Shown: positions 1 through 64,000 of the stretch, in pieces
Numbering within the stretch: position 1 is the stretch's first letter
Layout: each line of letters begins with the position of its first letter
NCBI RefSeq assembly: GCF_022869805.1
Contig: NZ_CP094974.1
Coordinates: forward strand, 2,170,001-2,234,000
DNA from: Halosolutus halophilus
Lineage (GTDB): Archaea > Halobacteriota > Halobacteria > Halobacteriales > Natrialbaceae
DNA: 64,000 nt
Reading direction: 5' to 3'
Position numbers and translations under genes: made by a program
The notes under the pieces: generated by a model
What the model saw: only the letters and a program-made list of their open reading frames with translations
Databases searched by the model: none
Told to the model about the DNA's origin: nothing

Positions 1-2
1 AC

Positions 3-548
3 GTCTTCGGCCTCCGTCAGGCCTGGCCGGTTTCGCTCGAGTGTGCCGGCGAGGCAGGGCTCCACGTTGTTGACGATTACATGCTCGTCGAGATCATCGA
101 TCCGGAGACCGGCGAGGTCCTCGAACCAGGGGAACGCGGCGAGGTCGTCCTCACGCATCTCGATCGCGAGGGCACCCCGCTCGTCCGATATCGCACAGGC
201 GACCTCAGCGTCCTCGACAAATCTGCCTGCGACCACTGCGGCGCGACAGTCACGATGCCCCGCGGCGTCTTCGGGCGCACCGACGAGCGCCACAAAGTAA
301 AGGGGATGAAGCTCTACCCCGAGGGCGTCGCGCTCGTGCTCGCCGGCTTCCCGGACCTCTCGATGAACCACCGGATCGAGATCGATCGCGATGGCAACAC
401 CGACGAACTCACTGTCGTCGTCGAAGGAGAGGCCGACCGAGAGGAACTCCACGAGGAGCTCACCGCCCAGCTGCAGATCCAACCCGACCATATCGAGTTT
501 GTCGACGAGCTTGAGGAGGGTCCAACGGTCGTCGATAGCCGGTACTAA
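3..548 (+). CDS. Phenylacetate-CoA ligase-like AMP-forming enzyme, C-terminal part
   Basis: The reading frame is open from the window edge, so the start and the ATP-binding part lie outside. The visible 181 residues match the C-terminal part of PaaK-type ligases, which turn an aryl or acyl acid, ATP and CoA into acyl-CoA. Seen directly: ECAGEAG followed by the VRYRTGDLS segment, a GRTDERHKVKGMKLYP hinge region and the small ACT-like C-terminal domain. CxxC (CDHC) just after the RTGD motif resembles the zinc-binding pair of some PaaK proteins. The substrate is unknown. A small gene follows 41 nt downstream on the same strand, then a convergent beta-oxidation gene. Confidence 0.85.
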   Translation, partial: VFGLRQAWPVSLECAGEAGLHVVDDYMLVEIIDPETGEVLEPGERGEVVLTHLDREGTPLVRYRTGDLSVLDKSACDHCGATVTMPRGVFGRTDERHKVKGMKLYPEGVALVLAGFPDLSMNHRIEIDRDGNTDELTVVVEGEADREELHEELTAQLQIQPDHIEFVDELEEGPTVVDSRY

Positions 549-589
549 ACGTCGAATCCACCTCTCACCCCATACAGACACTGACACCA

Positions 590-820
590 ATGGCATCCAA
601 CGCGAACCCGACCGCCATTCGTATCGATCCAAGCCAGATTTCCGCAGAGACAACCGTCCGCCACGTCGACGAACTCACGGACTCCGAACGTGAGCTTCTG
701 CTGGAACTCCTCGACGAGCACGCCTCTGCCGTGCCCGCAGATCCACCGGTGATCGGGCCGCCGTTGGCGGAGGTCGTTGTCAAGTTCGACGACTACTATT
801 ACATTTCGACCGCCGAGTGA
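590..820 (+). CDS. Small acidic hypothetical protein (76 aa)
   Basis: A short open frame begins with ATG 41 nt after the ligase stop and probably shares its transcript. The product is acidic and predicted soluble, with a Glu/Leu-rich helical middle (LTDSERELLLELLDEH) and a C-terminal VVVKFDDYYYI strand. No catalytic motif, cysteine or membrane segment is visible. I do not recognise the family. Codon use (GC-rich third positions, acidic residues) fits a real haloarchaeal gene. It may be a partner of the ligase, but only position supports that. Confidence 0.55.
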   Translation: MASNANPTAIRIDPSQISAETTVRHVDELTDSERELLLELLDEHASAVPADPPVIGPPLAEVVVKFDDYYYISTAE

Positions 821-966
821 CCGAGTTAGTCCGATCGCGTTCCGGTCGACACACTCCGATATCATTCGGGTCTCATTGACTACACCACCCGACGGAAAAC
901 TGAACTCGGCCAGTCGACTACGATCGGCCGGGGTTTCGCCCGCGGTTCTCGCACCGTCGTCGACCG

Positions 967-2916
967 TCACTGACCCCGAAACTCGGGATCGCGGTCGTCT
1001 TCGAACGCGGCCATCCCTTCGATTACGTCGTCCGTCGACGTGAGCGCGCCGAACGCCTGGGTCTCCAGTTCGAGGCCGGCCTCGACGTCGTGGCGGCCGA
1101 GGTCCATCGCAGTCTTGGTGAACGCTTGGGCGATCGGGGCCTTCGCGGCGATCATGTCGGCCAGTTCCACGGCACGGTCGATGGCCGCCGTATCGTCGAC
1201 CAGTTCATTGACAAAGCCGTACTCAACCATGGCCTCAGCGTCGAAAATCTCGGCGGTGAAGATGACCTCCTTCGCGCGGCTCGCGCCGATCAGCCACTGC
1301 AACCGCTGAGTACCTCCCCAACCGGGTAACAGACCAAGGTCGTGCTCGGGCTGTCCGAAGCGGCTGGATGCGCTCGCGATGCGGATGTCGGCACAGGTCG
1401 CCAATTCCATTCCGCCACCCAGGCAGTGGCCGTCGATCGCCGCGACGACCGGCAGCGTCGTTGATTCGAGACGACCAAAGACGCGCTGTCCCATTCGGGC
1501 CGTCTCGATCATCTCCACTTGCGTGGCGTCGGTGTCGACGATCTTGTCGACCTGCGCACCGCCGGAGAACGCCCGGTCACCCCGACCGGAGATGACCAGT
1601 GCTCGGGCGTCACTCTCCTCGACGCGGTCGATCGCGGCGTCGAGTTCTTCGAGCACGGTCGGATTGATGGTGTTCAGGCGGTCGGGTCGGTCGATCACGA
1701 TGTGGACGACTCGCTCGGTTGGGTGTTCGATCGCGATCGTTTCAAAGTCTCCACCGTCGCGGAACGTGCCGACCGCCGCCCGCTCGCGGAGATACGCGGC
1801 CGGGACATAGCGGGCGTGCCCGCTCAATGTCAGGGCGGTCTCGAGCACCGTCCCAAGCGTGTCGACACCATAGTCGTCAGCGAGCGCGACTGGACCGGTC
1901 GGGAAGCCGCCACCGAGTTCGACGGCTTCGTCGATGGTGTCCGCGTCCGCGACGTCGCCGCCGACGAGCTTCGCGGCTTCGTTGGCCATCACCGCGGCAA
2001 GCCGGCGGGCGACGGATTCGTCTGCCGCCTCCGCCTGGTAGTCGGCGCCGTCGCCGTCGTAGTCGTAGAATCCCGCCCCCGACTTCTTGCCGACGTCGCC
2101 CGCTTCGACCTGTTCGAGCAGGAGCGGACTCGGCTCGTAGGCGTCGCCGAGCACGTCGTGGAGGTGCTCGAGGACGTCGAGGATTACGTCTACGCCGATC
2201 TGGTCGGCGAGTTCGAACGGCCCCATCGGCAGTCCCAGTTCCTCGGTCGCACTGGCGTCAACCTCGCGAATCGTCGAGACGCCCTCGTGGGCGAGCCACG
2301 CTGCCTCGCTTAACAGCGGGACGAGGATGCGGTTGACGACGAAACCCGGCTCGTCCTTCGAGACGAGTACGGGCGTCTTCTCGATGGATTCGACGAACTC
2401 GATCGCCGCCTCGCGGGTCTCCTCATTGGTCGCTTCGCCCATGATGACCTCGACGAGTTCCATCCGTACCGGCGGATTGAAAAAGTGCAGTCCGCAGACC
2501 TGCGACGGCCGTTCGGTGTTGGTTGCGAGTTCCGTGATCGAGAGGCTCGAGGTGTTCGAGGCGAAGATTCCCTCGTCGAGGGCGTGTTCCTCCAGGTCGG
2601 CGTACACCGCCTCCTTAATCTCGATTCGCTCGGGGACCGCTTCGATGACGATGTCGGCGTCGGCGACGGCGGCGTCCATCTCGACGACTGGTTCGATGCG
2701 GTCGAGCGTCTCCTTGGCAGTCGTCTTCTCGATGCGGCCGCTTTCGACGAGCTTCTCGAGGCTCCACTCGATCTGTTCGTAACCGCGGTTAACGTACTCC
2801 TGTTCGACGTCGCGCAGCGTGACGTCGTAGCCGGCCATCGCCGTCACCTGGGCGATGCCGTGTCCCATACTCCCTGCGCCGAGAACGCTGACGGTATCGA
2901 TCGCTGTCGATTCCAT
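967..2916 (-). CDS. 3-hydroxyacyl-CoA dehydrogenase / enoyl-CoA hydratase fusion
   Basis: A 649-residue bifunctional beta-oxidation enzyme. The N-terminal ~380 residues are an NAD-dependent 3-hydroxyacyl-CoA dehydrogenase: GAGSMGHG nucleotide loop near residue 14, the LHFFNP catalytic-His motif followed by LVEVI, and a second C-terminal helical repeat. The last ~250 residues are crotonase-fold: GGGMEL and FGQPEHDLGLLPGWGG carry both expected glutamates (the family's E144 and E164), so hydratase activity is plausible. Together they would convert 2-enoyl-CoA to 3-oxoacyl-CoA. Domain order (dehydrogenase first, hydratase second) is the common haloarchaeal arrangement and opposite to bacterial FadB. 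It ends convergently with the small gene upstream. Confidence 0.93.
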   Translation of the reverse strand: MESTAIDTVSVLGAGSMGHGIAQVTAMAGYDVTLRDVEQEYVNRGYEQIEWSLEKLVESGRIEKTTAKETLDRIEPVVEMDAAVADADIVIEAVPERIEIKEAVYADLEEHALDEGIFASNTSSLSITELATNTERPSQVCGLHFFNPPVRMELVEVIMGEATNEETREAAIEFVESIEKTPVLVSKDEPGFVVNRILVPLLSEAAWLAHEGVSTIREVDASATEELGLPMGPFELADQIGVDVILDVLEHLHDVLGDAYEPSPLLLEQVEAGDVGKKSGAGFYDYDGDGADYQAEAADESVARRLAAVMANEAAKLVGGDVADADTIDEAVELGGGFPTGPVALADDYGVDTLGTVLETALTLSGHARYVPAAYLRERAAVGTFRDGGDFETIAIEHPTERVVHIVIDRPDRLNTINPTVLEELDAAIDRVEESDARALVISGRGDRAFSGGAQVDKIVDTDATQVEMIETARMGQRVFGRLESTTLPVVAAIDGHCLGGGMELATCADIRIASASSRFGQPEHDLGLLPGWGGTQRLQWLIGASRAKEVIFTAEIFDAEAMVEYGFVNELVDDTAAIDRAVELADMIAAKAPIAQAFTKTAMDLGRHDVEAGLELETQAFGALTSTDDVIEGMAAFEDDRDPEFRGQ

Positions 2917-3139
2917 ATCATCCCCTATCTCCGAACGTACCTCAATCTTCAGGGTTTGACTTGGGGGTAGGATGTCGCGACATCAGCCATCGGTTCAATC
3001 GTCGGTACCGTAGTTTGCGTCGCAGTCGTCGCCTGTCGACGTCACTCGTCGATCGGTCGACAATCGAATCCGGTGGGATCGACAAACAGTGTGGCGGTGT
3101 CCATTCGCGTCGCACAGTGGCCGTCGTCGTTCAGTTCGT

Positions 3140-4309
3140 TTAGACGTGCTCGCGGAGGTACTCATCGACCGACATGGTGTTCTCCCCCGCGTGGACGATC
3201 GCGGTGACGATATCCTCCGGACTCACCTCGGGTATCTCGAAGTCAGGGCGGTCGAAGACCGCGGAGACGGCCTCGAGAAGCGCATCGCGGTCGGAGACGT
3301 CGACGCCACGGATCGTGTCGTCGAGAAGTTGCGGCGCGCCGTTGTTCGTGACCGTCGGATGAGGCCGGACGAAGAAGTCGCCGGTGATGAGCGCGTCCTC
3401 GATCGTGTCGTCTTCAAGGATCAGGCTTGCCTTGATCAACTTGCGCGATTTGTACGCAGCGACGCCGACCGTGGCGTCGGCGGGCTGCTTGCGGCACATC
3501 CGCGAGGTCGCCCGGCGGTTCACCCAGGTGTCGCTCTCGTAGAACGGCGTCGTCGCCTCGACGTACTCTAGGACCGACTCCGGCGATACTTCCTTGATCG
3601 CTGCCGGTTCATCGAGGATCGCATCGACGTTCCGTTCGATGAGTTCATCCAGGAACTCCGTCTTGCTCACCTCCTCGCCGAACTGGTCGAACTGCTTCGA
3701 GAGCGGCTTCATCCGGCCGGTGACGGTCTTCTCGTCCTTGTCCTCGAACTTCTCCGGGGGAACCCGGACGGCGGCATCGAGCACATCGCCGACTTCTTCC
3801 TGCAGTTCGCCCCAGATGACACTAACCGTGATCGCCCACAGATCCGTCCCGTGGAACTGGACGGGTGCGTTGGCGACTGCCTTGAACTGCTTGTCGTCGA
3901 CGACGTACTTGACGTCGCCGATGTGGTCGTAGACGGCGTCGACGCCGTACGATTCGACGCCCTCGACGATCGCCTCGCCGCTCGTTCGCGACAGCAGGTC
4001 GAGCGAGATCTCGCGGTCACCCGCGTCGAACCACAGCGTGAACAGCGCGATGGTCGGCCCGTAGACGCCGACGGAACCGCCGTAACCGTACCGCCGGCTG
4101 ACGTGAAAGTCCATGTCCCTCGCGACGTCGGTTTTCATCATGTCGCCGTCCTCGTGGGCACCGATGCTGATCGAACCGGGCTCTTCCGGCCAGTCGAGGA
4201 CCGCGACCGTCGGCTCGAACGCCCCGTCGTAGTACTCCTCGACCATCGCCTCGTCGAGCGCCGCCCAGTTACCGATAGTGGGCTCGTCGATGACTAGTTT
4301 CCTGACCAT
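3140..4309 (-). CDS. Lipoate-protein ligase-like protein, paralogue 1 (LplA + LplB-like domains)
   Basis: A 389-residue protein with a biotin/lipoate-ligase fold followed by the small accessory (LplB-like) domain usually needed for lipoate adenylation. Visible: a divergent nucleotide loop SRRYGYGGSVGVYG (residues 71-84; canonical LplA has RRxSGGGAVYHD), the lysine region DDKQFKAVANA (138-147), a linker PEKFEDK, and a C-terminal RKLIKASL...ITGDFF segment typical of LplB. Family knowledge: these enzymes attach lipoate or octanoate to E2 or GcvH lysines. No lipoyl-domain protein is encoded in the window. A second divergent paralogue lies at 8307. The altered glycine loop makes another acyl substrate or target possible. 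Confidence 0.75.
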   Translation of the reverse strand: MVRKLVIDEPTIGNWAALDEAMVEEYYDGAFEPTVAVLDWPEEPGSISIGAHEDGDMMKTDVARDMDFHVSRRYGYGGSVGVYGPTIALFTLWFDAGDREISLDLLSRTSGEAIVEGVESYGVDAVYDHIGDVKYVVDDKQFKAVANAPVQFHGTDLWAITVSVIWGELQEEVGDVLDAAVRVPPEKFEDKDEKTVTGRMKPLSKQFDQFGEEVSKTEFLDELIERNVDAILDEPAAIKEVSPESVLEYVEATTPFYESDTWVNRRATSRMCRKQPADATVGVAAYKSRKLIKASLILEDDTIEDALITGDFFVRPHPTVTNNGAPQLLDDTIRGVDVSDRDALLEAVSAVFDRPDFEIPEVSPEDIVTAIVHAGENTMSVDEYLREHV

Positions 4310-4643
4310 GTCACAGGCACACTCACCGGCCGCAATAAGCCTTCTTGTGGTCCTCCATAGGCGAGCTTCGATCCAGCGTCTTGCGAGTTCTGCGAACCGA
4401 TCCGTCCGCTTGAAATTGGTCCGTCATGTCTTCCGTGATCGTCGCACTCCCAAGTATTCAGGCCGCCGTTGTGCTTCCGTACGGTCCAGCCAGTGTGCGC
4501 GTCGGACGGCTCGTGTATCCGCTCACAGCGGTCGACAGACCGTCGTACTGGCTGCGGAGCGGTATCGAGAGGATCCTCTCGGGCCGGAATCCTTGAGAAC
4601 GACAACCCTATACTGATGGAAACGAAATTCGTGTCCTATCCGT
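4310..4643. other. Intergenic region between divergent genes
   Basis: 334 nt between the divergently transcribed ligase-like gene and the acyl-CoA dehydrogenase gene. Open frames here overlap each other on both strands and show no family similarity. It should hold both promoters. I see no convincing repeat or operator. Confidence 0.4.
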
Positions 4644-5819
4644 ATGGACTTTGAGCTTTCGGAAGAGCACAAACTGATGAAGCGTGGCGTGAAAGACATC
4701 GCCTCCCAATACGGCGTCGACTACTGGCAGGAGATCCACGAGACTGGCCGTCAGCCAACCGAAATTTTCGAGGACCTCGCTGAGGGGGGCTGGTTCGGAG
4801 CGCCGTTGCCGGTCGAGTACGGGGGACAGGGGCTCAACCTGCTCGACACCGTAATCGTCCTGGAGGCGCTCTGCGATGAACACTGCTGGGAGACGACGTT
4901 CCGGTTCACGATGAGTACGGTCTTTGGCGGCATCTCGCTCGTCGAGAACGGGACCGAGGAGCAAAAAGAGCGGTACATTCCGGAGATCGCCGAGGAGGGG
5001 GCGGTCTGGGCGCTCGGGATGACCGAGCCCGACGCAGGGCTGAACTCCGCGCGCATCTCGACGTTCGCGGAGAAAGACGGCGACGAATACGTCATCAACG
5101 GCCGGAAGCAGTGGATCTCGGGGATGGAGTTCGCCGACCACCTGCTGTTGATCGCAAGGACAACGCCCTATGACGAGGTCGACAACCGCTTCGACGGACT
5201 CACGATGTTCATCGTCGATCCGGACGACCCTGCTATCGAGTACAGCGAGATTCCCCTCGACATGTACTACACGGAACCGACCTACGACCTGTTCATCGAG
5301 GACCTGCGCGTTCACGAGGACCAGGTGCTCGGCGAGGTCGGGAACGGCCTCTACCAGGTGTTCGGCATGCTCAACGTCGAACGCGTCACCGCGGCGATCT
5401 CGGGCTGGGGAGCCGGCAAAGAGGCGCTGGACCGGGGCGTCCAGTACGCCAAAGATCGCGAGGTGTGGTCCGAACCGATCGGCGCTCACCAGGCGATCCA
5501 GCACCCGCTGGCGGAGGCCCACACCAAGATCGAGTCCGCACGGACGCAGCTCCGCAAGGCCGCCTGGAAGTACGACAACGGCGCCGAGGACGTCGGCGAG
5601 ACCGCCAACATCGCAAAGTACCTCGCCGCCCAGGCCGGCTGGGAGGCCGCCGAGGCTTCGATGTCGGTTCACGGCGGGATGTCCGCCAGTCAGGAGATGG
5701 GGATCGCCGCCTGCTGGGGCGTCGCCCGTCACCAGCGTACCGGTCCCGTCTCCGAGGAGATGATCCTCAACCATATCGGTCAGCACGTTCTCGGACTTCC
5801 GCGCTCGTACGGTAACTGA
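4644..5819 (+). CDS. Acyl-CoA dehydrogenase
   Basis: A 391-residue FAD enzyme that would oxidise acyl-CoA to 2-enoyl-CoA and pass electrons to ETF. Visible features: N-terminal helical domain, the WALGMTEPDAG flavin/substrate loop in the middle beta domain, NGRKQWISG, and a C-terminal helical domain with SVHGGMSASQEMG and the RTGPVSEEM tail where the catalytic glutamate normally lies. Length is normal for the family. Start chosen at the ATG giving MDFELSEEH, a typical N-terminus. Acyl specificity cannot be deduced. It sits among beta-oxidation genes, consistent with a shared degradative role. Confidence 0.92.
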   Translation: MDFELSEEHKLMKRGVKDIASQYGVDYWQEIHETGRQPTEIFEDLAEGGWFGAPLPVEYGGQGLNLLDTVIVLEALCDEHCWETTFRFTMSTVFGGISLVENGTEEQKERYIPEIAEEGAVWALGMTEPDAGLNSARISTFAEKDGDEYVINGRKQWISGMEFADHLLLIARTTPYDEVDNRFDGLTMFIVDPDDPAIEYSEIPLDMYYTEPTYDLFIEDLRVHEDQVLGEVGNGLYQVFGMLNVERVTAAISGWGAGKEALDRGVQYAKDREVWSEPIGAHQAIQHPLAEAHTKIESARTQLRKAAWKYDNGAEDVGETANIAKYLAAQAGWEAAEASMSVHGGMSASQEMGIAACWGVARHQRTGPVSEEMILNHIGQHVLGLPRSYGN

Positions 5820-5940
5820 CTCGCGGCTACTCGATCGCGTTCTCGACTCTCGATCGCGATTCGAATGACTGTACCGTTCATTTCGGTCGCTCGGCTACCG
5901 GACCGAGCATCAGCGACCCGACGAACTGTTCCGGCCGCGG

Positions 5941-6916
5941 TCACGGTGCGCGCCAGTCCAGCTTCCGTTTCGGTTTCGTATCCACCCAGCTTTCGCCGGG
6001 GACGTGGCCGGCAGGACACCACCAGGCTTCGTTCACGTTGGCGAGCTTGGCGCCGATCTCCATGCCCGTCTTGATGCCATCGCCTGTTCTGGGCCATGCT
6101 CGTCGGAACGTCCATCGGGCTGGCGAGGAAGTGCTCGCACAGCTCCTCGTCCCACTCAATCCCGCCGGCGGCGATGACGACGCTTGCCGCTTCAACGGCG
6201 GTCTCCTCGCCCTCGACCTCGGCGACGAGGCCGACGACCGCACCGTCGTCGACGATGAGCTCTTCGACGGGGGCGTCGGTCTCGAAGTCGACGCCGCGGT
6301 CGAGACAGGCCTCGTAGAGATCGGCTACCCGGGCCCGGCCGGTGCCGATCTGGTCGTCCTCCATTCGCTCGGCGAGTTCCTCCCAGTCGGCGATCACGGG
6401 GAACTTTGCCATCTCGCCGGTCGTAGTTGGGATCGGAGTATGGGGTTGTCCCACACGTCGTGGAGCCGGTCGCCAAGGCGGTTCCCGTCGTACAGCTTCG
6501 GGACGATGCTCTGACCCTCGTCCCGCCCGCCGCAGAAGTGGGGTGGTAGTCGAGATAGTGGGAGAACGCGAACTCCAGCGGCGTTTCGTCCTCGATTCGA
6601 TCTGCGATCTCGGGGCCGCGTTCGACGAACTGCCGGATCATTTCCTCGGGGACGCGATCGCCGGCGATATGTCTGATGTAGTTGTGGACGTCCTCCGACG
6701 GAATCTTGCCGATCGCTTCGACGACCGGTCGGCTGTTCTGGATCCAGACAGCCCCGCCGGAGACGGCGGTCGTTCCGCTGGGACCTCGGCTTTTTCGAGG
6801 ACCAGCGTCTCGGTGCCGGCGACGGCGCCGGCCAGTGTGGCGGTGAGCCCGGAGCCGCCCGAGCCGACGACGGTGTCGACTGAATGATCCCAGTCGGTTG
6901 CGGATGCTATGCGCAT
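5941..6916 (-). pseudogene. Broken FAD-dependent dehydrogenase (fumarate reductase / ketosteroid dehydrogenase type)
   Basis: Pieces of one flavoprotein are spread over at least three frames on the minus strand. The N-terminus reads VDTVVGSGGSGLTATLAG (FAD loop) from ATG at 6916. Later pieces include IPSEDVHNYIRHIAGDRVP, EEMIRQFVERG, a middle part with ELAERMEDDQIGTGRA and ASVVIAAGGIEWDEEL, and finally KTGMEIGAKLANVNEAWW ending in a stop at 5941. At least four frameshifts are needed to join them, and the C-terminal FAD-closing segment is absent. The intact relatives are FAD_binding_2 enzymes such as 3-oxosteroid 1-dehydrogenases. Clearly non-functional. Confidence 0.85.
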
Positions 6917-7072
6917 AGTCACCAGTGGACGTTCTCGTTCAATGTCGATTTCGACTAACGCCGATGTGCGGTGACAGCGCCGTCCGTCTGCGATCGACGC
7001 AACTGGCACCTCACTCTCGCCACCACGTTCTCCCTGTTCGACTCGTCACTTTAGAGTCGGTCGGTACCCAAA

Positions 7073-7079
7073 CATATTA
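7073..7079 (+). promoter_or_regulatory. TATA box before NTF2-like gene
   Basis: CATATTA lies 25-31 nt before the ATG at 7104, the expected spacing for a leaderless archaeal transcript. Confidence 0.5.
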
Positions 7080-7103
7080 CTCGCCCCCGGCAGACCTTGT
7101 GGC

Positions 7104-7511
7104 ATGGTCACGCAGATAGAAGACAGCGACGACCTCCGCGAACTGCTGCAGGGAACGTATTTCGATGGAGTCGACGCGGGCAACGCCGACACAGCGGTGA
7201 CCGCGATGCACCCTGATGTTAACTGGACGCACACGCAAGTATGGGAGCACGACGGCCACACGAGTCGGGAGACTGACTTCCTCGACGGCCGCGAGGAGCT
7301 CCACGCGTTCCTCGACGATCGCATCGACGAGATGCAGGTCGTCGGGATCGAACACAAAGTTCGCGACGCCGTCTACGAAGACGGCCGCGGCGGGTTCAAG
7401 GCTGAGGTCGTCGGTCCGGAGGGCGACACCGCTGGTTTTATTGGCTGGGTCGAGGTGACCGACGACCTCATCTCGCGGTATACCGTCGCGCCCGACTCGG
7501 TCTCCGAGTAA
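7104..7511 (+). CDS. NTF2-like / SnoaL-fold protein
   Basis: A 135-residue single-domain protein with the alpha+beta cone-fold pattern: an N-terminal helix with YFDGVDAGNADTAV, the MHPDVNWTHTQVW strand, an HAFLDDRIDEMQ helix and C-terminal strands. Such proteins act as dehydratases, isomerases or hydrolases on small hydrophobic substrates, or as subunits of ring-hydroxylating oxygenases. No oxygenase is present here. A second, unrelated-looking NTF2-like protein occurs at 20086. A well-placed TATA box supports independent transcription. Substrate unknown. Confidence 0.75.
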   Translation: MVTQIEDSDDLRELLQGTYFDGVDAGNADTAVTAMHPDVNWTHTQVWEHDGHTSRETDFLDGREELHAFLDDRIDEMQVVGIEHKVRDAVYEDGRGGFKAEVVGPEGDTAGFIGWVEVTDDLISRYTVAPDSVSE

Positions 7512-7680
7512 TCTCACGGCCGTCGGCCTCGATCGACGACGCTGTTCGGCTGGCCACTGATGGAAAAGAGTCGTAGACCGGGGTGCGGTCTCGGTCGCAA
7601 ATCCGCCAATTAACGTCGAACCGAGGGCGTGTGCGCTATCACCTAATTATCATAGTTTCCGATCCCTCTTTGCACGTGAG

Positions 7681-8110
7681 TTGGGAAGCGAAGCCCTGCT
7701 CACGATCGGAGAGTGCGGCGCCGTCCTCGAGAGCAAAAAGGGCATGATGGGCAAGCCGATCCCCGGGCACGAGGTCGACGTCGTCGACACCGAGACTGCA
7801 GAACCCCTCAAACCCGGCGAGGTCGGTGAGATCGCCGTCAGACATGAGAGGAACCCGATCATCTTCAATGGCTATTGGAACAAACCCGAACTCACTGAGG
7901 GGAAGTTCGCGAACGAATGGCTCCTGACCGAGGACCTTGGGAAGAAAGACGAGGTTGGCTACATCTCTTTCCAGGGTAGAAGGACGACGCCATCATCTGC
8001 TCGGGCTACCGCGTTAGCCCGGTGGAACTGGAAGAGACGCTCGCGAACTATGAGACGGTCGCAGACGCTGGCGTAATCGGCGTCGACGACGAGTCTCGTA
8101 GATCGGGTAA
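7681..8110 (+). pseudogene. Fragment of an acyl-CoA synthetase (AMP-binding family)
   Basis: An isolated middle-to-late segment of a medium-chain-type acyl-CoA synthetase: GKPIPGHEVDVVDTETAEPL, then a GYWNKPELT segment and a LLTEDLGKKDEVGYISFQGR stretch. After a frameshift near 7975 the match continues as KDDAIICSGYRVSPVELEE and ends near GVIGVDDESR. About 350 N-terminal residues, including the P-loop, and the terminal catalytic-lysine segment are missing. There is no credible start codon. A relic. Confidence 0.85.
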
Positions 8111-8306
8111 ACTCCACCGCTCGGAGCTACGAGAGAGGAAAGGAGCGGCTTAGAGGCTGATTATCGAACGGCGTCGACCGTTCATTGCGATCGTCGATGG
8201 TAGTCGGACCTCGATCGGTCGAGACAGGGGTTTACCCTCCGAAACGGCCGACTACCAGTGATTTTATCTCGTCGGGGCGAAAACGATTCGAACGAGCGCC
8301 ACCACT

Positions 8307-9443
8307 ATGACAACAGTACGCACACTCGAGGCAACCGTCACTGCGGACACCTACCCGGCGATCGAACGGACGCTGATCGACGGCATCTCGAACGGCGAGT
8401 CGGTGCCGACGGTAATGCAGTGGACCTTCGACGAGGACCTCTTCCTCGAACTCGGTCCGGTCGAAGACGCCGCACTCATCGACCGCGAGCGCGCGGAGGC
8501 CCACGGGGTTTCCTACGGACGCCGATACAACGTCAGCGGCGGAACCGGCTTCTTCCGTCAGGATCACACACCGGTCTTGTACGCCTTCTTCCCCGACCGT
8601 GGCGAACACACCATGTCCGAGTACATCGACCTCGCCGGCGAGGCGATGGCGGGCGCCCTGCGAGACGCCGGTGTCGAAAACGCCACCTACCGCGACGGCG
8701 GCGACGTCGAACTCGTTCCGGAAGATGACGGCCAACTCCTGAAGATCGGCGTCTCCGGCGCGGGTTACCGGGACGGCGTCTGGGGTGTCTTCGCGAACGT
8801 CATCTACCGGAGTTACGGCCCCGACGAGTTCGAGATCATCGACGACGTGATGCGCTTGCCGAAAGAGAAGTTCGAGGACAAAAAGACTGACAGCGTCGAG
8901 GGGCGGATGACCTCCGTCGACGAGGTCGCTCCCGACCTCGAACTGGCGGCCGTTCTCGACGCCGCGACCGAGCGCCTGGCCGACATCGCCGGCGGGACCC
9001 CCGAACCCGGGTCGTTCACAGAGAAAGAGGAGGCGGCAATCGAGTCACACTGCCAGACGTTCGGCGACAGCGAATGGTTCGAGCACTATTCGACGAACAA
9101 TCTGGTCGAGAGTGCTGGTCCGGACGATCGGGTGGCGGAGGTGGCCTACAAGGGCCGCAAGCTGATCAAGGCGAGCGTCTGTGTCGATGCGGACGGGACG
9201 ATCGGCCGGATGCAGTTCACCGGTGACATGTACCACCGGCCGGGCTTCGACGCGATCGACCGACTCAACGAGGCGGTAGCCGGAACGGACTTGACGAACG
9301 ACGACGCCCTCCAGGCGGCCATCGAGTCGGTCTACGAGCAGGAGGACGTCGAAATGCCGTGGCTTCCCCCCGAGGACTTTGTCCAGCCGCTACGCCGCGC
9401 ACGGGATAATCTCGTTCCCGCTTCCGAGTTCTCGCGGGAGTAA
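8307..9443 (+). CDS. Lipoate-protein ligase-like protein, paralogue 2
   Basis: A 378-residue protein with the same two-domain plan as the minus-strand protein at 3140-4309. Visible: GRRYNVSGGTGFF (residues 71-83) at the nucleotide-loop position, a lysine region QLLKIGVSGAG (143-152), the shared linker PKEKFEDK, and a C-terminal KGRKLIKASVCVD...FTGDMY accessory domain. The N-terminal third is poorly conserved between the two paralogues. Family knowledge points to lipoate or another carboxylic acid being adenylated and transferred to a lysine. With no lipoyl-domain partner nearby, the true substrate is uncertain. Start gives MTTVRTLEATV. Confidence 0.72.
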   Translation: MTTVRTLEATVTADTYPAIERTLIDGISNGESVPTVMQWTFDEDLFLELGPVEDAALIDRERAEAHGVSYGRRYNVSGGTGFFRQDHTPVLYAFFPDRGEHTMSEYIDLAGEAMAGALRDAGVENATYRDGGDVELVPEDDGQLLKIGVSGAGYRDGVWGVFANVIYRSYGPDEFEIIDDVMRLPKEKFEDKKTDSVEGRMTSVDEVAPDLELAAVLDAATERLADIAGGTPEPGSFTEKEEAAIESHCQTFGDSEWFEHYSTNNLVESAGPDDRVAEVAYKGRKLIKASVCVDADGTIGRMQFTGDMYHRPGFDAIDRLNEAVAGTDLTNDDALQAAIESVYEQEDVEMPWLPPEDFVQPLRRARDNLVPASEFSRE

Positions 9444-9544
9444 TCCCTCGGTCGTTCGTGTGGCTCGTCCGTCGTTGCGTCTCGTTCCACCACGGCAGCC
9501 ACCTTTTTTCGGCCGACTCGCCGGTGGAGAGCGGTTTCGATCCG

Positions 9545-10504
9545 TTATGCGGGTTCGTAGTACCAGGTCTCCTCGCCGGTTCTGACGACCGCACCCTCAT
9601 CTTCGAGTAAGTCGAGGTGCCCGATGATCTCCGACATGCCGGGGAACACTTCGGTCACGGGAAGGTCCGGGAAGAGTTCGTTCATGAGATCGTAGGCAGT
9701 CGCTCGTCCCTCGGTCTCGAGAATCGACGCGATCCGACGTTTCCGCGACTGGTGGTGGTCGACGATTTCGTCGATCCGCGCCGGCAGATCGGTAACCAGC
9801 CCACGGTGGCCCCCGCGGGCGCCTCCGATTCCGGTCTCGCGGAGCCGATCGAGCGAGTCGAGGTACGTCGGGAGGCTTCGCGTCCGCTCGTCGGTCGTCC
9901 CGGGAACGATCGTGAGCAACGGATTCGGGGAGATTTCGGCCATGACGTGGTCGCCGGTGTAGGCGATGTCGTTCGCCCGATCGAGGAAGCAGACCGATCC
10001 AGGGCAGTGGCCGGGCGTGTAGAGGATATCGAGATCGGTCCCAACGTCGAGGCGGTCGCCGTCGCCGATCGGCTCGTCGACGGTGATCGGCTTCTGGAAC
10101 TCGACGAACGATGTCGGCAGTGACACGACGGTCCCGACGGTCGACTCGGGGACGCCCATCCGGACGAAGTACGGCTCGAAGACCGCCTGCTCATGCTCGA
10201 GGTGAGCGTCTGGGTCGGTCAGTATCTCGGCGGCGTCGTGGTGGGCGTATACTGTTGCCTCCGAACGTTCCCGAATTCTTGAGGCGAGACCGAAGTGATC
10301 CATGTGCGGGTGAGTGATGAGGATGCGATCTAGGTCCTCGACCGCATGCCCGTGCTTCTCGAACTGGGCGGTCAGTGCCTCGTAGGCCTCGTCGGTCGCC
10401 GGTCCGGGATCAAGCAGCGTCAGCCCGTCCCCGTCGAACAGGTAGCCGTTCACCCGTCCGATATGAAACGGGGTCGGGATCTCGAGTCGATCGACCTGGT
10501 CCAT
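9545..10504 (-). CDS. MBL-fold metallo-hydrolase
   Basis: A 319-residue metallo-beta-lactamase-fold enzyme with a C-terminal winged-helix-like extension. The metal motif THPHMDHFG (HxHxDH) is complete, with a later YTPGHCPGS His and YTGDHVM Asp, all expected for a two-zinc site. The C-terminal ~80 residues (DEIVDHHQSRKRRI onward) match the helical tail found in LACTB2-like and glyoxalase-II-like hydrolases. Such enzymes in catabolic clusters often hydrolyse thioesters or lactones. Start chosen at MDQVDRLEIPTPF because upstream codons are not conserved-looking. It ends near the convergent ligase-like gene. Confidence 0.85.
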   Translation of the reverse strand: MDQVDRLEIPTPFHIGRVNGYLFDGDGLTLLDPGPATDEAYEALTAQFEKHGHAVEDLDRILITHPHMDHFGLASRIRERSEATVYAHHDAAEILTDPDAHLEHEQAVFEPYFVRMGVPESTVGTVVSLPTSFVEFQKPITVDEPIGDGDRLDVGTDLDILYTPGHCPGSVCFLDRANDIAYTGDHVMAEISPNPLLTIVPGTTDERTRSLPTYLDSLDRLRETGIGGARGGHRGLVTDLPARIDEIVDHHQSRKRRIASILETEGRATAYDLMNELFPDLPVTEVFPGMSEIIGHLDLLEDEGAVVRTGEETWYYEPA

Positions 10505-10743
10505 GTCACCGACTCGATAGCCACCCGTATAATTACTGTGGTGGTCGAGGCCAATGACCTCGATGTGACGTGATTTCGTCGAGGTGCCACCCTGTTCGTG
10601 GCCAGCCGGTTTCGAACGTTCGACGCACAAAGTCCTCGAATCGTTCGAACGAAATCCTCTATTCGCCCTCTCACAGTCATCGATTTGCTCTCACTTACTC
10701 CCCGGTTTGGCCTCAAATACGACAGTCCCTGCGTCGATCCCCC

Positions 10744-11529
10744 TCAGGGGAACCGATCCTCGAGGTTCACCGGCTGCGGGACGCCCTGGGGAGTAAGTAC
10801 TTCGCCGGTGAGGTAGGAGGCCGCCGGGCTCGCGAGGAACTGGACGACGTCGGCGATCTCCTCGGGGTGGCCGATCGTCCGGTCGACGGTCTCTCGACCG
10901 TCGATCTCATCGACGGACTCGTCGAGGACGTGGTCGACCCCTGGCGTGAGCACGACGCCGGGGGCGACCGCGTTCACGCGGACGTCGTCGGCCGCCCACT
11001 CGTAGGCGACCGACTTCGTGAGGTGTGAGATCGCGGCTTTCGCCGCGCCGTAGTGGCTCTGACGTGGCGACGGGTACTGCGTGACGAAACTCGAGAGGTT
11101 GACGATCGAGCCGCCGTCACCCTCGCGCATCTCCTTGCCAACCAGTTGCGTGCAGTTGACCGTCCCGGTGAGATTCACGTCGACGATCGTCTGCCAGCCG
11201 TTGGGCGAGATGTCCGCGAACTCCGAGAAGAAATTGGCACCCGCGTTGTTCACGAGGATGTCGACCCCACCGAACGAGTCCACCGCCGTCTCGGCCAGTG
11301 TAGTCACGGCGTCCCGGTCGCGAACGTCGCACTCGACGGCCTGGACCGCCCCGTAGGAGGTGGTCTCGCGTATCCCGTTGGCGGCCTCATCGGCCCGGGA
11401 GGCCTCGCGGGAGCACAATACGACGTTCGCTCCCTGGGTCGCAAACTGTTCGGCGATCGTCCGCCCGATCCCGCTGGAGCCCCCGGTGACGACAGCGGTT
11501 CTCCCGGCGACACTGAACTGGCTGGTCAT
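10744..11529 (-). CDS. SDR-family oxidoreductase
   Basis: A 261-residue classical short-chain dehydrogenase: TGGSSGIGR cofactor loop, NNAGAN, NLSSF serine, YGAAK catalytic Tyr-Lys, and the GEVLTPQGV C-terminal segment. An arginine soon after the glycine loop (CSREAS) favours NADP(H). The likely role is a 3-hydroxyacyl- or alcohol-oxidising step, but the substrate is not readable. Start set at MTSQFSVAG, since the longer frame adds unrelated residues. It is transcribed divergently from the ABC importer operon and may share its regulatory region. Confidence 0.88.
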   Translation of the reverse strand: MTSQFSVAGRTAVVTGGSSGIGRTIAEQFATQGANVVLCSREASRADEAANGIRETTSYGAVQAVECDVRDRDAVTTLAETAVDSFGGVDILVNNAGANFFSEFADISPNGWQTIVDVNLTGTVNCTQLVGKEMREGDGGSIVNLSSFVTQYPSPRQSHYGAAKAAISHLTKSVAYEWAADDVRVNAVAPGVVLTPGVDHVLDESVDEIDGRETVDRTIGHPEEIADVVQFLASPAASYLTGEVLTPQGVPQPVNLEDRFP

Positions 11530-11654
11530 AGGTACCAGAACTCTATCTGAGGATCCACAGTAACTTTGTTGGTCGGGGCACCAGCGTTCGGCCAGATCGA
11601 ATGGCGATTCCATCATTGAACACATATCCAGGAGATATACATCAAAATCTGGGA

Positions 11655-11664
11655 AAGATTTAAA
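11655..11664 (+). promoter_or_regulatory. TATA box of the ABC importer operon
   Basis: GATTTAAATA lies about 25-33 nt before the ATG at 11688, a strong archaeal core promoter with very little leader. Confidence 0.6.
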
Positions 11665-11687
11665 TACTGGCGTGCGTAGCTACGCCT

Positions 11688-13013
11688 ATGCCAATTGATG
11701 GCAATTCTCCAGGGGCAGAAGGAGCTAAGCGAACAGTAGGAACATTCAACCGACGGCGGTTTCTGAAAGCAACCAGCGCAGGGGCGTTAGCTGCCGGTGC
11801 CGGGTGTATAGGCGGTACTGGCGGCGATGGTGGCGATGGCGGCAATGGCGACGGGATAACACTCGGTGCATTGGTCGCGTTGCCAGGTGACTTCGCTGGC
11901 GGGACAGCCCATCAGGAAGCCGCTGAGCTGGCGGTTCAGCAAATCAACGACGACGGGGGCATCCTTGACCAGGAGGTCGATCTGATTGTCAAAGATACCC
12001 AGCTCGATCCGGCCACGGCCCGATCCCGGTACCGCGAACTCGTCATCGACGAGCAAGTCGATGCGACATTCGGGCTATTCGGCTCGGAGGAAGGACTGGC
12101 CGTCGCCGAAGAGATTCCAGAGCACGGGACACTGCACATCTTCGCCGGAGTCGCCGACACGGGGATCAACGATCAAATCCGGAACGACTACGATCAGTCC
12201 AAATACATGTTCCGGGCGATGTACAACGGCGTCCACTACGGCCGAAATTTGGCGGATGTAATGGACGCCAAGTGGGAGGACTGGGGATTCGAACGGATCG
12301 GGGTCGCTGTCGAGGACATCGAAGGATTCACCAACACGATCAAGCCGACCGCTCTCGACAACGCACCGGACTTCGTGGAAGTTGCGTTCGATCAATCTTT
12401 TTCCGTCGATACCACCGACTTCGCCCCGATCCTCGACCAGGCCGAGGACGAAGATATCGACATGCTGTTCGCGTTCGTCTCTCAGGCCGGCGTCGGCCTT
12501 ACGGCGGAATGGGCCCAGCGCCGGCCGGATTTCCACTACGGCGGTGCCGACGTCCACGCCGGTGAACCGGCCCAGTGGGAGAACACCGACGGGGTCATCG
12601 AGGGGGTCTGGTCGTACGTCGGCGGAGGTGCGCCCGGCGTCGAACCGACCGAGCGAACCGGCGAGATGATCGCCGCGCATGAGGAAATGCACGGTCACGT
12701 GCCCGAGCATGCGCAAGGGTACACGATGTATGACGCAGTCATGGCCTGGAAAGAGGCCGTTGAAATCGCGGAATCGATCGACTCCGACGAACTCGTCCCG
12801 GTGCTCGAACAGGATGTCGAGTTCGAGGCGACGACCGGGACGCTCTCCTTCCAGGAGCAGGATGCGGAGTTTCCGCACGACCCCGTCTTCGGTGATGACG
12901 GCGTCCGGCCGCCGATCATGCAGTGGCAGGAGGTCGACGGCGAGGGGACCCAAGTCGGACTGTGGCCCGACTCTGTCAAGGCGGGCGAACTGCAGGACCC
13001 ACCCTGGTTCTAG
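11688..13013 (+). CDS. ABC importer substrate-binding lipoprotein (branched-chain amino acid type)
   Basis: A 441-residue type-1 periplasmic binding protein. The N-terminus carries a Tat signal (NRRRFLK, residues 21-27) and a lipobox ending at Cys40 (AAGAGC), followed by a Gly/Asp linker, so the protein should be folded before export and anchored outside the membrane. The core shows LGALVALPGDFAG and the two-lobe pattern of LivK/AmiC-like proteins (Peripla_BP_6). It is the first gene of a five-gene importer, with a 250-nt gap before the permease. Related proteins bind amino acids, urea, amides or aromatic acids. Given neighbouring acyl-CoA genes, an organic acid is a reasonable guess. Confidence 0.92.
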   Translation: MPIDGNSPGAEGAKRTVGTFNRRRFLKATSAGALAAGAGCIGGTGGDGGDGGNGDGITLGALVALPGDFAGGTAHQEAAELAVQQINDDGGILDQEVDLIVKDTQLDPATARSRYRELVIDEQVDATFGLFGSEEGLAVAEEIPEHGTLHIFAGVADTGINDQIRNDYDQSKYMFRAMYNGVHYGRNLADVMDAKWEDWGFERIGVAVEDIEGFTNTIKPTALDNAPDFVEVAFDQSFSVDTTDFAPILDQAEDEDIDMLFAFVSQAGVGLTAEWAQRRPDFHYGGADVHAGEPAQWENTDGVIEGVWSYVGGGAPGVEPTERTGEMIAAHEEMHGHVPEHAQGYTMYDAVMAWKEAVEIAESIDSDELVPVLEQDVEFEATTGTLSFQEQDAEFPHDPVFGDDGVRPPIMQWQEVDGEGTQVGLWPDSVKAGELQDPPWF

Positions 13014-13263
13014 GTTACCGGTTTGCTCGGTTTCGTTCAACTCGTCGACGGTCGGCGCGTCGGCACCGCGTCAATGATGGGCATTCCCTTGTGAAGGCAA
13101 TCGAACCGGTCGCTGTCCGATCGAGCCGACCGATCGGTTCTCTACGCGCTCAGAATGTAAAACATCGGAAGTGATCACCGACGGTGTTTTCAGATTCTCG
13201 AAAAACCAGATTCGATCCCTCGATCACCGAAAATACTAAGTCACGTGTGAGACACCTACTGAC

Positions 13264-14127
13264 ATGGTCGATGTACTGCAACTAGCTACCAATGCGACCG
13301 TCCTGAGCGCGTTCTACGCGCTCATCGCTGTCGGATTTACCATGATATTCGGGGTCGCCGACATTCTTAATATCGCCCACGGTGCGGCCATCATCGTTGG
13401 CGGGTTTACAGCATACTATGCGACTAGAGTGGTGGAGGTGAACACTTGGGTCGGAGGGGCCGCGGCCGTAGTGCTCGGCGCCATCTTTAGCGTCCTCGTG
13501 TACAAGGTGTTCGTCAAGCGAGTCGAACACGACGAAATTCTCGTCGTGATCGTCACGCTCGCACTGTTACTCGTGACCGAATACACGTTTCGATTCCTAG
13601 CAGGATCGTCGACACATCTGATTCCAGGGCTCGTCTCCGGGAGAACGCACGTCGGTTCGGTCGGTATCCAGAACAACGAGATCATCATGTTCGTCCTGTC
13701 CTGGATCCTCATTATCGCCCTCCTCCTGCTCGTAAACCACACCTGGACGGGCCGGGGGATCAAGGCGATGAGTCAGACGAAACGTGGTGCCGCGCTCGTC
13801 GGCATCAACCACGAGCGGACGACGACGTACACGTACGCGATCGCGGGTGCGCTCGCCGGCCTCGCCGGCCTGTTTTTCGGAATCCGTAATGGAGTGACCT
13901 TTGACATGGGCTTGGATCCGCTACTGATTGCGTTTGCGATCGTCATCATCGGCGGAATCGGCTCGATCAAAGGGAGCGTCGTCGGCGCGTACATCGTCGG
14001 TGTCCTCGAGACAATTACGACGACGGTAATCGATGCCCGATTGACCGGCGTCATCGCGCTTGTGGTGCTACTGATCGTACTGTTGGTCAGGCCCCACGGC
14101 CTGTACGGACGACCAGGTGAGGAATAA
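13264..14127 (+). CDS. LivH-type ABC permease
   Basis: A 287-residue integral membrane protein with about eight hydrophobic helices, starting MVDVLQLATNATVLSAF. The EAA-like cytoplasmic loop is visible at GRGIKAMSQTKRGAALVGIN. It would form one half of the channel for the ligand delivered by the upstream lipoprotein. A TATA-like AATACTA about 25-30 nt before the start suggests a second promoter inside the cluster. The next permease starts only 2 nt after the stop. Confidence 0.93.
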   Translation: MVDVLQLATNATVLSAFYALIAVGFTMIFGVADILNIAHGAAIIVGGFTAYYATRVVEVNTWVGGAAAVVLGAIFSVLVYKVFVKRVEHDEILVVIVTLALLLVTEYTFRFLAGSSTHLIPGLVSGRTHVGSVGIQNNEIIMFVLSWILIIALLLLVNHTWTGRGIKAMSQTKRGAALVGINHERTTTYTYAIAGALAGLAGLFFGIRNGVTFDMGLDPLLIAFAIVIIGGIGSIKGSVVGAYIVGVLETITTTVIDARLTGVIALVVLLIVLLVRPHGLYGRPGEE

Positions 14128-14129
14128 CC

Positions 14130-15305
14130 ATGGCTGAAAACGCACATACGACGGGCAACGACGAATCGGGAGGCAGTATCGGCCGGCTCAGGCGCGTTCC
14201 ACCGAGTTACTACCTCTCTGTGGGTTTCCTGGCGTTCCTCGCACTGATCCCCGGCGTACTCGGGACGACGAATATCCTATTGCTCACCTATTCGTTGTTC
14301 TTCGTGATGTTCGTAATCAGTTGGGACTTCGTCTCGGGATACACCGGCCTCATGAGTTTCGGTCACACGCTGTTCTTCGCCGTAGGCGGGTACACGACCG
14401 CAATTCTGAACATCCACTACGGTGTCCACCCCATCCCCGGAATCGTCGGCGGGGTGATTCTGGCAGCGATAGCTGGTCTCCTGTACGGGCTGCCAGCGCG
14501 CAATATCGAAGGGCACTATCTCGCGCTGATGACGCTGCTCCCGCCGCTGATTCTGGAGCGTGTGTTTCGCCTGTTTAAGGATACGACCGGCGGCGAGACG
14601 GGTCTCATCGGTACCGAGAACTTGATCGAGATGGACAGCTTCGCCATGACGGCCTGGGTCAACTACTATCTCGCGTTCGGGCTGTTCCTCGTTATCTTCT
14701 TGCTCGCGTGGGTCATAACCCGATCGGACACGGGGACGATATTCACCGCGATCAAAGAGAGCGAAGATGCAGTCGCGTCCGTCGGGATCAACCCAAACAA
14801 GTACAAGGTCTACGCGTTCGTCATGAGCGCGATGATGGGTGGACTTGCGGGTGCCGTATTCGTCCACACGCCGGCCGGCAGCGCCTCACCGAGTCAGTTG
14901 CTCTCCCTCGTGGTGATAATCGACGTTCTGCTCGCGAGTATCCTCGGCGGTCTCGGAACGATCACCGGGGCTGTTGTCGGCGGCATGACGATCTTCTGGG
15001 TGCGCGAGTGGCTGAGTGACGTCAGCTGGACCATTCCGGTACTCGACATTGGCGTCAGCGACATCAACGACGTCCTGTTCTTCCTCTTGCTACTCGCGCT
15101 GCTCATGTTCCTCACCCAGGGACTCGTTCCGTGGGCCCAAGAACGCGGCCAGCGCTTGCTAGAGCGGCGCCGAGCAGACGATGCGGAGGTCGCAGCCGAT
15201 GGCGGGCGGACGCCTGACGATCGAACGGACGCCAGCCGACCGGAAGCCACAGGCGATCGATCGAACCGAGAACGAACCGCGGGTAACCAGGGTAAGACGC
15301 GATGA
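14130..15305 (+). CDS. LivM-type ABC permease
   Basis: A 391-residue membrane protein forming the second permease half. Ten or so hydrophobic segments are visible, with SGYTGLMSFGHTLFFAVGG near the N-terminus and an EAA-like loop at IKESEDAVASVGINPNKYK. The last ~55 residues are a hydrophilic, charged tail (RRRADDAEVAADGGRTPDD onward) that is longer than usual and probably lies in the cytoplasm. The stop overlaps the next ATG (ATGA), indicating translational coupling to the ATPase. Confidence 0.93.
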   Translation: MAENAHTTGNDESGGSIGRLRRVPPSYYLSVGFLAFLALIPGVLGTTNILLLTYSLFFVMFVISWDFVSGYTGLMSFGHTLFFAVGGYTTAILNIHYGVHPIPGIVGGVILAAIAGLLYGLPARNIEGHYLALMTLLPPLILERVFRLFKDTTGGETGLIGTENLIEMDSFAMTAWVNYYLAFGLFLVIFLLAWVITRSDTGTIFTAIKESEDAVASVGINPNKYKVYAFVMSAMMGGLAGAVFVHTPAGSASPSQLLSLVVIIDVLLASILGGLGTITGAVVGGMTIFWVREWLSDVSWTIPVLDIGVSDINDVLFFLLLLALLMFLTQGLVPWAQERGQRLLERRRADDAEVAADGGRTPDDRTDASRPEATGDRSNRERTAGNQGKTR

Positions 15306-16090
15306 GCCAGGAGATCAATGCGGCCAACGCGGGCGAAGCGAGCCGTGTGGTGGGAGAACCGATTCTGAAAGTAGACAGCCTGACAAAGAAATTCGGCGGA
15401 CTGACCGCCGTAGATAACCTCTCGTTCGAGGTCTACGAACAGGAAATTCTCGGGGTGATCGGGCCGAACGGAGCCGGGAAATCGACGACGTTCAACTGCA
15501 TTTTCGGCACGTACAAACCGACGCGTGGGACGGTCCGATTCGACGGCGAGGACATCACGGGCAAACCGGCGCACAGGGTCGCCAGAGCTGGCATTGCTCG
15601 GACGTTTCAGACGTTTCGACCGCTGGAAGACCGCGACGTCCTCGCGAACGTCGAACTGTCGAAGGTGTCTGACAAGCTCTTCACCTTCGACGGTATCTTC
15701 GGTGGGACGGAAGACGAGGCACAAGAGGTGTGCGAGCGGGTCGGCCTCGGTGACGACGTTCACAAGACGCCCGACGAGTTGCCTCACGCTGGTATGATCC
15801 GCCTCGAGATTGCCCGAGCGATCGCGACGGACCCGGACCTCCTCCTGATCGACGAACCGTTCGCCGGCCTGTCGGCGACGGAGGTCGAACGGCTTTCGAC
15901 GCTCTTTTCCGAGCTTCGTGAGGAGGGACTGACGCTCATCATCATCGATCACAACATGCGAGGACTCATGGAACTCATCGACCGCGGTGTCGTGATCAAC
16001 TTCGGCTCGAAGATCGCCGAAGGGTCTCCGGAGGAGATCCAGGCGGACGAGACAGTCCAGGAGGCTTACCTGGGAGGTGAGGAGATATGA
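15302..16090 (+). CDS. LivG-type ABC ATPase
   Basis: A 262-residue ABC ATPase. Walker A is GPNGAGKST, Walker B is LLLIDEPFAG and the switch histidine is in IIIDHNM. The signature motif reads ELPHAGMIRLEIARA rather than the consensus LSGGQ. I believe variants of this kind occur in LivG-like proteins, so I do not treat it as damage. It works with the overlapping LivF subunit to power the importer. Start ATG overlaps the permease stop by 4 nt. Confidence 0.93.
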   Translation: MSQEINAANAGEASRVVGEPILKVDSLTKKFGGLTAVDNLSFEVYEQEILGVIGPNGAGKSTTFNCIFGTYKPTRGTVRFDGEDITGKPAHRVARAGIARTFQTFRPLEDRDVLANVELSKVSDKLFTFDGIFGGTEDEAQEVCERVGLGDDVHKTPDELPHAGMIRLEIARAIATDPDLLLIDEPFAGLSATEVERLSTLFSELREEGLTLIIIDHNMRGLMELIDRGVVINFGSKIAEGSPEEIQADETVQEAYLGGEEI

Positions 16091-16800
16091 CCGCGAACAT
16101 GCCGCTGCTGGAGGCGTCCTCGCTGTCGGTCGCCTACGGGAAGGTACAGGCTCTTCGCGATGTCGATATCCATGTCGATTCGGGGGAAATCGTCTCGATC
16201 ATCGGCCCGAACGGTGCTGGCAAGACGACCTTCGCGGACACGATCAGCGGCTTTCTGCCGTACGAGGGGTCGGTCACGTACCGCGGAGAGGAAGTCGAGA
16301 TGGTTGAACAGAATTCGCTGGTCGAAGACGGTATGATCTACTGTACGGAAAAGCGTGATCTGTTTCCGTTCATGACCGTCGAGGAGAATCTGGAACTCGG
16401 CGCGTACCACAACCGCGACGCACTTGAGGAGAGCCGTGAGTTCGTCTACGACCTCTTCCCTCGGCTCGAAGAACGAGCGGATCAGGAGGCGAGAACCATG
16501 TCCGGCGGCGAACAGCAGATGCTCGCGATCGGCCGCTCGCTGATGGGTGATCCTACCCTCCTCATCCTCGACGAACCGACGATCGGACTCGCGCCCGTCA
16601 TCGTCAATGACATCAGTGATGCACTCGAGACGATCGTCGACCAGGGCGTTACCGTTCTGCTCGCGGAACAGAACGTCAGGTTCGCGCTCGACCACGCCGA
16701 TCGAATCTTCCTCCTCGAGAACGGAACCGTCAAGAAGGCGGGCATCGCATCGGAGATGAAGGGTGACGATTACATCCGCGAGACTTACGTGGGAACGTAG
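16087..16800 (+). CDS. LivF-type ABC ATPase
   Basis: A 237-residue second ATPase of the importer. Walker A GPNGAGKTT, signature MSGGEQQMLAIGRSL and Walker B LLILDEPTIGL are all canonical, with the E-N-V-R Q-loop/H-loop region LLAEQNVRFA in place of the switch histidine, as is normal for LivF. Start ATG overlaps the LivG stop by 4 nt. It is the last gene of the operon, and downstream sequence is degenerate. Confidence 0.93.
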   Translation: MTANMPLLEASSLSVAYGKVQALRDVDIHVDSGEIVSIIGPNGAGKTTFADTISGFLPYEGSVTYRGEEVEMVEQNSLVEDGMIYCTEKRDLFPFMTVEENLELGAYHNRDALEESREFVYDLFPRLEERADQEARTMSGGEQQMLAIGRSLMGDPTLLILDEPTIGLAPVIVNDISDALETIVDQGVTVLLAEQNVRFALDHADRIFLLENGTVKKAGIASEMKGDDYIRETYVGT

Positions 16801-17119
16801 TCGTCGGCAATCTGGCCGAATTCCTCGAGTGCATCGGCGACGATCGCCTCCACCTCGTTTTCGTTCCGAACGGGGCGCGCTCACGGTACTGTACGGAGAG
16901 AAAGAAATCGACAGCTCGAGCAATCCATATCACTGGTCGCTGTCATCGACTCAATCTGCGATCGTCGATTCGAGAGACTGTTTCAGTTCGAATCCTTCGT
17001 AATCGTTCTCAGCGACCTCACTGCATTTTTCGTTGTAAGCAATGAAGCTCCAGGATTGATCAGGAAAGTGCTCTCTTTCCCGGGAATATTGTCACTTCTG
17101 TATCAAGAGTCCGCTTTCG
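16801..17119. other. Intergenic region without a gene
   Basis: About 320 nt after the importer operon. Short frames on both strands show no family similarity. The operon's terminator should be here but no strong hairpin is evident to me. Confidence 0.4.
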
Positions 17120-17482
17120 GAAACGCTGTTCTTCAAGCCGACCATCCTAACGGACGCCGACAACGACGACACAGTGGCCTGTGAAGAAGTATTCGGCCCC
17201 GTCCTGACTGTCCTGAAGTGGAGCGGCTGTGAGGAGATGATCGAGCGGCCAACGACACCGAGTACGGGCTGGCCGCCGGGTCTGGACGACGGATCTCCAG
17301 ACTGCCCATTCCGTCAGCAACGAACTGGAAGCCGACGTCGTCTGGGTCAACTGCTACGACGCCTTCCAGACGGGCGTTCCCCACGGCGGCTAAAAACAGA
17401 GCGGCGCCGGCCGCGAGATGAACAGATAGGCGTATCACGAGTACCGCCAGACGGAGACGGTCAACATCAATTTCACCGACAG
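17120..17482 (+). pseudogene. C-terminal relic of an aldehyde dehydrogenase
   Basis: The sequence first reads FFKPTILTDADNDDTVA then EEVFGPVLTVLKWSG. After frame changes it continues with NDTEYGLAAG, SVSNELEADVVWVNCYDAF and QTGVPHGG, then an in-frame stop and the residual KQSGAGREM and YHEYRQTETVNINFTD tail. These are consecutive C-terminal segments of the ALDH superfamily. The first ~350 residues, including the catalytic cysteine, are gone. Non-functional. Confidence 0.88.
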
Positions 17483-17782
17483 TTGGCCGCGTATGTGAGC
17501 CGCCGGTCGAAGGCAATCTCCGCCGCTCTTCCCCACATCCGTATCACGTGTCGTAGTAACCGATCCCGCGGTACTGTCTAGAGGGGTCCGCAAGACGTGG
17601 GGCTGGTGAAGTTGAGGAATGGTCTATGAAACTTTCATCTAAATCCTAACAATAGTGATCCTGGCTCCACGGGTGGCGAGAATTTGGCCGGTTCAGCTCA
17701 CCCCACGGCGAGTGATCATCTTACGGCACATTATTGGTGCCGCGAGAACCGCTGAACGCCGCTCTATCCCGGAATCTCTAAA

Positions 17783-18207
17783 CTAGTCAGTACCCTCAGA
17801 CACGTCGTGTTTCTCGGTGAGACGGTGGGGAAATGCCGCCAGGGGACTGACCCCGCGGCGGCTGTAGACATTCACCTCTAGAATCAATTTTAAATCCGTG
17901 TAAATCGCGACGTAGAGCCACTTCTTTTCGCCGTTAACCCCAATCTGATTCTCATCGACCGCGATCCGTGACGGCGAGGCCGTTGGCGGGTCGCTCTGTA
18001 TCTTAGCAAGTGTCTCTTTCCCGTGCCAGATCGTCTGATGACTGGGATCGACACCCAGCCAGTCTAAGACTGCCTCGACTTCACGTAACGACAATCCCAT
18101 TGAGTGAAGTCCGACCGCGAAACAATGGACGGGTGTCGGCGTGCGCTCGTTCTCCCGTACGTCTTGGTTCTCGATGTCTAACCGTTCTCTGAGGAGGTCT
18201 GCGAGTT
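17783..18207 (-). pseudogene. Truncated IS6-like transposase relic
   Basis: The frame is open for ~140 codons but the likely ATG is followed at once by a TAA stop. The readable part has NERTPTPVHCFAVGLH, VDPSHQTIWHG, RIAVDENQIGVNGEKKWLYV and AIYTDLKLILEV, matching the N-terminal and first DDE part (DEN, D of TDL) of IS6-like haloarchaeal transposases. It stops at LTEKHDVSEGTD, before the final acidic residue. It differs clearly from the other IS6 copies at 39-42 kb. No inverted repeats were found around it. Confidence 0.7.
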
Positions 18208-18387
18208 ACATGGAAACTTCTCGCTACGCCCTCCTCGTTTCTCAGATTCGTTGAACTACGGCAGTGCCAATCAAACATGCATATGAATACAGAGCAACAG
18301 GGACGAGACGACTGTTCTAAAAGCAGGGGTCCGATTCAGTGGTGAAATCAGTACTCGTCACGGAACCGAACTTCGGCCGTGCCCGCC

Positions 18388-20019
18388 TCAGACTTCACGG
18401 ACCCGATTCGTTTCGTCGACTTCCCACTCTTCGAGATTTTCTCTGACGACCTTTCCGGTCGCTGACCGGGGGAGATCGTCGGGATGAGTGATTTTCATAT
18501 ATTGTGGGAGTTTATAGTTCGCTAGATTTTCCTTCAACATCTCCATGAGGTCATCTACGTCAAGCTCGTCAGGATTGTATGTGCTCACAATCGCACGCGG
18601 GACTTCTCCCCACTTCTCGTCTGGGACCCGAACGACCGTCGCTTCTTCGATCTCCTCGCGTTGGAGGAGCATTTTTTCGATCTCTGCGGGGTAGATGTTT
18701 TCTCCACCGCTCTTGATGAGGTACTTTCGGCGGTTGATGAAACTGTACGTGCAATCGTCATTGTACTCGAAGATATCGCCGGTCCGGAACCACCCGTCCT
18801 TGAAGTCCTCTTCATTGGCCTCTGGGTTGTTGATATAACCGCTGCAGAGAGCCGGCCCGCGTGCAGCGAGTTCGCCTCGCTCCTCAACTTCGTTCCAGTT
18901 CTCGTCGATGAGTTTCAGATCGACGAATGACGACTCTATCTTTCGGAGATCCTCATCGTCCGGTCGGACACCGATCGGGATGTCGTTCCCAGCGCTCAAC
19001 ACGTTCCCGACCTCAGTAGCGCCATAGGAGTTGGTGAATTGCATGTCGAATTTATCCGTGACCCGCTGGACTTTTTTCGGATCAACGAGGTCTGCCAAGG
19101 CACCCACGCCCCTAATTTCGCGCATGTTTTCAACATCGATGTCGTTTTCTTCGAGATAATCGAGGAAGCTGTTGATGACTCCCGGAAGGAGGAACAGCCA
19201 TCCAATCCCGCCCTCGTCTTCCTCAAGGAGGATTTCGACGATGCGTTCGTTGTCGAAGCCGTTGGGTGGGTAGTAAGTTCCGCCGAGAGTGAACACCGCT
19301 GGGAGGGCATCCGCCGAGATGATGTGGAATAGCGGTGCCCACGCAATCCACCCATCACCCCGCTCCATATTCCAATCGATGATGTAGTTTTGTCCTCGAG
19401 CCAGCCACGCTCGGTGGCTGATTACGACACCCTTTGGAAGACCAGTGGTCCCTGACGTGTAAAGGACGACTAGTCCTTGCTCAGGATCGGCCGTGTATTC
19501 AGGAGCGGGCTCCTCAGATGACCCCTCGTCGATTAGCGACTCGTAGGAGATGTCGCCGTCGTCTCCGTCAAGATTGATGATTTCCGGCGGATCTTCAAGC
19601 TCATCTTCAATCCATTGGGCTTTCTCCCGATACTGTTCGGAGACTACGAGTGCGTCCGGGTCGACGAGGCTGGCACAGTGAACGAGTTCCTCCTCTTCGA
19701 GCCGCCAGTTGAGCGCAGGGACTATGAATCCTACCTTCGCAGCGGCGAAGTACGGCTCGATGTATTCCCCTCGATTCTCCGCGAGGACAGCGACCCGAGC
19801 CTGCCCTTTTTCGTACCCGCGGTCAAGCAGCGCATTCGCGAGTGAATTGACGCGTTCATTGAGTTCGGTGTACGTGACCTTCCGATGAGGTTCACTGACG
19901 GCAGTCTGATCCGCGTACATCCGTGCGGCCTTCCGCATCAAATCGCCGACGTTGAAATGTTGGGTCTGGTCTACGAACGATTCTTGGTCCCCTATCCCCA
20001 GGTCGAAGTTAAACTCCAT
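18388..20019 (-). CDS. AMP-dependent acyl-CoA ligase
   Basis: A full-length 543-residue ANL-superfamily ligase forming acyl-AMP then acyl-CoA. Seen: N-terminal FNFDLGIGDQESFVDQ, P-loop YTSGTTGLPKG, the NSYGATEVGN adenine motif, GWFRTGD, KYLIKSGGENIYPAE hinge and the C-terminal LPRSATGK catalytic lysine. Length and motifs are complete. The gene and its flanks use more A/T in third positions than the importer genes, suggesting different ancestry. Two relatives with the same unusual N-terminal signature lie at 24503 and 28671. An NTF2-like gene follows upstream on the same strand (66 nt away), so they may be cotranscribed. The substrate is unknown; fatty, terpenoid or aromatic acids are all possible. 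Confidence 0.92.
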   Translation of the reverse strand: MEFNFDLGIGDQESFVDQTQHFNVGDLMRKAARMYADQTAVSEPHRKVTYTELNERVNSLANALLDRGYEKGQARVAVLAENRGEYIEPYFAAAKVGFIVPALNWRLEEEELVHCASLVDPDALVVSEQYREKAQWIEDELEDPPEIINLDGDDGDISYESLIDEGSSEEPAPEYTADPEQGLVVLYTSGTTGLPKGVVISHRAWLARGQNYIIDWNMERGDGWIAWAPLFHIISADALPAVFTLGGTYYPPNGFDNERIVEILLEEDEGGIGWLFLLPGVINSFLDYLEENDIDVENMREIRGVGALADLVDPKKVQRVTDKFDMQFTNSYGATEVGNVLSAGNDIPIGVRPDDEDLRKIESSFVDLKLIDENWNEVEERGELAARGPALCSGYINNPEANEEDFKDGWFRTGDIFEYNDDCTYSFINRRKYLIKSGGENIYPAEIEKMLLQREEIEEATVVRVPDEKWGEVPRAIVSTYNPDELDVDDLMEMLKENLANYKLPQYMKITHPDDLPRSATGKVVRENLEEWEVDETNRVREV

Positions 20020-20085
20020 ACGTCTTGATTATCATTAACAAGGTACATAAACATTTGGCCCCATATAGGAACGAGGGGGATGAAA

Positions 20086-20538
20086 TTAAATGGCCATCGG
20101 CGTTTCGGCCCAGCCGTCGTCGTAGGGCGAGAAGTATTTCGCCTCGTAGGTGAGTTTGTTAATCAACCACTCGTTGCCTTCCTTGGTGAAATCGATTGTG
20201 TAGAAGCCAGCGAGCCACGCTGCCCCCATATCTTCCACGTGACCGAGATCAAGGAAGTGCCAGCGTCCTGTGGCAGTGTCTCCATCCACGGTAATCCACG
20301 GGTTGATTGCTAAGTGGAAGGAATCGAGAATTCCCGTCTCCCCCTCAACGTATCCTTCAAGAAACCCCCTGAGTTCGTCCTTCCCGTCGTATCGCCCAAA
20401 GTCGCCATAATCAAGGACACAGTCATCAGTCATCAACTCTAGGACACCATCAACGTCGTGTTTGTCCATCCTGAGCATGTAACAGTGGGCAAGGTTCGAT
20501 ACTGTCAACGCTGCTGCGGGATCTTCTACCTCTTTCAT
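20086..20538 (-). CDS. NTF2-like / SnoaL-4-type protein
   Basis: A 150-residue cone-fold protein. Seen: ALTVSNLAHCYMLRMDKHDVD helix, a DCVLDYGDFGRYDGKDEL strand-loop, FHLAINPWITVDGDTATGRW and the YTIDFTKEGNEW strand. Proteins with this pattern (SnoaL_4) are often annotated as dehydratase, isomerase or small oxygenase subunits and commonly lie beside SDR and acyl-CoA genes in degradation clusters. Start chosen at MKEVEDPAA; an upstream in-frame codon is less likely. It lies directly upstream of the ligase gene on the same strand. Confidence 0.8.
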   Translation of the reverse strand: MKEVEDPAAALTVSNLAHCYMLRMDKHDVDGVLELMTDDCVLDYGDFGRYDGKDELRGFLEGYVEGETGILDSFHLAINPWITVDGDTATGRWHFLDLGHVEDMGAAWLAGFYTIDFTKEGNEWLINKLTYEAKYFSPYDDGWAETPMAI

Positions 20539-20643
20539 GATACAAGTTACCAATTATTGCGAAGCGATAAATAACTTTTGTTGAGTGAGACCTTCGCTTC
20601 ATCTCAAAATCGAACCATCTTCTGTCTGAGTGCCCTCAGTGCG

Positions 20644-20790
20644 TCATATATCCACTGTCAACCGGATACGTGTTCTCAGTAAGAATGAGGCTTCATCCAA
20701 GCACAGCCAGACGATGGTGTTCGCGACTACATTCGGGTCTTTGGATTTTCCGGACATCCAATCACTGGTCCAGCTGTCACCGAGACAGGT
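20644..20790 (-). pseudogene. C-terminal SDR relic
   Basis: The minus strand reads KDPNVVANTIVWLCLDEASF followed by a degraded end (LLRTRIRLTVDI), which matches the conserved C-terminal stretch of short-chain dehydrogenases (xxVANxIVWLCSDEASFVTG). The cofactor-binding and catalytic parts are missing. The preserved ~45 residues show a gene was lost here. Confidence 0.7.
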
Positions 20791-20802
20791 CCACTGATGA
20801 TT

Positions 20803-20938
20803 AAATCGATTTAATTTAAGTATTAGTAACATATATTTTTATAATATAAATAATATAAAAATATAGGAATTGATATCCCCGTTCCGACAGAAAATTATAA
20901 TTAGGTGGGAGAAGACGACTGATGTGGTGTCAAAAGCC
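20803..20938 (+). promoter_or_regulatory. Very AT-rich leader region of SDR gene
   Basis: From about 20803 to 20880 the sequence is almost only A and T, with several possible TATA boxes (TTTATAATATAAA), directly before the SDR gene at 20939. It stands out against the GC-rich surroundings and probably contains the promoter. Which TATA is used cannot be told. Confidence 0.45.
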
Positions 20939-21694
20939 ATGGGACTTGTAGAGGAGAAATCCACGATTATCACAGGTGCTGCATCGGGAATCGGGCAAGC
21001 GACAGCGAAAGTATTCGCGGAACACGGGGCGAATGTCGTCGTTGCTGACATTGATGTCGAAGGCGGCGAAGAAACGGTCGCGGATATCAGGGAAGCAGGT
21101 GGAACTGCTACCTTTGTCGAGACCAACGTAGCCGACCCGGACGATGTGGAGGCGATGATCCAAACCGCCGTCGACGAATACGGCGGATTGGACGTCCTTT
21201 ATAACAACGCCGGAATTGAGGGCAATGTGGCCAAATTGGCTGATCAGCCCGTAGAAGGATTCGACGATGTTGTTGATGTGAACTTGAAGGGGGTCTGGCT
21301 CGGGATGAAGTTTGGGATTTCAGCGATGATTGAAGATGGCGGCGGATCGATAATCAGCACGTCTTCCATCGGAGGGTTTCGAGGAATCCCGACGTACTCC
21401 GTATACGGAGCTACGAAAGCAGGGGTGAGCCTCATGACAAAGACTGTTGCAAACGAGTATGCCGAAGAAGGAATTCGATGTAATGCTGTAGCTCCGGGAA
21501 TCGTCGAAACTGAGATGATTAGCCGCGTTCTTGAGGAGGACCCCGGTCAAGAGGAAGAGTTCCTCGCAATGGAACCTATGCCGGGTCTAGCCCAACCTGA
21601 GGAGATCGCGAACGCCGTACTTTTCCTCGGGTCAGACCTCTCATCCCGAGTGACCGGGGCTACCCTCCCGGTTGAAGGCGGGCATCTCGCCTGA
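20939..21694 (+). CDS. SDR-family oxidoreductase
   Basis: A 251-residue short-chain dehydrogenase with TGAASGIGQ cofactor loop, DIDVEGG after the second strand (the Asp favours NAD), NNAGIEG, STSSIGG, YSVYGATKAG catalytic region and the GATLPVEGGHLA end. Start set at MGLVEEKST; the longer frame upstream runs into the AT-rich leader. It would oxidise or reduce a hydroxyl/keto group. It precedes the CGSC operon on the same strand but is separated by 183 AT-rich nt, so it probably has its own transcript. Confidence 0.9.
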   Translation: MGLVEEKSTIITGAASGIGQATAKVFAEHGANVVVADIDVEGGEETVADIREAGGTATFVETNVADPDDVEAMIQTAVDEYGGLDVLYNNAGIEGNVAKLADQPVEGFDDVVDVNLKGVWLGMKFGISAMIEDGGGSIISTSSIGGFRGIPTYSVYGATKAGVSLMTKTVANEYAEEGIRCNAVAPGIVETEMISRVLEEDPGQEEEFLAMEPMPGLAQPEEIANAVLFLGSDLSSRVTGATLPVEGGHLA

Positions 21695-21877
21695 TCGAAG
21701 ACAACCGGAATGGCGTTTTTATTTTTAAATAAATAGTATGGTTCTTTGTTATCAAATTATTTGAATCATATAAATAAAACAATTGATGGTATAGTATCAA
21801 AACTTTACTGCCTGATACAATTCTACAACACGGCCCCATGTGTGACCCAAACGATTAAACGTTAAAAGTGCGTGTGA

Positions 21878-22447
21878 ATGTCTATGTTCGATCCAGTGGC
21901 TGAAACTGAAGACGTGGGCCAAAAGCCCATCTCGCCCCGGTTAGAGAGCCTTGAGAATGCCCGAATCGGCCTGTTCGACAATGGAAAACCAGCTGCCGAA
22001 CCCGCACTGGCAGTGATCGGCGAGCGCCTACAGGACCGATACCCGGATGTCGAGATCGTGACCTACGCCGTCGAGCACCTCAACCGATTGAAAAACGACG
22101 ATGTGCTCGACCAAATCGGATCGTGGGCCGACGATGAGACTGACGCCTGTATCGGGGCGATCGGTGACTGCGGTTCCTGTACGAAGTTCCTCGTCTACGG
22201 GGTCAATGCGATTGAACGATCCGGGACGCCAGCGGTCGGGTTGATCGATAGCGGCTTCGCGCTCGACTGGGAGATGAACTCGCGGGACCTGGGGCGGCCC
22301 TTGCGACAGCACTCGGTCCCAGAGTACTCCGAGGTGACGGATATCGAACGGGTCCGTGAGCGAATCACCGACGAGGATATCGACGAACTGGTCGCCCGGT
22401 TGACCACGCCTCGAACCGAGGAGGAATTGGGCGACGGGGATCGGTGA
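21878..22447 (+). CDS. UGSC-family protein with Cys in place of Sec (CGSC)
   Basis: A 189-residue protein. Around residues 90-103 it reads ACIGAIGDCGSCTKFLVYG. This matches the redox motif of the UGSC (seleno)protein family, known from marine metagenome selenoproteomes, in which the first residue is selenocysteine; here both residues are Cys (codons TGC and TGT; C98, C101). The N-terminal part has a Rossmann-like start (ARIGLFDNGKPAA) and a PDVEIVTY strand. No membrane segment or signal is present. It overlaps the next gene by 4 nt and opens a three-gene operon ending in a thioredoxin-reductase-like enzyme, so a thiol-based redox function is likely. The reaction is unknown; a link to glycine/betaine-reductase-type chemistry is speculation. 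Confidence 0.82.
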   Translation: MSMFDPVAETEDVGQKPISPRLESLENARIGLFDNGKPAAEPALAVIGERLQDRYPDVEIVTYAVEHLNRLKNDDVLDQIGSWADDETDACIGAIGDCGSCTKFLVYGVNAIERSGTPAVGLIDSGFALDWEMNSRDLGRPLRQHSVPEYSEVTDIERVRERITDEDIDELVARLTTPRTEEELGDGDR

Positions 22448-23559
22448 CGATGCCCGTGGACGATCGCGATACCTCGATCGAAGCGACGACAGCTGAACTC
22501 TACGAACGGGGGGCGACCGACGGACTGCCGGTCGTTCCGCCATCCGAGGAACGGGTCGAACGTATGCTTGAAGGAACTGACCGTCCCCCCGAAACTGAAC
22601 TCGGGACGTTAGGAACCAGAGAGGGATCTTTGACGGTCGAAACCGTCGCTGTGAACGGTGTGATGGCTGGCTGTCTCCCGATTCATATGCCGGTCCTGCT
22701 CGCTGGTGCGGAGGCCCTCGTGGACCCGAAGTCGAACGCAATTCAGGCCTCAGTAAGTACGGGTTCGTGGGCCTACTTGTTCCTCCTCAACGGCCCCATC
22801 AAGGAAGTTCTTGACGTCAACTGCGGAACCGCCGCGTTTGGTCCCGGCTTTCGGACGAACCGGACCGTCGCCCGTGCACTTGGCCTCATCTACAAGAACT
22901 GTGCGCGCATCCACCCCGGCGAAAAGGAGATGTCAACGCTAGGCTCCCCGTTCAAGTTCAGTCTCCTTGCCGGCGAGAACGAGGAGGAAAGTCCCTGGGA
23001 TCCTCTCCACGTCGAACGTGGATACGACGCCAACGAGAGCACGATCACCTTCGCTGCCCCGAACAGCTACCTCCAGACGTTACCACGCCGGATCAGTCCC
23101 GAGGGCGTCCTCGCGAACCTGATCCACAACACGCCACCTGGGATGACCGGAATGAAGACCGAAACCGCAAACGAGCGCTTTGAAGGGTTCCAGACAGAGG
23201 TGTTCTACGGACTCTGTCCATACAACGCGGGGGAACTGGAAGACTACAGTAAGTCAGAGATCAAGTCGTACATCTACGAGAACGCCCGGAACCCGGCCCG
23301 CGAGTCGGGGCTCGGAATCGGAGATGATCCCGACGGTGGGACGCTCCCGCCGATCTCGGTCCGGCAGTTCGACGACCCCGACCGGATCAACCTGTTCGTC
23401 GCGGGGGGGAGCGGCCGATTCAACGCGATCATCGGCCCGACGATGGGGGGTCCCACCACGAAGCGAATCTCCCTGCCGGACAATTGGGAGTCGCTCGTCG
23501 AACGGTACGGTCCCGAACTCGACCGGGACTGGGGCGTGGGCTGGAAAGGGCCAAGATGA
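22444..23559 (+). CDS. Conserved partner of the CGSC protein, function unknown
   Basis: A 371-residue soluble protein, start GTG at 22444 (or ATG at 22450) overlapping the CGSC gene. It has no transmembrane segment. Recognisable patterns: GLPVVPPSEERVERML near the N-terminus, AVNGVMAGCLPIHMPVLL, LDVNCGTAAFGPG, a YKNCARIHPGEK segment, FAAPNSYLQTLPRR, and a glycine-rich C-terminal FVAGGSGRFNAIIGP. Three cysteines (in MAGCLP, DVNCGT, KNCARIH) look like candidates for redox or metal roles. I do not recognise a named family. Four-nt overlaps on both sides indicate coupled, probably stoichiometric production with the CGSC protein and the reductase, so a complex is plausible. Confidence 0.8.
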   Translation: MTMPVDDRDTSIEATTAELYERGATDGLPVVPPSEERVERMLEGTDRPPETELGTLGTREGSLTVETVAVNGVMAGCLPIHMPVLLAGAEALVDPKSNAIQASVSTGSWAYLFLLNGPIKEVLDVNCGTAAFGPGFRTNRTVARALGLIYKNCARIHPGEKEMSTLGSPFKFSLLAGENEEESPWDPLHVERGYDANESTITFAAPNSYLQTLPRRISPEGVLANLIHNTPPGMTGMKTETANERFEGFQTEVFYGLCPYNAGELEDYSKSEIKSYIYENARNPARESGLGIGDDPDGGTLPPISVRQFDDPDRINLFVAGGSGRFNAIIGPTMGGPTTKRISLPDNWESLVERYGPELDRDWGVGWKGPR

Positions 23560-24467
23560 TGGTGGACGTCCTCGTCGTCGGCGCCGGGCCGGCCGGACTC
23601 TCGGCCGGTCTGTCCGCCAACCGCGCAGGGCTCGAGACGACGGTTCTCGAAGCCGAGAGCGTCGGTGGCGAACTCGTCAACAGGAACACCATCGAGAACC
23701 TGCCGGGTCACCCGCCGGTTTCCGGAACCGAGTTACGATCGACGTTCGTCGAGCAGTTCCGGGCGGCTGGCGGGTCGATCACGCTCGGTACCGTCGAGCG
23801 GGTCTACGACGACGATCCGTTCCGGGTAACGACGACCGGCGCGGAGTACCGGTCCCGAAGCGTCGTCCTGGCGACCGGCGGCGTCCCGACGTCCCTCGGC
23901 GTCCCCGGCGAAGAGACATTCACCGGCCGCGGCGTCTTCCGCTGTGCGACGTGTGACGGGCCGCTGTACGCAGGCAAGACCGTCGCCGTCGCCGGCAGTT
24001 CAGACTGGGCTGCGACCGACGCCCTCTTTCTGACGAATCACGCCGATCGCGTGGTCCTGATCGAGCCGGGCGACCGCCTCGACGCTGGCGACCCCCTTCG
24101 CGATCGGCTTGTCGACAACCCGACGGTCGACGTTCGAACTCGAACGGAAATCACCGAGATCCAGGGTGAGGACGTCCTCAAACGACTCCAGCTGGTCGAT
24201 CGCGACGACGGGCGCGAGTACGCCGAGTCCGTTGGCGGCCTCTACGTTCAGCAGGGAATCGATCCCGCCACCGACGCCTTCTCGGACGTCGTCTCGCTGA
24301 CCGACCGTGGAGAGGTCGTCGTCGACGCGGGACTCGAGACCGACACGTCGGGGATCTTCGCCGCCGGCGACGTTCGCCAGTCGTCGCCGCGAACTGTCGC
24401 TGCCGCGATCGGCGACGGTACCACGGCGGCGCACTCGGCCGTGTCGTACGTGGAACGAACGCGGTAG
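23556..24467 (+). CDS. Thioredoxin-reductase-like flavoprotein with CATC motif
   Basis: A 303-residue two-domain flavoenzyme. FAD loop VVGAGPAGLSAG (residues 7-18), a redox pair RCATCDG (Cys130, Cys133), and the C-terminal FAD motif GIFAAGDVR (267-274) place it in the thioredoxin reductase family. The pyridine-nucleotide loop is atypical: AVAGSSDWAATDA instead of GGGxSAxE, and the HRRxxxR pattern that grips the NADPH phosphate is replaced by LIEPGDRLDAG. So NADPH use is doubtful; NADH or ferredoxin are alternatives. ATG overlaps the partner stop by 4 nt. It probably recycles the CGSC disulfide. The next gene is convergent, 35 nt away. Confidence 0.85.
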   Translation: MMVDVLVVGAGPAGLSAGLSANRAGLETTVLEAESVGGELVNRNTIENLPGHPPVSGTELRSTFVEQFRAAGGSITLGTVERVYDDDPFRVTTTGAEYRSRSVVLATGGVPTSLGVPGEETFTGRGVFRCATCDGPLYAGKTVAVAGSSDWAATDALFLTNHADRVVLIEPGDRLDAGDPLRDRLVDNPTVDVRTRTEITEIQGEDVLKRLQLVDRDDGREYAESVGGLYVQQGIDPATDAFSDVVSLTDRGEVVVDAGLETDTSGIFAAGDVRQSSPRTVAAAIGDGTTAAHSAVSYVERTR

Positions 24468-24502
24468 ATGTCGACGGCCGACGGCGATCGGTCGTGGACC
24501 GG

Positions 24503-26182
24503 CTACTCGCCCCGTACCCGCGCGTCTTCGCTTCGTGGCCACTCCTCGATCTCGGGCCTGGCGACCTTTCCAGTACCCGAGATAGGGAACCGATCGGGAT
24601 CGACGAACTCGATGTAGTGGGGAAGTTTGTAGCGAGCGAGGCGCCCCTCACACAGTCCGAGCAACTCTTTTCGGAGCGTATCGCGGTCCTCGTCACCGTC
24701 GAGGGTGTCCTCAACACCCACCAGCGCTCGTGGAACCTCCCCCCAAGTCGGGTCGTCAGTCTTGACCACCACGGCCTTAGCGACCCGGTCGTGGGACTCG
24801 AGAACCTCCTCGAGTTCGGCGGGGTAGATGTTTTCCCCACCCGATTTGATCAGGTACTTCGTCCGGTTGAGATAGCTGTACGTGCCGTCGTCGTGTCGCT
24901 CGAAGACGTCGCCAGTGTGGTACCAGCCGTCTTCAAACGCCTCGCGGTTAGCCTCCGAATTGTCGAGGTAGCCACTGAACAACGACGGTCCCCTGACCAG
25001 CATCTCGCCGCGGTTGTCTCCGCCGTACCCGTCTATGTCGAGGTCGATGGCGCAGTTCGGACTTTCCCGTTTCCTGAGCAGTTCGTCGTCCGGCTCGACC
25101 CCGATCGGGAGCTGGTTTCCCGAGGTGGCGTGACCAGCCTCCGTCGAGCCGTAGGTGTTCTGAAACGGAGTGTCGAACAGCGTCGTCACTCGGGCGACGA
25201 GCGCGGGATCGAGTATATCAGCTAGGGCCCCCATTGTCCGGATCGGCGGCAGATCGGTCGCGTCAAGGTCGGTGTCCTCAATGTGATCGCACAGCGGTTC
25301 GATCATGCCAGGCACCAAAAAGAGCCAGGCGATCGGCCGTTCGGAGTCGGTCAGCGAGTCGAGGATCGCCTCCGGTTCGAAGCCGTCGACGACGTAGTAG
25401 GTGCCGCCCAGGGCGGCCATCGTGACGATCCAGTCGAGCCCACCCATGTGAAAGATCGGGCCCCAGCCGACGTAGTTGTCGCCACGCTCGAGGCCGAAGT
25501 CCTGGGCCACTTGGTTCGATCGCGCCAACTCTGCCCGGTGGCTGACGACCGCGCCCTTGGGGAGGCCGGTCGTTCCCGATGTGTTGATGACGGCGAATCC
25601 CTGCTCCGGGTCGACAATCCGTTCCAATCGGGCCTCGTCTGGATCGCCATTCTCGCGCAGCAACTCGAAGGAACGGTCGTCGTCTCGATCGGACTCGGCC
25701 ACTCCGCCGGACTCATCGTCACTATCGTAGTCCACGATCAGCGGATCGGCGACTCCGTCCTCAACGATCCAGTCGACCTTCTCGCGGAACCGATCGGAGA
25801 CGACGAGGATATCCGGCTCGATGAGATCGGCGCAGTGGACGAGTTCGTCGCGTTCCAGCCGCCAGTTCAGCGGCGCGAGCAGGGCGCCGACCTTTGCGCA
25901 AGCGTGTGCCAGTTCAATGGTTTCGAGGCGGTTCTCGGCCACGATGGCGACCGAACCTACCTCGAATTCGACGCCGAGGTCGAGCAACGACGACGCGAGC
26001 CGATCCGTCCGCTCGTCGAGTTCAGCGTACGTGACCGAGCGTTCCCGCTTGAGATCGACGATCGCTTGGCGGTCCGGATCCGTCCGCGCTGTCTTCCGCA
26101 ACTGGTCGGCCACGCTGAACTGTGCCGATCGGTCGACGAACCTGGCGGTCCCGTCGATACCCAGATCGAAGTTCGCGGTCAT
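24503..26182 (-). CDS. AMP-dependent acyl-CoA ligase
   Basis: A 559-residue ANL ligase with complete motifs: N-terminal NFDLGIDGTARFVDRSAQFS, P-loop NTSGTTGLPKG, NTYGSTEAGH, GWYHTGD, KYLIKSGGENIYPAE hinge and FPISGTGK catalytic lysine. It is paralogous to the ligase at 18388 but has an insertion of acidic residues before the P-loop (DYDSDDESGGVAESDRDDD) and GC-rich codon use. It converges on the CGSC operon. Its role should be activation of an organic acid; the substrate is unknown. Confidence 0.92.
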   Translation of the reverse strand: MTANFDLGIDGTARFVDRSAQFSVADQLRKTARTDPDRQAIVDLKRERSVTYAELDERTDRLASSLLDLGVEFEVGSVAIVAENRLETIELAHACAKVGALLAPLNWRLERDELVHCADLIEPDILVVSDRFREKVDWIVEDGVADPLIVDYDSDDESGGVAESDRDDDRSFELLRENGDPDEARLERIVDPEQGFAVINTSGTTGLPKGAVVSHRAELARSNQVAQDFGLERGDNYVGWGPIFHMGGLDWIVTMAALGGTYYVVDGFEPEAILDSLTDSERPIAWLFLVPGMIEPLCDHIEDTDLDATDLPPIRTMGALADILDPALVARVTTLFDTPFQNTYGSTEAGHATSGNQLPIGVEPDDELLRKRESPNCAIDLDIDGYGGDNRGEMLVRGPSLFSGYLDNSEANREAFEDGWYHTGDVFERHDDGTYSYLNRTKYLIKSGGENIYPAELEEVLESHDRVAKAVVVKTDDPTWGEVPRALVGVEDTLDGDEDRDTLRKELLGLCEGRLARYKLPHYIEFVDPDRFPISGTGKVARPEIEEWPRSEDARVRGE

Positions 26183-27063
26183 ACATCCAAGCTAGAATCT
26201 CTCACATTTAGCCGTTCTGATGCCAATCAGCACCGTTTCATCGATGACTAATTGAAGCGTGTCGACATCCAAACTGGCATTGGACAGATTAGCGATTCCG
26301 TGCCACACGATCCTCTGACAGATAGGCATCGACGTCAATCCATCGACCGATCGTGGCCCGGAACCGCAGGAGACACGCTACCAGTGCTGCGGCGGTTACA
26401 TCGGTCATGGATTTACGGACCCGGAGTACCGGACGGGGAGTGTTTTGCGGCGTGCCGAGAGGCGCAGGTGAGCATGATAACTGACGCCCCTATCACCGAC
26501 TGGGTTGCTGTCCCGACTGTGGAAGCGACGATGTCGACTGGGAAGTCTCGACTGGCCACCTGCGACTTTCTACGAGAAGTTCTGCGATCGACACCGAAGT
26601 TCGTGGGTATGGCGACGCCCGCGTCATCTGTAGCTAGCTTTCACTCGAACCGTGGTGTCCCAGTATCACCAGAACCACTATAGATCGACGTATCGCAGTT
26701 GCACATGGTCGTCGTACCGCCGGTTGTAGTTAGTGGCACTTCCAAGTATCAACCCAACATGGACCGTAGCGGACAGCGGCTGTATCCTGCCAGTCCACTT
26801 TCGGGGCACCAACGCCTATACCCCGATAGTCGAAAGTTACGCGTAGCCGTCGTGACAATGGTCGCGATCGGACCGACCATACGGGTTACCCAACAATCGC
26901 GGACTGTAGCGGACAGCTGCCCGTCTTCGTCTGCCATTCGCTGGTAGGCCTGACCCGCTCGGAGAATTGTGTTTGATCGCTAAATAATCCTGCTTGCTAC
27001 TGCTAAATACGCCGTCAGAACCCGTCACAAGAACTATTACCGAAACGGGTGACTGTACCTATC
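26183..27063. other. Degenerate stretch without an intact gene
   Basis: About 880 nt. Around 26509-26560 one plus frame reads CCPDCGSDDVDWEVSTGHL, which resembles the zinc-ribbon of DUF35/OB-fold proteins that partner thiolases, but the following sequence does not continue the match, so at most a relic remains. Between about 26750 and 26920 an imperfect repeat (unit with TAGCGGACAGC) occurs twice. I see no other recognisable content. Confidence 0.35.
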
Positions 27064-27450
27064 ATGCACCGTCAGGACCACTCCCGCTCCGTGTCGACCG
27101 TCGACCGTGCCAAACGGGTGATTCCGGGGGGAATCAACTCGACATCGCGAACGCAGATGATGGAGACCAGATCGGGCTACCCAATCTGTTTTGAGCGTGC
27201 TTCGGGGGCAGAACTGTTCGACGCCGACGGCAATCGATACGTCGACTACCTCAACGGGTGGGGTCCGATCATCCTCGGACACGCCGACGAGGACGTGAAC
27301 CGTGCGGTGATGGAAGCCATCGGCAAACGCGACATCATGGCGGTTCCCCGGTTCCCCTGCGCGAACCTGCTCAACGCGAGCCTCACCGACGACCATGTCC
27401 AAGAGACCCTCGATGCGGCGGGGGAGGCACTCCGTGCGGTTGCCCCGTGA
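27064..27450 (+). pseudogene. Class III aminotransferase (GSA-aminomutase type) with internal deletion
   Basis: A 128-residue open frame that has both ends of a ~430-residue class III aminotransferase but no middle. Residues 1-92 match the N-terminus of glutamate-1-semialdehyde aminomutase-like enzymes (RAKRVIPGGINSTSRT, LFDADGNRYVDYLNGWGP, LGHADEDV). Residues ~98-128 match the extreme C-terminus (NASLTDDHVQETLDAAGEAL). The PLP-lysine and all of the large domain are absent, yet the reading frame is kept. Its stop overlaps the GTG of the next gene, so the original operon junction is intact. Activity is not expected. Confidence 0.85.
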
Positions 27451-28553
27451 GCATGCGAGTCGAACGCGAACCCCTGCATGCGCTTGCCTGTGATGCCGTC
27501 GAGTCCCTGGGTGCTCCGTCGTCGACTGCGACAGCGGTGGCGGATTCGCTAGTCGCCGCCGACGCTCGCACGCCGGGCACCCATGGCGTCGGTTTGCTCC
27601 CGCTCTACGCCGAGATGGTCGCTGACGACGCGATAGATCCCTGCGCGGAGCCGGACGGTACTGGCGACGATGCGATCACTGTGGTCGAGGGGAACAGCGC
27701 CTTCGGCGCCCTCACCGGCAGGACGGCGACGGCCCACGGCGTCGCCGTCGCCCGAGACCATGGCATTGCCGCCGTCGGAATTCGGGACGGAACCCACCTT
27801 GGCCGCCTCGGTGAGTGGGCCGAGCGTGCGACTGCCGAGGGACTGGCGTTCCTCATGTTCGCGAATGCCGGTGGTGGAGCACAGAATACGGCACCCTTCG
27901 GCGGCCACAAGCGGAAGCTCTCGACCAACCCGCTGGCCGTTGGCATCCCGACATTCGAGGCGCTCCCGTTCGACATCGTCGTTGATGTCGCCACGAGCCA
28001 GGTCTCCGGGAGCGTGGTCCGGAATCGTCATCTGGTCGGCAGGAATCTCCGGGACGCCTGGACAACGACGGCCTCAGGCGACCCAGTGACCGATCCCGCG
28101 GCGTTCATGCACGGCGAGGGAGCTTTGCTTCCGCTCGGTGGTCGAGAGACCGGGCACAAGGGATACGGGCTGTCGGTCGCCGTTGAGTTGTTCGCGGCGC
28201 TCGTCGGGGGCCACGTCGTTGGCGAACGCAACCCCGACTGGTTCGGGAACGCAGCGTGTATGATGTTTCTAGATCCGTCGCGGTTCGGCCCCCTGGAAGA
28301 GTTCGAGGACCGTGTCAATGCCGTCGCAACTCACCTCCGGAGCGATGAGGTCAGGCTCCCCGGCGAGGGCGCCCATCGACGCCTCAAGCGCTCCAAACGG
28401 GAGGGGATCGCCGTGGAGCCGTCGGTCCTCTCCTCGCTTGTCGTCCTCGCCCGCGACCACGGGGTTGAGGTCCCAGAACCGATCGAAGCGGCAGCCGGTG
28501 CGGTCCCCGACGAGGCAGACACCGACCACACCGACGACGTGAGCTCGTGGTGA
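27447..28553 (+). CDS. Malate/L-lactate dehydrogenase (Ldh2) family oxidoreductase
   Basis: A ~368-residue NAD(P)-dependent 2-hydroxyacid dehydrogenase of the type II malate/lactate, ureidoglycolate and 2,3-diketogulonate family. Seen: ADARTPGTHGVGLLPLY with the catalytic His, THLGRLGEWAERA, KLSTNPLAVGIPT and the ETGHKGYGLSVAVELF segment. Length is normal with a hydrophilic tail. Start is GTG at 27447 overlapping the preceding stop, or ATG at 27453. Coupling to an aminotransferase suggests an original pathway handling an amino acid and its 2-oxo/2-hydroxy acid; the aminotransferase is now broken, so the current use is unclear. Confidence 0.88.
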   Translation: MSMRVEREPLHALACDAVESLGAPSSTATAVADSLVAADARTPGTHGVGLLPLYAEMVADDAIDPCAEPDGTGDDAITVVEGNSAFGALTGRTATAHGVAVARDHGIAAVGIRDGTHLGRLGEWAERATAEGLAFLMFANAGGGAQNTAPFGGHKRKLSTNPLAVGIPTFEALPFDIVVDVATSQVSGSVVRNRHLVGRNLRDAWTTTASGDPVTDPAAFMHGEGALLPLGGRETGHKGYGLSVAVELFAALVGGHVVGERNPDWFGNAACMMFLDPSRFGPLEEFEDRVNAVATHLRSDEVRLPGEGAHRRLKRSKREGIAVEPSVLSSLVVLARDHGVEVPEPIEAAAGAVPDEADTDHTDDVSSW

Positions 28554-28670
28554 CCACCTGACGAGATAAGTCGGTCTACTGGATACTTCGACCCGGTTTC
28601 GGTCAGCGATAACGAAGGATGTTCGAACCAACTACATTTTCGGTCTCGTGGCCGCTCGTCTATAGCAGCT

Positions 28671-29894
28671 ATGGACCGCAATTACAATCTGGGGCTCGAT
28701 GGCGGTGACGGGGCGCTTGACGGCACCGAGGGCACCGTCGCCTTCGAGGCACTGGTGGAATCAGGCGACGCCGCCGAACCTCTTCCGGACCACGAGGTCG
28801 ACCCCGAACAAGGTCTCCTCGTGTTCTACACCTCGGGGACGACCGGCCTGCTGAAGGGAGTCGTGATTAGCCACCGCGCCTGGATCGCTCGCGGTGACAA
28901 CTACGTCGTAGATTTCGACGTGCAGTCGGGTGACTGTCAACTCTCCTGGACGCCACTGTTCCACATCGTCTCCGCCAACTGGCTTCCGACGATAGCGTCC
29001 GTCGGTGGCATTTACTATCCGATCGACGGATTCGAGACCGCGCGAATCGTCGAGATCCTCCAGGAGGACGGTGGCATCGGCTGGTTCGTCCTACTTTTCG
29101 GTGTGGTCGGACAGTTACTCGAGTCTATGGACGAACACAATGTTGACCTCAACACGTTCCGGGAGATCCGTAATATCGGTGCGCTCGTCCATTTGATCGA
29201 TCTCAAGAAGGTCGAGCAAGTCACCGAACTGTTCGACATGCCCTTCAAGAACTCCTACGGAGCGATGGAGGTCAGCAACGTACTCAGCGCCGCCAACGTT
29301 GTACCGTTCGATGTCCGCCCCGGTCCGGAAGAGTTGGCGAAGGTCGAGTCGTCATGGGTCGACCTCAAACTGATCGATGAAGACTGGAACGAGGACGAGG
29401 GCCACGGCGAACTCGCCGTCCGCAGACCAGTCGTCTGTAGCGGCTACTTCAAGAACCCGGAGGCCAATCGAGCGGACTTCGAGGACGGCTGGTTTCGGAC
29501 GGGAGATATCTTCGAGCACAACGACGACGGTACCTATAGTTTTGTCAATCGGCGCAAGTACCTCATCAAATCCGGTGGAGAGAACATCTATCCAGCGGAG
29601 ATCGAAGACGTGTTGCTCGAGAACGGACTCGTTGAGGAGGCGATCGTCGTTCGTGTCCCGGACGAGAAGTGGGGTGAGGTTCCCCGCGCCGTCGTCGCAA
29701 CACACGAACCAGACGAACTGGATGCCGAGGATCTGCTCGCCGCGGTCGAAGAACGCTTCGCGAACTACAAACTCCCTCACTACGTCAACGTCGTCACGCC
29801 TGACGTGCTCCCCCGGTCGGAAACGGGGAAAATCGTCCGCGAGGACGTCCAAGCGTGGAACCTCGACCCCGACGAACGCATCAGGGAGGTCTGA
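28671..29894 (+). pseudogene. AMP-dependent acyl-CoA ligase with in-frame N-domain deletion
   Basis: A 407-residue frame, about 140 residues shorter than its relatives at 18388 and 24503. The first ~12 residues (MDRNYNLGLDGG) match their N-terminus, then the sequence jumps to the region just before the P-loop. The P-loop reads YTSGTTGLLKG, with Leu replacing the nearly invariant Pro. Downstream motifs remain (NSYGAMEVSN, GWFRTGD, KYLIKSGGENIYPAE, LPRSETGK). Loss of the first subdomain should abolish folding or acyl binding, so I call it a decayed copy although the frame is open. Confidence 0.75.
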
Positions 29895-29991
29895 GCGCTC
29901 CAGTCACGATCACGTCGGAAGTTACGCGTCGTTCCGGCGAGTGGGCCAACCCGTCTGACCAGTACGGCGGATCCCGATCGCTGCACCGAGG

Positions 29992-30471
29992 TCACTCCCG
30001 CTCCCGGTAGACTCGCCAGACGCCCTGTGCCGTCGCGATCCGTTCTCCGGACTCGCGACCGATCAGGGTACCGTCGATCACCGCGGTCGACTGTCCCATC
30101 CGAACGAGTTCTCCAACTGCTTCGAGCGGTTCCGAGCTCGCAGTCAGGAAGTTGGTCGTTAACGAGATTGTCGGCCCAGTCGACGTGCGACCGTCCTCGC
30201 CGGCGGTCGCCATCAGGGTAAAGCCCATTACCGTATCGAGTACTGATAGAAGAACGCCGCCGTGGACGGGACCCCCCATCCCCGGATTCTTGAACTTCTC
30301 GTTGTACGGCACGGACATACGTACCGTCCCGTCTTCGTAGGAATCGACGGTTGCGCCGAGCTCGGCGATGAACTTGTGGTCTCGCGCGTACTCGTTCAGT
30401 TTTTCGACGATGTTCGACCCACGAGGGGTGTACCCGATTGTCGTCTCATCGTCTCGACTACCATCCGTCAT
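29992..30471 (-). CDS. PaaI-type hotdog-fold thioesterase
   Basis: A 159-residue single hotdog domain. The signature PVHGGVLLSVLDTVMG contains the HGG and the downstream acidic residue used by PaaI-like thioesterases, and later strands (ISLTTNFLTA, GELVRMGQSTAVIDG) fit the fold. It would hydrolyse stalled acyl- or aryl-CoA to free CoA during degradation. An N-terminal ~40-residue extension precedes the domain. It lies convergent to the deleted ligase gene. Confidence 0.88.
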   Translation of the reverse strand: MTDGSRDDETTIGYTPRGSNIVEKLNEYARDHKFIAELGATVDSYEDGTVRMSVPYNEKFKNPGMGGPVHGGVLLSVLDTVMGFTLMATAGEDGRTSTGPTISLTTNFLTASSEPLEAVGELVRMGQSTAVIDGTLIGRESGERIATAQGVWRVYRERE

Positions 30472-30652
30472 GGTTGCACGCTCCCGGACTCGTCCATCGG
30501 TCCGTACGCGTCCGGTTGAGTAGGTTGGGTGGTTAGTCTCGAACGAGAGGGATCGTGGCCACTCGGACTGCCCGTCCGTTCGGATGTTCGAATCGCTCGT
30601 CGACGCACGCTGCTCTCGCTGTCGGGTGTAGCTTCCATTGGTAACTCTCTAT

Positions 30653-31054
30653 CTACCCATCGGTAATAAATCTATTCAGCTTCTCGATTGCTCGTTGTCC
30701 CGTTAGTGGATGGGTGGAAATGTGACGCACGTAGCGGTGTGATAGGTATGACGTATGACAGCCGGCTGTTCCGAAGGCATCAGTATAGACGCGCCCAAGC
30801 ACCGTGAAGCGAGCGATCGCATAGAGTCCAGCTCCAAACCCGAATACGCCGGTCACCCCTAACAGGAGCGCACGCGGCTCTCCACTCAGGAGCACGACTA
30901 TGGCGATACTCGTCGTAACGAGACTGACCACCAGTGTGGTCTGTTCGCCGACACGGTCTGTGAGGATGCCGCTGGGAAACTGCCCAACAGCGTAGGCAGC
31001 GAACAGGACGGTCAGCAATATCTCGGGTATCGAAAGGACTTGTAATTCGGTCAC
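30653..31054 (-). pseudogene. MFS transporter relic
   Basis: The minus strand encodes AAYAVGQFPSGILTDRVGEQ, the loop between helices 2 and 3 of major facilitator transporters, followed by two more hydrophobic helices (TLVVSLVTTSIAIVVLLSG and a GVFGFGAGLYAIARF helix). After about FTVLGRVYTDAFG the match ends in unrelated sequence. The first helix is probably missing, and about nine helices are lost. Non-functional. Confidence 0.75.
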
Positions 31055-31145
31055 CCGACGCAGTTGGCTCCGCTATCAGTTCACGAGTCGACGTGGCTGT
31101 TCGCTGGTCGATCGGACTACAACCAGCTCAGGCTTGTCGAACCCG

Positions 31146-31961
31146 TTACCTTCCTTCCCACTTCGGTTCCCGGTCTTCAAGGAACGCAGCGATCCCTTCG
31201 GTACTGTCTTTGGACCCGAGCGCCTGAGTGAACAGTTCCGTCTCGTACTCGATGCCATCCTCGATTCCGAGCTGACCGCTCGCCTGGACCGCTCGTTTGG
31301 CGAGTCGAAGAGCGACTGGACTGTTCTCAGCCATGGACGACGCCAGCTCACCCACTGCCTTATCGAGATCGTCGGGGTCGCTGACGACGTCGACGAGCCC
31401 GAGTTCTTTCGCCTCGGTGGCCGGGACGGGATCGCCGGTGAGGATTAACCGCATGGCCTGTCCCTGCCCGACCAGTCGCGGCAATCGCTGAGTACCGCCA
31501 CCGCCGGGAATGAGTCCGAGGCCTACCTCCGGAAGCCCGAGTAATGCGTCTTCATGTGCGACGCGGACGTCACAAGCCATCGCCAGCTCACAGCCACCGC
31601 CGAAAGCGAACCCGTTAATCCGGGCGACGACGGGTTGCGGGAGGGCCTCGACGCGATCGTAGATGCGCGTCCCCGCACTCTGCTGGCGCTGTTCGAGCGG
31701 AGGTCGGTCCTGTAAGTCGGAGACATCCGCACCGGCAACGAAGGATTTCGAGTCATCCGAACCGGTGAGGACAATGACGCGGACGTCCGACTTCTTGATC
31801 GTTTCGGCGAGCTCGGCGAACTCGTCGCGCAGCTGTTGGTTCATCGCGTTTCGTGCTTCGGGCCGGTCGAATACCACGGTCAAGCAATGGTCGACCGGTG
31901 CGTCGAACTCGATGGTGATCGTTTCCAAGCCGGCTGCGACGGTCTCGAGGTCGGCGCTCAT
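31146..31961 (-). CDS. Enoyl-CoA hydratase/isomerase
   Basis: A 271-residue crotonase-fold enzyme. The oxyanion-hole segment SFVAGADVSD and the active-site segments FGGGCELAMACD and LPEVGLGLIPGGGG contain both glutamates needed for hydration of 2-enoyl-CoA. Length is standard. The tail KDSTEGIAAFLEDREPKW is typical of the family. It lies near the MFS relic and a thioesterase on the same strand and would supply a beta-oxidation step independent of the fusion protein at 967. Confidence 0.92.
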   Translation of the reverse strand: MSADLETVAAGLETITIEFDAPVDHCLTVVFDRPEARNAMNQQLRDEFAELAETIKKSDVRVIVLTGSDDSKSFVAGADVSDLQDRPPLEQRQQSAGTRIYDRVEALPQPVVARINGFAFGGGCELAMACDVRVAHEDALLGLPEVGLGLIPGGGGTQRLPRLVGQGQAMRLILTGDPVPATEAKELGLVDVVSDPDDLDKAVGELASSMAENSPVALRLAKRAVQASGQLGIEDGIEYETELFTQALGSKDSTEGIAAFLEDREPKWEGR

Positions 31962-32326
31962 CAGTCGGCTCCCCCTCGGGTTCGGCTCGCGGGCGGGCGC
32001 GTCGATTCCACAGTCTCTGTGTTCGTTGGTCGCGTCGTCAATCGGTGCATACTCGTTGTGGGTGCCGTTGACCGATTAAGTGTTTCGCTCACCCGTGGAG
32101 TACACGGTTGGCCCTGGCCTCTTCCTAAATGATGTGGCCCTAGCTGGCGTTCAGCTTTCTCGTTTCGAGATCGTAGTACCGACATCACTCGATCGGTTTA
32201 GCCTCGGTGACGGCGGAGTTGGTGACGAGTCGGTCTGCCATCGGGGCTTTGAGGACCCTGTTATCAATCATTGTCATTCGTAAGAATAGAACGTTTCAGG
32301 TGTGTGCTGCCCATCCATTTTTGTAC

Positions 32327-32501
32327 ATGACCGAACCAGCCGCTGAATTCGACGTCGTTGTCGGCGGATCGGGTGTGGGCGGGCTCGCCGCCGCGGTCAC
32401 CGCAGGGGAGGCCGGTCCTGGAAAGGAACGATTTGCCGATCGATGGTCTCTATGCCACCGGCTCGGTCTGTGCCCCTCAAGAGCGGGAAATCGAGTACTA
32501 A
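32327..32501 (+). pseudogene. Flavoprotein relic: both ends, core missing
   Basis: The start reads AAEFDVVVGGSGVGGLAAAV, an FAD-binding N-terminus. Within 100 nt a different frame reads DLPIDGLYATGSVC, which is the C-terminal FAD-closing motif of FAD_binding_2 enzymes, ending in a stop at 32499-32501. About 400-500 residues between the two have been deleted. Same style of decay as the aminotransferase at 27064. Confidence 0.75.
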
Positions 32502-33480
32502 ATGCGGCCTCCAGAACGGTCGATCGCTCACCGTCACATCGTTCGTTCGACGGCGTAGCCGGCGTCGGCAGTCGGTGTGCCGCTCCGACACGGTTCTGTT
32601 CTGGTCCGTCCGGCTATTCCGTGAGCGACTCACTCGGCGAAACCAGCACGGTGACGGCACGCTCACACACGAACAGGCGTGTACTCGACTGAAGACGGCG
32701 CTGTCCCGTTACCTGTTCCGTCGATCGATCGACGTTCGAATTGGTTCCGTGGCCCCGGATATGTGTACGTTGAAACGATTTCGCGTCACCTATACGAATG
32801 ATGGTAAATGATAACACGTACATAGCTACCAACATTCATTCCGGTATGCCGAAACGCAACGGACGAGGCCTCGTACCACGGTCAAGTGGGATTTACCCGC
32901 ACACAGAATACGATAGTTGTGACTAAATTGTCCGATATATGCGAACGAACCGCACATAGTGTGTAAAGTGGTATCATCCAACATTATCGCATAGGAGGTA
33001 GCATCGTAACAATGGTACTCTTGTTATGGTTCGCTCCTCATAATTCGCGATACCGATATTCGTATCTTCCCCCCGTTTCGGAATTGCCGGATCGAATCGA
33101 GCCTACGATGAACGCTTTCGGCAAACTCAATGCGGGACGGCGTTGCTCGGAGGCACGATTTGCGGGCTGAGACGGCCGTTAGCGGGCCCGTTCGTCGCTG
33201 TCAGGTAACCACGAAAATCCAGGCGGAGAAATGTTGAAAGACTCGCAGTTAGTTTCCTGTAGTTTTAATCTGATGGTGACGGACAGAATTCGGAAATACC
33301 GAACTGATAGATCTTCCAAATCCCCGCAGGCTGCCACTCGGATTGATTCCTCATTTCACCCCGGATTAAGCCCGAATGTCTCCAGTCAGAGGTTAGACGT
33401 TCCGTTCGTTGCTTCCAAGTTGTGTCACATCGTCACAGGGGTCGGTACTCGGGGTCAGACTAACCGTCCGACCAACAGGG
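32502..33480. other. Long intergenic region
   Basis: Almost 1 kb without a recognisable gene. Short frames lack family similarity and have non-haloarchaeal composition. Several AT-rich patches occur between 32800 and 33060. I see no RNA gene or mobile-element end. Confidence 0.4.
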
Positions 33481-33486
33481 TTTTAG
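33481..33486 (+). promoter_or_regulatory. TATA box of the acyl-CoA mutase gene
   Basis: TTTTAG lies 25-30 nt before the ATG at 33511, consistent with a leaderless transcript. Confidence 0.45.
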
Positions 33487-33510
33487 AGACGGACAAGAGA
33501 ATACCAGCTA

Positions 33511-35211
33511 ATGTATAGCACCGACGAGATACGGAAAATTCGATCGGAACGCGAGCGGTGGGAGGCGGATACGCTCGCCCCCGTCCTCGACGCTCACGGC
33601 GAACGCAAGGAACGATTCGCGACGGTGTCGAACCACGAGGTAGACCGGTTGTACACGCCCGAGGACGTCGCCGACTTGGATCTCGAAGTAGATCTCGGCT
33701 TCCCCGGCGAACCGCCGTACACCCGTGGTCCGTACCCGACGATGTACCGCGGGCGGACGTGGACGATGCGCCAGTTCGCAGGCTTCGGGACGGCCGAAGA
33801 AACCAACGAGCGATTCCACTACCTGATTGACGAAGGGCAGACCGGCCTCTCGACCGCGTTCGATATGCCGTCGCTGATGGGCATCGACTCGGACCACCCG
33901 ATGAGCGAGGGCGAGGTCGGAAAAGAGGGCGTCGCAGTCGACACGCTTGCGGACATGGAGGTGCTGTTCGACGGTATCGACATCTCCGAGGTTTCGACGT
34001 CATTCACGATTAATCCCTCCGCAGCGGTAATCTACGCAATGTACATCGCGCTGGCCGACCAACAGGACGTTCCCCGTGAGGAGATTAAGGGAACGCTCCA
34101 GAACGATATGATGAAGGAGTTCATCGCCCAGAAGGAGTGGGTGATCCCGCCTGGGCCCTCGCTCGACGTCGTCACCGACACCATCGAGTTCGCCGTCGAG
34201 GAGACGCCGAACTTCCACCCAGTATCGATTTCGGGGTACCACATCCGCGAGGCCGGTTCCACCGCTGCCCAGGAGGCAGCGTTCACGCTCGCCGACGGCT
34301 TCGCCTACGTCGAGGACTGTCTCGATCGCGGCCTTGACGTTGACGAGTTCGGACCGCTTCTCTCGTTTTTCTTCAATTCGCACAACTCTATCTTCGAGGA
34401 GGTCGCGAAGTTCCGCGCCGCCCGGCGCATCTACGCTAACGTGATGGCGGAGTGGTACGATGCGGAATCGCCGGAGGCTCGCCGGCTGAAGTTCCACACC
34501 CAGACGGCAGGACAATCGCTGACGGCCCAACAACCACTCAACAACATCACCCGGGTGACGATTCAGGCGCTGGCGGGCGTTCTCGGCGGGACACAGTCAC
34601 TGCACACCAACAGTTTCGACGAGGCACTGGCACTTCCCAGTGAGAAGGCCGTTCGGGTCGCCTTGCGAACCCAGCAGATAATCGCCGAGGAGTCCGGTGC
34701 GGCGGATATCGTCGACCCTCTCGGAGGCAGTTTCGCCGTAGAGGCGCTCACCAACGAGATGGAGTCGGAGATCATGGGCTATATCGAGGAGATCAAGGAA
34801 CTCGGCGACGGATCGGTTCGCGACGGAGTCCTCGAGGGAATCAGCTCCGGGTATTTCCAGCGGGAGATCCACGAATCGAGCTACGAATATCAGGAGCGCG
34901 TTGAGCGCGGCGAAGAGGTCGTGGTCGGCGTCAACCGGTACACGATCGAGGAGGACACGCGCCCGGACCTCCTCCACGTCGACGAGACGACCCGCGATCG
35001 CCAACTCGAGCGACTCGAACGCGTCAAGGCCGAGCGCGACGATGATGACGTCGATGCGACTCTCGACGCTCTTACCGAGGCGATCGAGGACAACGAGAAC
35101 GTGATGCCGTTCATCGTCGACGCCGTCAAGGCCTACGCAACGATGGGCGAGATTATGGAGGTCTTCAAGACTCACTACGGGACCTACCAGGAAGAGTTGC
35201 CGGCAGTCTAG
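33511..35211 (+). CDS. B12-dependent acyl-CoA mutase, large subunit (isobutyryl-CoA-mutase-like active site)
   Basis: A 566-residue TIM-barrel subunit of the methylmalonyl-CoA mutase superfamily lacking the B12 domain, the usual archaeal split form. Seen: YTRGPYPTMYRGRTWTMRQ, GLSTAFDMPS, ISGYHIREAGSTA (the catalytic His) and QTAGQSLTAQQPLNN. Two substrate-selecting positions differ from true methylmalonyl-CoA mutases: Phe89 (RQFAG) instead of Tyr89, and Gln207 (KEFIAQ) instead of Arg207 in P. shermanii numbering, which happens to match. Phe/Gln is the pair known in isobutyryl-CoA mutase, whose substrate lacks the second carboxylate. The likely reaction is isobutyryl-CoA to n-butyryl-CoA or a related branched acyl-CoA. 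The only nearby B12-domain gene is a chimera at 37527. Confidence 0.85.
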   Translation: MYSTDEIRKIRSERERWEADTLAPVLDAHGERKERFATVSNHEVDRLYTPEDVADLDLEVDLGFPGEPPYTRGPYPTMYRGRTWTMRQFAGFGTAEETNERFHYLIDEGQTGLSTAFDMPSLMGIDSDHPMSEGEVGKEGVAVDTLADMEVLFDGIDISEVSTSFTINPSAAVIYAMYIALADQQDVPREEIKGTLQNDMMKEFIAQKEWVIPPGPSLDVVTDTIEFAVEETPNFHPVSISGYHIREAGSTAAQEAAFTLADGFAYVEDCLDRGLDVDEFGPLLSFFFNSHNSIFEEVAKFRAARRIYANVMAEWYDAESPEARRLKFHTQTAGQSLTAQQPLNNITRVTIQALAGVLGGTQSLHTNSFDEALALPSEKAVRVALRTQQIIAEESGAADIVDPLGGSFAVEALTNEMESEIMGYIEEIKELGDGSVRDGVLEGISSGYFQREIHESSYEYQERVERGEEVVVGVNRYTIEEDTRPDLLHVDETTRDRQLERLERVKAERDDDDVDATLDALTEAIEDNENVMPFIVDAVKAYATMGEIMEVFKTHYGTYQEELPAV

Positions 35212-35414
35212 CCGGTATATTCAAGTGGGCCGGTCAGCGGCGGGCCCTGAACGGTGTAGTCGCCGCTCCTCCGTAAGTTAGTAAACCGGGAGTAGGTAGC
35301 TATGAAGTCTGAACAGACTGGTTCAAGTAACGACGGCTGCCTATCACCCGGCCGAACGCTGACCGCATGCGATCCCGGCAGCTGTTGGATAGTCAGTGAG
35401 AACGTTCTTTCCGA

Positions 35415-36275
35415 TTATACATCAAACAGCTCTCGCGCGTTCTCGTAGAGTAGTTTGCGTTCAACCTCCTCGTCGAGGTCCATCTCTTCGAGTTGGGCGA
35501 GCGTCTCCGGGTAGTCGAGCACGGGGTAGTCCGTTCCGAAAACGACCTTGTCGCGCCCGCGAGTCTCGATGAAGTGTCTAACGTTGTCCTCCCAGTACTT
35601 CGGTGCGTGGGCGGTCGCGCCCATATAGAGGTTGGGATGTTTCCAGGCCAGCGCTTCGAGTTCTTTCGACCACGGCCAGCCAGTGTGTGCGCCAACAATG
35701 TCCAGACCGGGGAAGTCGAGTGCGACGTCGTCGAGAAGGCTAGGCTTGCCGTGCCGGCTCGGCATCTGCATCGCCGAGTGACCGGTTTGCATCATCACTG
35801 GTACCCCGAGTTCCGCACACTTCGCGTAAAACGGGTAGTACCGACGGTGATTGAGCGGCAGATCCCAGCCGTAGGGTTCCAGCACGGCACCGACGAACCC
35901 GTGGTCCTCAACGTATTCCTCCAGTTTCGCGACTCCGTCCATCCCCTCCCGTGGATTGATCCCTGCGAGCCCCTTGATTCGCTCGGGGTGGGATTCGGAC
36001 AGGTCGGCGATCATCTCGTGAGAGATGTCGATCTCCATCCCGCCGTCGGGGTTCCCGAACTTGAGAGCGGGAACGAACACCTGGTCGATCCCGTGGTCGT
36101 CCATCTTCGAGAGGAACGCCTCTGGCACCATTCCCCGATCGGGATCATACATATCGTGTTTCCCGAAGACCTGGGCAGCGACTTCCTGCGCCTGTGAGTT
36201 GTAGTATTCTTCTGTCCCCGCTCTAGTGAAGATGTTACACCACACGTCGATGATCTTGCCGTCACTCGAACTCAT
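35415..36275 (-). CDS. Amidohydrolase family 2 (ACMSD-like) protein
   Basis: A 286-residue TIM-barrel hydrolase or decarboxylase. The N-terminal metal motif is unusual: IIDVWCNIF stands where the family normally has DxHxH. Later ligands remain: MQTGHSAMQ, GAHTGWPWSKE and FGTDYPV (His, His and Asp). Family members include decarboxylases of aromatic acids (ACMSD, gamma-resorcylate decarboxylase) and lactonases. It converges on the mutase gene with a 203-nt gap. The missing first HxH argues for altered metal binding. Substrate unknown. Confidence 0.8.
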   Translation of the reverse strand: MSSSDGKIIDVWCNIFTRAGTEEYYNSQAQEVAAQVFGKHDMYDPDRGMVPEAFLSKMDDHGIDQVFVPALKFGNPDGGMEIDISHEMIADLSESHPERIKGLAGINPREGMDGVAKLEEYVEDHGFVGAVLEPYGWDLPLNHRRYYPFYAKCAELGVPVMMQTGHSAMQMPSRHGKPSLLDDVALDFPGLDIVGAHTGWPWSKELEALAWKHPNLYMGATAHAPKYWEDNVRHFIETRGRDKVVFGTDYPVLDYPETLAQLEEMDLDEEVERKLLYENARELFDV

Positions 36276-36556
36276 CTGTTCTCTTTTCCCTGTGGCGCGT
36301 CTGCTTGCTTAATGATACCGGTCTCGTTCAACGCCGGATTCTCGACGCTTTAGCGTCTTTGAAATTCCACCGAGCGTCCTGATACGAATGACATGGATCC
36401 CTGTTTTTTTGGTAGCAATTCTTCATCGCCGGCGTATCCTGGTTTTAAGTTCCAGCAGGCGTCCAACATCGTCACGTACCGAAAGTAGGAGCAACCGATC
36501 CGCCGCAGAGTACAATAGTTATTGTTCCAAAATCCACACGGATGCTGACAAATTCG

Positions 36557-37130
36557 TTAGTCGTCGATCATACTCGTTGCCGAGGTTTGGAGAGTCCCAG
36601 CGTTGTCAAGATGTGAGAGTAACGTCTCGTGAAGTGGTCCGTTTGAACCCACGAGTTCGTTTCCCGAGTCGATATCCCCGTTCACCTCGTAGGTTTGTCC
36701 GATCGCGTTTGTAACGGTCGCTCTGGCGGACCGGGCAATAACGAGACCTGCGCTAACGTCCCACGGATAGTGTGGTACTCCCAAACCGCGTCCGCGCTCC
36801 CGGCTGCGAGGTAACAGAGGTTGAGCGCAGCCAAACCCAACCGACGAATACCTCAAGACTCGCGATAGCTATGAGTGAGGAAGGTACCGTCTGGGTCGTA
36901 TCCAGAGAGCAACATACACTCGTCGAGAGATGTTCGATCTGTCGTTTCAAGCGGTTTCCCGTTGAGCGTCGCTAGTTCGCCCTGAATCGCGCTGAACAGC
37001 TCATCCGTTTCGAGCGCATAGACGACACCGACAATGGGTGTATCGTCCTCAAGGAGTGCGATTGAAACTGAGTAATTCGGGTTTCCGTGAGCAAAGTTGC
37101 CTGTCCCATCTAACGGGTCGATCGACCCGT
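36557..37130 (-). pseudogene. Inositol-monophosphatase-family relic
   Basis: The minus strand reads IDPLDGTGNFAHGNPNYSVS (the metal-binding DxxDGTxNF signature), then ALLEDDTPIVGVVYALETDE and GELATLNGKPLETTD. After a break it continues in other frames with GIRRLGLAALNLCYLAAGSA and YPWDVSAGLVIARSARATVT. The order is that of IMPase/FBPase proteins. The N-terminal ~80 residues are missing and at least two frameshifts occur. Non-functional. Confidence 0.88.
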
Positions 37131-37511
37131 GTATTTTAATTCTTTGTCGCTGTCCGGACTAACAAGTACGATTAGTGCTTCCGTTGTTTCATGATGAACT
37201 TGGTACTAGCTGGTCCTCAAAGAATGATCAGATAAACACCCCTGGTAACCGCTAGAACTTAGTGAATGGAAGGTAACTTAAAATTACAAGATAATCTTAT
37301 AACTGTAAATTATACATCTCGCACTGGATTTTGTCGATATCGTCGATGACTGCTTTGCACACTGCTACACACCACTAACCATATAGATCAAATTAGTTGT
37401 TTCAACTGCCCTGGAACTGACGAATCGAAGGGCATGTACCACAATTCGGCTTAGACTTCTACAAATATACGGATTATTTTCTCGGATTCCGGTAGAACCA
37501 TACGGGCTCAT
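37131..37511. other. AT-rich intergenic region
   Basis: About 380 nt, AT-rich, without a recognisable gene. It includes possible TATA-like stretches (AATTATACAT, TATATAGATC) before the chimeric gene, but none at the leaderless spacing of its start. Confidence 0.4.
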
Positions 37512-37526
37512 GTGAAAACTCGGCGT

Positions 37527-38321
37527 ATGAGTGCTGAGGGTGAGCAGCAAACCGTTCGGTGTATGGTCGCGAAAGTCGGTCTGGATGGTCATGATCGGGG
37601 CGCCCACGTCATCGCCCGGGCGTTCCGTGACTCCGGGTTCGAGGTCATCTACTCCGGCCTTCACAAGGCACCCGAAGAAATCGTCCTGTGCGAGTCGATG
37701 AACCGCTCGCTGACGAACGTCCTATTCGGCGGCCTCGGCACCGGTGACAGAGACAGCGAGGATATGGAGGACATCTACGAAGGGAAGATAACCGAATCTT
37801 CTGCCGAGGAGATTGTGATGCTCATGGAAACGGCCCAGCGCGTCGTTATCGTTCCCGGGTACGGGATGGCTGTCGCGCAGGCACAGCATGCCGTCGCCGA
37901 ACTCGTCGAACTCCTCGACGAGAACGGTGTCGACGTTGAGTTCGGTATCCATCCCGTCGCCGGTCGGATGCCCGGCCACATGAATGCGTTGCTGGCCGAA
38001 GCCGACGTGCCCTACGACAAGATGCGCGAACTCGAGGCGGTCAACCCAACCTTCTCACAAACTGACCTCGTGATCGTCACGGGGGCGAACGACGTTGTCA
38101 ATCCGAAGGCAAACACCGACGACTCTAGTCCCATCAGCGGCATGCCCGTGCTGAATGTTAGAGAAGCACAATCAGTGGCGGTCAACAAGCGAAGTCTCAG
38201 TCCTGGCTTTTCCGGAATTCCGAACCCGCTGTTTGCAAAGTACAATACGAGCATGCTCTTTGGCGACGCCAAAGAATCGATGCAGGAACTGGTCAACCAA
38301 TACAAAGACGCAGCTTCATAA
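37527..38321 (+). CDS. Chimera: B12-binding domain start fused to PntB NADP-binding domain
   Basis: A 264-residue open frame made of two unrelated proteins. Residues ~9-53 are the start of the small B12-binding subunit of acyl-CoA mutases, with [18 protein letters not shown] (the DxHxxG cobalt-ligand motif) and [14 protein letters not shown]. From residue ~54 the sequence is transhydrogenase PntB from the end of its membrane domain: [79 protein letters not shown] and MLFGDAKES. So domain III (NADP site) is complete while all PntB helices and the second half of the B12 domain are missing. The junction near 37686 is in frame. An in-frame GTG at 37512 is an alternative start. Confidence 0.88.
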
Positions 38322-38322
38322 G

Positions 38323-39376
38323 CTACAGTAGTTATTAGAAGTAATCACTCACTTTTGGAAGAAAGTTGATCAAAAGCGGTATCGATCGCTGTTGTGAGTT
38401 CAGGAAGTGAGTCGAAGGATCGGTTGCTAAGTGCTGATTGGAGTTGTCTCCAGCACTATTTGACCGGATTTAGTTCAAGTGAATATGCCGGTGACTTCAC
38501 GAAGGCGAGGTCGTTACAGGCCACCAGGTCCGTGACGGCCGACGCCTGAAAATACGGTGCTCCATCCAGTATAATGGTCAAATAATGTTCGAATTCTTAG
38601 CATAATATGAGAAAGATATGTTTTGCATGTTCGGCAATCACGTACTCTTCGAATCGAGAGAAAAAGCAATCACCGTCCTCGGTGATCACGCCCAACAGAC
38701 ACATCCAGTCGCGTTGCCCAGACAATTCGACGGATGGCCGCGTACCGCGCGGAAACCACGCGGCACGCGGTTCGACCTGAACAGATTTCTTGGTTTGATC
38801 GAGACAGACTACCGTAGCGTCCATTTCCCACCGCTTTTTTTAGTTCTTCGGAACGTTTCTTGCTCGTCAGCATCAAATTCGGCGGCTGTACGTCGTAGTT
38901 TTTGATAGCTCAATCCCGCTTCTTTGAGCAATCGCCGGCAGTTCGGGATTGAGTACTCGACATCGTCCGTCTCGTCGAGATACTGCTGGACGAGCGCCGG
39001 CGTCCACGCCGGCGCGTCAACGCCAACTTCCTCGGGAGGTTCGTGCACTATTTCTTCGAATTCTTTTTGTTCTCTTTCTGAGAGATTTCTTTTTTCCCTA
39101 GTTTGATGACATTAGTAACGGCCTGCTCAAGCGACTCGTCGGTGTCGAGTCGCTTGAGCCAGCTATAGATTGTCCGTCGTTGAACGTCGTACCACTCGGA
39201 TAGTTCAGTCTGCGTAAGACCGTTTTGTACGCTATTGCGGCTAAGAACCGTTGTGTCGGCTTCTTTCCCTCCACCTTGTCGAGGGCGTCTTGTAATTCCT
39301 GAATAGAGATCTCATCGAGATGATCTACTACACTCAACGACACTATCTGAGTGAAAAGTTCTAACGGTTACTATAG
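38323..39376 (-). mobile_element. IS630-family insertion sequence, degenerate
   Basis: A ~1,054-bp element bounded by imperfect inverted ends: CTACAGTAGTTATTAGAAG at the left, and the complement of the right end reads CTATAGTAACCGTTAGAAC (about 13 of 19 matching). The size fits IS630-type elements. Its right edge lies next to the target duplication of the IS6 element that follows. Confidence 0.65.
38345..39343 (-). pseudogene. IS630-family transposase, frameshifted
   Basis: From a GTG at 39343 the pieces read, across frames: DALDKVEGKKPTQRFLAAIA, a helix-turn-helix piece LTQTELSEWYDVQRRTIYSW, WTPALVQQYLDETDDVEYSI, SYQKLRRTAAEFDADEQETF, then the DDE part GNGRYGS/MDATVVCLDQTKKSVQ, the ILDGAPYFQAS motif and SLELNPV. 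At least three frameshifts and two stops interrupt it. Non-functional. Confidence 0.85.
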
Positions 39377-39378
39377 AC
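39370..39378 (+). repeat. Target-site duplication, left copy
   Basis: ACTATAGAC directly precedes the IS6 left inverted repeat and recurs exactly at 40073-40081 after the right inverted repeat. It overlaps the end of the IS630 relic, showing that the IS6 element landed at or in that end. Confidence 0.8.
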
Positions 39379-40072
39379 GGCGCTGTTCAGATTAGAGTTT
39401 GAAGAAGCGAGGCGGTGGAATTCGTGGTGCTTATGCCTGAATTCGACCGCCTCGCCGGATCTAGCATCGAGATCCAGTTAGATTTTGTGGAGCGTGAGCA
39501 GACACCGCGCGAGCTGATGCAGTTGAGTATCCAGCTCCAACTGCATAAATTATCACTTTCGAATACTGTTTCTGTATTAGAGAATTTCGGTGTCGAACGG
39601 GCGCGCTCGACTGTCATAACTGGGTGCAGAAAGCCGAACTACAGCCGACTGCTGGGAAACAGCCGGATCACGTCGCGGTCGACGGAACCGTGATCCACCT
39701 CGACGATCAGCGCTACTGGCTGTACGCCGCCGTCGATCCCGAGACAAACGTATTCCTCCACGTCAGGCTGTTTTCGAGCCGGAACGAAGGTGTTCTCGAT
39801 CTTTCTCTCAGAACTCACCGAGAAACACGGCGTCTTCGACGTCGTGTTTCTCATTGACTCTGCCCCGTGGCTCAAAGCAGCACTCCATCGACCTAGACTC
39901 CGAATTCGATACGAAAACACGGAAATCGGAACACTGTCGAACGACTCTTTCAAGAGATAAAACGACGTACCTACCAGTTTGGAAACTGCTTTCGAAACGC
40001 CGAACCAGAAACTGCTGAAACATGGCTCCAGAACTACGCATACTGCTGGAACCAGCTAATCTGAACAAAGCC
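39379..40072 (+). mobile_element. IS6-family insertion sequence (694 bp) with intact ends
   Basis: Bounded by GGCGCTGTTCAGATTAG at the left, and the complement of the right end reads GGCTTTGTTCAGATTAG (15 of 17 matching). A perfect 9-bp direct repeat flanks it; IS6 elements usually duplicate 8 bp, so one matching base may be chance. Size and coding content fit haloarchaeal ISH15-like elements. Confidence 0.85.
39433..40064 (+). pseudogene. IS6-family transposase, frameshifted
   Basis: The sequence begins MPEFDRLAGSSIEIQLDFVE, then LSLSNTVSVLENFGVERARS. After a frameshift near 39620 it reads DHVAVDGTVIHLDDQRYWLY and AAVDPETNVFLHVRLF (first two DDE acids), then after another shift LTEKHGVFDVVFLIDSAPW, and the last part GNCFRNAEPETAETWLQNYA and YCWNQLI. 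At least three shifts are required, so it cannot make transposase. A relative supplying it in trans may exist elsewhere. Confidence 0.88.
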
Positions 40073-40081
40073 ACTATAGAC
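40073..40081 (+). repeat. Target-site duplication, right copy
   Basis: ACTATAGAC, identical to 39370-39378, follows the right inverted repeat of the IS6 element. Confidence 0.8.
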
Positions 40082-40265
40082 ACCCGGATTTTCAGCGGGA
40101 AATCTCAGAAACTGCTGTATTTCCGACGAACGAAACTTGCCTGGAGGGCAACGTAACGCTGTTTTATATATCTGGAACCCGTTAATCACTGGTGACACGG
40201 TCGAAACGCACCGGTTCGCGGGCGGTCGAGGGGCTGAGCGGTGAACATATCACCGACAAAGAGTG

Positions 40266-40314
<49 letters not shown>

Positions 40315-40477
40315 CTCCCCGACGCCGTTCCGTGATTTAGAGCCCGTGCTAACATCAGGTAACCATGGGACTCGAAATCAATTCGATTCGCATAGCCGGC
40401 CAATCCCGACACAGACTTGCGATTACCGAATTTGGACAGGCAATCGGATTAGCATTGCTCCGGACGGGGGTCCAGCG

Positions 40478-40708
40478 ATGGATCTGAGCGACTTCGTTTT
40501 CGTCCCCGAACCGACCGAACAGCGACTCGGGCAGCGCCAGTTGGTTGACTATCGCAGCGAACGCGAGGTCTGTCTCCGGTGGCTCCTGTCGTTCGGCAAG
40601 AATCCCGAGACGGCAGAAGGGTACGCGGACGTCCGCTGCGTGCCGTGTCAGATCGGGTCCAGGGGCAGTACAGATCGCGGAGCTCGGATCGGATTGCCGA
40701 GCGGCTGA
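40478..40708 (+). pseudogene. Tyrosine-recombinase/integrase N-terminal relic
   Basis: The frame starts MDLSDFVFVPEPTEQRLGQR, then QLVDYRSEREVCLRWLLSFG and KNPETAEGYA. This is the N-terminal SAM-like domain typical of haloarchaeal XerD-like integrases. After EGYA the match stops and the frame runs through unrelated residues to a stop. The catalytic domain (R-H-R-Y) is missing. Its closeness to the tRNA fragment supports a former integrated element. Confidence 0.7.
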
Positions 40709-40790
40709 TACGTTCGATCACGTTTCAGAGGCGAAAACTGCGAGCAATCGATCGAACGACTGATAAACGACATCACCCTCCACCCAAGTG

Positions 40791-41663
40791 ATGGATTCCG
40801 GGATCGGATTTGCGATTGCTGCAGCCCTCGTCTGGGGGTTCTACATTTACGTTTTGAAACGGTCGTTTTCGGGGTATCCGCCGGCGGCGCTGACGGTCCT
40901 TCTCAACTCGTTCGCGATCGCGTGGTACCTGCCGATCGTCGTCACACGGACGGAGTTTTCGGACGTGCTGCTCGAGAGCTTCGGCCTGGTCGACCTGGCC
41001 GTCGTCGCAGTGACGATACTCACGACCGCCCTCGCGTTCGTGCTGTTCCTCCGGGCGATCGCCGAGGGCGACGTCTCCTACGTGACGCCGATCAACAAAC
41101 TCGTCCCGCTGTTCGTTCTGCCGCTCGAAATCCTGTTTCTCGGCCAGTTTCTCACTCGGCTACAAGTTTTCGGGGTCGTCGTCGCGACGGGCGCGGTGTA
41201 CGTCGCGAACTACGACCCCGGCGGATTGTTCCGCCCGTTCGTCAAGGCCGCGCGGTCACGACCCGCGCAACTCGCGTTACTGAGTGCGATGTGTTACGCG
41301 GTGAGCGACCTCGGGAAGCGCGTCTCACTGCAAGAACTCGCCATCCCGGGGACGCTCTGGGTCCCGATCCTGCTGGTTGGTGTCGCGATCGTCCTTCTTC
41401 CGAGCGCCGTCCGGAATCCGCCGACGGCGGTTCGCGCCGACCTTTCGAAACTCGCGGTTGGCGGGGCGATAGTCGCACTCGGCGAACACACGACGACGCT
41501 CGCGTTCGCGGCGTTGCCGGCGAGTATCGCCTCGCCGATCATCAATACGCAGGCGATCGTCGCCGTCGTTCTCGGCGGCGTCCTCCTCGACGAACGGTAC
41601 TTCCGCATCCGGCTCGTCGCCGCCGCACTGGCGGTCGTCGGAGTCTCGCTGATCGCGATGTAG
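40791..41663 (+). CDS. EamA/DMT-family transporter
   Basis: A ~290-residue membrane protein with ten hydrophobic helices in two EamA repeats. Seen: GFAIAAALVWGFYIYVLKR at the start, VSYVTPINKLVPLF at the end of helix 4, SAMCYAVSDLGKRVS starting the second repeat and SIASPIINTQAIVAVVLGG in helix 9, with a final LVAAALAVVGVSLIAM helix. Such proteins export or import small metabolites; the substrate is not predictable. The ATG is preceded by an in-frame GTG 3 nt upstream. It lies between the integrase relic and a second IS6 end and may be cargo of a former mobile region. Confidence 0.88.
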   Translation: MDSGIGFAIAAALVWGFYIYVLKRSFSGYPPAALTVLLNSFAIAWYLPIVVTRTEFSDVLLESFGLVDLAVVAVTILTTALAFVLFLRAIAEGDVSYVTPINKLVPLFVLPLEILFLGQFLTRLQVFGVVVATGAVYVANYDPGGLFRPFVKAARSRPAQLALLSAMCYAVSDLGKRVSLQELAIPGTLWVPILLVGVAIVLLPSAVRNPPTAVRADLSKLAVGGAIVALGEHTTTLAFAALPASIASPIINTQAIVAVVLGGVLLDERYFRIRLVAAALAVVGVSLIAM

Positions 41664-41869
41664 CCGGCCCCGGTCTGACGGAACGCCTCTGGGAGATTCG
41701 CTACGGGTCGAATTACACGCTCGTAGTTCCGCTGGAACGCTGTGTCTCAATACGATCGTGAGGACCTCAGGGGGTGTGACTCAGTTCGGGGCGTGAGAAC
41801 CACGAACTGGTGCCAAAGCATCCAGCCCACGCTCGGCGACGAAATCTTCGTCGGCAGAATTAACGATGG

Positions 41870-41987
41870 AGCGAAACGGTATACCTGCCAATTTGTGAAC
41901 TGCTTTCGAAACGCCGAACCGACAACCGCTGAAACATGGCTCCAGAGCTACGCATACTGCTGGAACCAGCTGATCTGAACAATGCTC
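41870..41987 (+). mobile_element. Right-end relic of a second IS6 element
   Basis: The plus strand reads RYTCQFVNCFRNAEPTTAE and TWLQSYAYCWNQLI with a stop, almost the same as the C-terminus of the transposase at 39433-40064, followed by CTGATCTGAACAATG, a variant of that element's right inverted repeat. Everything upstream is lost. It points the same way as the complete element 1.8 kb away. Confidence 0.8.
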
Positions 41988-42035
41988 ACGAGAGCCGGGC
42001 CAAACTACATTACCGTGATTGTGGTTCGTTCACAT

Positions 42036-43127
42036 ATGGCAAAAATATTCGCGTCCCCCGCGAACTATACACAGGGCCGTGGCGTCGCTGCGGAGATCGG
42101 AACGCACGCGGAGGACCTCGGGAGTAGCGCCGTCCTCCTCGCTGACGAAATTGTGATGGACATCGTGGGTGATACCGTCACGGAGAGTCTCGAAGACCAC
42201 GAGTTCGCCACCGAGACGGTGGAGTTCCGGGGCGAGTGCTCGGAACAGGAGATCGAACGCGTCGCCGACCAGGCGAACGAGTACGGGAGCGACGTCATCG
42301 TCGGCGCCGGCGGGGGCAAGGCGCTCGATGCGGCCAAGGCGGTCGCGGAACGGCTCGACATCGCCATGGTCTCGATGCCGACCATCGCGTCGACGGACGC
42401 TCCCACGAGTTCGCTCTCGGTGATCTACACCGAACACGGCGAGTTCGAGGAGTACTGGTTCCACTCGACGAACCCGGAACTCGTCCTCGTAGATACGGCG
42501 ATCATCGCGGAGGCACCGACCCGGACGTTCCAGTCGGGCATCGCCGACGCGCTCGCGACGTGGTTCGAGGCCGACGCGACCTACCGCTCGCACGGCGAGA
42601 ACATCTTCGGTGGGGCCTCAACCCGGGCCGGTCACGCGCTCGCCGAACTCTGTTACGAGACGCTCCGCCGGCACGGCGTCTCGGCCGTCCACGCCGTCGA
42701 GAACGGCGCCGTGACGGAAAGCGTCGAGGCCGTGACCGAGGCGAACACGCTCCTGAGCGGCCTCGGCTTCGAGAGCGGCGGGCTCGCGGCGGCCCACTCG
42801 ATCCACAACGGACTCACGCAACTCGAGGCGACCCACGACGCGACCCACGGGGAAAAGGTCAACATCGGCACCCTCTCCCAACTCGTCCTCGAGGGCAAGG
42901 ACGACGAGTTCGTCGCAGACGTCATCGAGTTCTCGCTCGACATCGGGCTTCCGGTCACGCTCGCGGACATCGGTCTCGACGATCCGACGGAAGACCAGCT
43001 CGATACGGTCGCCGAGGCGGCCTGCGTCGAGGAGGAGACGATCCACAACGAGCCGTTCCCGGTCGAGCCTGCGATGGTCCGGGACGCGCTGGTGACCGTG
43101 AACGGGCTCGGCGAACGCCACAAGTAG
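42036..43127 (+). CDS. gldA: Glycerol dehydrogenase (iron/zinc-containing ADH family)
   Basis: A 363-residue polyol dehydrogenase oxidising glycerol to dihydroxyacetone with NAD, or a closely related alcohol. Seen: VGAGGGKALDAAK cofactor loop, MPTIASTDAPTSSLSVIY, and metal ligands in GIADALATWFEADA (Asp), AAHSIHNGLT (His) and HATHGEKVNIG-like THGEKVNIGT (His). Length fits GldA. Start chosen at MAKIFASPANY, the usual N-terminus; the longer frame begins in the IS6 relic. Haloarchaea commonly meet glycerol from algae, so a catabolic role is natural. Confidence 0.9.
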   Translation: MAKIFASPANYTQGRGVAAEIGTHAEDLGSSAVLLADEIVMDIVGDTVTESLEDHEFATETVEFRGECSEQEIERVADQANEYGSDVIVGAGGGKALDAAKAVAERLDIAMVSMPTIASTDAPTSSLSVIYTEHGEFEEYWFHSTNPELVLVDTAIIAEAPTRTFQSGIADALATWFEADATYRSHGENIFGGASTRAGHALAELCYETLRRHGVSAVHAVENGAVTESVEAVTEANTLLSGLGFESGGLAAAHSIHNGLTQLEATHDATHGEKVNIGTLSQLVLEGKDDEFVADVIEFSLDIGLPVTLADIGLDDPTEDQLDTVAEAACVEEETIHNEPFPVEPAMVRDALVTVNGLGERHK

Positions 43128-43203
43128 CGCGTCCCCGTATCGGAGCGGGACCGCTTGACGGTCGGTGTAGGTCTGGCTTCCGGTTCGTCCCTGCTACCTC
43201 GAG

Positions 43204-44139
43204 TCAGTTACTCTGATGGGAGCTGATGCTCTCGCCGAACTCCGCAAGCGGTTCATCGATGTCGAGGAGGGTCGCACTTCGTTCCCAAAGTCGGCGGGCA
43301 GCATCGTCGTTTCTAGCCTGACCCGAAGGTGTTCTGGTCGACTGGTTCGCAAAATACTGGCCGGTGACGTCAGCGGCTTCGGGCGAGAGAGCGACGTACA
43401 ACAGTTCTGCAGCACCGTCGGCAACCGATGTGATACCTGGAACCACATCGAGCGTAGAGATGAGCGCTGGAAGCGGTCGTGGCAGGAACCGGCTGAAGTT
43501 GCTTCCCGGTATCGCTCCTGGATGGACGCTATTCGAACTGATCGATTGGTCCACAGCAGCTACCCGACGTGCGAGTTCCCAGGAAAAGAGGATATTCGCG
43601 AGTTTCGAGTGGCTGTAGGCCCACATCGAGGAATACGACTCGACGGTTTCGACACGTTCCAGGTCGAGCGATACACCGCGGTGTGCTGCCGACGATGTCG
43701 TTACGATGCAGGCATCGTCGGTGAGGTGGTCGATCAGGTCCGTGGTCAGCTGATACGGTGCAAGGTGATTGATGTGAAACGTGTACTCGACACCCAGGTC
43801 CGTGAGTCGACCCGTACGGAAATACCCGCCGGCGTTGTTGAACAGGTAATCGAGACCATCGGTTTCCTCCCGAACTGTCATGGCGAGTTCTCGAACGGCA
43901 TCGGGATCTGTGAACTCAGCCGGGATGAACGTCGCCTCGACACCGATCGTCTCCAGTTCGTTGACGACGGACTCGCCAGCGCTCACATCTCGTCCGTGGA
44001 CGATCACGTCAGCGCCGAGTCGGCCGAGCGCGAGTGCAGCAGCACGCCCGATCCCACTCGTCGAACCCGTAATCAGCGCGGTTTGCCCGGCACAATTCAC
44101 GTGACTCACGCCTGCAAGTTCTTCCGGACGATCTTTCAT
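43204..44139 (-). CDS. SDR-family oxidoreductase (retinol-dehydrogenase-like)
   Basis: A 311-residue short-chain dehydrogenase. Seen: TALITGSTSGIGRAAAL, VHGRDVSAG (Arg suggests NADP), LFNNAGGYF, NHLAPYQLTTDL, TSSAAHRG and YSHSKLAN with catalytic Tyr and Lys, then SVHPGAIPGSNFSRF. The larger size and the HINHLAPYQL/SVHPGAIP pattern fit the retinol-dehydrogenase/WWOX-like subgroup. Start set at MKDRPEELAG. It is convergent with gldA and divergent from a broken FAD oxidase. Confidence 0.88.
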   Translation of the reverse strand: MKDRPEELAGVSHVNCAGQTALITGSTSGIGRAAALALGRLGADVIVHGRDVSAGESVVNELETIGVEATFIPAEFTDPDAVRELAMTVREETDGLDYLFNNAGGYFRTGRLTDLGVEYTFHINHLAPYQLTTDLIDHLTDDACIVTTSSAAHRGVSLDLERVETVESYSSMWAYSHSKLANILFSWELARRVAAVDQSISSNSVHPGAIPGSNFSRFLPRPLPALISTLDVVPGITSVADGAAELLYVALSPEAADVTGQYFANQSTRTPSGQARNDDAARRLWERSATLLDIDEPLAEFGESISSHQSN

Positions 44140-44239
44140 ACCTCGACCACGAGTTCCGTCCTCAAAACGACACCCCCTCACCTTGTTATCTGGTGACGAT
44201 CGAGGTGCTTACGAGAGGCGATACTCCCGAGCAGTTCAC

Positions 44240-44880
44240 GGCCCTCGTAGAGGACGTCGTCTCTGTACGAGGACATACGCAACGCGGACTTGATTAACGA
44301 GTACCCCGCCGTGATCGCCCGCGTCATTGGCACATCCGACGTCGCTCGCGCAATCACGTTCGCCCGCGACAACGACCTCGAACTGGCTATTCGCGGCGGC
44401 GCCCACCATCAGGAGGGCAGCGCCATCGTCGAGGGAGAACTCGTCATCGATCTCGAGGGTAACACTGTACGCGTGGACGCCGAAAAGCAGGTCGCACACG
44501 TCCAGCCCGGCACCCGCGCAGAGGACGTCCTCGCCGAGACGCAACAGTACGGCCTCGCCACGCCGACCGGGAGCGCGGGAGAGGTCGGCATTCCCGGCTC
44601 GACGCTCGGTGGCGGTATCGGCTGGATCCGCCGGAAGCATGGCCTCGGAATCGACGCGCTCCGCAGCGGCGAGATCGTTACGCCCGACGGCGAACTTCGA
44701 GCGGCAAGTCCCGACCACAACGAAGATCTGTTCTGGGCCACCCCCGCGGTGGCGTCGGTAACTTCGGCGTCGTCACCAACTTCGAGTTCGACCCGATGGT
44801 ACAGGCCCTCGGAATCTTCAACCCGTACGACGCCGCCGAGGACGTGCTAGAGACCCACCGTCAGGTGAGGAATCAACGAG
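44240..44880 (+). pseudogene. FAD-linked oxidase (berberine-bridge type) fragment
   Basis: An uninterrupted part reads NADLINEYPAVIARVIGTSD, RDNDLELAIRGGAHHQEGSA, GNTVRVDAEKQVAHVQPGTR and GEVGIPGSTLGGGIGWIRRK, matching the FAD-binding_4 domain with its flavin-linking His. After DLFWAT the frame shifts and the match continues as GNFGVVTNFEFDPMVQALGI and NPYDAAEDVLETHRQ, then ends. The N-terminus is frameshifted and the C-terminal substrate domain is missing. Confidence 0.85.
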
Positions 44881-44978
44881 CTGGTTCGATACCGAGAGTT
44901 CGATAATCATACCCCAGAGTAGTGCCCATTGAAGAAGCAGAAACTATATATCTCTTACACCATTTCGTACAGCTACTG

Positions 44979-45635
44979 TCATTCGAGTTCGATATGTTCG
45001 AACCGTCCTCTCCCGGTTTGTTTGTGACTGTCCGCCAATGCTGACGACAACAGTGTCTGTTCAGCTTTTCGAAGATGCTCGTGGAGCGTTGCCCGGCTGA
45101 TCTCCAGTTCTTCAGCGAGTTCCTCGTTTGTGATCTTCCGCGGCCAATCGTAGTATCCTCGCGTCAGTGCTTCAGTGACGACTTCGCGTTGCCGCTCAGT
45201 TAGCAGCGAGTCGGTACTCGCTCTGAACTCCTCGAGTTTGCCAAGCGTGACCGTTCCAAAGCCTTCCAAATCGTCGATGATGTTTTTGAGATCGTCGCGT
45301 TGGAATACAAGGACGTTGTATTCTCGCTGACGGCCGGAAACTGTATTCGATCGTCGTAACGTACCATGGTTCTGGTAGATGGCCGAGTACGCTCCACAGG
45401 ACGGCTTAGTGATTAGCAGGTTCTCGTTGTCGAGGCGCTTGACGTGTTCGACGTGATCCGCAGCCTCGAGTTCCGATTCAAAGGCATCTGCATGAGGCCC
45501 GGCGCGGAGAACGAACGTCACGAAGCCATTTTGAATCTCCTCGATCTCGATCGGGATCGGCGTGTCGATATCCGCTGTAAGCCGTCGGAGAATGCACTCT
45601 CGATGCTGCGTGAAATGGAGCGTCGCGGTAAACAT
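44979..45635 (-). CDS. HTH_10 (bacterio-opsin activator type) transcription regulator
   Basis: A 218-residue haloarchaeal regulator. The N-terminal ~150 residues form a sensor-like domain (ADIDTPIPIEIEEIQNGFVT, RDDLKNIIDDLEGFGTVTLG) and the C-terminus is the HTH_10 domain: SLLTERQREVVTEALTRGYY, then DWPRKITNEELAEELEISRA and TLHEHLRKAEQ. It is transcribed divergently from the hydantoinase operon. Because such regulators often control the adjacent operon, it probably senses the operon's substrate. Activation or repression cannot be told. Confidence 0.9.
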   Translation of the reverse strand: MFTATLHFTQHRECILRRLTADIDTPIPIEIEEIQNGFVTFVLRAGPHADAFESELEAADHVEHVKRLDNENLLITKPSCGAYSAIYQNHGTLRRSNTVSGRQREYNVLVFQRDDLKNIIDDLEGFGTVTLGKLEEFRASTDSLLTERQREVVTEALTRGYYDWPRKITNEELAEELEISRATLHEHLRKAEQTLLSSALADSHKQTGRGRFEHIELE

Positions 45636-45723
45636 CGCTACGTCCGCCCGTCAAAGTCACGCACAGTAAAAAAGGTACGCGACGGGGTGAAAGCGAGACG
45701 TGACAGTATTGATACAAAAGGTG

Positions 45724-45786
45724 ATATATAACCTCCCAACAGGTGTTGGGGAAATCCTTACTCCCCAACGTGGTATCCATCATACC
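45724..45786 (+). promoter_or_regulatory. Promoter/operator region of the hydantoinase operon
   Basis: ATATATAA at about 45724-45731 looks like a TATA box about 70 nt before the start. CCCAAC-AGGT-GTTGGG (45735-45750) is a perfect 6-bp inverted repeat, and CCCCAAC repeats at about 45763. GGTAT-CCATC-ATACC (45772-45786) is a second perfect inverted repeat just before the ATG. Their place between the regulator and operon makes them candidate binding sites. Confidence 0.5.
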
Positions 45787-45798
45787 ACACGATACCAC

Positions 45799-47862
45799 AT
45801 GGCATACAATCTTGGCGTCGACGTGGGTGGGACGTTCACTGACGTCATCGTCTTCGACGAATCGACCCACGAACTCACGATAGACAAGGTACTCTCAACG
45901 CCTGCTAACCCATCAGAGGGTGTTATACACGGCGTTGAGGAGGCAACAGAAAAGGCAGGAACGTCGGTGTCCGAGCTCGAACTTCTGTTTCACGGCACGA
46001 CGGTCGTGACGAACATGCTCTTGGAGGAGACGGGCTCACGCGTTGGACTCATCACGACTGCGGGCCACGAGGACATCCTCCACTTGGCACGAGCATGGAC
46101 GCCCGGACCGCTATACGGATGGATGGACATGGAGAAACCGGGGCCGCTCGCCGATCTGGTAGACACGCGAGGCGTCGCCGGCACGATCAGTTCTCCGTCT
46201 GGAGAAGAGACCGAACCGCTCGATGAGACGGCAGTTAGAGAAGCTGTCCGAGAGCTCGATGGGGCTGGCGTTGAGTCACTGACCGTCGCGTTATTAAACT
46301 CGTATCTGAACCCCGCACACGAGGAGCGTGTCCGCGAGATCGTCGCTGAGGAAGCGCCGGACCTTCCAGTATCCCTCTCCTCCGAAATCGTCCCAGAGTA
46401 CGGGGAGTACGAACGTACCCTCACCACTGTCATCAACGACTACGCACGACCGACGGTGATCGAGTATCTCGAGGATCTCGACGAGTCGCTCGCGGCGGCC
46501 GGATCAACGGCGACAATGAACGTCGTCCGGTCCGACGGTGGGCTAATGAGTTCCGAGGCCGCGAAGGAGCGACCCGTCGAACTCGCGCTCTCCGGCCCCA
46601 GCGGGGGGGTCGTCGGTGCAGCGACCATCGCATCGAAGAAGGGGGTTCCCGACGTGTTGACGCTCGATATGGGCGGCACCTCGACTGACGTTTCGCTCGT
46701 CGAAGGTGGCACGCCCGAGACGACCCGTCAGACGAAAGTCGGCTATCGGGAGTTCAAATCCAGATCTCTCGACGTGAATACGGTCGGTGCCGGCGGTGGT
46801 TCGATCGCCCGTGTCCAGTTGAACGGCTCACTACAGGTCGGCCCCGAGAGCGCCGGCGCAGACCCCGGCCCGGCATGTTACGGACAGGGCGGCGAAGAGC
46901 CGACCGTCACGGACGCTAATGTCGTTCTCGGTCGAATCCCACCGACGGTCCAACTCGGCGGACGGATGGAACTCGACCGGGAGGCCGCTCACGACGCCGT
47001 TGCGATGATCGCCGACGAGCGCGACACCACGGTCGAAGAAGCCGCACAGGCCATTCTCGACATCGTCAACGAGAACATGCACGGTGCGCTTCGCGTCGTC
47101 TCTGTCGAACGAGGCTACGATCCTCGAGAGTTCGGACTCGTTGCCTTTGGCGGTGCCGGCCCAATGCACGCGAACGCGCTCGCGGACGTGATGGACGCCT
47201 ACCCCATGATCATCCCGCCGGGTCCCGGCGTGATGTCCGCCTTCGGATTCCTCACCTCTGACATCCAAAACGAGTTCTCAGAGACGTATCTGGAGACAGA
47301 GGAAGACGTTGACGGTACGGACGTCTACGAGGAGCTACAGGCTCTCGAAGAAGAGGCGAGCGAGTGGCTCGTTTCCGAGGGTGTCGACGAGACAGCTCAC
47401 GCGTTCGACTACTTCGCCGAGTGTCGGTACTTCCGCCAGGATATCCAAATGTCGATTCCAGTTACGATCGAGAATCTCCGCGGCGAGACCGGACTCACAG
47501 AGATCAAAGATGACTTCGAAGCGCGTCACGAGCGCCAGTTCGGGTTCTCACTCGATGCACCGCTGGAGATCGCTAATCTCCGCGTCATAGGGAAAGGAAC
47601 GCTTCAAGGAGTCACCATTGAAGAACAGGAACTGGCCGGTTCTGATCCGAGTGGAGCTACACTCGACACCAATGAGGTATATTTCGGCGGCGACCACTAC
47701 GAGACCCCGGTGTACGACCGGACTGAGCTGCGGCCGGGGAACGTGATTACCGGTCCAGCGATCGTGACCGACGACGACTCGACAGTCGTCGTTCAGCCGG
47801 ATCACACTGCGACCATCGACCGCTACGCCAACATCGAAATTAACAGAGGTGAGAGCCAATGA
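45799..47862 (+). CDS. hyuA: Hydantoinase/oxoprolinase A subunit
   Basis: A 687-residue ATP-dependent subunit. Seen: N-terminal NLGVDVGGTFTDVIVFD phosphate motif, LFHGTTVVTNMLLE, and the second actin-like lobe with SGPSGGVVGAATIAS, LTLDMGGTSTDVSLVEGG, AGGGSIARVQ, AGADPGPACYG and FGGAGPMHANALAD. The family hydrolyses cyclic amides (hydantoins, 5-oxoproline, N-methylhydantoin) or carboxylates ketones with ATP. The start chosen gives the typical MAYNLGVDVGG. It overlaps hyuB by 4 nt. With the downstream amidase, an N-methylhydantoin to N-carbamoylsarcosine step is a reasonable inference. Confidence 0.93.
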   Translation: MAYNLGVDVGGTFTDVIVFDESTHELTIDKVLSTPANPSEGVIHGVEEATEKAGTSVSELELLFHGTTVVTNMLLEETGSRVGLITTAGHEDILHLARAWTPGPLYGWMDMEKPGPLADLVDTRGVAGTISSPSGEETEPLDETAVREAVRELDGAGVESLTVALLNSYLNPAHEERVREIVAEEAPDLPVSLSSEIVPEYGEYERTLTTVINDYARPTVIEYLEDLDESLAAAGSTATMNVVRSDGGLMSSEAAKERPVELALSGPSGGVVGAATIASKKGVPDVLTLDMGGTSTDVSLVEGGTPETTRQTKVGYREFKSRSLDVNTVGAGGGSIARVQLNGSLQVGPESAGADPGPACYGQGGEEPTVTDANVVLGRIPPTVQLGGRMELDREAAHDAVAMIADERDTTVEEAAQAILDIVNENMHGALRVVSVERGYDPREFGLVAFGGAGPMHANALADVMDAYPMIIPPGPGVMSAFGFLTSDIQNEFSETYLETEEDVDGTDVYEELQALEEEASEWLVSEGVDETAHAFDYFAECRYFRQDIQMSIPVTIENLRGETGLTEIKDDFEARHERQFGFSLDAPLEIANLRVIGKGTLQGVTIEEQELAGSDPSGATLDTNEVYFGGDHYETPVYDRTELRPGNVITGPAIVTDDDSTVVVQPDHTATIDRYANIEINRGESQ

Positions 47863-49715
47863 GCGATTCAACCCCCGACTTCGTCGGCGACCACGACGTT
47901 GACCAGACCACGCTTGACATCATCGAGAGTACGCTTTCAAACACCCGTGACGAGATGGATCGGGTCGTCGAAACCACGGCAATCAGTCCTGTTATCCGCG
48001 AACAGTCCGACCAGTTCCCGCTTATCGCAGATGCCGAAGGACGGATGATCATGGGGCAGTTCGGGTCCGCTATCGATACCATCCTCGAGAATTCGCCGTT
48101 CGACCGTGCGGATCTTGAGGACGGTGACGTGATCGCGACCAACGACCCCTACATGTGTGCCGGTGCTGTTTCGCACACGCCGGACATGCTTCTCTTGCGC
48201 CCAATCTTCTACGACGACGACCTCATCGGCTTTTCGAGCCAGTGGGGGAACCTGATGGACGTCGGTGGCAAGACGCCGGGGAGCATGCCCGTTCAAGCGA
48301 GAACGATCTTCGAGGAAGGGATGCGACTGCCCCCAGTCAAACTCTACAAGCAAGGCGAGTTCGACAGCGAACTGCTCGAAACCTTTGCCCACAATACGCG
48401 ACTCCCCGATCACGCGGAAGCCGACATCAAGGCACTGGCAGCGGGGACAAAAGCCGCCGAAACGCGCGTTCACGAACTCTGTGACCGCTTCGGGAAGGAA
48501 ACGTACGTTGAGGCGTGTGATGCCATTCTTGACCGCACCCGCGATGGGATGATAGACCTCATCCACGAATTCATCCCCGAAGGCGAGCGGTACACCTTCG
48601 AAGATTACGTCGACGACGATGGGATGGGCAATGGCCCCATCAAACTTCACCTCGAAATTTATCGGGAGGGAGAAACGGTCTACCTCGACTGGACCGGTAC
48701 GGACGAGCAGGTCCCGGGAACGGTGAACTTCCTCTTGAACGAGAAGATGTTCAAGATGTTCACCGGGGTCTTTCTCATCATGGCGTTCGACCCGTTGCTC
48801 ACGTTCAACGACGGCTATTACGACCTCTTCGAGGTGACGCTGCCGGAGGGATCGGTCGTCCAGCCGGAGTTCCCGGCAGCGCTTGGTAATCGCCTGCCGA
48901 TGATGGCCCGCCAGTTCGACGTCTTGCAGGCGACCTTCTCCAAACTCATCGATGGCTTTTCCGTTGCGGGCAGCTACGGTACGTCACCGAATCTCGTGTA
49001 CGCGGGGACGGACTCAGAAGGGAACGACTTCCAGATGCTCGAAATTTTGTACGGTGGGATTCCGGCCCGACCGGGCGGTGACGGTCTCGACGGCCACTCG
49101 TGGTGGCCGCTCTTCCGCACAGTTCCGGCTGAGTATCAGGAAGCCTACTACCCACTGACGATCGACGAGTACAGCACGCGCGTCGACACCGGTGGCGCCG
49201 GCGAGTTCCGGGGCGGCCACGGGATCACTAAGGTCTATACCTTCGAGGAAGACGGAGCGATAACCTTCCAGGACGACCGTGCGCACACGTATCCGTGGGG
49301 TGTCGACGGCGGTAAGCACGCCCGGACGAGCGAAAAGAAATTGATTCGGACTGACGGTACCGAAGAGGAGTTGCCCTCGAAGGTCGAAAACGTCGCCGTC
49401 CAGGCGGGCGACAAACTCGTCTTCAGCACCGCCGGCGGCGGTGGGCTCGGCGATCCGCTCGAGCGCGACCCCAGTGTCGTCGGTGAAGAAATCGAACGTG
49501 GACTCGTCTCTGAGTCGGCTGCCCGCACGGAATACGGTGTCGTTCTGGCCGATGACGGCACCGTCGACGAGGCAGCAACCGCCGAGCGACGCGGCGAAAT
49601 TCGGTCGTCTCGTGAGGATCTCGATTCGTTCGATTACGGTCCGCTGCCGGACGACGAGGCGCTCGAAGCGCGCATCGCTGACGAGCGCCGGGAGTTCGCT
49701 GACCGACATAATTGA
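47859..49715 (+). CDS. hyuB: Hydantoinase B subunit
   Basis: A 618-residue B subunit that works with HyuA. Seen: TTLDIIESTLSNTRDEMD near the start, QFPLIADAEGRMIMGQFGSA, VIATNDPYMCAGAVSHTPDM (with conserved Asp and His), GFSSQWGNLMDVGGKTPGSM and a glycine-rich GAGEFRGGHGITKVY segment near the C-terminus. Length is normal for HyuB. Coupled to hyuA by overlap and followed 21 nt later by the amidase gene. No signal peptide, so cytoplasmic. Confidence 0.93.
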   Translation: MSDSTPDFVGDHDVDQTTLDIIESTLSNTRDEMDRVVETTAISPVIREQSDQFPLIADAEGRMIMGQFGSAIDTILENSPFDRADLEDGDVIATNDPYMCAGAVSHTPDMLLLRPIFYDDDLIGFSSQWGNLMDVGGKTPGSMPVQARTIFEEGMRLPPVKLYKQGEFDSELLETFAHNTRLPDHAEADIKALAAGTKAAETRVHELCDRFGKETYVEACDAILDRTRDGMIDLIHEFIPEGERYTFEDYVDDDGMGNGPIKLHLEIYREGETVYLDWTGTDEQVPGTVNFLLNEKMFKMFTGVFLIMAFDPLLTFNDGYYDLFEVTLPEGSVVQPEFPAALGNRLPMMARQFDVLQATFSKLIDGFSVAGSYGTSPNLVYAGTDSEGNDFQMLEILYGGIPARPGGDGLDGHSWWPLFRTVPAEYQEAYYPLTIDEYSTRVDTGGAGEFRGGHGITKVYTFEEDGAITFQDDRAHTYPWGVDGGKHARTSEKKLIRTDGTEEELPSKVENVAVQAGDKLVFSTAGGGGLGDPLERDPSVVGEEIERGLVSESAARTEYGVVLADDGTVDEAATAERRGEIRSSREDLDSFDYGPLPDDEALEARIADERREFADRHN

Positions 49716-49736
49716 CCTGCAGACAATCCAGTAACC

Positions 49737-50372
49737 ATGGACTGGCCACACGACATCGACGCCCACTACGACGAGGAGGACTTCGGTACGAGCGTCGGCC
49801 TCGGCGATCGGCCTGCGCTACTCGTCGTCGATCTGATCAACGCTTTCACTGATCCCGAGACTAGACTCGGCTCGGACGTCACTGGAGTACTCGAACAGAC
49901 CGAGCGCCTGCTCGCCGCCTTCCGGAACCAGGATCTGCCGCGCTATTTCACAACTGTCGCGTTCGAAGAATCCTACGGAGACGCCGGACGATTCATCGAG
50001 AAAGTACCAGCGTTACGGGAGTTGCAACTTGGCACTGAAGCAGTTGCAGTCGATGATCGGGTCGCTCCCGTAGATGACGAGCGGGTCATCCTGAAGAAGT
50101 ACGCGAGCGCCTTTTTCGGGACTGACTTACAGACGGAACTGACAACGAACCGCGTGGACACGCTGGTTCTCGCTGGCGTCACGACGAGCGGGTGTATCCG
50201 TGCGACGGCTGTCGATAGTCTTCAACACGGGTATCGGACTATCGTCCCGGCCGACGCAGTCGGTGACCGTGCCGAAGGACCGCACCGAGCGAATCTCTTC
50301 GACATCGACGCAAAGTACGGCGATGTCGTCACCACTGATAGCGTACTCGAACACCTCTCTACCAATGAGTAA
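49737..50372 (+). CDS. Isochorismatase-fold amidohydrolase (N-carbamoylsarcosine amidase-like)
   Basis: A 211-residue cysteine hydrolase. The triad is visible: Asp in LLVVDLINAFTD, Lys in VILKKYASAFFG and Cys in VLAGVTTSGCIRATAVDSLQ. The SGCIRATAVD form is typical of N-carbamoylsarcosine amidase and maleamate amidohydrolase rather than isochorismatase. After HyuAB, N-carbamoylsarcosine (or another N-carbamoyl amino acid) is the most likely substrate, giving the amino acid, ammonia and CO2. Maleamate would be an alternative if the operon is for pyridine degradation. Confidence 0.88.
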   Translation: MDWPHDIDAHYDEEDFGTSVGLGDRPALLVVDLINAFTDPETRLGSDVTGVLEQTERLLAAFRNQDLPRYFTTVAFEESYGDAGRFIEKVPALRELQLGTEAVAVDDRVAPVDDERVILKKYASAFFGTDLQTELTTNRVDTLVLAGVTTSGCIRATAVDSLQHGYRTIVPADAVGDRAEGPHRANLFDIDAKYGDVVTTDSVLEHLSTNE

Positions 50373-50435
50373 TAAGCATTCCAATGTACGAGCCGTATCG
50401 ACACCGACTTTCTCACGTCCAGCGAGTGATCGCTT

Positions 50436-51383
50436 ATGACCGATTCCGGTGCCACGCTCCGAAAGCATCTCGACCGCGACGAACTACTGGTCTGTCCCGG
50501 TGTCCACGACCCACTCACTGCCGGCGTCGCCGACGCCGTCGGCTTCGACGCGATCTATATGACCGGATACGGGACCTCGCTATCGAAGACCGGCTATCCC
50601 GATGCCGGCTTCATTACGATGCCGGAGATGATCAGTAACGCCGCGAACATTCAGGAACGGATCGACGTTCCGCTTATCGCCGATGCCGACAACGGATACG
50701 GGAACGCGACGAACGTCATCCGAACGGTGCGGGAGTACATCAAAGCCGGTGTCGGTGCTATCCACATCGAAGATCAAACGTTCCCGAAACGGTGTGGACA
50801 CACGAAAGGACGGCAGGTTATCCCGCGGGAAGAAGCGGTCGGAAAGATCGAAGCCGCCGCCGACGTTCGAGACAATCGGGCCGAAGACTTCGTTCTCATC
50901 GCTCGAACTGACGCCCGCGGAACGGGTGACGGATCGCTCGACGAGGCGATCGGCCGCGCCAACGATTTCCTCGAGGCTGGCGCTGACGTCGCGTTCGTCG
51001 AGGGACCGACTGACGAATCGGAACTCGAACGCATCGGTCGAGAAGTCGACGGGCCGCTCGTCTACAACTTCGTCGGCAATCTCGGTTCATCGCCATATGT
51101 CGAACTGCCATCGCTTGCTGAGTGGGGATTCGACCTCGTACTGTTCCCAATTACGTCGACACTGTCAACGATTGCAAACGTCTACGCTGACCTCAGTGCC
51201 TTCGCAGACGATCCCGTGGCAGCGATGCGAGACATTGATGACGATTTCGACGCACAGCCTGTTGGAAGCCTTCACGAATTCACCGGCTTCCCAGAGGTTG
51301 TCGAATGGGAACGACAGTATCTCCCCGGCGAAGAACAGGACAAATACGAAGGGTCACTCGGTGATGATCCTGAAACCGAATAG
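50436..51383 (+). CDS. Isocitrate lyase / PEP mutase superfamily lyase
   Basis: A 315-residue TIM-barrel lyase. Seen: LVCPGVHDPLTAGVADAVGF, YMTGYGTSLSKTGYPDAG, PLIADADNGYGNATNV (metal-binding acids), IHIEDQTFPKRCGHTKGRQV with the KRCGH catalytic cysteine loop, and LIARTDARGTGD. The family contains methylisocitrate lyase, 2,3-dimethylmalate lyase and oxaloacetate decarboxylases/hydrolases. The cysteine loop supports C-C lyase activity. Last gene of the hydantoinase operon, 63 nt after the amidase. How a lyase fits with hydantoin breakdown is not clear. Confidence 0.88.
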   Translation: MTDSGATLRKHLDRDELLVCPGVHDPLTAGVADAVGFDAIYMTGYGTSLSKTGYPDAGFITMPEMISNAANIQERIDVPLIADADNGYGNATNVIRTVREYIKAGVGAIHIEDQTFPKRCGHTKGRQVIPREEAVGKIEAAADVRDNRAEDFVLIARTDARGTGDGSLDEAIGRANDFLEAGADVAFVEGPTDESELERIGREVDGPLVYNFVGNLGSSPYVELPSLAEWGFDLVLFPITSTLSTIANVYADLSAFADDPVAAMRDIDDDFDAQPVGSLHEFTGFPEVVEWERQYLPGEEQDKYEGSLGDDPETE

Positions 51384-51385
51384 TA

Positions 51386-51406
51386 CTCCTCTTCGAGCCT
51401 GAGGAG
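51386..51406 (+). terminator. Possible hairpin after the hydantoinase operon
   Basis: CTCCTC (51386-51391) can pair with GAGGAG (51401-51406) two nucleotides after the lyase stop codon, followed by a pyrimidine-rich stretch. Weak, since archaeal terminators need mainly T-runs. Confidence 0.3.
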
Positions 51407-51679
51407 AATTCTCACCCTCTGTCTCTGTTTAACGATGGAATCTTGGCTGCCAGACCATACCTCTGGAGGAGTAGGATATCCTGCCCTAAGCAATTCATTT
51501 GAAACACGCGGTGTTACGTCTACACCTCGTTTGAAACCTGGTTGGTTATCTGAACCCCATATATCTGCGACTAAGGACTCCTTCCCGAAGCTGGCTGACT
51601 TCGACCGAAAAGAGAGGCCGTGATCGATCGTCGATCGTTCGAGACGATGTATGTGAATAGGGAGTTGTGGCTCCGGAGA

Positions 51680-52128
51680 TCAGGGACCGTGTTGGCTCTG
51701 AACGGTGTCCATCTTGCACTGAACACGGAGGTCGTCAGCGACGCAGGCGATGTTGTCGTAGAGGCAGTCGTAGTCCTCGACATCGACCGAGAGGCGGTGT
51801 TTCGAGCGTTCCCATTCGGCCTCTCACTCTTTGATAGTCGTGTCGGAAGACGTAGATACCACCTCGCCATCTCGATCGACGATCTTCGCTGCTCTGACGG
51901 AGAATCGGTGTTCTTTCGAGACGTCGATCGCGTCGTAGTCCGACGAACACTGGATTTCCTCCGGTTCGGCGCGGTCACGTAACGGACGGACCGTGATGGA
52001 GCCGTCGTCCTCCGGAGGAGGGTCCGACCCACCTGGCAGTGTACTGTCCGTTGGATCTAATGGAAAGACTACGCCCAGCAGTTTCCTCTGCCAGAAGGTA
52101 AATCTGTGACTCCGGGTGGATGCCCCTT
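51680..52128 (-). pseudogene. Degenerate gene of unknown family
   Basis: One minus-strand frame has clear haloarchaeal protein character: HRFTFWQRKLLGVVFPLDPT, DSTLPGGSDPPPEDDGSITV, PLRDRAEPEEIQCSSDYDAI, HRFSVRAAKIVDRDGEVVST. It is broken by a TGA after TTIKE, then continues with EWERSKHRLSVDVEDYDCLY and DNIACVADDLRVQCKMDTVQ to a stop at 51680. No start codon is visible upstream of 52128. I do not recognise the family. Other frames on both strands here look like shadows of it. Confidence 0.5.
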
Positions 52129-52238
52129 CGACCGAACGAGAACACGGCTATCGACAGAAACCGATCAGAACGCGGTACCGTCACGCGAGGACGTGATACA
52201 CCTCTTTACCCCTGGTTAGTGAGAGACCCGTTTGCATT

Positions 52239-53138
52239 ATGGGAACAGTTGACGTTGCAATCGGTGTCGACGCGGACTGTGTCGCCGGCTGGCTCGGTTC
52301 CTACGGCGGTGCGGACTCCCCTGCGGATCTCTCCCGAGGATTGGCTGCCGGAAACGAGGGGATCCCGCGGATGCTCGCGCTCTTCGAAGACCAGGACGTC
52401 GAGACGTCGTGGTACGTCCCCGGGCACACGATCGAGACCTTCCGCGACGAGGTCGAGGCGGTTGCAGCCGCCGGTCACGAACTCGGCGTCCACGGCTACT
52501 CCCACGAGAACCCGACCGACCTCTCGCGGGAACAGGAGGACGAGATCCTCGAGGTGTCGATCGACCTCATCGAGGACGTCACCGGCTCGGAGCCCGTCGG
52601 CCACCGCGCCAGCTGGTGGGAGTTCAGCGAGAACACGCCCGACCTCGTCGAGAAACACGACTTCCTCTACGACAGTAGTCTGATGGAACGCCAGTTCGAG
52701 CCGGGCTGGATGCGCAACGGTGACAGTTGGGAGAAGATCGAGTACGACGAGAGCCCGGAGACCTGGATGGAACCCTACCAGTACGGCGAGGAGACCGACG
52801 TCGTCGAGATCCCGATCAGCTGGTACCGCGACGATATCCCGCCGATGCTGTTCATCAAGCAGCCGATCTACCACGCGGGGTACAAGGATCCGGAGATGAT
52901 GTACGAGCAGTACTACAAGCGCCAGTTCGACTTCCTGTACGATCGCCGCGGCGCGGGCGTCTACACGTTCACGATCCATCCGGACATCCACGGACTCCCG
53001 CACATGATTCCGCTGTTCGAGGAGTTCATCCAGTACGTCAAGGACCACGAGAACGCGCAGTTCGTCACGCTCGAGACCGTCGCCGAGAAGTTCAAAGACG
53101 ATCCATCAGTGTACGAAAGCGAGAGCGACTACGTCTGA
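52239..53138 (+). CDS. Polysaccharide deacetylase family protein
   Basis: A 299-residue NodB-homology protein of the cytosolic PuuE/PgdA-like branch. Seen: VAIGVDADCVAGWL (the catalytic Asp region), VETSWYVPGHTIETF, HELGVHGYSHENPTDL (HxxxH metal ligands), GHRASWWEFS and FTIHPDIHGLPH near the end. There is no signal peptide, so it acts inside the cell. Members of this branch hydrolyse allantoin or deacetylate or deformylate small compounds. Its stop is immediately followed by the convergent asparaginase-like stop, with no spacer. Confidence 0.9.
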   Translation: MGTVDVAIGVDADCVAGWLGSYGGADSPADLSRGLAAGNEGIPRMLALFEDQDVETSWYVPGHTIETFRDEVEAVAAAGHELGVHGYSHENPTDLSREQEDEILEVSIDLIEDVTGSEPVGHRASWWEFSENTPDLVEKHDFLYDSSLMERQFEPGWMRNGDSWEKIEYDESPETWMEPYQYGEETDVVEIPISWYRDDIPPMLFIKQPIYHAGYKDPEMMYEQYYKRQFDFLYDRRGAGVYTFTIHPDIHGLPHMIPLFEEFIQYVKDHENAQFVTLETVAEKFKDDPSVYESESDYV

Positions 53139-53690
53139 TCAGTCGGCAGACGCGAACGCCTCCCGGATCGACGCCGCGTCGTCGAACGCCTCGAGCGCCG
53201 ACGTGTGTGCCTTCGTCACCGCACGCCCGCTGTGGATCTCCTCGTCGAACGCGACGAACGTGCCACCAGCGTCGCGCTCGACGAACGCGCGTCCGGCACG
53301 AACTGCCGTCAGTAGATTGCTCGGCCCGTCCGGGCTCACCTCGTCCGGCCGTCGCTGCGCACCCGTCAGAAACACCGGCGTCTCCTGCCGTACAGTGACG
53401 TCGAGATAGTAGGCCGTCTCCTCCATCGTATCCGTCCCGTGGGTAACGACGACGGTGTCGACAGTCGGATCGGCGTCGAGTTCGCGCACCCGCTCGCCGA
53501 TCGTCTCGAGCGTCGCCGCGTCCAGTTCGTAGCTCGGTACCTGCGCGACGTCCTCGACCGTGAGTGTGGCGTGGGCTTCGAGTTCGGGGACGGCCTCGAG
53601 GAGTTGCGCGCCCGTTTGCGTCGGCCGCGGGCCGCTATCGGCGTCGGTGCTGGCGATGGTGCCGCCCGTACTGAGAAGGGTGACGTTCAT
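53139..53690 (-). CDS. L-asparaginase-like protein, N-terminal domain only
   Basis: A 183-residue frame with the two catalytic threonine motifs of type I/II asparaginases: LLSTGGTIAST (residues 5-15) and VVTHGTDTMEETAYYL (81-96). It continues to VAFDEEIHSGRAVTKAHTSA, where the family's second domain should begin, but ends in FASAD and a stop that touches the stop of the deacetylase gene. Full-length enzymes have ~320-330 residues. The C-terminal domain completes the active site across subunits, so this half is probably inactive or altered. Start ATG at 53690. Confidence 0.8.
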   Translation of the reverse strand: MNVTLLSTGGTIASTDADSGPRPTQTGAQLLEAVPELEAHATLTVEDVAQVPSYELDAATLETIGERVRELDADPTVDTVVVTHGTDTMEETAYYLDVTVRQETPVFLTGAQRRPDEVSPDGPSNLLTAVRAGRAFVERDAGGTFVAFDEEIHSGRAVTKAHTSALEAFDDAASIREAFASAD

Positions 53691-53878
53691 ACCGTCACGT
53701 CCCACGGTAACGACCGAAAAGATAGTCCGGGGTAGATTATCCACGGCGGGGAGACGTCGTTTCGTACCGCCCACACGTCTCGAGAGGGCGACAGAGAATA
53801 GCGCCCGAGCCGGAGACAGCGAGCCCGAACGGATGCCGTCGTTCCACCCTCTCCTCGAGAGGTAGAGAGGAGGATCGC

Positions 53879-54529
53879 TCACGAAGAGTCGCTGGTTCGG
53901 CCGTACCGTCGGCTGACGAGTCGTGCGACGCCGTCGAAGTAGCCGGTCCCCCACAGGGCGACGAGAAGCGCACCGACCGTGTTGTACAGGAGATCGAAGA
54001 CGATGTCGCTCGTCCCGTACTGGGCCAGCACCGGTTCGCCGCCGACGGCGCTCGCCAGGCCGCCGGAGGCGAACTCGCCGATTTCCCAGAGGACGCCGAA
54101 CGCGAGGACGAAAACGAGAATAAACACGAAGCGGAATTCCCCGGGAACGTCGACCGACTCGGCGGACCGATCGAGTGCGTCGACGATCGCGTACCCGACG
54201 CCGGCGACGAGCGTCGCCGAGACCGTGTGCGTAATCGAATCGTACCAGCCGAACAGTTCGTAGGGGCCGAGCGCGCCGGCCGCGTGGAGGAACGCCGCCG
54301 CCGCAATCCAGAGTGCGAGTCCAGCACCCATCTCGTGAGCGAACTCGCGGCGCACGAGAGTCGGCAGGAAGGTAACGGCCAGCGGGATGGCAGCGTTCAC
54401 GACCAGCCCAGGATCGACCGTGACGAGCGCGTAGCCCACGACGATCGCCAGCAGCCCCTGGATCAACCGGACGGCGTGCCAGCACCGACGCTCGGAGAGA
54501 GCCAGTACGGTGTCGCTATCGGCCGTCAC
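53879..54529 (-). CDS. Multi-pass membrane protein (DUF2238/YjdF-like)
   Basis: A 216-residue protein with about six hydrophobic helices (LLAIVVGYALVTVDPGLVVN, LALWIAAAAFLHAAGALGPY, FRFVFILVFVLAFGVLWEIG). The SITHTVSATLVAGVG, GVLWEIGEFASGG and DIVFDLLYNTVGALLVALW patterns (His, Glu, Asp in membrane) resemble the DUF2238/YjdF family of inner-membrane proteins. Function unknown. It overlaps the preceding gene on the same strand by 4 nt, and the two proteins have similar C-terminal helices, suggesting they form a complex. Confidence 0.75.
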   Translation of the reverse strand: MTADSDTVLALSERRCWHAVRLIQGLLAIVVGYALVTVDPGLVVNAAIPLAVTFLPTLVRREFAHEMGAGLALWIAAAAFLHAAGALGPYELFGWYDSITHTVSATLVAGVGYAIVDALDRSAESVDVPGEFRFVFILVFVLAFGVLWEIGEFASGGLASAVGGEPVLAQYGTSDIVFDLLYNTVGALLVALWGTGYFDGVARLVSRRYGRTSDSS

Positions 54530-55110
54530 GACGCATCACCCGACAGTCCGCGACGGCCGACGCTGGCGGTCTCGTGGCGATAGAAGTAGAGTACGAAGAG
54601 AACGGCTGCGAGCCCGCCGAACGCAGTGGCGTAGACGAGATCCCACATCAGTTCGCCTTTCGTCGTGAGAAACGTCGTCGCGAAGACGACGTCGGAAACC
54701 CACTGGGCGATCACCCACAGCCCTGCCACGGCCATCGTCGCGAGAACGACGAACGCGACTGCAAAGCGTCCGGACATCTCGATCGGCGTGAAGGCGTCGA
54801 GTTCGACGGTGACGAGTAGCGCGATCGTCGCGACCGTGAGGAAGCCGGCGATCGGCAGGGTTCCGTACAGTCGAACCCAGATCGGGATGGCTGCAACTGT
54901 CAGTACCTCCCACGGAGGCATAACCAGCGCGTCCCGCCGAACGATCGCCGGCACGAACGCGAGGGCGGCGATCGCCGTCGCGAGGGTTGCCCAGAGAAAC
55001 GAGCCCTGCCGGACGGTTACGAGGGCTGCAACGATAATCGAACACACCACCGGCCAGGCGAACACCGCGTTTATCCGTTCGTTCTCGATGAGCGACTGGA
55101 GGACCGGCAT
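54526..55110 (-). CDS. Multi-pass membrane protein, paralogue partner
   Basis: A 194-residue membrane protein with about six helices (FAWPVVCSIIVAALVTV, LTVATIALLVTVELDAF, FAVAFVVLATMAVAGLWVIA). Its last helix region ELMWDLVYATAFGGLAAVLF resembles the same region of the following gene, pointing to an old duplication. First gene of a two-gene unit with a 4-nt overlap. A short polar C-terminus ends the protein. Function unknown. Confidence 0.72.
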   Translation of the reverse strand: MPVLQSLIENERINAVFAWPVVCSIIVAALVTVRQGSFLWATLATAIAALAFVPAIVRRDALVMPPWEVLTVAAIPIWVRLYGTLPIAGFLTVATIALLVTVELDAFTPIEMSGRFAVAFVVLATMAVAGLWVIAQWVSDVVFATTFLTTKGELMWDLVYATAFGGLAAVLFVLYFYRHETASVGRRGLSGDAS

Positions 55111-55573
55111 ACTCCCTCACGGTGATTCGTCGGCGATCGGCCCGGTGCCCGGTTCGTCGCCGACCGCATCCGTCGGCCGGCCATCGATCACCGTCAGTCT
55201 CGAGTCGCGCTCGCGTCGTCGCATACGTCTCGCTTGAACGGGAAGGCGGAAACCGACGCGGCTTTCATACCAAGCGACCGGTGCCCGCGATTCGAACGGT
55301 CGTTGGTGAGTTGGCTGGACTCGATCGCCGTTGGAGTGGACGAACGCCGCGAGTCTGGCGGGGTCCCTTCGACACAGCCTCGGCTAGAACTGCATCGCTC
55401 CAGCGGGTTCTCGGTGCGCTGGAGAGACTCGCTGTGCTGGTCGAACGGGGGGAGTCGTGCCCATGGCGGCGACGAATCGGCGATCGAACTGCCCCTCGAT
55501 CGACGCGCCCGCCGTTCCGGGCTTGAGACGGGCGAGCGGAAACCCTTAGAGGGTCGCCGTCCGAACGTCGAAC
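55111..55573. other. Intergenic region
   Basis: About 460 GC-rich nt between divergent units. Long overlapping frames on both strands are GC-skew artefacts without family similarity. I see no RNA gene or repeat. Confidence 0.4.
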
Positions 55574-55801
55574 GTGAGTGGAAATCGCGTCGTTCAGGGC
55601 CGGATGGTCACGGCAGAGAAACTCGCGGAACTGATCGAGGACGACTCGGTGATGGAAGTCGACTCGATCGAGGACGCGGACGAGGACTGTCCGGAGTGTG
55701 GCGGCAACGTCCTGGAGGTCGGCTACATGCCGTCGGTCACGGAGTTCGTCACCGGCCGGAAGTGCCAGGACTGTGACTGGAGCGACACCGATCGGGACTG
55801 A
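55574..55801 (+). CDS. DUF5795-type small zinc-ribbon protein
   Basis: A 75-residue haloarchaeal protein. Two cysteine pairs, CPECGG and CQDC, are spaced 31 residues apart (VLEVGYMPSVTEFVTGRK between them) and should bind one zinc. The N-terminal half (MVTAEKLAELIEDDSVMEVD) is acidic. Start is GTG at 55574; ATG at 55604 is possible and would shorten it by ten residues. A nucleic-acid or protein-binding role is typical for such ribbons but unproved. Confidence 0.8.
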   Translation: MSGNRVVQGRMVTAEKLAELIEDDSVMEVDSIEDADEDCPECGGNVLEVGYMPSVTEFVTGRKCQDCDWSDTDRD

Positions 55802-55901
55802 CGCGTAGCGGCGCGACGGAACCGACGGGCCATCGATCGTGAACACCGTCGCCGATCGAGCGGCCGCGATCGGTCGAGCAGCCGGATCGAGCGACGCGGT
55901 G

Positions 55902-56774
55902 CTACCAGACGACCCACTCGAAGACGACCACGAGTACGGCCAGAAAGAGATGCTCGCCGTCGACGACGAACCCGTAGAACAGCGGTCCCCGATCGGGCGT
56001 CGCGAACGGGATGTACGCGCCGACGTAGCCGTTGAACGCGAGGAGAACGAGAAAAACCGTGGATAACACACCAGTCGCGACGATCGCGACAAGACTCGCC
56101 GCGACGAGGACGTTCGCCACTTGCGAGACGGTCCGGGTCCAGCCGGGACCGAACGTATTCGGGACGGTGCGAATACCCTCCGCTCGATCGCCCTCGATGT
56201 CCTTGACGTCGAAGATCACCGCGGCGATGGTGATCATCGCGCCGATGTAGCCGGCCAGAAACAGGACCTCGAACCGCCACGGCTGGCCGAAGTAGTAGCC
56301 GACCCCCAGCGGAATCAGGGCCCACGCCGCGCCGACGAACAGGTTCTTCACGAAGAACAGGCGCTTGACCCCCACCGTCGAGTACAGTATCGCGGCGAGC
56401 AGGGGCACGAGCATGAATCCGACGCCCGGGACGTCGAGTGCGATCGCGAAGCCGATCGCCGCGAGATAGAGCACGGCCCCGACGGCGAGCCAGATCCGGC
56501 CGTATCGCCTGATGAACGCCGCCCGCTGGGGGACGTTCGTCTCGTCTTCCTCGAGATCCGTGAATCGATTGACCGTGTAGACGAACATCGTGACCGCGAA
56601 GACGATGAAAAACGGCCGCGGATCGGGCGGCAGGTCGGCGAGCGCGATCGTCGTGACGACGACGCTCGCCGCGGAAATCGAGATGAAGACGTTGCTGTGA
56701 ACGAGCACGCGCAACACCGCCGTCAGCGACGAGACCCATCGCCGTTGGCGGTGAGTGGTCGCACCGGCTGTCAC
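55902..56774 (-). CDS. UbiA-family prenyltransferase
   Basis: A 290-residue membrane enzyme with eight to nine helices. The two Asp-rich motifs that bind the prenyl diphosphate through Mg are visible: VYTVNRFTDLEEDETN and FDVKDIEGDRAEGIRTVP. Candidates in haloarchaea are menaquinone, carotenoid (bisanhydrobacterioruberin lycopene elongase) or archaeal-lipid prenyltransfer. The first motif has Asn-Arg-Phe-Thr-Asp rather than NDxxD, as also seen in lycopene elongase-like proteins, but specificity is uncertain. No pathway partner lies next to it. Confidence 0.85.
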   Translation of the reverse strand: MTAGATTHRQRRWVSSLTAVLRVLVHSNVFISISAASVVVTTIALADLPPDPRPFFIVFAVTMFVYTVNRFTDLEEDETNVPQRAAFIRRYGRIWLAVGAVLYLAAIGFAIALDVPGVGFMLVPLLAAILYSTVGVKRLFFVKNLFVGAAWALIPLGVGYYFGQPWRFEVLFLAGYIGAMITIAAVIFDVKDIEGDRAEGIRTVPNTFGPGWTRTVSQVANVLVAASLVAIVATGVLSTVFLVLLAFNGYVGAYIPFATPDRGPLFYGFVVDGEHLFLAVLVVVFEWVVW

Positions 56775-57177
56775 GGCCGATCACCCTCTCGATCGGGGTG
56801 CAGACGGGCGACCGGTGGCGTCCGCGGGTCCCGATCGTCGGCCGCGTCGAATACGCGGCACTCGGCGGGACCGCATCGGGGACGGCACCCGCTCTCCGTC
56901 GGACCGGGATGGTGATCGGATGGGGACGCGATACCAGGAGACACCGGTTGTCACTGCTTGGTTCTGTACGGAGTCAAACGCTTCGGTGTCTCGGGTCGTC
57001 TTTCGCTCGTCGGCCGTCCAGTCGAGCGTTTCGAGGCATCCGGCCGTCGCGTCGTTTCGCTCAGCAGTAATGTACGGTCCAAACGTGCGACGAGTGTGAC
57101 AGCTCGGAGGCCTGTCAGCCGCCGTCGCTGGCATCTACCTGTCAATTGAACGCTGTGCCCGAGTGGAAACTGGCAGG
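56775..57177. other. Intergenic region
   Basis: About 400 nt between the divergent prenyltransferase and sucC genes. It holds no recognisable gene and should contain both promoters. Confidence 0.4.
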
Positions 57178-57184
57178 ATTTAAG
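57178..57184 (+). promoter_or_regulatory. TATA box of sucC-sucD
   Basis: ATTTAAG lies 23-29 nt before the ATG at 57207, consistent with a leaderless transcript starting at that codon rather than at the ATG 6 nt later. Confidence 0.6.
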
Positions 57185-57206
57185 CAACGGCGGAACACCC
57201 GTTCGA

Positions 57207-58364
57207 ATGGCCATGAAATTACACGAGTATCAGGCGAAGCAGGTCTTCGCCGACGCCGGTATTCCGACGCCGGCCTCTCAACTCGCCTCCGACGTCGACG
57301 GTGTCGTAACCGCAGCCGAGGAGATCGGGTACCCAGTAGCAGTGAAAGCGCAGGTCCAGGTCGGCGGCCGAGGGAAAGCCGGGGGGATCAAACTCGTCGA
57401 GGACGAGGACGAGGCCCGCGAGGCGGCCGACTCGATTCTCGGGATGGATCTCAAGGGCTACCGCGTGGATCGCGTGCTCGTCGAGGAAGCGGTCGACTTC
57501 ACCAACGAACTCTACGTCGGGATCACGATGGACCGCGGCGAGGGCAAACCGGTCGCGATGGTCTCGACCCGCGGCGGCGTCAACATCGAGGAAGTCGCCG
57601 AGGAAGACCCCGATGCGATCGCACGCGAGCACGTCGATCCCTCCTTCGGCATGCACCCCTACCAGGCCCGCAAGGCCGTTTACGACGCGGGTGTCGGCCG
57701 ATCCGTCGCGCGTGACGTCTCGAACGTCCTCATGACGCTCTACGAACTCTGGGAGAGCCGCGACGGTGCGGACGCCGAAATCAACCCGCTGATGGTAACG
57801 AGCGACGACGAGGTCATCGCGGCCGACGCCGTGATGAACATCGACGAGGACGCGCTGTTCCGTCAGCCCGAACTCGCCGAGATGGAAGAGGAGGCGGCGG
57901 GCGGCGACGAACTCGAGCAGAAGGCAGACGAGTACGACTTCGACTACGTTCGCCTCGAGGGGAACGTCGGTATCATCGGCAACGGTGCCGGACTCGTCAT
58001 GACGACGCTCGACCTCGTCGACCACTACGGTGGCGAACCCGCGAACTTCCTGGACGTCGGCGGTGGCGCGAAGGCCCAGCGTATTTCGAACGCGCTCGAC
58101 ATGGTCTTCTCCGACGACAACGTCGACTCGGTCGTCTTCAACATCTTCGGCGGAATCACTCGCGGCGACGAAGTCGCCCGCGGGATCAACGAAGCACTCG
58201 AACAGTTCGACGACATCCCCAAGCCGGTCGTCGTCCGACTGGCGGGGACGAACTGGGAGGAAGGCATGGAGATCCTGAACGAGGACCTCGTGACGGTCGA
58301 ACAGACCCTCGAGGACGCGGTCCAGCGTGCCGTCGAGTACGCTGGGGAGGTGAACGACCAATGA
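57207..58364 (+). CDS. sucC: Succinyl-CoA synthetase (ADP-forming) beta subunit
   Basis: A 385-residue ATP-grasp subunit of the TCA-cycle enzyme converting succinyl-CoA to succinate with ATP formation. Seen: [36 protein letters not shown] (nucleotide-binding), [28 protein letters not shown] metal site and [28 protein letters not shown] in the second half. Length is standard. The start at 57207 fits the TATA spacing; MKLHEYQ two codons later is the family-typical start. It overlaps sucD by 4 nt. Confidence 0.97.
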
Positions 58365-59233
58365 GCGTACTAGTCGACGACGACACGCGCGTCGTGGTAC
58401 AGGGCATCACCGGCGGGGAAGGCAAGTTCCACGCCGAACAGATGATGGAGTACGGGACCAACGTCGTCGCCGGCGCGGTCCCCGGCAAGGGCGGGCAGGA
58501 AGCCGCCGGCGTCCCGGTCTACGACACGGTTCACGAGGCCGTCGAAGAGGAGAACGCCGACACGTCCGTCATCTTCGTTCCGCCGGCGTTCGCGGGCGAC
58601 GCCATCTTCGAGTCGCTCGACTCCGGTCTCGACCTCGCAGTGGCCATCACCGAGGGCATCCCGACCCAGGACATGGCCCGGGTCAACAAACGGCTCTCCG
58701 AGACCGATACCCGGCTCATCGGGCCGAACTGTCCCGGTCTCATCACGCCCGGCGAGGCCAAACTCGGCATCCTCCCCGGCAACATCTTCGCCGAGGGGAA
58801 CGTCGGCCTCGTCTCCCGCTCCGGCACGCTGACCTACCAGGTCGTCGACAGCCTCACCAACCGCGGCATCGGCCAGACGACCGCCATCGGCATCGGCGGC
58901 GACCCGATCATCGGAACGGATTTCGTCGACGCCCTGGAACTGTTCGAGAACGACCCCGACACCGACGCGATCGTCATGTGCGGCGAGATCGGCGGGGAAG
59001 ACGAGGAGGAGGCCGCCGCTTACATCGACGAGCACGTCGACACGCCCGTCGCCGGCTTCATCGCCGGCCGCACAGCACCGCCGGGCAAGCGCATGGGCCA
59101 CGCCGGCGCGATCGTCTCCGGTTCCGGCACCGGCACCGCCGAGAGCAAGATCAACGCGCTCAACGACGCCGGCGTCCCGGTCGGCGACACCCCCGAGGAA
59201 GTCGCCGACCACATCGAAGAGTTCCTCGGATAA
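58361..59233 (+). CDS. sucD: Succinyl-CoA synthetase alpha subunit
   Basis: A 290-residue CoA-binding subunit. Seen: [80 protein letters not shown] and the phosphohistidine loop [19 protein letters not shown]. Complete and translationally coupled to sucC (ATGA overlap). Together they form the TCA-cycle complex, which also receives succinyl-CoA produced by acyl-CoA degradation. Confidence 0.97.
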
Positions 59234-59537
59234 CGCCGCGCAGAGTTCGTTTCTCGATCGCTCTCTCCGTGCCCGATTCTATACGATCCAAATCTCGCGT
59301 CCCGATCGACTCCCCGCCGAACGGGTTCTCGTCCGGACTCGCGGCGTGTGGCACGGTTCCGCGAGTCGACGCGATCGGTTTGTGCATCGGCGACAACAGT
59401 CGGGCTTCGAGAACCGGTGAGAGCGCGGCGCAAAGAGGCACACGAGGCGGCGAACGGGGACGGATCGATCCGGAGAACGGACGCGTGCTGGTCCCCTTCG
59501 ACCGCGGATGCCGAGGATATCGCCGTCCCGAGACGAC
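59234..59537. other. Intergenic region after sucD
   Basis: About 300 nt between convergent genes. Nothing recognisable beyond GC-rich shadow frames. Confidence 0.4.
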
Positions 59538-60290
59538 CTAGAACAGACCGCCGATTTTCGATCGGAGCCAGCCGAGGATTCCCGACGACGACTGCTCGTC
59601 TTCGGGGTTCGCGAGGGTCCGGTCCTCGTCCTGGACGATCGGTGCGGAGTCGTCGGATTCAGACGCCGATTCGCGATCCGACGGCGCTTCCGAATCGGCG
59701 TCCGCGTCCAGTCCGGTTTCCGAATCGGTGTCGCCGGCGTCGTCCTCGTCCGACACCATGATCGAGCCTCCAGACTGCGATGAGCGTCCGACGTCGTCAT
59801 CGTCGCCCTCCGCATCGGGAGTCGGCGACTCGTCCGCAGCGCCGGCCGGTGTATCCGTAGCTTCGGCAGAGCGACCGGTCCCGTCCCCGTCGGTATCGTC
59901 GCCGGCCCCGTCGTCCGAGTCCACCCAGAGGAACTCTTTTTCCTTCGTTCGGCCGGTGAGCAAGAGGTCCTCGAGCGCGTCCTCGTCGACGAGCAAGTCG
60001 TCGTCGGCCGGATCCGGATCCGGTTCGTCCGCACTCGCGATGATGTCCTCGGGACTTTCGTCCGCGAGCACGCCGTCCGTGTCGTCCCCCACGTCGGACT
60101 GGAGCTGATCGAAGACGTCGGCGGCCGTCCGGTCCTCGATCGTTTCGCTCCCCGTCGACGCGTCGCCGCGCTCGCGATCGGTCGGCCCCCCCTCGACCGA
60201 CTCCGCGATCTCCCCGAACAGTTCGTCCGCGCTCGGCCCCGCCTCGAACGACCCGTCGCTCGCGTTTTTGTCTGCGGTACTATCAGTCAT
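59538..60290 (-). CDS. Highly acidic, probably disordered haloarchaeal protein
   Basis: A 250-residue protein dominated by Asp, Glu, Ser, Gly and Thr. A short structured N-terminal region (SADELFGEIAESVEG, ADVFDQLQSDVG) and a middle piece (DLLVDEDALEDLLLTGRTKE, KEFLWVDSDDG) are the only ordered-looking parts. The C-terminus, SSSGILGWLRSKIGGLF, looks like an amphipathic helix that could touch a membrane or protein. Start chosen at MTDSTADKNAS. No enzyme motif. I do not know its function. Confidence 0.7.
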   Translation of the reverse strand: MTDSTADKNASDGSFEAGPSADELFGEIAESVEGGPTDRERGDASTGSETIEDRTAADVFDQLQSDVGDDTDGVLADESPEDIIASADEPDPDPADDDLLVDEDALEDLLLTGRTKEKEFLWVDSDDGAGDDTDGDGTGRSAEATDTPAGAADESPTPDAEGDDDDVGRSSQSGGSIMVSDEDDAGDTDSETGLDADADSEAPSDRESASESDDSAPIVQDEDRTLANPEDEQSSSGILGWLRSKIGGLF

Positions 60291-60534
60291 ACACTCGCTC
60301 ACTGCCAATTGATTATCACACGCCTTTAACTTTTGGAATTTTTGTCAGTTTCGAGGAGTGTTATAACTGAAACGTGAGTGTAGTGGCTGTCGACCCGTTC
60401 CGGGGTGGCTCGACCCGTACACGCATCCATCCCCGTTCGGGAATGTGACCCGTTATTTTAATCTCTGTGACACTACTTGTGCACGGAAGTCAGCGCCGCG
60501 GTGAGAACGATGGCCGCTGGAAGCGTGACGGGTG

Positions 60535-61434
60535 CTACGTGCGATCGACGAAATCGACGATCCGGTCGGCGATCGCTTCGCCGGCGTCTTCCTGCAGGAA
60601 GTGCGCGGCATCCTCGATCCAGACGTCCGGCTGGTCGCCCGCCGTCGGCAACAGGTCGCGCATGGGGTCGCGGTTCCCGGAGGTGATGGGATCGTTCGCG
60701 GCGAAGAGGACGAACGCCGGGTTCTCCCACTCGGCGAGTCGCTCGCGGGCGGACGCGAACAGGTCGGCCCCGGGGTCGTCGGGTGACTGGGGGACCAGCC
60801 CCGGGAACGTTCGGATCCCCTCCATGTGACGTTCGTCGGGGAAGGGGGCGCGATAGGCGTCGCGGACGGCCTCCGAGAGACCGTGGTAGGTCCCGTTCTC
60901 GATCAGTCGCCCCACGTCCAGGTCGTCGGCCGTCGCGACGAGGTCGGCGAACTGGTGCCAGATCGCCGGCATGTCCTGCGTGCCGTCCGGGAGACCGGTG
61001 TTCATCGGGACCAGCCGCGCGAACCGATCGGGCTGGTGGGCCGCGAGCGAGAGTCCGAGCAACCCGCCCCAGTCCTGGCAGACGAGCGTGACGTTCGTCA
61101 GGTCGAGTTCCTCGACGAAGGTCTCGACGGCGTCGTAGTGCATCTCGACCGTGTACGCCGCCCGATCCTCGTACCTGTCCGATCGGCCACAGCCGATCAG
61201 ATCGGGTGCGATCACGCGGCCCCGATCGGCTAGCCGTGGGATCATCTTGCGGTAGAGGAACGACCAGGTGGGTTCACCGTGGAGACAGAGGAACGTCTCG
61301 TGCGTCTCACCAGCCTCCGGCGACGGTCCCGCCTCGACGTACGCCATCCGAACGTCCCCCACGTCGACGTACTGGGGCTCGTAGTCGAACGACGGGAGGT
61401 CCGCGAATCGGTCCTCGGGGATGCGAACAACCAT
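60535..61434 (-). CDS. Haloalkane dehalogenase-like alpha/beta hydrolase
   Basis: A 299-residue alpha/beta hydrolase with the haloalkane dehalogenase pattern: oxyanion segment LCLHGEPTWSFLYRKM, nucleophile VCQDWGGLLGL (Asp flanked by Gln and the halide-binding Trp), LFAANDPITSG acid region and EDAAHFLQEDAGE histidine. Length and spacing match DhlA/DhmA-type enzymes (subfamily I), which hydrolyse carbon-halogen bonds. Whether it truly dehalogenates or acts as an epoxide or ester hydrolase needs assay. Stands alone between convergent and divergent genes. Confidence 0.87.
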   Translation of the reverse strand: MVVRIPEDRFADLPSFDYEPQYVDVGDVRMAYVEAGPSPEAGETHETFLCLHGEPTWSFLYRKMIPRLADRGRVIAPDLIGCGRSDRYEDRAAYTVEMHYDAVETFVEELDLTNVTLVCQDWGGLLGLSLAAHQPDRFARLVPMNTGLPDGTQDMPAIWHQFADLVATADDLDVGRLIENGTYHGLSEAVRDAYRAPFPDERHMEGIRTFPGLVPQSPDDPGADLFASARERLAEWENPAFVLFAANDPITSGNRDPMRDLLPTAGDQPDVWIEDAAHFLQEDAGEAIADRIVDFVDRT

Positions 61435-61576
61435 GTGTTGTGGTGCCAGGTGACACTATTCAAGCCTTCGGAATCGCAACAGCCGTCTCGAATCGTCGGA
61501 CTCGTGTACGAACTCGGCTCCGAGTGAATCGATCGTCTCGCAGACCGAACGTGCAACTGCCATGACTGTCCCCAAC

Positions 61577-61583
61577 AATTATA
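61577..61583 (+). promoter_or_regulatory. TATA box of bioB
   Basis: AATTATA lies 25-31 nt before the GTG start at 61608, consistent with a leaderless transcript. Confidence 0.5.
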
Positions 61584-61607
61584 GGTTCGTCAACCGTCGT
61601 TCGAATC

Positions 61608-62714
61608 GTGGTTTACGAGACGAACAACGAGACGGTCGACGACGCGCTCGAGCGGGTTCTGGCCGGCGAACGACTCGACCGCACCGACGGGCTCGCGCTG
61701 CTTGCCCAGCCGGTCGAACCGCTCGCCGAGGCCGGCGCAGCCGTGCGCGATCACTTCGGCGACGGCACGGTCGACGCCTGCTCGATCGTCAACGCGAAGG
61801 CGGGCAACTGCGCCGAGGACTGTGGCTTCTGTGCCCAGTCGGTTCACTTCGACACCGGCATCGACACCTACGGCTTCCTCGGCCCGGAGAAGATCCTCGA
61901 AGCGGCCAAGCGCGCCGAGCGCGACGGCGCACAGCGGTTCGGGATCGTCGTCGCCGAGAAGGGCGTCTCGAAGGAACGCCGACCCGACGAGTGGGCGGAC
62001 GTCCTCGAATCGATCCGACTCGTCCGAGATGAGTGCGACCTCGAGGTCGACGCCTCCCTGGGGATTCTCACCGAGGAGGAGGCTGCCATCCTCGCCGAGG
62101 AGGGGATCAACCACTACAATCACAACATCGAAACCTCCCCGCGGTACTTCCCTGAAATCGTCGAGAGCCACTCCTTCGAAGATCGGGTGAAGACGCTCGA
62201 AGTGGCCAAGGAGTCCGGGATGGACCTCTGTGCCGGCGTCATCCTCGGCATGGGCGAGACGCCGACCGATCGGGTCGAGGCCGCGATCGCCCTGCAGGAC
62301 GTCGGCATCTCCTCGCTCCCGGTGAACGTCCTGAACCCGGTCCCGGGGACGCCGCTCGCCGAGCAGGGCGTCGACATCACCACCGAGGAGATCGTCAAGA
62401 CGGTCGCGGTGTACAAACTGCTCCATCCCGAGTCGCGGGTGCGACTCACCGGCGGCCGCGAGGTGAATCTCGATTCCGACGAGCAGCACCTGCCGCTGGA
62501 GGCGGGTGCCGACGGGATCCTCACCGGCGACTACCTGACGACCGAGGGGCAATCGCCCGGCGAAGACATCGAGATCATCGAACGCGCGGGTCTCGAGCCA
62601 AACCGGGAGGCGAACGACTTCGACCCCGAGGTGGTCAAGGCTCGCCACGGCGCGTCATCCGACTCGTCGTCCGAGACGGCAGCGAGCACAGGCGCAGAAC
62701 CGAGCGACGACTAG
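61608..62714 (+). CDS. bioB: Biotin synthase (radical SAM)
   Basis: A 368-residue radical-SAM enzyme inserting sulfur into dethiobiotin. The cluster motif GNCAEDCGFCAQS (CxxxCxxC), then AEKGVSKERRPDEW, CDLEVDASLGILTEEEA, NHYNHNIETSPRYF, DLCAGVILGMGETPTDRVE and the TGGREVNL segment that holds the Arg ligand of the second Fe-S cluster are all present. A ~40-residue Ser/Glu-rich C-terminal tail is extra. Start is GTG. It is the only biotin gene visible here; the following reductase is 33 nt downstream. Confidence 0.93.
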   Translation: MVYETNNETVDDALERVLAGERLDRTDGLALLAQPVEPLAEAGAAVRDHFGDGTVDACSIVNAKAGNCAEDCGFCAQSVHFDTGIDTYGFLGPEKILEAAKRAERDGAQRFGIVVAEKGVSKERRPDEWADVLESIRLVRDECDLEVDASLGILTEEEAAILAEEGINHYNHNIETSPRYFPEIVESHSFEDRVKTLEVAKESGMDLCAGVILGMGETPTDRVEAAIALQDVGISSLPVNVLNPVPGTPLAEQGVDITTEEIVKTVAVYKLLHPESRVRLTGGREVNLDSDEQHLPLEAGADGILTGDYLTTEGQSPGEDIEIIERAGLEPNREANDFDPEVVKARHGASSDSSSETAASTGAEPSDD

Positions 62715-62747
62715 CGGATCAAGGCGATTACCAGTACACCGACATCC

Positions 62748-63827
62748 ATGGAGGAAACCACGTTTGCGGTACTCGGAACCGGCGGCATCGGACGACGAAC
62801 GCTCGAAGTCAGTCAGCACAAGGACGCTCTCACCCCCGTCGCGGCCTGCGATCGCCACGGCACCGCGATCGACTTCGACGGACTGGACGTCGACGAATTG
62901 CTCGCGGCGACGGAGGGGAATATCGACGGCGAACCGCGAGACGACGAGGTCGCGACGGACGGCGGAACGGGTGCGACGGCCGCCGACGGTGAGGGCGGCA
63001 TCAAACAGCACGGCGAAGACAGGGGCGTCGTCGCCTCGAGTCAGGCCCGCCCCAGCGAGGACCCCATTCGGGACGTCATCGATCGCGGTGATCGGATCGA
63101 CGCCGTCCTGCTCGCCCTCCCCAACTACGAACACGACTTCATCCCGCGCGTGGCCGATCGGTTCGTCGAGAGCGGCTACTCGGGCGTCATGATCGACGTC
63201 CTCAAGCGCTCCCGCGTGATCGACATGCTCGACGATCGCAGCGACGAGTTCCGGGAACAGGGCATCACCTTCATCTGTGGGGCCGGCGCGACCCCGGGCT
63301 TTCTCACCGGCGCGGCCGCGCTGGCGGCCCAGTCGTTCGTCGAGGTCGAGGCCGTCGATATCCGGTGGGGCGTGGGTCTCAAGTCCGGCTACGAGGACAA
63401 CCGCGGCACCGTCCGCGAGGACATCGCGCACCTCCCGGAGTACGACATCGAAACCGTGCGCGACCTCTCCGAGACCGAAATCGAGGCGATCATCGACGAG
63501 CACGACGGCGTCATCGAGTTCGAGGACATGGAACACGCCGACGACGTGCTGCTCGAGCGCGCCGGCGTCTGTGACGCCGAGGACGTGCGCGTCGGCGGGA
63601 TTCTCGACGTTCGCAGCGACGAGAAGCCGACGACGACCACCGTCTCCGTGACGGGGACGACCTTCGACGGCGAGACGGCGACCAACACCTTCCGGCTCGA
63701 CGACGCGACGAGCATGGAGGCGAACGTCAACGGCCCCGCGCTGGGCTACCTGAAAGCCGGCGTCCGGCGGAACCGTGCCGGCGAGTACGGCGTCTTCGGA
63801 CCGGCCGAACTGATGCCCGGTTTCTAG
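62748..63827 (+). CDS. Saccharopine dehydrogenase-like oxidoreductase
   Basis: A 359-residue NAD(P)-binding protein. It begins with a Rossmann loop TTFAVLGTGGIGRRTLEV and contains a ~50-residue acidic insertion between the first strands (DGEPRDDEVATDGGTGATAA onward), then DRIDAVLLALPNYEHDFIPR, FICGAGATPGFLTGAAALAA and a C-terminal domain ending NRAGEYGVFGPAELMPGF. I recognise it as the haloarchaeal saccharopine-dehydrogenase-like type often found beside bioB, 33 nt away here. The substrate is unknown; the link with biotin formation is based on position only. Confidence 0.75.
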   Translation: MEETTFAVLGTGGIGRRTLEVSQHKDALTPVAACDRHGTAIDFDGLDVDELLAATEGNIDGEPRDDEVATDGGTGATAADGEGGIKQHGEDRGVVASSQARPSEDPIRDVIDRGDRIDAVLLALPNYEHDFIPRVADRFVESGYSGVMIDVLKRSRVIDMLDDRSDEFREQGITFICGAGATPGFLTGAAALAAQSFVEVEAVDIRWGVGLKSGYEDNRGTVREDIAHLPEYDIETVRDLSETEIEAIIDEHDGVIEFEDMEHADDVLLERAGVCDAEDVRVGGILDVRSDEKPTTTTVSVTGTTFDGETATNTFRLDDATSMEANVNGPALGYLKAGVRRNRAGEYGVFGPAELMPGF

Positions 63828-64000
63828 ACCGCGCTGACAGTCACTGCGCACCCGATCGCACGACGGCTGTGAGATCGGTGTGGAACTCGGTTCGGGTGCG
63901 CCGAGACGCGACGACATTTGCCACCTCACTCGACCTGATTTCCACCCAGACTGCCGATACCGGCCGATTCTGGCCTCAGAAACAGCGTTCTTGGGTCGGC

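Follow-up and report, generated by a model that had tools for sequence, protein, structure and literature searches.

What does a UGSC protein do, and with which partners does it work? UGSC proteins were predicted as selenoproteins by the authors of the Global Ocean Sampling (GOS) study (PLoS Genet 2008, PMC2398784). In the GOS metagenomes they rank with the most abundant families of selenoproteins, and they have been without a function since 2008. Three tandem genes of the haloarchaeon Halosolutus halophilus, located in a 64,000-nucleotide stretch of DNA that we refer to as the window, raise this question for a form of the family that is encoded without selenocysteine (Sec). An earlier note, made from the DNA letters alone, read the three genes as a self-contained reductase system and knew of no described haloarchaeal function for it; the literature that we searched likewise gives none for UGSC. 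Here, we describe the genes, their relationship to known enzymes, and a possible mechanism.

A cysteine form of the UGSC family

The three genes lie in tandem on the + strand, at positions 21878–24467 of the window. Re-reading the coordinates from the sequence bore out the 4-nt overlaps described before: the first two genes share GTGA (22444–22447), and the second and third share ATGA (23556–23559). An alternative ATG start for the second gene, which we refer to as P2, lies 6 nt inward of its GTG; if it is used, the first overlap is lost. The features discussed below are as follows:

21878..22447, + strand: UGSC-family protein, Cys form, 189 aa (PF24696 match, AlphaFold model, GrdB/PrdB homology)
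22169..22180, + strand: CGSC redox motif, C98 and C101 (sequence; conserved in homologues)
22444..23559, + strand: P2, the UGSC partner, 371 aa, GTG start (adjacency, fusion, co-occurrence, AlphaFold model, residue counts)
22672..22674, + strand: codon of P2 Cys77, in an NGVMAGC stretch (Cys in 151/156 homologues)
23556..24467, + strand: thioredoxin-reductase-like FAD enzyme, 303 aa (TIGR01292, motif comparison)
23943..23954, + strand: CATC motif of the thioredoxin-reductase-like enzyme, residues 130–133 (sequence)

Gene 1 matches the Pfam UGSC profile PF24696 over positions 2–170 of 172 (E 3.6e-25; 89.5 bits, with a cut-off of 25). Its score against NCBIfam NF041046 is 63.2 bits, far under the curated cut-off of 125, and it is therefore a divergent member of the family. 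So low a score would leave the gene annotated as “hypothetical”, which is the annotation of its relative on plasmid pHTUR01 of Haloterrigena turkmenica. The GDCGSCT stretch occupies residues 96–102, with TGC at codon 98 and TGT at codon 101; with the Pfam match, these codons confirm the earlier assignment of gene 1 to the UGSC family as a Cys form. The note had also proposed checking whether the two cysteines persist in homologues, and they do. Of 138 homologues, 134 have Cys or an in-frame TGA (counted as Cys) at position 98, and 136 have Cys at position 101. Because both positions are near-invariant, the motif is not a chance occurrence.

In most bacterial homologues, position 98 is an in-frame TGA, i.e., selenocysteine. 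Each of the 48 alphaproteobacterial UGSC matches contains exactly one TGA (48/48), and a SelB cluster is present in 13 of the collected loci. A UGSC selenoprotein is recognized by a TGA at the first motif position together with a tRNA-Sec; the window gene has neither mark, no tRNA-Sec in its genome scoring over the Rfam cut-off. Compared with the family as defined by PF24696/NF041046, the window gene shares the full-length Pfam match, the motif, and the place directly upstream of P2. It differs in having Cys for Sec, in being a separate, overlapping gene rather than part of a fusion, and in belonging to a divergent haloarchaeal clade. The module in the window is real, and is a variant of the already known but uncharacterised UGSC family.

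UGSC and P2

P2 has no family or structure match in Pfam, NCBIfam or the PDB, and a Pfam scan of its homologues returned nothing significant. A genome scan with P2 yielded 553 relatives, from which 79 loci were kept. Since the loci used to assess adjacency were thus gathered by means of P2, UGSC and P2 were also searched for separately over whole genomes. Of about 340 genomes from the phylum (draws of 345 and 340), the same 5 contain UGSC and P2, as do the same 17 among 190 Alphaproteobacteria; no genome with only UGSC or only P2 was seen in these separate searches. Judged from these genomic patterns, P2 is the obligate partner of UGSC.

The two genes are also close neighbors. UGSC directly adjoins P2 in 131 of 138 cases, with a median gap of 22 nt, and the divergence of the two proteins is correlated (r 0.92, against a maximum of 0.14 in 1000 permutations; common ancestry and the division into subfamilies add to this value). 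One continuous UGSC–P2 reading frame, scored at the DNA level and with related loci included, is found in 89 of the 131 adjacent pairs; 85 of these fusions run across a Sec TGA, and 4 have neither Sec nor Cys at position 98. UGSC and P2 are almost certainly two halves of one enzyme. The earlier note was right that the partner belongs to no recognised family, but it understated the role of P2, which is that of the second half of the same enzyme. In GOS metagenomes, a UGSC domain was found fused to an “Unknown_1” domain (PMC2398784). In both that arrangement and the window pair, a UGSC domain is joined to or paired with an uncharacterised domain, and Unknown_1 is probably the same partner as P2.

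Probable kinship with GrdB and PrdB

A thioredoxin-like fold was suggested for UGSC in 2008. The AlphaFold model of gene 1 (pLDDT 95.3), which is a prediction and not a solved structure, has strands and helices that alternate throughout in a Rossmann-like manner, and no thioredoxin-type terminal hairpin. The predicted fold is therefore not thioredoxin-like. In the model, CGSC lies at the N-terminus of a helix formed by residues 99–114.

Profile comparison points to a different relationship. With hhalign, UGSC matches the pooled selenoprotein subunits GrdB/PrdB (PF07355) of glycine and D-proline reductase (probability 96.9, P 1.9e-10), GrdB alone (P 3e-10) and PrdB alone (P 4.6e-9); the best P among 133 decoy families built in the same way was 0.014. 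When run on a small set rich in GrdB, hmmsearch also found individual GrdB proteins, at E 1.8e-10. The hhalign pairing places CGSC over UGTC, and matches the preceding Asp and the following Glu and Gly. As far as profile similarity can tell, UGSC and the Sec domain of GrdB/PrdB are thus very probably distant homologues. UGSC also resembles GrdE weakly, in the C-terminal part of the latter (P 9.6e-5), which fits a shared Rossmann-like ancestry. Profile searches of the PDB gave matches at chance level for both UGSC and P2, and the best VIA match of UGSC is a chain of the MCR activation complex (Z 11.1). We found no statement of the GrdB/PrdB kinship in the UGSC literature searched.

The two systems are alike in having a homologous Sec domain and a separate partner protein, and the dithiol reductants of the clostridial GrdB/PrdB systems can be counted as a further likeness. 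They differ in several respects. First, the UGSC motif has one Cys fewer than that of GrdB (UxxCxxC). Second, there is no match to PF07355 itself, either in the window genome or among the families listed for 62 UGSC members. Third, the window genome has no match to PF09338, the pyruvoyl proprotein GrdE/PrdA, or to PF04723 (GrdA), and P2 as a homologue of GrdE/PrdA was tried and rejected (hhalign P 0.45). Together, these absences and the unrelatedness of P2 mean that we are not dealing with a glycine or proline reductase. As a separate observation, two UGSC-bearing Alphaproteobacteria (G355 and G362; loci L105, L106 and L111–L121) have several short PF07355 genes of PrdB-like type that lack a PF09338 partner; these are further relatives of GrdB.

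Because UGSC is homologous to GrdB/PrdB, we propose GrdB/PrdB-like chemistry for UGSC–P2. The pair would be a reductive enzyme for organic acids or CoA esters in which a thiol takes the place of the selenol, a reading that we hold tentatively and rate a little short of even. With P2 unrelated to GrdE/PrdA and PF09338 absent, the substrate activation of GrdB/PrdB is absent, and for that reason kinship in a single domain may not settle which reaction is catalysed.

The partner P2

The residues of P2 that are invariant or almost so are C77 (151/156 homologues), N139, R144 (155/156), N152, E178 and W185 (156/156), and K270. The “conserved-looking cysteines” noted earlier in this protein therefore come down to a single near-invariant Cys, with no pair. 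By inference from sequence, the conserved residues would fit an anion-binding active site, and P2 is a probable, still putative, substrate-binding half.

The AlphaFold model of P2 has a pLDDT of 89.5. Foldseek returns weak matches to class I fumarase and to Toblerone-fold hydrolases (best E 1.1e-3, TM about 0.25), and residues 207–333 have a chorismate-mutase-like arrangement with VIA Z scores of up to 5.7, under the trustworthy level. P2 as a fumarase-type Fe-S enzyme was considered and set aside, given the single conserved Cys and the weak fold match.

The thioredoxin-reductase-like gene

Gene 3 is a flavin disulfide reductase with CATC, as first read: it matches TIGR01292 with 267 bits, under the equivalog cut-off of 343, and has the FAD-binding GxGxxG in addition to CATC. 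Its NADPH motifs are degenerate (GSSDWA for GxGxxA, and IEPGDRLDA for HRRxxxR); the electron donor may therefore not be NADPH. Gene 3 is a paralogue of the TrxBs of its own genome (35–36% identity). It shares with TrxB the FAD fold and the CATC active site, and differs from it in the sub-equivalog score, in the degenerate NADPH motifs, and in forming its own clade beside the chromosomal TrxBs.

Of 105 loci, 13 have a CxxC thioredoxin-reductase-like gene ≤150 nt from UGSC–P2, as does the window in addition. Such a gene is also linked to the pair in Roseovarius, and an Arthrobacter plasmid has the order trxB-trxA-P2-UGSC. In three betaproteobacterial loci (L063, L070 and L076), it lies upstream of UGSC, at a distance of no more than 4 kb and on the other strand; in L076, a SelB-type gene lies between the two. 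The tree does not point to a single origin of the archaeal and bacterial linked reductases, which fall in separate clades with the host's own TrxBs between them. If such genes were recruited more than once, that alone would speak for a functional link. The reductase gene is a recurrent but optional partner of UGSC–P2. The module proposed in the earlier note, for which it had suggested a search for co-occurrence of the three genes, is therefore upheld in part: UGSC and P2 are conserved and were found together in both separate genome searches, but the reductase adjoins them in only a smaller share of loci. The core thus consists of two genes, to which a dedicated reductase may be added. Judging from its place and sequence, gene 3 is the likely reductant of the UGSC disulfide.

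The same neighbors bear on another explanation, in which UGSC–P2 is a thiol/disulfide oxidoreductase or a peroxidase that works through C98 and C101, with P2 as a docking or substrate domain. A UxxC motif, thioredoxin reductase and thioredoxin neighbors, and the placing of UGSC among thioredoxin-like redox proteins in the literature would all agree with such an activity. We consider it unlikely, since the predicted fold of UGSC is not thioredoxin-like, its homologues GrdB and PrdB act on carbon, and the many paralogous pairs (up to 8 per genome) beside genes for organic-acid transport and CoA transfer look catabolic rather than defensive. For the reductive reading, in turn, it is an adverse finding that most UGSC–P2 loci have no adjacent reductase.

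Gene neighborhood

The earlier note placed the array among acyl-CoA ligases. The closest relatives do not share this setting: in Salinadaptatus and Natronolimnohabitans, the module has nothing beside it that corresponds to the ligases, the SDR or the SnoaL gene of the window, and we do not regard the flanking genes as parts of it. One AMP-binding enzyme ORF of the window (28671–29894) matches its Pfam model from position 143 on, and is probably an N-terminally truncated acyl-CoA ligase or has a mis-set start. Upstream, at 11688–16800, is a branched-chain amino acid-type ABC transporter, its receptor and permease assigned by Pfam and the rest from gene order; this is possibly a putative uptake system of a catabolic region.

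Across loci, recurring neighbors include TctC-type, TAXI/TRAP and other solute receptors, family III CoA transferases, MmgE/PrpD, acyl-CoA dehydrogenases, CoA ester lyases, the isocitrate lyase/PEP mutase family, aconitase X and RraA. Taken as raw occurrences, uncorrected for genomic background, these neighbors point to the catabolism of organic acids and CoA esters; gene families of this kind are common in the genomes concerned. A phosphosulfolactate-synthase-like gene near UGSC–P2 in Arthrobacter (L196, 5659–6447) and Natrinema zhouii (L191, 6871–7338) is a possible hint at sulfur-containing organic acids.

In a number of full-length fusions, the motif begins with Met, Ser or some other residue in place of Sec or Cys (L189, L190, L047, L062, L088 and L028). 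The examples from Vibrio europaeus (L189, 9158–11005) and Sporomusa termitida (L190, 9350–11104) adjoin aconitase X and DUF126 genes, and may represent a non-redox subfamily. That full fusions exist without Sec or Cys at position 98, a point against the reductive reading, means that the fold can work without it, or that those copies act differently. Neighbors of this type would suit a reaction without net reduction, catalysed by a lyase, isomerase or transferase that uses Sec/Cys98 as a nucleophile, with the reductase merely keeping thiols reduced; lyases and CoA transferases recur near the pair, and the weak resemblances of P2 to class I fumarase and Toblerone-fold hydrolases lean the same way. 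The fold matches are poor, however (E about 1e-3, TM about 0.25), the retention of Cys101 in 136 of 138 homologues suggests a disulfide step, and dedicated thioredoxin reductase neighbors recur. We regard this explanation as quite improbable.

Distribution

Unlike GrdB/PrdB, UGSC is found here in haloarchaea and otherwise largely in aerobic bacteria. In haloarchaea, the distribution of UGSC–P2 is sparse. One haloarchaeal UGSC clade has 5 members (support 100/98), all of the Cys form; a second lineage, of Halalkalicoccus type, clusters with another archaeal family in the tree. With two lineages in the tree, the family probably entered haloarchaea on no fewer than two occasions. Several haloarchaeal copies are on megaplasmids, and the pair is also found on an IncP plasmid. 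Sparse occurrence, two separate haloarchaeal lineages and plasmid location are features that one might expect of a two-subunit detoxifier of thiol-reactive compounds (organometals or haloacids) carried on catabolic plasmids or islands. We think this very improbable: no metal-resistance genes lie directly beside the pair in the loci read, and genomes with many paralogues have them with organic-acid genes.

Two genomes from another family of the same phylum (G209 and G219) have a UGSC gene with an in-frame TGA (L006 and L009) and a tRNA-Sec well over the cut-off, at 76 bits (L096 and L097). An Archaeoglobi type has been reported to encode Sec (PMC9499178). The two genomes are possibly of this type, and UGSC may therefore be one of its selenoproteins. 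Rfam found no SECIS element in the UGSC–P2 gap of the Sec-encoding archaea, where the UGSC ORF extends through most of the gap.

Possible mechanism

In glycine and D-proline reductase, the selenol breaks a bond at carbon, and cleavage of the selenoether on product release gives a selenenylsulfide that is reduced by a dithiol (PMC10298544). GrdB-like proteins are also a candidate C–F cleaving enzyme for fluoroacetate (PMC10838667). The reductive reading of UGSC–P2 is supported computationally by the pairing and fusion of the two genes, the conservation of the motif, the GrdB/PrdB homology, the non-thioredoxin predicted fold, and the recurrent link to a reductase. Under this reading, UGSC–P2 would be one soluble enzyme, made as a single Sec polypeptide by many bacteria and, in the window, as a Cys form split over two genes, and we infer the following steps: (i) P2 would bind the substrate, probably an organic acid or a CoA ester; (ii) Cys98 of UGSC (Sec in bacteria), at the N-terminus of its helix, would attack an activated carbon, as is proposed for GrdB/PrdB; (iii) a leaving group would be expelled, giving a thioether or selenothioether at position 98; (iv) Cys101 would resolve the thioether, forming the C98–C101 disulfide and releasing the reduced product; (v) the thioredoxin-reductase-like flavoprotein would reduce this disulfide, directly or via a thioredoxin.

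A broader proposal is that UGSC–P2 is a new class of Sec/Cys reductive enzyme, in which a GrdB/PrdB-derived domain is combined with a new, pyruvoyl-free substrate subunit and has diversified to act on many different substrates, and which reached haloarchaea as a split Cys form with its own flavoprotein reductase. This proposal is possible, though on balance we doubt it.

Implications for the UGSC family

What is new for UGSC is that it would be one half of a two-part enzyme, almost certainly so, with a Sec domain that is very probably kin to glycine and D-proline reductase and is not predicted to have a thioredoxin fold. This kinship would correct the fold guess in the literature, and renders the function of the family testable. 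The haloarchaeal Cys version, encoded without selenocysteine, offers an expressible form in which to test what UGSC does.
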